Part shown: piece by piece, positions 1-20,104 of the stretch | Numbering within the stretch: the stretch's first letter is position 1 | How the letters are laid out: each line of letters begins with the position of its first letter | DNA from: a virus | DNA: 20,104 nt | Strand: one strand, 5' to 3' | IMG/VR virus record: IMGVR_UViG_3300029258_003675 | Span: 1-20,104 of that record | Made by a program: the position numbers and the translations under genes | The notes under the pieces: generated by a model | The model's input: only the letters and a program-made list of their open reading frames with translations | Database searches by the model: none | What the model was told of the DNA's origin: nothing

Positions 1-1854
1 AGGTGCTTCTGCCCTGAAGTTGTTAACAGAATCAATGATGTTGGCCGGTCTGTTCGGATCAGTGTCCGAATTCTCAGTCAACTTAGTGATCCATGTGTTA
101 ATCGAGTCTTGTGTAAGATCCTGCAGTGGAAGTACGGGTATCTCAACATCACACTCATTGGCAAGGTTCGAAGACCTGTCAATGTAAGGCAGAACCGCTG
201 ACCACATGTTAAGTGGCAGGTTCTCAGCAAGACCAGTCTCAGAATTATATCCGGACTGAACTTCATCGAGCCACATACCCATGATGACATTGTGACGCCG
301 TGGGTAGAGGTCGACAGCCTTAAGTGCATTGATTATCGACTTCTGATACTGCTTCTTACTTACTATACGTCCATCAGATCCGCCACTTAATGCGGCAGGC
401 TGTGTAACACTACCAGGAAGAACCTTTCCGGATGCTGCAGGAAGTTCCGGTTCGTACTGAAGTTTCACATATACCGTTCCACCTGCACTCGGCAAGTTAC
501 TTGCGTTGTTAAAGGTGATAACTGGGCGATGGAATGATTCGATAGTAATTTCGCTTGCATCTATGTATACCTTGGTATCGTAATAGATCACCATGTCTGC
601 CGGCTGATTAGCACCGAAGATAATCTGATCTCCATAGATGAAGTAACTCCTGTCAGATCCAGTAAGCAGTTCGGATCTGCGTTTCGCTTCAGCATATGAT
701 ACTCTGTATCGGTAATTCGCATAGAAACGATCACCTACCTGCAGAGCAGCAATTATACGAACAGTTCCTGCCGTGGTATTGACTGTGTAGTCTGTACCCA
801 TGGTCAGTTTCGTCTTGGAAGACGACCCAGATCTAAGGATATAGAGTTCAAAGTCCCACCCATCAGAACTGTTGCCGCTGATAGTATAGGAGTTGTCCCA
901 ACCAGTTACTGTCTGACAGTAAAGATTGGCATCATAGTTTGTCCGTCCTACGAGATCAGGTGTAACTGTAACCACTACTTCCTGATTGGACAGACGGATG
1001 AAACGGTCGATAGTAGGTACGCCAGGATTCATATCCTTCTCAGGGGCTACATCAAGTTCTGTAACCATGCTTCCTGCGTCTACTTCTCCCGAAACGGTCC
1101 TTTGCTCATACGCTTCTGGTACCGCAACGAGTTTATCTCCCCATGAAGTGTTGACCGCCGGGGGTGTTGGCTCAAGTTCATACGTTCTCTGTACCACACC
1201 ACTTACGGAAAGGATGGTGACAGGAACTGTAGTTTCAAGAGCATCGAACCCAGCTACAATCTTCTCGTTGAGATTCGCATTGGAGTTAATCAGCGTACAG
1301 AGTTCGGAAACTCTGGTGACAACACCAGCCGCATTGGATTGAGGTGACAGGTTGTAACCTGCTACAGTACCATCAGGAAGTTCTATCTGCATGTAGATAG
1401 GAAGTCCAGTAGTACTGTCTTCAGTGACCTCGACCTTCGTATTGTTCATCTCGGCACCCTCTTCGAGGGCTTGAATGAACATAGAGTACTCAGGCTTACT
1501 GTTCTCAAGCGTGTAACTCAGTTCGCCAGAGAGATACGCCACGTTCTCATAAAGGTCAATCCTTGCTGCGTCAGTGGTACCAACCCTAATAAGGCTGACA
1601 TCCGGTTCTCCTTTACAGGATTGTACATACTCGTAATAGCCTCGTACCAGACTGGTATCAAAGCTAGAGTCGATAGGCACATCTCCGAAGATCTGTGATA
1701 CCGTATCGGCAGTTACTCTTGTTGGAGTATGTTTGGGACCGGACTTAGCTGTCCCGAAGATGAATGTACTCTGCCGGGATACATTCCCCACGGGAGGGTT
1801 CGTCTGCTGATCGATAATGGTTGAGCGGACACCGTTGAATTCTTCAAGGCTCAT
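1..1854 (-). CDS. Putative contractile tail sheath protein (C-terminus outside window)
   Basis: The frame is open from the ATG at 1854 to the window edge with no stop, so 618 codons are visible and the C-terminus is missing. A strong ribosome binding site (GGGAGG, then 7 bases) precedes the start. The N-terminus has the pattern typical of myovirus sheath proteins: a hydrophobic strand, then GTAKSGPKHTPTRVT and a downstream QIFGD, as in sheath proteins that read 'vGtaekGP.ntP..vts...f...FG'. The last visible part (KSIINALKAVDLYPRRHNVI, then WLDE) resembles the sheath core where a helix leads into a conserved aspartate-bearing segment. In the virion it would form the contractile tube around the inner tail tube. 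It is the most downstream gene visible in the minus-strand structural block, after the head-completion genes, where sheath genes are expected. The call rests on N-terminal motif and position; a related tail or baseplate subunit is the main alternative. Confidence 0.75.
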   Translation of the reverse strand, partial: MSLEEFNGVRSTIIDQQTNPPVGNVSRQSTFIFGTAKSGPKHTPTRVTADTVSQIFGDVPIDSSFDTSLVRGYYEYVQSCKGEPDVSLIRVGTTDAARIDLYENVAYLSGELSYTLENSKPEYSMFIQALEEGAEMNNTKVEVTEDSTTGLPIYMQIELPDGTVAGYNLSPQSNAAGVVTRVSELCTLINSNANLNEKIVAGFDALETTVPVTILSVSGVVQRTYELEPTPPAVNTSWGDKLVAVPEAYEQRTVSGEVDAGSMVTELDVAPEKDMNPGVPTIDRFIRLSNQEVVVTVTPDLVGRTNYDANLYCQTVTGWDNSYTISGNSSDGWDFELYILRSGSSSKTKLTMGTDYTVNTTAGTVRIIAALQVGDRFYANYRYRVSYAEAKRRSELLTGSDRSYFIYGDQIIFGANQPADMVIYYDTKVYIDASEITIESFHRPVITFNNASNLPSAGGTVYVKLQYEPELPAASGKVLPGSVTQPAALSGGSDGRIVSKKQYQKSIINALKAVDLYPRRHNVIMGMWLDEVQSGYNSETGLAENLPLNMWSAVLPYIDRSSNLANECDVEIPVLPLQDLTQDSINTWITKLTENSDTDPNRPANIIDSVNNFRAEAP

Positions 1855-1890
1855 ATTCTTACCTCCCAGAGAGATTCAATTCCAAGAGTT

Positions 1891-2640
1891 TTACTCCTCT
1901 TTCGTCTCGACATCAATATGGATGTCGCTGATTGGTGTAATCGGTCCAGCAAATTGAAACTCTTGTGTGCGAAACCAGAAACGGGTACTCCTGTAATGCA
2001 CTCCTGCTTCCTCCAGTTTCACGATCGGCTCAGGCCTCCTTCCCTCGGGAACCATCTTATTAAGACCGGCTTCCAGGAACTTACCTTCGTTCATATCCAT
2101 GAACTGTTCGAATCCGACACACAAGGCCTCTGCTTCTGCCCCTGACCGATGTACACATGTAAACTCTACTCGTGATTCCCAGAACCTGTATCTAACCCGG
2201 TAGATGTTCCCATCAGGTCCCCTGAAATCTCCGCATTTGCGGAACTTCCATTGCTTACTGGTGCTTCCAAAGGGGGTCTTTGCCATACTGGCAGGTTCCC
2301 TCCTGACTATCCTGTACGCAATGACAGGTGGTACCTTTTGATGAGGTGAGTCCTGAGTCACGTTAGAATCCTCATGCAACGAGTATATAATATCAGGGAA
2401 GGCAGGTGAATACAGGATGTTTTCTCCAGCGTACCCTATTGTGGGTAGCCAATCCTCAAGAACCATGCCTACATAGATCAGAAGATCAAATATGCTGGTA
2501 TTCCCTGGGAGTCTCATATGATCCATCGCATCACTGGTCCATATGTGGGTATCATATGCCTCTAGTTGACGCCGATACTCGAGATACCGGTCGAGATCGA
2601 ACTGAGGGTTATATGGTATATATGCGTGTGTAACTGCCAC
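1891..2640 (-). CDS. Phage structural protein, possible tail-completion/terminator protein
   Basis: This encodes 249 residues with a GTG start whose G is also the last base of the upstream gene's TAG stop (TAGTG), indicating translational coupling; AGGGG lies just upstream. I do not recognise the family with certainty. The protein is soluble, with no signal peptide or membrane segment. The N-terminal third is Tyr/Trp/Asp-rich and probably helical. The middle (about residues 125-165) is a strand-rich stretch with many basic and aromatic residues (QWKFRKCGDFRGPDGN and RYRFWESRVEFTC). The C-terminus is acidic. Lying directly before the sheath gene and after probable connector genes, it would fit a neck or tail-terminator role; this is inference from gene order. 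Confidence 0.6.
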   Translation of the reverse strand: MAVTHAYIPYNPQFDLDRYLEYRRQLEAYDTHIWTSDAMDHMRLPGNTSIFDLLIYVGMVLEDWLPTIGYAGENILYSPAFPDIIYSLHEDSNVTQDSPHQKVPPVIAYRIVRREPASMAKTPFGSTSKQWKFRKCGDFRGPDGNIYRVRYRFWESRVEFTCVHRSGAEAEALCVGFEQFMDMNEGKFLEAGLNKMVPEGRRPEPIVKLEEAGVHYRSTRFWFRTQEFQFAGPITPISDIHIDVETKEE

Positions 2641-3164
2641 TAGCTTACCCCTGTCTGTTTCTGGGCGAAAAGGTAGAAGACTTCAGCTCTACCGTAATCT
2701 CCATGTTCTCGTACGACAGCCAATACATCGTACATCGCAGTTGCATGAACTGGTGCTATTGGCTTATCTTTCTGTCCGTATTCCTGGATATCATACACCC
2801 TGTCTCCGATGAGGGGCTCTCTGGGAAGTTCTTCTTTGAGTACTTCTATTGCGAAGACCCATGTATTCGGGTCGTCGAGGCCTATCTCATTGAGGAGCGG
2901 AGCTACTCCTACAACTGGTGGGGTAGATGAAGCGGATCCAGATTTGCTTACTATGGTTCCTGGTTTGGCTATCGCTCGTACCAGAAGATCATCGTATCTC
3001 CATTTAGATCCGCCAATAGCTTCTTTCCTTGCTTCATTCCAGTACTGTGAATACTGCCCCCGTCTGAATACTCTGAGAACAATCCACTTACCCTGTGCAA
3101 TAGTACGACTATCACCACGGGTAAGGCCCTTTATATGCTGACGCATGTCTATCCATTGTGGCAT
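2640..3164 (-). CDS. Phage head-tail joining region protein, function unknown
   Basis: This encodes 174 residues. Its ATG overlaps the stop of the upstream gene (TAATG at the 3164 junction) and its stop overlaps the next start, so it sits inside a coupled cassette with both neighbours. The N-terminal half is basic (HIKGLTRGDSRTI and WIVLRVFRRGQYSQYWNEAR), with an SG/S/P-rich linker around residues 95-107. The C-terminal half looks beta-rich (WVFAIEVLKEELP, GDRVYDIQEYG, YDVLAVVREHG). Such a two-part organisation, with size and location between connector-like and tail genes, would fit a head-completion or stopper protein. No family motif supports a specific name. Confidence 0.6.
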   Translation of the reverse strand: MPQWIDMRQHIKGLTRGDSRTIAQGKWIVLRVFRRGQYSQYWNEARKEAIGGSKWRYDDLLVRAIAKPGTIVSKSGSASSTPPVVGVAPLLNEIGLDDPNTWVFAIEVLKEELPREPLIGDRVYDIQEYGQKDKPIAPVHATAMYDVLAVVREHGDYGRAEVFYLFAQKQTGVS

Positions 3165-4429
3165 TATCTATATATCCCGTACCGTTTGCTTTGTTCACCA
3201 CGAAGATCGCTGAGTGCTTTGCCTGATTTCACGCCTATAAATGCACCACCGGCGCCGCCCATTTCAGCATCCTCTGGAATCGATTCCCTGATACACTTCT
3301 CAAGTTCATTGATAATATTGTCCCAGTCTCTGGTCTCATAGTCGACCTTGACGGCAAGAAGTGTTCGTGATCTGATTCCGCCTATCATCAGGAGCCCACG
3401 GATAAACAGATCCCTGAGTACCATGCATATAGTGAGCCTGTTCACCTGCACGAGGTTATCTGCAGTCATAGTGGCCCCATAGACATCTCTAACCCATAGA
3501 GATGCCTCAAGGATCAGTTTCCATATATCATAGTTGCTTATGCCAGAATCAAGCTCAGCATCCCATCCCGTAAGACGGCTGTTTATCTGATCAGGAGAAG
3601 CATACACTGGACTGAGGGGTCCCATGAATCTGATCTCATGTTCTCTCTGATCGAATCCTTCTCTCTCTTCGCCCCTGACCATGCCACGGGACATGCTGAA
3701 TATATACTCTCGGTTCGTGTTAGAAGAATATGTGGCTGAGTCAAATATGACCTGTCGTCCTGATACAATGACGCCACTCATATTCACTCTACGATTCCCA
3801 AAGGGATCCATATCGACGGGTAAATCTGTCCATCTGCCATTCAGGGCATTCTGTGGAATTGTGATATCGTCATCGACTGTATCATTGTAGAGAAGTATAA
3901 TCCTGCTAAAAGTGTCCACACCCACACTCTTGTTAGCAGGAATACTGCCTACCAGTGAAATTGGTGCGTCTTGTCCCGAACTGGCAAACAGATTGGTTGA
4001 AGGCTCATTAGCGTCATCCTGACTATCTCCGTCCATGAACAGGTCTACTTCAGGAACGATCTCCGGCGGCCCGCTGGTAGGTGCCACAGTTTCAGCTGTT
4101 TGAAAGGAAAAGATCTCGTTCGCTGGCAGAGTGTCCGAGTCAGTGGACTGCAGACCGTTCGTACCTCCCACCACTATAACCATATAGTAGGAGAGGGGTT
4201 CGAAGTTGGCTGTAGGGTTGATCTCGACAACATTACCGCTCTTGGTCACGGTTACATCAAGGAACTCGAAGTACTCACTCTTTGTCACGTTGGTGCGATA
4301 AATCTTAAAGAAGTTGGAGTCGAGATACGATGCTTCAATTTCCTTGCTGAACTCAACGAAGATGTCTCGGTCAATGTAGTGACCAGTCACTCCATCGGCC
4401 GGTGTGGTACTGACAATACTAATTGCCAT
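3164..4429 (-). CDS. Virion protein with two SbsA-type Ig-like (Big_5) domains and a helical C-terminal domain
   Basis: This encodes 421 residues; AGGT six bases before the ATG supports the start. Two related N-terminal units are visible. Residues 1-113 begin ISIVSTTPADGVTG, followed by IFVEFSKEIEAS. Residues 155-270 begin ISLVGSIPANKSVGV, followed by IILLYNDTVDDD. Both fit the Big_5 pattern 'v..t.PadgatgV..n..i...Fs..vd', a bacterial Ig-like fold used in surface and adhesion proteins. They are joined by an acidic linker (about residues 114-154). The C-terminal third (271-421) is different: helical, with a segment around residues 300-345 (YDIWKLILEAS through VLRDLF) that resembles head-tail adaptor proteins. 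A plausible reading is an adaptor or neck protein carrying surface-exposed Ig domains. Domain identity is moderately sure; the connector role is inference. Confidence 0.7.
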   Translation of the reverse strand: MAISIVSTTPADGVTGHYIDRDIFVEFSKEIEASYLDSNFFKIYRTNVTKSEYFEFLDVTVTKSGNVVEINPTANFEPLSYYMVIVVGGTNGLQSTDSDTLPANEIFSFQTAETVAPTSGPPEIVPEVDLFMDGDSQDDANEPSTNLFASSGQDAPISLVGSIPANKSVGVDTFSRIILLYNDTVDDDITIPQNALNGRWTDLPVDMDPFGNRRVNMSGVIVSGRQVIFDSATYSSNTNREYIFSMSRGMVRGEEREGFDQREHEIRFMGPLSPVYASPDQINSRLTGWDAELDSGISNYDIWKLILEASLWVRDVYGATMTADNLVQVNRLTICMVLRDLFIRGLLMIGGIRSRTLLAVKVDYETRDWDNIINELEKCIRESIPEDAEMGGAGGAFIGVKSGKALSDLRGEQSKRYGIYR

Positions 4430-4433
4430 TGGT

Positions 4434-4910
4434 TTACCTCATATCAGCTATCTTCTTGGTAAGGAGAGAAACTCTGTCCTTGCGGTTCTTCTCTTCCTTC
4501 TCAATCTCAAGCGCTGTCTCTAATACATTAAATGAATACGTGCGTTTGACAGCCTCAGGGAATTCTGGATCCTTATGGTCAAGAAGTCGTCGTGCCCTGG
4601 GTGCATATTCTGAAGTAAGCCATTTGGTATTGACAGGAGTACCCTTGTCTTCCTTGTCTACAACCATGACTCGTCCAGTTCTTATCCCATTAAGTACGAA
4701 CATTACTTCTGTCTCTGTAAGTTTCCTCCCTTCTACTTTGGCAGTGATCTTTCCCTGGAATGCATTAAGCTCTACTTTCCCGGAATCAAGCTTCCAGAAT
4801 ACTTCCCCAGGCCCTAAACGGACGATACATCCGGATACAATAAGGTCTGGAGTCACTTCATCTGCCGGAATACTTGGTTTCACTACCTTTGTACCTTCTG
4901 ATTTACTCAT
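4434..4910 (-). CDS. Conserved phage head-region protein, function unknown
   Basis: This encodes 158 residues starting at an ATG with a textbook AGGAGG eight bases upstream. It is the first gene after the capsid terminator, and the next gene starts four bases beyond its stop. The first half looks like a small beta domain (LIVSGCIVRLGPGEVFWKLDSGKVEL, then GKITAKVEGRKLTETEVMFVLNG, broken by turns). The last 60 residues are charged and helical, ending in an Arg/Lys/Glu-rich coiled-coil-like tail (ETALEIEKEEKNRKDRVSLL). It is probably a head or connector component by position. No catalytic motif is seen, and I do not assign a family. Confidence 0.55.
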   Translation of the reverse strand: MSKSEGTKVVKPSIPADEVTPDLIVSGCIVRLGPGEVFWKLDSGKVELNAFQGKITAKVEGRKLTETEVMFVLNGIRTGRVMVVDKEDKGTPVNTKWLTSEYAPRARRLLDHKDPEFPEAVKRTYSFNVLETALEIEKEEKNRKDRVSLLTKKIADMR

Positions 4911-4928
4911 AAACAGTTCCTCCTAAGC

Positions 4929-4940
4929 GATTCATGAATC
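4929..4940. repeat. Perfect 12-bp palindrome upstream of the 158-residue gene
   Basis: GATTCATGAATC is a perfect palindrome between the capsid terminator and the AGGAGG ribosome binding site of the gene ending at 4434. It could be an operator or a processing site, or chance in a short intergenic stretch. The rest of the 130-base gap (4911-5040) holds a TATGAT box on the minus strand (4957-4952) without a convincing -35 partner. Confidence 0.35.
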
Positions 4941-4981
4941 TTTCACATTCTATCATAATGGGGGAAAAGAATACCACGTAG

Positions 4982-5016
4982 ATAGAACAAGGGCCCGGCC
5001 ATTACTGACCGAGCCC
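4982..5016 (-). terminator. Rho-independent terminator after the major capsid gene
   Basis: On the minus strand, about 25 bases after the capsid stop codon, a GC-rich inverted repeat (GGGCTCGGTC, six-base loop, GGCCGGGCCC) can form a ten-pair stem with three G-T wobbles. It is followed by a T-rich tail, TTGTTCTAT. The right orientation and position suggest that it trims or attenuates transcripts leaving the capsid gene, separating abundant capsid mRNA from the downstream connector and tail genes. It is the clearest terminator in the window. Read-through or a promoter near 4950 would be needed for the downstream genes. Confidence 0.75.
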
Positions 5017-5040
5017 TCGAGAAGTTACTTACTGTCTACC

Positions 5041-6486
5041 TTACACTCTGTTTACAGTAGTATCAATAGGACTGAGAGATACGCTGTTCACATTGTCGAA
5101 TGCGTAGGTACGATCAATCACCACATTCCTGGCGACTGCGACCGCTCTGCCTTGCTCTTGAAGAGCCATGCCGTAGCGCTCACGAATCTTAATGTAGTTG
5201 ATTTCACGTTCAATATCTGACCACTGTTCCATAGTAGGATTCTCTTTCTGGAGGATCAGGCCGCCCTTACGGGAGTCTGCAAAGATGATGTTCGATGCAA
5301 ACTTGCCATCAGATGCTCCACCGGAGATCTTGTAATATGGTACAAGCGGAGATACGAGGATCTTAAAGGGACGATCTACGTGCTTAGGTGTTGTGTAGTA
5401 TGTTGCTCCGAATGGAGTCAGATTGGGCCATGCATAAGGTGCAACACCCAGCTTCTGATATATCGGATCAACAGTATTCCAGTTACCACCACTGACTGAG
5501 CCAGGAGCGATAGAAGGAGTACCCGAACCACCAAACTTACCCCAAGGCTGGCCAAGAGAACCCCAAGGCATGGGATCCCAACCAGAATTGGCGCTTCCGC
5601 TTGGCACGTACTGAACGCCATTCCCCATAACCACTTCACGGATCTCTGTATCTCTTGCCCAGAGTGCCCATGCGAATGGGTGAATGAGGATAGTGTCTAT
5701 CATGTATCCACGCATCTCCATCCATGCGAGAATGTTCATGATATCGTCGATACCGAGAGCACCGTTGGGAAGCCCATCGATGCCACGACCTGTGCAGGAA
5801 CCGAGTTCAGTGTTAGATGCATCGGCATTATCCATGAGAGTGTAACCACACTGCTCGTTAAGGATCTTTGTACACAGGGTTTCTTTCTTGTTAAGGAGTT
5901 CATCTGCGAGTGACCTGACAGTGTAAGCAAATATTCCCCAGTTATCAGACTCAAGAAGTTCTCGAGTTCCAGCGACCTTGGCACCATATTTCTTGATCTC
6001 AAGGTTCAATCTGTAAGCCTGATCACTTACAGCACTGGAAGTCTCTGGATATTCGCTTCCTTCAGGAACTTCTTCTACTTCTACCCCACCAAGAGTACGG
6101 ATCGTTACATTGATCGCATTCCCAGCATAAGGAATAGTTTCGAAGAGATTCGCTGATATGATCCTCGCAGGAACAATCCTGCTCTTCATGAGGATCTCAG
6201 TCGCAGCATAGAACAGTTGAGGGAAGTCTTTAGATGCGAGAACTTCCTTAATCTGCACCTTTTCGCCAGCAAGTTTGCCGGTTTCGAAGGCGGAGAGGAT
6301 TTCCATAACATCTGCCATATCCCTGTCAGAAGCAGCCTGGACTACTTCCGGGAGAAAGTTTCCGTCACCATCAGTGGCGGAAATGCCTTCCTTCTCGAGT
6401 TCATCTGCAGCATTCTTCACCGATTCCATTGGATCGTAGGAATCGAGGTATCGCAGGGAACTTAAACCTGAAGTGTTGAATCTCAT
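5041..6486 (-). CDS. Major capsid protein, HK97 fold
   Basis: This encodes 481 residues; GGGGGT six bases before the ATG supports the start. The N-terminal 80 or so residues are charged and helical, as expected for a delta-like region removed by the prohead protease. The body has the order of an HK97-type coat protein: E-loop-like EVEEVPEGSEYPE (residues 136-148), strand YRLNLEIKKYGAKVAGTRELLES (158-180, in two parts around the central lysines), then a long spine helix region to about 205. The A-domain includes DTILIHPFAWALWARD (264-279). A Gly/Trp/Pro-rich insertion lies at about 289-357. It assembles the icosahedral shell with the protease/scaffold and the 371-residue protein encoded just upstream. 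The terminator directly downstream fits a very highly expressed gene. The family call is confident although remote. Confidence 0.88.
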   Translation of the reverse strand: MRFNTSGLSSLRYLDSYDPMESVKNAADELEKEGISATDGDGNFLPEVVQAASDRDMADVMEILSAFETGKLAGEKVQIKEVLASKDFPQLFYAATEILMKSRIVPARIISANLFETIPYAGNAINVTIRTLGGVEVEEVPEGSEYPETSSAVSDQAYRLNLEIKKYGAKVAGTRELLESDNWGIFAYTVRSLADELLNKKETLCTKILNEQCGYTLMDNADASNTELGSCTGRGIDGLPNGALGIDDIMNILAWMEMRGYMIDTILIHPFAWALWARDTEIREVVMGNGVQYVPSGSANSGWDPMPWGSLGQPWGKFGGSGTPSIAPGSVSGGNWNTVDPIYQKLGVAPYAWPNLTPFGATYYTTPKHVDRPFKILVSPLVPYYKISGGASDGKFASNIIFADSRKGGLILQKENPTMEQWSDIEREINYIKIRERYGMALQEQGRAVAVARNVVIDRTYAFDNVNSVSLSPIDTTVNRV

Positions 6487-6498
6487 TGCGTTACCCCC

Positions 6499-7614
6499 TT
6501 ACTTCAGAATACCGAACGCAATGTCAAGCTGTCCCATTTGAACGCTGACATTGGCAGTATTTGTTGCCAGAACTTCGTACATGACTTTCTTCACATTGTC
6601 CTTGTTTGCAGCATAGGATGTGCTCTGTACTGCAGACTGAGACAGGATAGATGTGATGAAGTTATACAGCCTGGCTCTGAGACCGCCAGTATCGGTACCC
6701 TTCATGCCTGATCCAGGAATCGAGTCGATCAGTTCGTCCAGATTCCATGGCACTCGGCTTCTGGTCTCAATTATCTTGCCGAACTTCTGTGCTTCGCTTA
6801 CGCCGTCCCACTTAGTGAAACGTCCGTACTCATCAGACATCACGTAGTCGCCAACTTCGATAACACCTGAAAGGGTGGGGAGGTCAGCTTCACTAAACCA
6901 CGCATACTGATGCTTCGCATTAACAGCTGTACGAACAGCTGAAAGGACAGTTGCCCTTGCGCCTGCACCGAATATACCGATGTAAGGGATAGTGATGACA
7001 CCACCGAGAGCAATAGCATTACCATTGCTACCCTGACGAGCATCGTAGTTGAGATACCTGAGTCTCATGTCTGAGAAGACTTTGTGGTTAACAATACCGA
7101 TTGGTACGTTTGCGGCCCTTACATAAGGATCGCTTGAGGCTGCGGCTACTTCACCCGACATAGTCAGGATACCGTAAGTACCACAGTTAGCGGTGTAACT
7201 GTCATTAACTGAACTTCCGCCATTGGCAGGAACGATCAGACCAGCTACATCTTTGGGATACATATAGTTGATTGACTTCTCCAATGCTGTACCATCGACC
7301 CCGATTGATACGTACTGATACCCGTCTTGACGGATACCGGCACCATCGTGATCAGTTACGTAGGCACGTGCATCGCTGAGAGGAATTACCGATACAATAC
7401 ATCCAGCAGGCATTACCACCGGCCACTCTGCATCCAAGTCGATGTCTACAGAGGGAAGCGTTCTCACCGGGTAGTATACACCTATGGATTCTTTCCCATT
7501 GTACCTGTAGAGGTCCTCTATGCTGTCGAGATAGGCCAGCTTCTCAACAGACTTCATTGGCAGCTTATTAGAGAAATCACCACCAGTTGGGTTGTAGAAG
7601 AGATCTGTACTCAT
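6499..7614 (-). CDS. Probable capsid-associated (decoration or minor head) protein
   Basis: This encodes 371 residues between the protease/scaffold and the capsid gene, with GAGGT six bases before the ATG and only 12 bases between its stop and the capsid start. It is rich in Gly, Ala, Val, Ser and Tyr and looks mostly beta-stranded: VVMPAGCIVSVIPLSD, GYQYVSIGVDGTAL, a Gly-rich GGVITIPYIGIFGAGAR (about 204-220), and VIEVGDYVMSDEYGRF (251-266). The last 60 residues are helical. There is no signal peptide or clear membrane span. The location and composition fit an abundant shell component such as a decoration or second coat protein. I do not recognise the family, so the role is inferred from position. 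Confidence 0.6.
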   Translation of the reverse strand: MSTDLFYNPTGGDFSNKLPMKSVEKLAYLDSIEDLYRYNGKESIGVYYPVRTLPSVDIDLDAEWPVVMPAGCIVSVIPLSDARAYVTDHDGAGIRQDGYQYVSIGVDGTALEKSINYMYPKDVAGLIVPANGGSSVNDSYTANCGTYGILTMSGEVAAASSDPYVRAANVPIGIVNHKVFSDMRLRYLNYDARQGSNGNAIALGGVITIPYIGIFGAGARATVLSAVRTAVNAKHQYAWFSEADLPTLSGVIEVGDYVMSDEYGRFTKWDGVSEAQKFGKIIETRSRVPWNLDELIDSIPGSGMKGTDTGGLRARLYNFITSILSQSAVQSTSYAANKDNVKKVMYEVLATNTANVSVQMGQLDIAFGILK

Positions 7615-7629
7615 ATCTGTACCTCTACC

Positions 7630-8373
7630 TTATTGATTTCTTCGGATCGCATTTGCGATCGAGCGGCTTCCCAGCGGAGATCCGCTTTTGCCGTGTGGTG
7701 GCATGCGCTTGAAAGTCCTCCCCTTCTTTAGGAGTACTTCTCTCAGGTCTACCGTAGTAGAATCCTGTGCATTACCTTGACTGCTTTCCTCAGCAGATGG
7801 GGTCTCTTCATTGTTACCGGCTTCGTCTGATCCTTCAGTTACAGGATCTGTTGTATCAGACTGGTCGGCTGGCTCTGAATCTTCAGAGTCGGTGACCCCT
7901 GCTTCCCCAGCACTATCCTCAGGATTCGCATCACCGGGTTCACCATCTGTGTCCTTCCCACCCTGAGCAGGCTCTTCTGGAGCTGGCTCTTCTTTAGGTG
8001 CTTCTGGTTCGCCCCCATCGGGCTTCTCAGAGTCTTGGGGTTGGTCATCAGTTGGTTCATCCTGATCAGTTGCAGGATCTGTAGCAGGTTCTCCTGATCC
8101 AGCCGGATCCGCATTACCGGTAGTTGAACTACCATCGTCATCGTTTGTTGGCTCTTCCGAGCCTTCCGAGGACATAAGATTGTCGAGATTGAGCCCTTCT
8201 ACAGGAGACTCGTTCTCGTTCATCCTGTTCCTGAGTGCAGTAGCTAAGGAAACAATGATTTCGTCCTTCTTCTTGAGCTTTGCCTCATACGCATTAATCA
8301 GTTCAGCTACTGCTTCATCTGATACAGACGTATGGTCGTTGCCTTCCGAGGACTGAGTTGCATTGTTACTCAT
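7630..8373 (-). CDS. Putative separate scaffold protein from an internal in-frame start
   Basis: An in-frame ATG at 8373 (residue 272 of the protease/scaffold) is preceded by AAGGTGGT, one mismatch from the consensus AAGGAGGT, with a six-base spacer. It begins exactly where the protease domain ends, giving a 247-residue product of coiled-coil helix, acidic low-complexity region and basic C-terminus, which is a complete scaffold protein. Phage lambda makes Nu3 scaffold from inside gene C in the same way. The site is seen in the sequence; that it is used is inference. It would let the phage make many scaffold chains per protease. Confidence 0.6.
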   Translation of the reverse strand: MSNNATQSSEGNDHTSVSDEAVAELINAYEAKLKKKDEIIVSLATALRNRMNENESPVEGLNLDNLMSSEGSEEPTNDDDGSSTTGNADPAGSGEPATDPATDQDEPTDDQPQDSEKPDGGEPEAPKEEPAPEEPAQGGKDTDGEPGDANPEDSAGEAGVTDSEDSEPADQSDTTDPVTEGSDEAGNNEETPSAEESSQGNAQDSTTVDLREVLLKKGRTFKRMPPHGKSGSPLGSRSIANAIRRNQ

Positions 8374-9186
8374 AGCTTTACCACCTTCTGAGTGAACTTC
8401 TGCGGAAGGATATATGGGTTTACCGATGGAATCATAGATCTGGATATATCCAGCGGACGGTTCCTGATCTACAACATGATACTTATCATCGGCTCCTTCG
8501 CCTTCCATGACATCCATTCTGCGTACTGCAGCGTGAATATCACTTGGATTATACACCACTGAGTATTCTCTAAACAACGGGTTGTACACTTCGGCCATAC
8601 AAATGCCTTCATCATACTCCTTTCCAGGAGAATGTTCGCACTCTTCGTCGTATAGTGAGTTTCCACAGATTGAACATCTGTAATCTTTATCCGAAACTCT
8701 TGCTCCAAGAGATACAGTCAGTAGTCTCCTGGATCTGAGAGCATCGATAGCTCTTTGCCCACCAATCTCTGCGTCACTTGGTACAAAAGTAACTACTTTA
8801 CCATACCCGGATGCAGGACCTGTGAGTGTTTCAACATGTCTTCGCATGTATTTAGCGAAGATGTTTGAGCCAACTGAGAGCAGATTAGGATTCCCATCAC
8901 TGAACATCCCACCACCACCCATCTCATGATGCATGAGAAAGGGGGTGACATGGGGCCTGTAGAAACTCATAATAGAGTTATCCATGCCCTTTTCCATGTA
9001 CTTACGGTGATTGGAATTCTTCAGTCCCGTATGAAACACTTCAGAGACAACTGCAGCACCTGTGCCAAAGTTGTGTCTCTGTATAATGTCTGTTGCGATC
9101 TTGATGAGTTCATCATCTTCACGCTTTGCATACTTAGGAACATCGGCTCCCGTATCAAGGCCGTAGTTGACTATACTTAATCGCAT
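7630..9186 (-). CDS. Prohead maturation protease fused to C-terminal scaffold
   Basis: This encodes 518 residues with an AGAGGT ribosome binding site. Residues 1-225 are a prohead protease: a histidine region RPHVTPFLMHHE (H86 or H87 the likely catalytic base) and a serine in LLTVSLGARV (S159 the likely nucleophile), followed by a zinc-knuckle-like CSICG, ECEH cluster (C171, C174, C183, H185) and EYSVVYNPSD, an order I associate with SPO1-like myovirus prohead proteases. Residues from about 272 form a scaffold: a coiled-coil-prone helix (AVAELINAYEAKLKKKDE), then about 150 residues dominated by Glu, Asp, Pro, Gly, Ser and Thr, then a basic tail (KKGRTFKRMPPHGKSG and SIANAIRRNQ) suited to coat binding. 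The enzyme would cleave scaffold and coat during head maturation. The fusion and an internal start resemble the lambda C/Nu3 arrangement. Confidence 0.85.
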   Translation of the reverse strand: MRLSIVNYGLDTGADVPKYAKREDDELIKIATDIIQRHNFGTGAAVVSEVFHTGLKNSNHRKYMEKGMDNSIMSFYRPHVTPFLMHHEMGGGGMFSDGNPNLLSVGSNIFAKYMRRHVETLTGPASGYGKVVTFVPSDAEIGGQRAIDALRSRRLLTVSLGARVSDKDYRCSICGNSLYDEECEHSPGKEYDEGICMAEVYNPLFREYSVVYNPSDIHAAVRRMDVMEGEGADDKYHVVDQEPSAGYIQIYDSIGKPIYPSAEVHSEGGKAMSNNATQSSEGNDHTSVSDEAVAELINAYEAKLKKKDEIIVSLATALRNRMNENESPVEGLNLDNLMSSEGSEEPTNDDDGSSTTGNADPAGSGEPATDPATDQDEPTDDQPQDSEKPDGGEPEAPKEEPAPEEPAQGGKDTDGEPGDANPEDSAGEAGVTDSEDSEPADQSDTTDPVTEGSDEAGNNEETPSAEESSQGNAQDSTTVDLREVLLKKGRTFKRMPPHGKSGSPLGSRSIANAIRRNQ

Positions 9187-9209
9187 ACTTTTACCTCTTA
9201 ACAGTGACT

Positions 9210-9239
9210 ATTGTACACTCATTCGTGCTCACCATACAA
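9210..9239 (-). promoter_or_regulatory. Candidate promoter upstream of protease/scaffold gene
   Basis: In the 63-base gap before the protease gene, the minus strand carries TTGTAT (9239-9234), an 18-base spacer and TACAAT (9215-9210). The ten bases GTGTACAATA are shared with the promoter region at 18805-18814. The -35 is weak. If real, it would give head genes their own transcription start inside the long structural block. Confidence 0.3.
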
Positions 9240-9249
9240 CGGGTTTGCC

Positions 9250-9687
9250 TTAGACAACCCTTTGCAGCAGCAGAATAAGTGCAGAATCGAGGTCTTCATC
9301 GTGTAAATACCCCAATATAGAAGCCACCTTAGTCTTACTCATGCGCAGTTTCTCACATGCAGTCACGAATGAAGACACTACTTCTTCATAACACAATGCA
9401 TTCTCATCGAACATTGAAACCGATTCCATGAGTATATCCATTGCCTCGAAGTCTTTCTTCTTGGCACCCGGTCCACTCTTGAAACAGTTCAGACTTCGTG
9501 CCTTGCGATAGAGGCACGCTCTTATCTTAGCCTTACTACCTGGGCCCTTATAACGACCGAGCAACGATAGTCCTGCCTTTACGTGTTTGCAATCATGGGC
9601 CGGGAAAGATCTTTCGGGGCCACAGAATGACTTTGAAGAGAGTTTCTTCCTTTGCTTAGTAGTTAACTTAGCATCATTCGTGCTCAT
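9250..9687 (-). CDS. Small basic phage head-module protein with FxxPERxxPxHDxxH motif
   Basis: This encodes 145 residues; the portal stop TAG runs directly into its GGGGGT ribosome binding site. Residues 9-64 are Lys/Arg-rich and carry KQRKKLSSKSFCGPERSFPA followed by HDCKHVKAGLSLLGRYKG and KIRACLYRKARSL. This matches a short motif found in many phage proteins next to portal or protease domains, roughly 'lp..aFa.Per.yPi.d..HarnAl.r......kar.r..v..k'. The second half (80-145) is an independent helical domain ending DEDLDSALILLLQRVV. The motif is recognisable but its biochemical function is not known to me. Placed between portal and protease, it is likely an assembly or internal head factor. 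The four cysteines and three basic clusters would suit metal or nucleic acid contacts, which is speculation. Confidence 0.65.
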   Translation of the reverse strand: MSTNDAKLTTKQRKKLSSKSFCGPERSFPAHDCKHVKAGLSLLGRYKGPGSKAKIRACLYRKARSLNCFKSGPGAKKKDFEAMDILMESVSMFDENALCYEEVVSSFVTACEKLRMSKTKVASILGYLHDEDLDSALILLLQRVV

Positions 9688-9696
9688 TCGTACCCC

Positions 9697-11286
9697 CTAA
9701 TTCTTCCTCGATCCTGGTCCTGCCTTTGTACCGTGCTGGTTGGCAGGTTGATTCTGTGACTTAGTCTTCCTGGAAGTACTTGAAGCACTATCTGCAGCAC
9801 CTTCAGCATCCGATACACCAGCTTCCTTGAGAGGAATCTGTACCATATTGACAAAGAGTTCGTCTTCATCGGAGTCTGTAAGCGGAGGCATCTTGAGTAT
9901 TCTGCGGGCTTCATGGTGTGTAATGAGATTGCCTTGCCACAGATTGATTACGTCATTGTGACGTGCAATCTGTTTCTCCAGCCTCATTTCGTTGAACTCA
10001 AGGCGGATCTTCAGCTCTCCATAGCTATCAAACAGATCTGTCTCTTGAAGAGGCGTATCTGCTTTCACAAGGAGATCAGGAATAAGATTGTAATTGATAG
10101 GATTACAGATAGCTGTTGCGAGATATGTACAGTGATCAGCCAGAGCATCATCGATACTCTCTGCTGTATTCCTGTTGGCAGTATCTCCCTCACCGACAGA
10201 TATGGGGGAACTTCCTGATCCTATGAGCACTCTGTACTTGAAGTGTTCAAGGTAGGGAATCAGATTGGTAACACCTTTCTGAAGATTAACTACATCGATA
10301 TTGGTACGATGGTCAGTAGTAATCATCCCATTAGGAGCCATATCTACCAGCTGAGCATTCACTCCCCGTACCTCATCCGGGCTGGCTGGAAGCTCGTCAG
10401 TGCCAACTCGTGCGTGGAGTAGGGGTGATCCAAACTGAAAGGCAAGAAGCTCTACAGTTTCTTCTATAGAACGTAGCGTAAGAATGTCATCAAGCATCTG
10501 AAAGCAGGGAGGCTCCGGGAAGAAATCATCGCCTGGATCTGACATGTAAGCGATCATGAGATCCTCGACAGGGATTCCGTGGAACTGTCTATTTCCAGAG
10601 GATTGACGCTGTAAAGCCTGTGCTACAAAGCTTGCCGTACCGTCCTGTATTCCTATCAAACGGCCTTTGTCGTTCACGTAAAACATTACACGATGTGGCA
10701 TGATGATACGCAGCCGGGTTATGCGTTTCTTCCTTTTGTCATCAATAGCCATATCGTCCTGCACTCGTTCACGTACTTTGTGAACAATGAGGATGCCATA
10801 CTTGAGAAGACTAAGTGCTGCTGAGTAAATGAACTGATCGAGCGGCATACCGCTATCCATTTGGATCCGGGCACACTCGGTCTTTACCATACCCAACAGC
10901 TCTATATCATCAGATGAGAACCCATACCCGTTACGAAGCATGGTTTCTACCTGGCGAATGAGCGAACGTGAGAAGTATGATTCTTTGTTCCAGAAGGCAT
11001 CAAGGCGGTCATATTGATAAGGTGATCTTACCATTGTCATGTTCATATAAGTCTTACGGGTTGCTTTCCGTCTTTCCCTCATATAACGTGACAGTTTACG
11101 ACCACGAGGCCTGTCATTTGCAAAGAGTTCATTCTTCATTACCACGGGAGCAAACTCTTCTGAGGAGAATCCCTCATCGAATACACGATCCATAACAGCA
11201 GGTACAGTTTCCTGCACCGCTCCATCATATAGATTGCTCACGAGGCGCTGTGTGCGTCTCTGACGTATATTATCCAATACTCTCAT
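9697..11286 (-). CDS. Portal protein
   Basis: This encodes 529 residues; the start lies inside the end of the upstream gene (17-base overlap), with AAGGAA six bases before the ATG. The middle has portal hallmarks: a strand pair RLRIIMPHRVMFYVNDKGRL (190-210, in two halves), the segment IPVEDLMIAYMSDPGDDFFP (238-257) leading into a long helix from LDDILTLRSIEETVELLAF, and the SGSSPISVGEGDTANRNTAE region (358-376) that corresponds to the 'g...nRatAe' motif of many portals. The C-terminus (470-529) is polar and low complexity. Twelve copies form the ring at one vertex through which the terminase pumps DNA. The position after the terminase gene, with one protein between, supports the call. Confidence 0.85.
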   Translation of the reverse strand: MRVLDNIRQRRTQRLVSNLYDGAVQETVPAVMDRVFDEGFSSEEFAPVVMKNELFANDRPRGRKLSRYMRERRKATRKTYMNMTMVRSPYQYDRLDAFWNKESYFSRSLIRQVETMLRNGYGFSSDDIELLGMVKTECARIQMDSGMPLDQFIYSAALSLLKYGILIVHKVRERVQDDMAIDDKRKKRITRLRIIMPHRVMFYVNDKGRLIGIQDGTASFVAQALQRQSSGNRQFHGIPVEDLMIAYMSDPGDDFFPEPPCFQMLDDILTLRSIEETVELLAFQFGSPLLHARVGTDELPASPDEVRGVNAQLVDMAPNGMITTDHRTNIDVVNLQKGVTNLIPYLEHFKYRVLIGSGSSPISVGEGDTANRNTAESIDDALADHCTYLATAICNPINYNLIPDLLVKADTPLQETDLFDSYGELKIRLEFNEMRLEKQIARHNDVINLWQGNLITHHEARRILKMPPLTDSDEDELFVNMVQIPLKEAGVSDAEGAADSASSTSRKTKSQNQPANQHGTKAGPGSRKN

Positions 11287-13786
11287 CTGTTGTTCCTTCG
11301 CCCCTTAGTATATCAAAGATGTACCGCATAGACTCCTGGATTTCACTAACACTGGTTCCAGTCATCTCTTCCATGAGAGTTACGAACTGTCCCATGTTGA
11401 TAATCTCCCCAGTCTCGGGATCTACGAAGGCCTCTACGGATAAACTTGGGGCGTTTATAGCATTATTCACGATCTCCATCGCAGCACTGCCGAACTCGCC
11501 AAACTGCTGGGCAATGCTTCCCTGCATATTGTCTATTTCAGCCTGTTCCTCTGGGGAGAATGTGTTTGATTCTGCCAGCAATGGTTCACTGTACTCATCA
11601 AACCTTCTGAGATTCTCTGGACTTCCGGCAAGATTCACGAGGTTCTGTACACTAGTGTACTCGTTCCTGACCTCCTGCTGTACGATCTGATTGACAAGAT
11701 CTTCAGGATCGTAACAGTCTCTCAGATTGAGAAGAAGATCGATGATACCACCAAGTAGTTTGGAGAGTGCTTCAAGTGACTTAAGTCTCATCCTTGAAAG
11801 CATGATATCGTTGAGGAGCACCACGTCTGGAAGCGTGAAGTCCAGAACACTCATAATCTGATTAATGATGCCCCATTTGAGATTACCCAGCAGACACAGG
11901 AGAAACTTCAGGAACTTATCAAACCCGAAACATTCATTGTTGATCATGTGTCTGATCTCAGGTATTGATTGTAAACCTGCGAGAATCTGGTCCAGAGGAC
12001 CGAACAGGATGTCCAGGAACTCTGAAAGCCCGTTGGCGATTGTTACCTTGATCATCTCCCACATTTCACCCAGTGGAAGCGTAAGACCTGCCAGGAAGAT
12101 CTGCCTCTGCATCTTTCTAATGAAGATATCAACGATCTGTTTGAGTACCTGAAGAAGCTTGATAAACTGCTGGAGATCTTCGTTCGCCCTGAGTTCACGA
12201 GCCCATGTGACATGTAGTTCGTTGCGTACGGCATCTCCATCTGTCTGATCAGGACACCAATGTCCTTTCAATATGAGAGAACGCCACACTGATGCTATCG
12301 CTACTATAAGATAGATGAAACAGCATAACTGCTTTGAGGATCCCCATTTGGCAAGGTTTGCTACTATAGATACTGTTCTATCAGCAAATCCTATTATCTC
12401 TGCGAGTACATTATCGATCTGTTCGAGGAACTTGAAATATGAGTTGCCTACAAGAGGATTCCCATTATTAGTAGGAAGGAACCTTCCAGCGGCATCATTT
12501 ACTGCACTGACGAGCCTCTCTTCGGGGCTTCTCTGGTCTTCATCCTGCATTCCAAAGCAGTCCCATGGGGCAGATGGTACACCGGTATATCGGTACTTTC
12601 GATTGTTCTTGATCGCACTCGATACTTCCTCAGTCATTACAATCCCTGCGTCAGCTGCTTCAATACTTCTGGACAGGGGCTTGATATTCTCACCACTGCT
12701 CCCCATAGTACCGGTGATAGATGGACGTGATTCAAGATACCTGGCTACTTCTTGAGCAGCAACACGTTCAAACTCAGTTGGCTCAATGGAGTCATTATCA
12801 GCATTGCTGTAGCTGCAGATTGTACGGACCCCTGCATATTCTGGGTCTAGTTCTCCCCGTATCCACTTATCAAAGCAAGTGCTCTGCAGGAATGCGAATG
12901 AGTTCTCCATGTTGGGCCCAAAGAAGATCGGCTCCATAACACAGCAGTTCACCTGCTTGAAGTCCACCTTTCTCCACTGTTCAGTATCACACCCAGGTGG
13001 TGCTGTTGATTTCTTTCGGCATCTATATCCAACAATTGCAAGCAGGTCACTCTCTACCTTATTGAGATATCCCGCCACCCAGGTACCAGCCGGCCATTCG
13101 AACCCAAAGCTTTTACCAACAGGACTTGGTACTCTGAACTTCCATCCAAGCTTAAGCTTCCCCATGAAGAAGCCACAGGTCCAGCCAACTGTATAATGTA
13201 CTGCAATGACATGTGCCATCTTCAGTACAATTCCCAGGAGTTTCAGTCCATACAGTACCTGTTTCAGATATGATGCATTCTGCAGTTTATTGGTCACCGC
13301 TCCTTTCAGAGCTTCTGAATTCATGTTTCGTGTTGCATCAAGGTATGGTTGTTCCTGTGCCCGTGGCGCATATGCCCCGGCAACCCGGAATATACATCGT
13401 GCTACATTAACAGGAAGAGTGTATACAGGGTCAGTCTTGGGAAGAGGTTCTCCCGCTGGATCAGTAAAATGTATATCAGTAATATCTGTGATAAGTCTCA
13501 GGACATGCAGTGGCGCATCCCCAACGTAGAGATCAAGGTCTTCTATGGTCTTATCAAGCAGGAATCCCGCCCGCTCCTTGATCTTAAGTGCAATATCCCT
13601 GTAGTTGGCAAACCTATCAAGGAATGCACTGAATGGATCCGGTACATCCTCTACTGGAATCTTCAGAAGATCCGAGAGAGATGAACGATATGCCCTGGCT
13701 TCGGTAAGCGCATCGGGAATGTTTTCTCGTAATCTCTCTGGTGCCGGTATATCCGGTCTATAGAATAGTTCGTCTCTTTCCGCCAT
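11270..13786 (-). CDS. Large phage protein between terminase and portal, function unknown
   Basis: This encodes 838 residues. It overlaps the terminase end by 29 bases and the portal start by 17, so it is translated as part of the packaging/portal cassette. I do not recognise a family. Residues 1-170 are mixed and soluble-looking. Residues 171-210 hold a hydrophobic helix pair (VLYGLKLLGIVLKMAHVIAV and following). A cysteine cluster lies at C256, C266, C281, C282, C304 and C324. A clear membrane-type segment, QLCCFIYLIVAIASVW, is at 486-501. Residues 540-690 are strongly amphipathic helices (FIKLLQVLKQIVDIFI, FLKFLLCLLGNLKWGI, LLGGIIDLLLNLRD). The acidic C-terminus contains DPETGEIINMGQFV. 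Candidate roles are an internal or ejected virion protein that crosses the host membrane, or a portal-associated factor. The hydrophobic content argues against a simple terminase accessory protein. Confidence 0.7.
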   Translation of the reverse strand: MAERDELFYRPDIPAPERLRENIPDALTEARAYRSSLSDLLKIPVEDVPDPFSAFLDRFANYRDIALKIKERAGFLLDKTIEDLDLYVGDAPLHVLRLITDITDIHFTDPAGEPLPKTDPVYTLPVNVARCIFRVAGAYAPRAQEQPYLDATRNMNSEALKGAVTNKLQNASYLKQVLYGLKLLGIVLKMAHVIAVHYTVGWTCGFFMGKLKLGWKFRVPSPVGKSFGFEWPAGTWVAGYLNKVESDLLAIVGYRCRKKSTAPPGCDTEQWRKVDFKQVNCCVMEPIFFGPNMENSFAFLQSTCFDKWIRGELDPEYAGVRTICSYSNADNDSIEPTEFERVAAQEVARYLESRPSITGTMGSSGENIKPLSRSIEAADAGIVMTEEVSSAIKNNRKYRYTGVPSAPWDCFGMQDEDQRSPEERLVSAVNDAAGRFLPTNNGNPLVGNSYFKFLEQIDNVLAEIIGFADRTVSIVANLAKWGSSKQLCCFIYLIVAIASVWRSLILKGHWCPDQTDGDAVRNELHVTWARELRANEDLQQFIKLLQVLKQIVDIFIRKMQRQIFLAGLTLPLGEMWEMIKVTIANGLSEFLDILFGPLDQILAGLQSIPEIRHMINNECFGFDKFLKFLLCLLGNLKWGIINQIMSVLDFTLPDVVLLNDIMLSRMRLKSLEALSKLLGGIIDLLLNLRDCYDPEDLVNQIVQQEVRNEYTSVQNLVNLAGSPENLRRFDEYSEPLLAESNTFSPEEQAEIDNMQGSIAQQFGEFGSAAMEIVNNAINAPSLSVEAFVDPETGEIINMGQFVTLMEEMTGTSVSEIQESMRYIFDILRGEGTTDESIG

Positions 13787-15476
13787 ACATTAACCCCGCT
13801 GTTCGTCCTCCGCTGGTACTTCTTGCACCAAAGGTACCGGTTGCCACTCTTGGCGCATCAAACCCGGATTGTGCCCTACGTGGTGCTTTGACTACTTCCA
13901 TCAGGCTCCCGGAACTAAGACTTTCATGGGCTGCATAGTTGTGATTCACTTTACCAGCATGAAGATCATATCCATGTATACAGAACTGGAGCGCTGATAG
14001 ACTGTGGGTATTCTCCGAATAGTCAAAACCACTTTCTCTGTGGTGTTTCTTCCTCCTGAAGTTTCTCAGTTCCTTGACGAGTCCTTCCCGGTATTGATCT
14101 TCCTCTTTGGGAAGAATAAGGTCTTGTTCCAGATACTTCGCCACAAGGCCTACTATCTTTGTCTTGGTGCGGACAGTGACCACACTTCTGCGCCGTGCCC
14201 CGGATTCAGGAGAAGTATATTCTATCACCATCTTCTCCTTCTTGACAGAATCTACAATGTTCAGCATCTTGTTGGGATCCCCACCATGGTTGGGAAGCTG
14301 CTGTTGCATGAGTTCTATCTGTGTCTCTCCGTATCCCGCATCTACTGATATCATATGGTACTGACACTCATCATAGAGTTCCAGGATACGACCGACCGCT
14401 GCTGTTTGAGTATATTCTTCATACGCAATGATTTCATGTCGGGTAAGCCACGGTTTCCCGTACATTACACAGACTTCAACCAAACGCACGCCATGTTGTG
14501 GATTGTTCCAGTCCACACCAAGGAACTTGGTACCTCTCTCGTACTCCAGTGTGTTACGCATATCTTCCATGGTAACATACTTGCCGGCAATACGGCTGCG
14601 CTGTACTGCCTCGTCTATGATCTCTTTCTTATAGACTGCACCTACTGCTTCAGTCCATTCGGCAAGGACCTCAAGCTTCCAGGTAACTTCATCATGGATA
14701 AGATCACGAAGACGTTCTTCTATCTCCTTCCAGTTCTTCTCAAGAGTGGAGGGAAGGTGATATTCTGATCCAAACTTGTTCTTTGGATCTGCACACCTGT
14801 CACAGAAGTTCCTGAACCAGGTACCCTCAAGACCACTCGGGGTCGATGATGCCCAGATAGGAATATTTGGATTACCCTTTACAATACCTTCTATAACCGG
14901 CCATGCTCGTACCGGGAGGTATTCCGCTTCATCAATATAGATATGGGTAGCTGCCTGGCCCCTGGCTTTATCAGGCTTCTGAGCCATGAAGAAGAATCGT
15001 ATGACTGAACCAGTACTGACCTTAATCTCGTAATCGTACTCTGGTTCAAGAGAACTCTTCACTCTCTTCTTAGTTCCCATACTGAATGAATTACGAAGAT
15101 GAGATCCACGCAGGAGATTGGTCATAATCTCTAACATACGGTTCATGTTCTTCTTCTCAGGAACAAACACCAGGATAACCGAGTTTGAAGTAGTCCCGCT
15201 GGTATGCATGATATCCACACACATATGGACGGTCTTGCCCTGCTGACGACCGACTCGAGCAGCCCGGTTGAGTGCCGGGTCCCTCAGTATATTCATGAAC
15301 TGGTCTTTACATGCGAACTTAGTCTTCCCATGATCGGGATCATAGAGATTGGTTTCAGCCCACAAGACCGGGTCAGCTGCTTCCTTGAGCAACTGTAATT
15401 CTTCGTCAGTGGCGCCTTCTTTACGTAACAAATCAAAGTGTGCTTCGGTAAACTGCCGCTTAAGCTGTGTTTCCAT
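13758..15476 (-). CDS. terL: Terminase large subunit (packaging ATPase and nuclease)
   Basis: This encodes 572 residues; AGGAG five bases before the ATG supports the start. The ATPase domain shows a Walker A variant ARVGRQQGKT (73-82), Walker B IYIDE (179-183) with catalytic Glu183, and a coupling motif SSTPSG (210-215). The RNase H-like nuclease domain shows GVDWN (Asp322) and SVDAGYG (Asp379). The third acidic position falls in DYSENTHSLSAL (485-496), where the usual Asp-Ala is replaced by Ser-Ala, so Asp485 or Glu488 may serve. The C-terminal 60 residues are Gly/Arg/Ser-rich and probably flexible. It docks on the portal, drives DNA into the prohead and cuts the concatemer. It is the first gene of the minus-strand structural block, read from the divergent region at 15477-15550. 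Confidence 0.95.
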   Translation of the reverse strand: METQLKRQFTEAHFDLLRKEGATDEELQLLKEAADPVLWAETNLYDPDHGKTKFACKDQFMNILRDPALNRAARVGRQQGKTVHMCVDIMHTSGTTSNSVILVFVPEKKNMNRMLEIMTNLLRGSHLRNSFSMGTKKRVKSSLEPEYDYEIKVSTGSVIRFFFMAQKPDKARGQAATHIYIDEAEYLPVRAWPVIEGIVKGNPNIPIWASSTPSGLEGTWFRNFCDRCADPKNKFGSEYHLPSTLEKNWKEIEERLRDLIHDEVTWKLEVLAEWTEAVGAVYKKEIIDEAVQRSRIAGKYVTMEDMRNTLEYERGTKFLGVDWNNPQHGVRLVEVCVMYGKPWLTRHEIIAYEEYTQTAAVGRILELYDECQYHMISVDAGYGETQIELMQQQLPNHGGDPNKMLNIVDSVKKEKMVIEYTSPESGARRRSVVTVRTKTKIVGLVAKYLEQDLILPKEEDQYREGLVKELRNFRRKKHHRESGFDYSENTHSLSALQFCIHGYDLHAGKVNHNYAAHESLSSGSLMEVVKAPRRAQSGFDAPRVATGTFGARSTSGGRTAGLMYGGKRRTIL

Positions 15477-15504
15477 ACAGACTCCTGCTGGTAATCTCGT
15501 CCCA

Positions 15505-15524
15505 TATATTGTAGAATATAGACA
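15505..15524. promoter_or_regulatory. Divergent regulatory region core between terminase and plus-strand virion genes
   Basis: The 74-base gap between the terminase start and the gene at 15551 contains an AT-rich core. Read on the minus strand it is TGTCTATATTCTA followed directly by CAATATA; read on the plus strand it contains TAGAAT (15512-15517), a -10-like box 33 bases before the ATG. The minus strand offers TACAAT (15515-15510) as a -10 for the terminase gene. Neither direction has a good -35 box, so an activator or a phage-specific factor may be needed. The same elements recur at 18786-18816. Confidence 0.5.
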
Positions 15525-15550
15525 GGGTAAAAGACCACACAGGAGGCATA

Positions 15551-15889
15551 ATGCGCAATTTCAGTAGATTCATGGGACGTTTTGGCACTACCAGACGCAA
15601 TCCAAACATCTTTGGTATGGCTGGGAAGCTTAAAGATGCAGCCACAGAGAACATTGCGCTGGCTGGCGGGAAGAGTAAATACTTCAGAAGGCTTGGTACC
15701 GTCGCCGGAACCACTGCTCTTGGTATTGCAGGTGGTGGGCTATATACGGCACATCGATTCAGAGAAGGACTTACCCACGGAATGTATCCTGGCAGTGTAA
15801 TGCCCATGGAATCAGGGAGATTCGGGATTCGTACCAACAATACTCCGGCAGGTCTCAGCGGAGTACGATTTAACTTCAGGAGAAGATAA
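15551..15889 (+). CDS. Small basic Gly/Arg-rich phage protein with one hydrophobic segment
   Basis: This encodes 112 residues; AGGAGG four bases before the ATG supports the start, and the stop overlaps the next ATG (TAATG), coupling it to the 490-residue protein. The N-terminus is Arg/Phe/Gly-rich (RNFSRFMGRFGTTRRN). Residues 48-66 (LGTVAGTTALGIAGGGLYT) could form a short Gly-rich membrane helix. The C-terminus ends FNFRRR. There are almost no acidic residues. I do not recognise a family. The coupling, composition and position next to the structural block suggest a virion or internal protein partnering the downstream product; a small holin-like role is less likely because there is only one weak helix and no lysis gene nearby. 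Confidence 0.65.
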   Translation: MRNFSRFMGRFGTTRRNPNIFGMAGKLKDAATENIALAGGKSKYFRRLGTVAGTTALGIAGGGLYTAHRFREGLTHGMYPGSVMPMESGRFGIRTNNTPAGLSGVRFNFRRR

Positions 15890-17361
15890 TGCCATTGTTT
15901 GCCCCATACCGTGCAGGTGCCAGCCTGGGATATTCTCTGAGTGATCTGGGTAATGTGCGTAATGACCCCTACACAGCACCCACGTACGATGATATCATTC
16001 CCGATCCCTCATCGATAGCAATTCTCCCGCTTAAACTAAGTCTCTATGCCAATACAATGCGTTCAGCATGGTATGGTATGGGATATATGGGGTCAATTAC
16101 TAACCGGTTTCGTCCTGAAACACTGCAAAGGCGATACAGATCCACTACCGTAAACGGCATGATTGGCAATATGCTCCGAACTACCCAGGGCGGTCTCCAG
16201 CGATTCGTGACGGGACAGTCCTTCAAGTTTGAAGGCCTTGAAGAGTTCGGAGAGATGATATCTCCTACATTCAAGAAGAAACCCTGGTCTGTTTCTCAGG
16301 GAGTATGGAAAGAACTGCAGCCTGGGGAAACCTACAAGGATCCATTTAAGACCCGCATGAACCGCTGGGTTGGAGCACGAAGATCCGCAATGAATCGTCA
16401 GGTTGATAAACCCTGGGGTATTATTCATTCAACCGAAGCCGAAACAGCCTACATGCAGGCAGGTGGTAAGTGGAGTGCAGGATTCCTTGATCGATTCTAT
16501 ATATCTCCCTCAAGTGTGGAATCTGGTCTTGCTGATCTTGCTGATAACAATGTAATCAGCCATGATACCTATTACCGTCTCACTGAGAATAATCTCCTCC
16601 AGGAAGAGATTGCCGCTGAGATGTATACGGGAAAGAGGAGGATTACCAAGGCCGGTACGGGTAAGCGTGATCGGATACAGAAAGCCATATGGGGCAAATA
16701 CTCCCCTGACGAGATGGTGCGTGGGGACTATAAACGCTATTATAAATCAATACTCCGTGACCGGGATACCGTATCTCTCTGGGATATTATCAAAGGTGAA
16801 GGGCCCAAGAGAGAGCTTGGCAGATGGGGAGAATTGGACAGATTTGTTCAGAGAAGAGCCAGTTTCTTCACGGGCAATAATGCAGTGCGGTTCACCCACA
16901 ATATGACCGGACCACGTCCTTTCGCAATGAGATTCACGTTCCAGTGGAACAAGGCAGCGTATGGGCGAGTATATGGACAAGCTGCGGAAGCGGCGCTCCG
17001 TACCATGCAGGACCAGGGTATCAACGCCGCATCGGCCGCAGTACATGAAGCAGCACATAATATCGCAGCCACGACAGTCCGACGAGTACGCATTGCCAAG
17101 ATGATACGTGGTGTCGGTATGGCAGCCTATGGTGTTCCCATGATAGTTAATGCAGCACTTGGTGCCTATAAGATGGTGAATGAAGTTGTGGCCAGGGCAG
17201 CACCTACAGTACAGATGCTAACAAAGATGGAATTCGGAGGGGGAGAAGTCCTGAACAATGCCAGGACTGCCTCCGAACGACAACGAGCGATGCAGGCAAT
17301 ACAGAATGCCCACATGAATGCCCGCTATCTTATGGGTAATGAAGCAACGATGTACCACTAG
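15889..17361 (+). CDS. Phage virion-like protein with C-terminal hydrophobic helices, function unknown
   Basis: This encodes 490 residues, starting at an ATG that shares its A with the upstream stop. The protein is rich in Arg, Gly, Ala, Tyr and Met. Residues 1-360 look like a soluble, strongly basic domain with many aromatic residues. Residues 362-400 form an Ala-rich helix containing HEAAH at 386-390, which fits the HExxH zinc-protease pattern but may be chance. Residues 405-430 (RIAKMIRGVGMAAYGVPMIV, continuing NAALGAYKMV) are hydrophobic enough to insert in a membrane. The final part (459-480) is Ala/Gln/Arg helical. A plausible role is an internal head or ejected protein that helps genome entry. 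The family is not recognised. Its stop codon sits in CTAG shared with the convergent HTH gene. Confidence 0.7.
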   Translation: MPLFAPYRAGASLGYSLSDLGNVRNDPYTAPTYDDIIPDPSSIAILPLKLSLYANTMRSAWYGMGYMGSITNRFRPETLQRRYRSTTVNGMIGNMLRTTQGGLQRFVTGQSFKFEGLEEFGEMISPTFKKKPWSVSQGVWKELQPGETYKDPFKTRMNRWVGARRSAMNRQVDKPWGIIHSTEAETAYMQAGGKWSAGFLDRFYISPSSVESGLADLADNNVISHDTYYRLTENNLLQEEIAAEMYTGKRRITKAGTGKRDRIQKAIWGKYSPDEMVRGDYKRYYKSILRDRDTVSLWDIIKGEGPKRELGRWGELDRFVQRRASFFTGNNAVRFTHNMTGPRPFAMRFTFQWNKAAYGRVYGQAAEAALRTMQDQGINAASAAVHEAAHNIAATTVRRVRIAKMIRGVGMAAYGVPMIVNAALGAYKMVNEVVARAAPTVQMLTKMEFGGGEVLNNARTASERQRAMQAIQNAHMNARYLMGNEATMYH

Positions 17362-17642
17362 TTCTCCCCAACATCATCTGAGTTGAACTTGAACTTGACG
17401 AGATCGTCCATATTTACCGTGCGCTTCCGCTCGTCATGTACAGGCACACCATCAGTACGAAACCTTCTACTAAGACTGAACTTCTTCCGGAATCTGGTTA
17501 CCGTGTATCGATCTAATCCCAGATACATGGCGATCTGTACATCGCCCCATCCGCTCATGAGCAACTGAAGTATGACCTTTCCGTGTTGCTCTTCAGCAGC
17601 TGATAACCTATCATCGATAGAGCCTTCCGGCTTGTGCAACAA
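17358..17642 (-). CDS. Small helix-turn-helix DNA-binding protein
   Basis: This encodes 94 residues. The only HTH-like region is residues 22-56: a first helix KVILQLLMSGW, then DVQIAMYLGLDRYTVTRFRK, the classic 'IA..lG.....V.r.r' pattern of homeodomain-like phage and transposase HTHs. The C-terminal 30 residues are charged and may be disordered. The start is uncertain: two tandem TTG codons (17642 and 17639) follow a GGAGGT by 13 and 16 bases, which is long, and an in-frame ATA lies four bases after it. A candidate promoter and TAGAT/ATCTA repeats directly upstream suggest autoregulation. It could be a small repressor or activator. A small terminase subunit is a second possibility because those also start with an HTH, but this protein lacks an obvious oligomerisation core. 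Confidence 0.65.
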   Translation of the reverse strand: MLHKPEGSIDDRLSAAEEQHGKVILQLLMSGWGDVQIAMYLGLDRYTVTRFRKKFSLSRRFRTDGVPVHDERKRTVNMDDLVKFKFNSDDVGEN

Positions 17643-17671
17643 GTGATTTATTGGTACCTCCGCTATGAATA

Positions 17672-17713
17672 GTTAGATGAGGACCTTTCCCGAATGAATC
17701 TAACATCATCTAA
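17672..17713. promoter_or_regulatory. Candidate operator: TTAGATGA inverted repeats upstream of HTH gene
   Basis: TTAGATGA (17673-17680) and TCATCTAA (17706-17713) are perfect inverted repeats 25 bases apart. Nested within them, GTTAGAT (17672-17678) and ATCTAAC (17698-17704) form a second perfect pair. Three copies of the TAGAT core thus lie in the leader and over the putative -10 box of the HTH gene, as expected for autoregulatory binding sites. Confidence 0.45.
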
Positions 17714-17736
17714 ACATTAATATAGTATGCAGTCAA
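17708..17736 (-). promoter_or_regulatory. Candidate sigma70-like promoter for the HTH gene
   Basis: On the minus strand, TTGACT (17736-17731) is followed by a 17-base spacer and TTAGAT (17713-17708). The -35 matches consensus at five of six positions; the -10 is poor (three of six) and coincides with an inverted-repeat half-site. Transcription would begin near 17701, leaving a leader of about 58 bases. Confidence 0.45.
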
Positions 17737-17757
17737 GCACTTTCTGTATATATACCA

Positions 17758-17776
17758 TACAATAAACATTATTGTA
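17758..17776. repeat. 19-bp palindrome with TACAATA half-sites
   Basis: TACAATAAACATTATTGTA has eight-base perfect arms around a three-base centre, and lies in the 225-base stretch between the two regulator genes. Each arm contains TACAATA, which also occurs in both divergent regions. There is no T-run for a terminator in either direction, so a protein-binding site is more likely. The rest of this stretch (17643-17867) holds a weaker TAACGA/TCGTTA repeat (17842-17856), GACAT/ATGTC arms (17820-17838), and no gene I can support. Confidence 0.45.
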
Positions 17777-17867
17777 AATAGGTACATAGTCCTATACGAT
17801 ATGGGATTAATGGCTCAGAGACATAACACCGGAATGTCACGTAACGATATTCGTTAGGTAGATGGTA

Positions 17868-18770
17868 TTAATTGAGGCGGGAAAGCTCAAACCTGTTACG
17901 CATACCGGTCTTACGGAGAATATTACTTATATGGTTCTTCACTGTAGATGGCGATATCTCCAGAACTTCTGCAATCTGATTGTTGGTACATCCTTCAGTG
18001 ATATATACCAGTATCTCCTTCTCACGAACACTAAGTTTATGGATCTCTCCATATTCTCGTATACCAGTAGGAACCACTGGATGTCTTTGTTCACGTATCC
18101 ACATGATAAGAGAGAGTACCCCAGCAGTGAGTACAGCTATCGTACATATTACAGTATAGGTCAGACCAATGATAGCGGTATCAATTCTATTCATCGTACT
18201 AATATCAATTATAGCAACAATGCCTATGGCTGATACCCCTACGGCTGTACTCTTCAATACTACACCAGGAAGCTGACGGGGTATGTTATTCCAGCATGTG
18301 AAGATAATGGTGATAAATATACCGGTAAGTAAGACAAAGAAGACATTTGTTCCGGCAAAGTAGAGTGACGACCATGAGGGAAATATCATACTGTGAATCA
18401 TATACCATGCCAAAACTATACTAAAGCTCCCGGTATAGAGCGCATAAAGTCTGCTGATCCATCGTACCCACAGTACCATCCGATTAAACATGCGAGATAC
18501 AGATACTGTCATGCAGCAAATAGTGATGCAATAGAATATACTCGTACCAACATGCATATAGTCAGATGATAAAGTCACCAGGTACAGAGTCTGAGCAACC
18601 ATTAGAAGAATGTACAGAGCACTCATAATATACCCGCAAGCAAACATGTAAAGGCTCTGTTTATGATGCTTGGATGTTTGTGCCTGTACTATTAGCATAA
18701 GAGTCAGTGCAAGTACAGCGCCGCCTATTATGAAACCAACAACCATGTCTAAGTGAGGTATACCATACAT
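17868..18770 (-). CDS. Seven-helix membrane protein with C-terminal LuxR-type DNA-binding domain
   Basis: This encodes 300 residues. Hydrophobic segments lie at about 9-30, 42-65, 73-92, 107-130, 137-159, 174-190 and 198-225: seven predicted membrane helices joined by short loops. Residues 244-300 are a complete LuxR/GerE HTH: LSVREKEILVYITEGCTNNQ, IAEVLEISPSTVKNHISNIL, RKTGM, including the invariant E, I-A and T-V-K-H-I features. The membrane part has no histidine kinase or receiver domain, so this is a one-component regulator whose DNA-binding domain should face the cytoplasm. The sensed signal is unknown; a lipid, small hydrophobic ligand or membrane state is conceivable. The ATG at 18770 has only a weak purine stretch (TGGATGA) before it, which suggests low translation. 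It is divergent from the 100-residue gene and shares overlapping promoter elements with it. Such a regulator in a phage packaging and virion region is unusual. Confidence 0.9.
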   Translation of the reverse strand: MYGIPHLDMVVGFIIGGAVLALTLMLIVQAQTSKHHKQSLYMFACGYIMSALYILLMVAQTLYLVTLSSDYMHVGTSIFYCITICCMTVSVSRMFNRMVLWVRWISRLYALYTGSFSIVLAWYMIHSMIFPSWSSLYFAGTNVFFVLLTGIFITIIFTCWNNIPRQLPGVVLKSTAVGVSAIGIVAIIDISTMNRIDTAIIGLTYTVICTIAVLTAGVLSLIMWIREQRHPVVPTGIREYGEIHKLSVREKEILVYITEGCTNNQIAEVLEISPSTVKNHISNILRKTGMRNRFELSRLN

Positions 18771-18784
18771 AGCTGATCATCCAG

Positions 18785-18813
18785 TTGTCTATATTCTAAT
18801 GAAAGTGTACAAT
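18785..18813 (+). promoter_or_regulatory. Sigma70-like promoter for the right-hand plus-strand operon
   Basis: TTGTCT (18785-18790), a 17-base spacer and TACAAT (18808-18813) form the best promoter in the window. Transcription would begin near 18820, downstream of the ATG at 18799. This is one reason to place the next gene's start at 18847. Confidence 0.65.
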
Positions 18814-18820
18814 ATACCAA
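18793..18820 (-). promoter_or_regulatory. Overlapping candidate promoter for the membrane LuxR gene
   Basis: On the minus strand, TTGGTA (18820-18815), a 16-base spacer and TAGAAT (18798-18793) lie 22 bases before the LuxR start. It interlocks with the plus-strand promoter, so polymerase or regulator binding in one direction should block the other. Confidence 0.45.
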
Positions 18821-18846
18821 TCATAGCACAGGACTGGAGGAAGTCA

Positions 18847-19149
18847 ATGAAAAGTGATCTTTCTGTGAAGATGTTGTCTTACAACCAGGTAAGAGATATG
18901 GCAAGTATTTCTTACATTAATACCAGAGGGAAAGTCAAATCTGTGTATATCCATCGAGATACATTCAGTAAGCTGATGAGTGGTGATCTCGATAAGAAAC
19001 CTGAAACAGACGGACCCACCATGGACCAGCGTGAGCTGAAAGATGTTCTTATCAAGGAAGTGAAGAAGGACTATGATAAATGGTTTGATCACTCCGCAAA
19101 CACTTTGGCAAAGGCGGACTGTCATGGAAGAGCAGAACTCCAAGCCTAA
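18847..19149 (+). CDS. Small charged phage protein, function unknown
   Basis: This encodes 100 residues from the ATG at 18847, chosen because GGAGG lies six bases upstream (18836-18840) and the promoter at 18785-18813 would begin transcription after the earlier in-frame ATG at 18799. The N-terminal half looks like a compact beta/helix unit (LSYNQVRDMASISYINTRGK, VKSVYIHRDTFSKLM). The remainder is Lys/Asp/Glu-rich and helical (RELKDVLIKEVKKDYDKWFD). There is no signal peptide or membrane segment. It overlaps the next gene by 26 bases, so the two are likely made together. No family is recognised; a small DNA- or protein-binding partner of the downstream four-cysteine protein is a guess. Confidence 0.65.
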   Translation: MKSDLSVKMLSYNQVRDMASISYINTRGKVKSVYIHRDTFSKLMSGDLDKKPETDGPTMDQRELKDVLIKEVKKDYDKWFDHSANTLAKADCHGRAELQA

Positions 19150-20065
19150 GAAGAAGTCTCCTACAAAGGCGAAGACGGAGAAGAGGGTAGTACATAAACG
19201 TGCTAACTCTAAGGAGCGAAGACCGTCGAAGTCAAAGGTAAAGGAGATAGAGGAACTGGATCTCCTGACGGATCCTATGACTCTGGAGATTCAATCACAG
19301 ACTCCTGTAGCTTTCGTAAAGGACCCGGACCAGGAAGTTCCTGTTGAAAGAATACCCGAACATCTCCGTGATGCGATCATTCAGAACTATGGGGAAGAGT
19401 TTCTCCGAGAGAAGACCTGGACATTGCGTATACTGAAGAAGCTGAACATGGCGATAGGGAACCCCCGAGAGAATGTCAATAATACATTGGCACAGATATG
19501 CGGTCCCAATTGCCAGTATAAAGACACATGCCCTCATGATATTGTCGGCAGGGCGCCCGTAGGAGAACGATGTCCCCAGGAGCGGGGCCTTATCAAGCTT
19601 CTCTACCATGAATACATGGTTGCTGTATCTGACCGGCTGCATAGTGATGTTGAAGAACTCAAACATGATATAATATCACATAACCTTGTGATGGGTCTTG
19701 TTGAGGCAGACATTACATCGATGCGCCTTGATGGCTCAATTGCGAAAGACGGATTCATCTCAGAGGTACCCACAGTGGTCAACGAGGATACTGGAGAAGT
19801 CCATTACCGTGAGGAAGAAGCAGTAGCAGTACGGATCAAGGAACGGGTATATAAACGACGTGACCAGATATACCGACAGCTGCTGGCTACTCCTGAGATG
19901 GCAGAGAAGTACAAGAAGAGAGATACTCAGGATGCGCTGGCCAAGACAGCCAATCTTGTGGAACGGCTTGAGGGTTTAGTAGGAAAGGTGGAACAGCGAC
20001 AGATTACAGACGCTGAGGTGGTGGATGAAGTCCCTGAAGGACATTCTAAGACCGGCGAACACTGA
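19124..20065 (+). CDS. Four-cysteine phage protein, possible small terminase subunit
   Basis: This encodes 313 residues from the ATG at 19124, preferred over 19073 because AGGCGG lies six bases upstream. The first 45 residues are extremely Lys/Arg-rich. A cysteine motif follows at 126-150: ICGPNCQYKDTCP, GRAPVGERCPQE (C126, C130, C136, C150), suited to a metal or Fe-S site. I have a general recollection of a similar 'C.g.C.y...CP....g.aP.G..CP.E' pattern in phage proteins. Residues 155-265 form long helices around a short strand pair (FISEVPTVVNEDTGEVHYRE, 211-230), then helix RIKERVYKRRDQIYRQLLAT. The C-terminus (275-293) is coiled-coil-like. Helical hairpin plus C-terminal oligomer helix, basic N-terminus and absence of another candidate make TerS a reasonable but unproven reading. 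Confidence 0.7.
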   Translation: MEEQNSKPKKKSPTKAKTEKRVVHKRANSKERRPSKSKVKEIEELDLLTDPMTLEIQSQTPVAFVKDPDQEVPVERIPEHLRDAIIQNYGEEFLREKTWTLRILKKLNMAIGNPRENVNNTLAQICGPNCQYKDTCPHDIVGRAPVGERCPQERGLIKLLYHEYMVAVSDRLHSDVEELKHDIISHNLVMGLVEADITSMRLDGSIAKDGFISEVPTVVNEDTGEVHYREEEAVAVRIKERVYKRRDQIYRQLLATPEMAEKYKKRDTQDALAKTANLVERLEGLVGKVEQRQITDAEVVDEVPEGHSKTGEH

Positions 20066-20073
20066 TAAAGAGA

Positions 20074-20094
20074 ACCTAAACCGATGGCTTAGGT
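20074..20094. other. Weak hairpin after the four-cysteine gene
   Basis: ACCTAA and TTAGGT flank a CC/GG pair and a three-base loop just after the stop codon. No T-run follows before the window ends ten bases later, so a terminator cannot be confirmed. Confidence 0.25.
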
Positions 20095-20104
20095 ATGATC
20101 GCTA

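Follow-up and report, generated by a model that had tools for sequence, protein, structure and literature searches.

A LuxR-class gene with a predicted seven-helix membrane domain at a variable site of a phage genome fragment

The locus and its phage context

The stretch of DNA analyzed here (the window) is a 20,104-bp IMG/VR virus record, a single contig representing a metagenome-assembled fragment. On its minus strand, an ORF at 17868–18770 starts with ATG, contains no internal stop and encodes 300 aa, which according to a GerE match and predicted hydrophobic segments constitute a LuxR-class one-component regulator with seven putative transmembrane (TM) helices. The same strand carries genes that identify the window as phage DNA, namely those for the terminase large subunit (TerL, 13758–15476; PHROG 2, 8.2e-23), the portal protein (9697–11286; PHROG 9232, 2e-15; 27% identity to Moorella phage MTATph1) and the major capsid protein (MCP, 5041–6486), the assignments being based on PHROG or on tblastn hits among annotated phage proteins, which for the MCP are the capsid proteins of ME3, MTATph1 and KLEB27-3. 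The cultured relatives are distant, with portal identities of 23–27%, and they are large phages (Moorella phage MTATph1, 177 kb; Bacillus phage KLEB27-3, 217 kb; Acinetobacter phage ME3, 235 kb, with a capsid annotation that cites Bacillus phage 0305phi8-36), so that the window is probably a piece of the much larger genome of a large tailed phage. An open-ended minus-strand ORF of 618 aa at 1–1854 resembles a contractile-tail sheath by eye. The protein encoded at 15889–17361 has a C-terminus (ATERQRAVxAIQxAxMNARxLxGNEAxxYH) that is strongly preserved even among relatives that have diverged widely, unlike the remainder of this protein, which varies.

The gene order of the region is common to the window and the related contigs L003, L023, L025, L026 and L157, the first four of which have terminase identities of 54–66%. 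The LuxR gene is located in a small variable site, the left border of which is a minus-strand gene for a small helix-turn-helix (HTH) protein of 94 aa (17358–17642) with a weak HTH_29/HTH_23 match and homologues in L003 (61% identity over 70 aa) and L023 (56% over 68 aa). The right border is a plus-strand gene for a conserved protein (18847–19149) with homologues in L003, L023 and L025, and with counterparts in L026 and L157 judging from location and sequence resemblance. In L003 and L023, the small HTH gene adjoins the homologue of the right border gene across a short intergenic gap and the LuxR gene is absent. At this site, L025 showed no cargo and no small HTH gene, L157 has a small ORF of 96 aa, and L026 contains an 80-aa ORF together with a gene whose 337-aa product weakly matches a winged HTH (Crp/MarR-like, with scores under the curated cut-offs). 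Within the records of these five contigs, several of which are fragments, we detected neither a match to the whole LuxR protein nor a GerE protein above the family cut-off. As both flanks are conserved in order and none of the recovered relatives carries the LuxR gene, this gene is accessory cargo between conserved phage genes, outside the core late-gene programme. Synteny of both flanks with related phage contigs bears out the original prediction that the regulator is phage-encoded, and an insertion of host chromosome was rejected on the same grounds.

Over 17.7–18.8 kb, the GC content is about 0.39–0.41 (0.409 for the LuxR gene itself), compared to 0.45–0.52 across most of the rest of the window. 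Both the codon preference of the LuxR gene (0.037; other window genes 0.006–0.089) and its GC3 (0.399; other window genes from 0.396) are within the range of the phage genes, indicating that the lower GC content alone is no evidence of recent import and that nothing points to foreign or random DNA.

The LuxR gene and the plus-strand operon are separated by a divergent intergenic region of 76 bp (18771–18846), a candidate for both an autoregulation site and a target promoter, and the AT-rich spacer on the downstream side of the LuxR gene, towards the small HTH gene (17643–17867), is a possible second target. A promoter-like TTGACT-16-TATGAT is present at 18847–18820 on the minus strand; the scan returned 13 sites at an expectation of 8.4±2.7, so that such sites are only slightly commoner than in shuffled sequence, and it identified no strong promoter. 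No operator-like repeat was found in 18771–18846. For the two plus-strand genes, the mechanical starts at 18799 and 19073 make the ORFs too long, and the likely starts, by ribosome site or alignment with relatives, are 18847, which has a GGAGGA ribosome site just upstream and aligns with the L003 protein, and 19125. This second gene (19125–20065) encodes a conserved Cys-containing protein (CGPxCxYKDxCPHDIVGRAP) with 48–62% identity in four relatives, a counterpart in L157 and distant ones in two cultured phages. The operon had been taken for a putative packaging operon, which does not hold because in L003 it leads, downstream of the homologue of this second gene, into a gene (L003:947–4513, minus strand) for a 1188-aa protein that has a Cys-rich stretch and, at its N-terminus, a PD-(D/E)XK nuclease domain (PF12705, 1.4e-14); terminase, portal and capsid are all encoded on the other side, on the minus strand. 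A role in lysis/lysogeny control, which had also been suggested, is unsupported, as no tyrosine integrase was found in the records (fragments) of five relatives. The suggested control of late genes and reading of host state or membrane potential are likewise unsupported. ORFs of a size similar to the L003 nuclease gene occupy the same position in the contigs L161, L162 and L163.

DNA-binding and predicted membrane domains

The LuxR/GerE HTH comprises residues 245–297 (17880–18038, minus strand) and matches PF00196 with an E-value of 2.6e-17 and 62.6 bits at a cut-off of 23.5 (2.6e-20 in the genome search). It is complete and near the consensus, with TVKNH and NR motifs, and the nearest solved structures are DNA-binding domains of the NarL/DevR/VraR/GerE type. 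In an AlphaFold2 model calculated from the single sequence without an alignment, the HTH was predicted confidently (pLDDT 79–93), in agreement with the intact LuxR HTH of the original prediction. A linker of about 20 residues (226–244) connects the last predicted helix to the HTH.

Residues 10–225 (18096–18743, minus strand) are predicted to form a membrane domain of seven segments with N-out/C-in orientation, as judged by hydropathy, a DG-type scale and a positive-inside count. Of the segments at residues 10–28, 40–58, 74–92, 111–129, 141–160, 170–188 and 207–225, six pass a Kyte-Doolittle threshold of 1.6, whereas the fourth is weaker in hydropathy (peak 1.24) as well as on the DG-type scale (1.35). 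Counted from the N-terminus, the loops contain 0, 2, 0, 4, 0, 1, 1 and 3 K+R, which gives 10 inside and 1 outside for seven helices; a six-helix model that keeps the C-terminus in the cytoplasm would reverse this bias to 4 inside and 7 outside (worked by hand from the same loops). Because the loop charges alternate only with seven helices, this number is favored over six, and seven helices with N-out/C-in orientation are the topology best suited to the sequence, which would put the HTH on the cytoplasmic side. Shuffling the N-terminal 235 residues yielded six or more segments in 69 of 1000 cases, indicating that the segment count alone is only mildly beyond what the composition would produce. 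Support comes from the exceptionally hydrophobic composition (mean hydropathy +0.71, compared to –0.83 to –0.05 for the other window genes) together with the charge pattern rather than from the count alone. The seven hydrophobic segments described originally thus reappear as seven predicted, charge-consistent TM segments, where fewer than four would have spoken against a membrane regulator. AlphaFold2 modeled the membrane part as all-helical with low confidence (mean pLDDT 54.7, pTM 0.28). This part has no Pfam or NCBIfam domain match, the known 7-TM receptor families represented in Pfam (7TMR-DISM among them) included. A fold search against viral structures with this poor query model returned nothing below an E-value of 0.001; its top ranks, which are not significant, were proteins of 568 and 607 aa from Siphoviridae sp. 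ctOCb13, the first of them named response regulator, and a 12-TM LuxR encoded by a phage contig could be of that size.

Homologue searches and comparison with known regulators

No close relative of the LuxR protein was found in viral contigs. A survey of these contigs with a degenerate LuxR-HTH pattern yielded at least 126 ORFs in at least 122 loci, and among the 126 matches listed, 49 have at least 150 residues before the HTH, 9 are possibly incomplete and none has three or more hydrophobic segments. All 17 matches in annotated phages were at the HTH end, with a query coverage of at most 34%, and the five metagenomic 'Bacteriophage sp.' matches that were examined resemble bacterial proteins and lack a membrane part of several helices. 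The corresponding records (MT835671, MT836758, MT835501, MT836581 and MT837411) are described as unverified, and their LuxR matches are typical soluble bacterial proteins, namely response regulators and an ATPase-type LuxR, likely on bacterial DNA. A GerE match in KLEB27-3 was rejected as a membrane LuxR because it looks like a sigma factor. Among genome contigs, a single match covered only the HTH of a soluble Gottfriedia protein; two of the best plasmid matches examined were response regulators beside histidine kinases, and the membrane part alone had no match in plasmids. In 398 Bacillota genomes, no match was obtained at 1e-14 and seven HTH-end matches at 3e-11, none of those examined having membrane segments. 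A full-length homologue was therefore absent from the viruses, plasmids and 398 Bacillota genomes searched, with every examined match being restricted to the HTH end, and the predicted topology stems from a single sequence. Coriobacteriia and Spirochaetota are among the groups enriched in membrane-embedded one-component transcription regulators (TTRs), and for this reason it matters that Bacillota were the only broadly sampled phylum. A literature search of partial coverage found no published phage-encoded polytopic LuxR protein.

In bacteria, membrane-bound one-component LuxR proteins are indeed known, as had been stated originally, in the form of 12-TM LuxRs (PMC9734109), and TTRs in general are widespread (PMC10269533). 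A survey of bacterial and archaeal genomes counted 50,302 TTRs across 9,673 genomes, 56% of them single-pass (PMC10269533). Like these TTRs, the phage protein has a recognized DNA-binding domain and, by prediction, TM regions in the same polypeptide, but it is viral and has seven predicted, charge-consistent segments, whereas the surveyed TTRs are cellular and more than half of them have a single helix. In Eggerthella lenta, where one strain has 83 TM LuxRs, 12-TM LuxRs activate catechol dehydroxylase genes, and DadR, HcdR and CadR activate genes encoded nearby in response to small molecules (PMC9734109). The phage protein shares with these 10–12-TM LuxRs of Coriobacteriia the order of an N-terminal multi-helix membrane domain and a C-terminal LuxR/GerE HTH, and its gene adjoins the plus-strand operon in the way that a DadR-type gene often adjoins its target. 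In contrast to the 10–12 N-terminal helices of the bacterial DadR type, which is encoded beside metabolic enzymes, it has seven predicted segments in 225 of its 300 residues and is encoded beside phage genes. Membrane domains of the TM LuxR family generally share less than 20% identity with each other (PMC9734109), which would explain why a homologue of the phage membrane part was undetectable. Phages are already known to eavesdrop via LuxR-type quorum-sensing receptors, which are also encoded by phages and likewise bind DNA via a LuxR-class domain (Silpe and Bassler 2019, PMC6456758). These receptors bind host autoinducers (PMC6456758), whereas the protein described here has a putative membrane input part instead, and in Pfam it matched only HTH families and no autoinducer-binding domain. 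The best sequence matches of the HTH are NarL/FixJ/DevR/VraR response regulators; Pfam gave no Response_reg match for a receiver domain, and the N-terminal part is hydrophobic, unlike in NarL/FixJ response regulators.

Regulation from the membrane and alternative explanations

We consider it probable that the protein is a TTR that, as accessory cargo of a large phage, controls nearby phage genes. The seven helices, with the N-terminus outside, would act as the input domain, and the LuxR HTH would be exposed to the cytoplasm about 20 residues past the last helix. Domains of the NarL type bind DNA as dimers, and the cytoplasmic HTHs probably do likewise, so their dimerization or accessibility may respond to a ligand or to an altered membrane. 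The HTHs would then bind nearby phage DNA while the protein stays tethered to the membrane. The likeliest targets would be the 76-bp region 18771–18846 and/or 17643–17867, of which the former is the most economical, and binding there may control, positively or negatively, the LuxR gene itself and the adjacent plus-strand operon. In this reading, the protein would be analogous to the 12-TM LuxR DadR of Eggerthella, and bacterial DadR, HcdR and CadR serve as precedent for regulation from the membrane. The TTR reading is also favored by L026, which has another putative DNA-binding gene in the position of the LuxR gene.

It is unlikely, though worth considering, that the same membrane regulator was captured from a bacterium rich in TM LuxRs and acts as a moron chiefly at promoters of the host, whose metabolism or envelope it would reprogram during infection. 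Characterized TM LuxRs control host metabolic genes (PMC9734109) and the accessory gene is absent from relatives, as would suit such a function, but its divergent placement relative to the phage operon suits local control, its codon usage is already phage-like and no bacterial full-length homologue was found, with Bacillota as the broadly sampled group. We regard it as quite improbable that the membrane part is a tether or reservoir without ligand sensing, from which the HTH is proteolytically released or by which it is kept near the site of injection or replication. The linker at 226–244 would be compatible with this function, but seven helices are far beyond the needs of a tether, for which 56% of TTRs use one (PMC10269533).

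There is very little to suggest a membrane protein of other function, such as superinfection exclusion or a membrane effector, in which the HTH is a relic. Phage membrane proteins often act in exclusion, but an HTH that is complete and close to the consensus, motifs included, argues against a relic. An assembly chimera or host DNA would be in line with the single metagenomic contig and the drop in GC content, but GC3 is within the phage range, the low GC content is partly explained by hydrophobic codons and, since the flanking conserved phage genes are positioned as in the relatives, two junctions would need to be wrong, which makes this the explanation that we least expect to be correct.

Beyond the TTR reading as such, we propose tentatively, and with more doubt than belief, that this seven-helix protein serves a large phage as a membrane receptor coupled directly to the HTH, through which a signal from the membrane or from outside the cell is read during infection and expression of the phage's neighboring operon is set, at a genome site where related phages swap in other regulators. 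If true, one protein combining a polytopic membrane sensor with a DNA-binding domain would connect outside signals directly to phage transcription, and the range of membrane one-component regulators would widen to include viruses as well as cells. The class as such is known from bacteria; new is a regulator of this kind in a phage, represented so far by one sequence and thus a singleton. The variable site is a place to seek further phage regulators. The interval L026:6194–7451 corresponds to 17643–18846 of the window and is possibly an exchange site for regulators.
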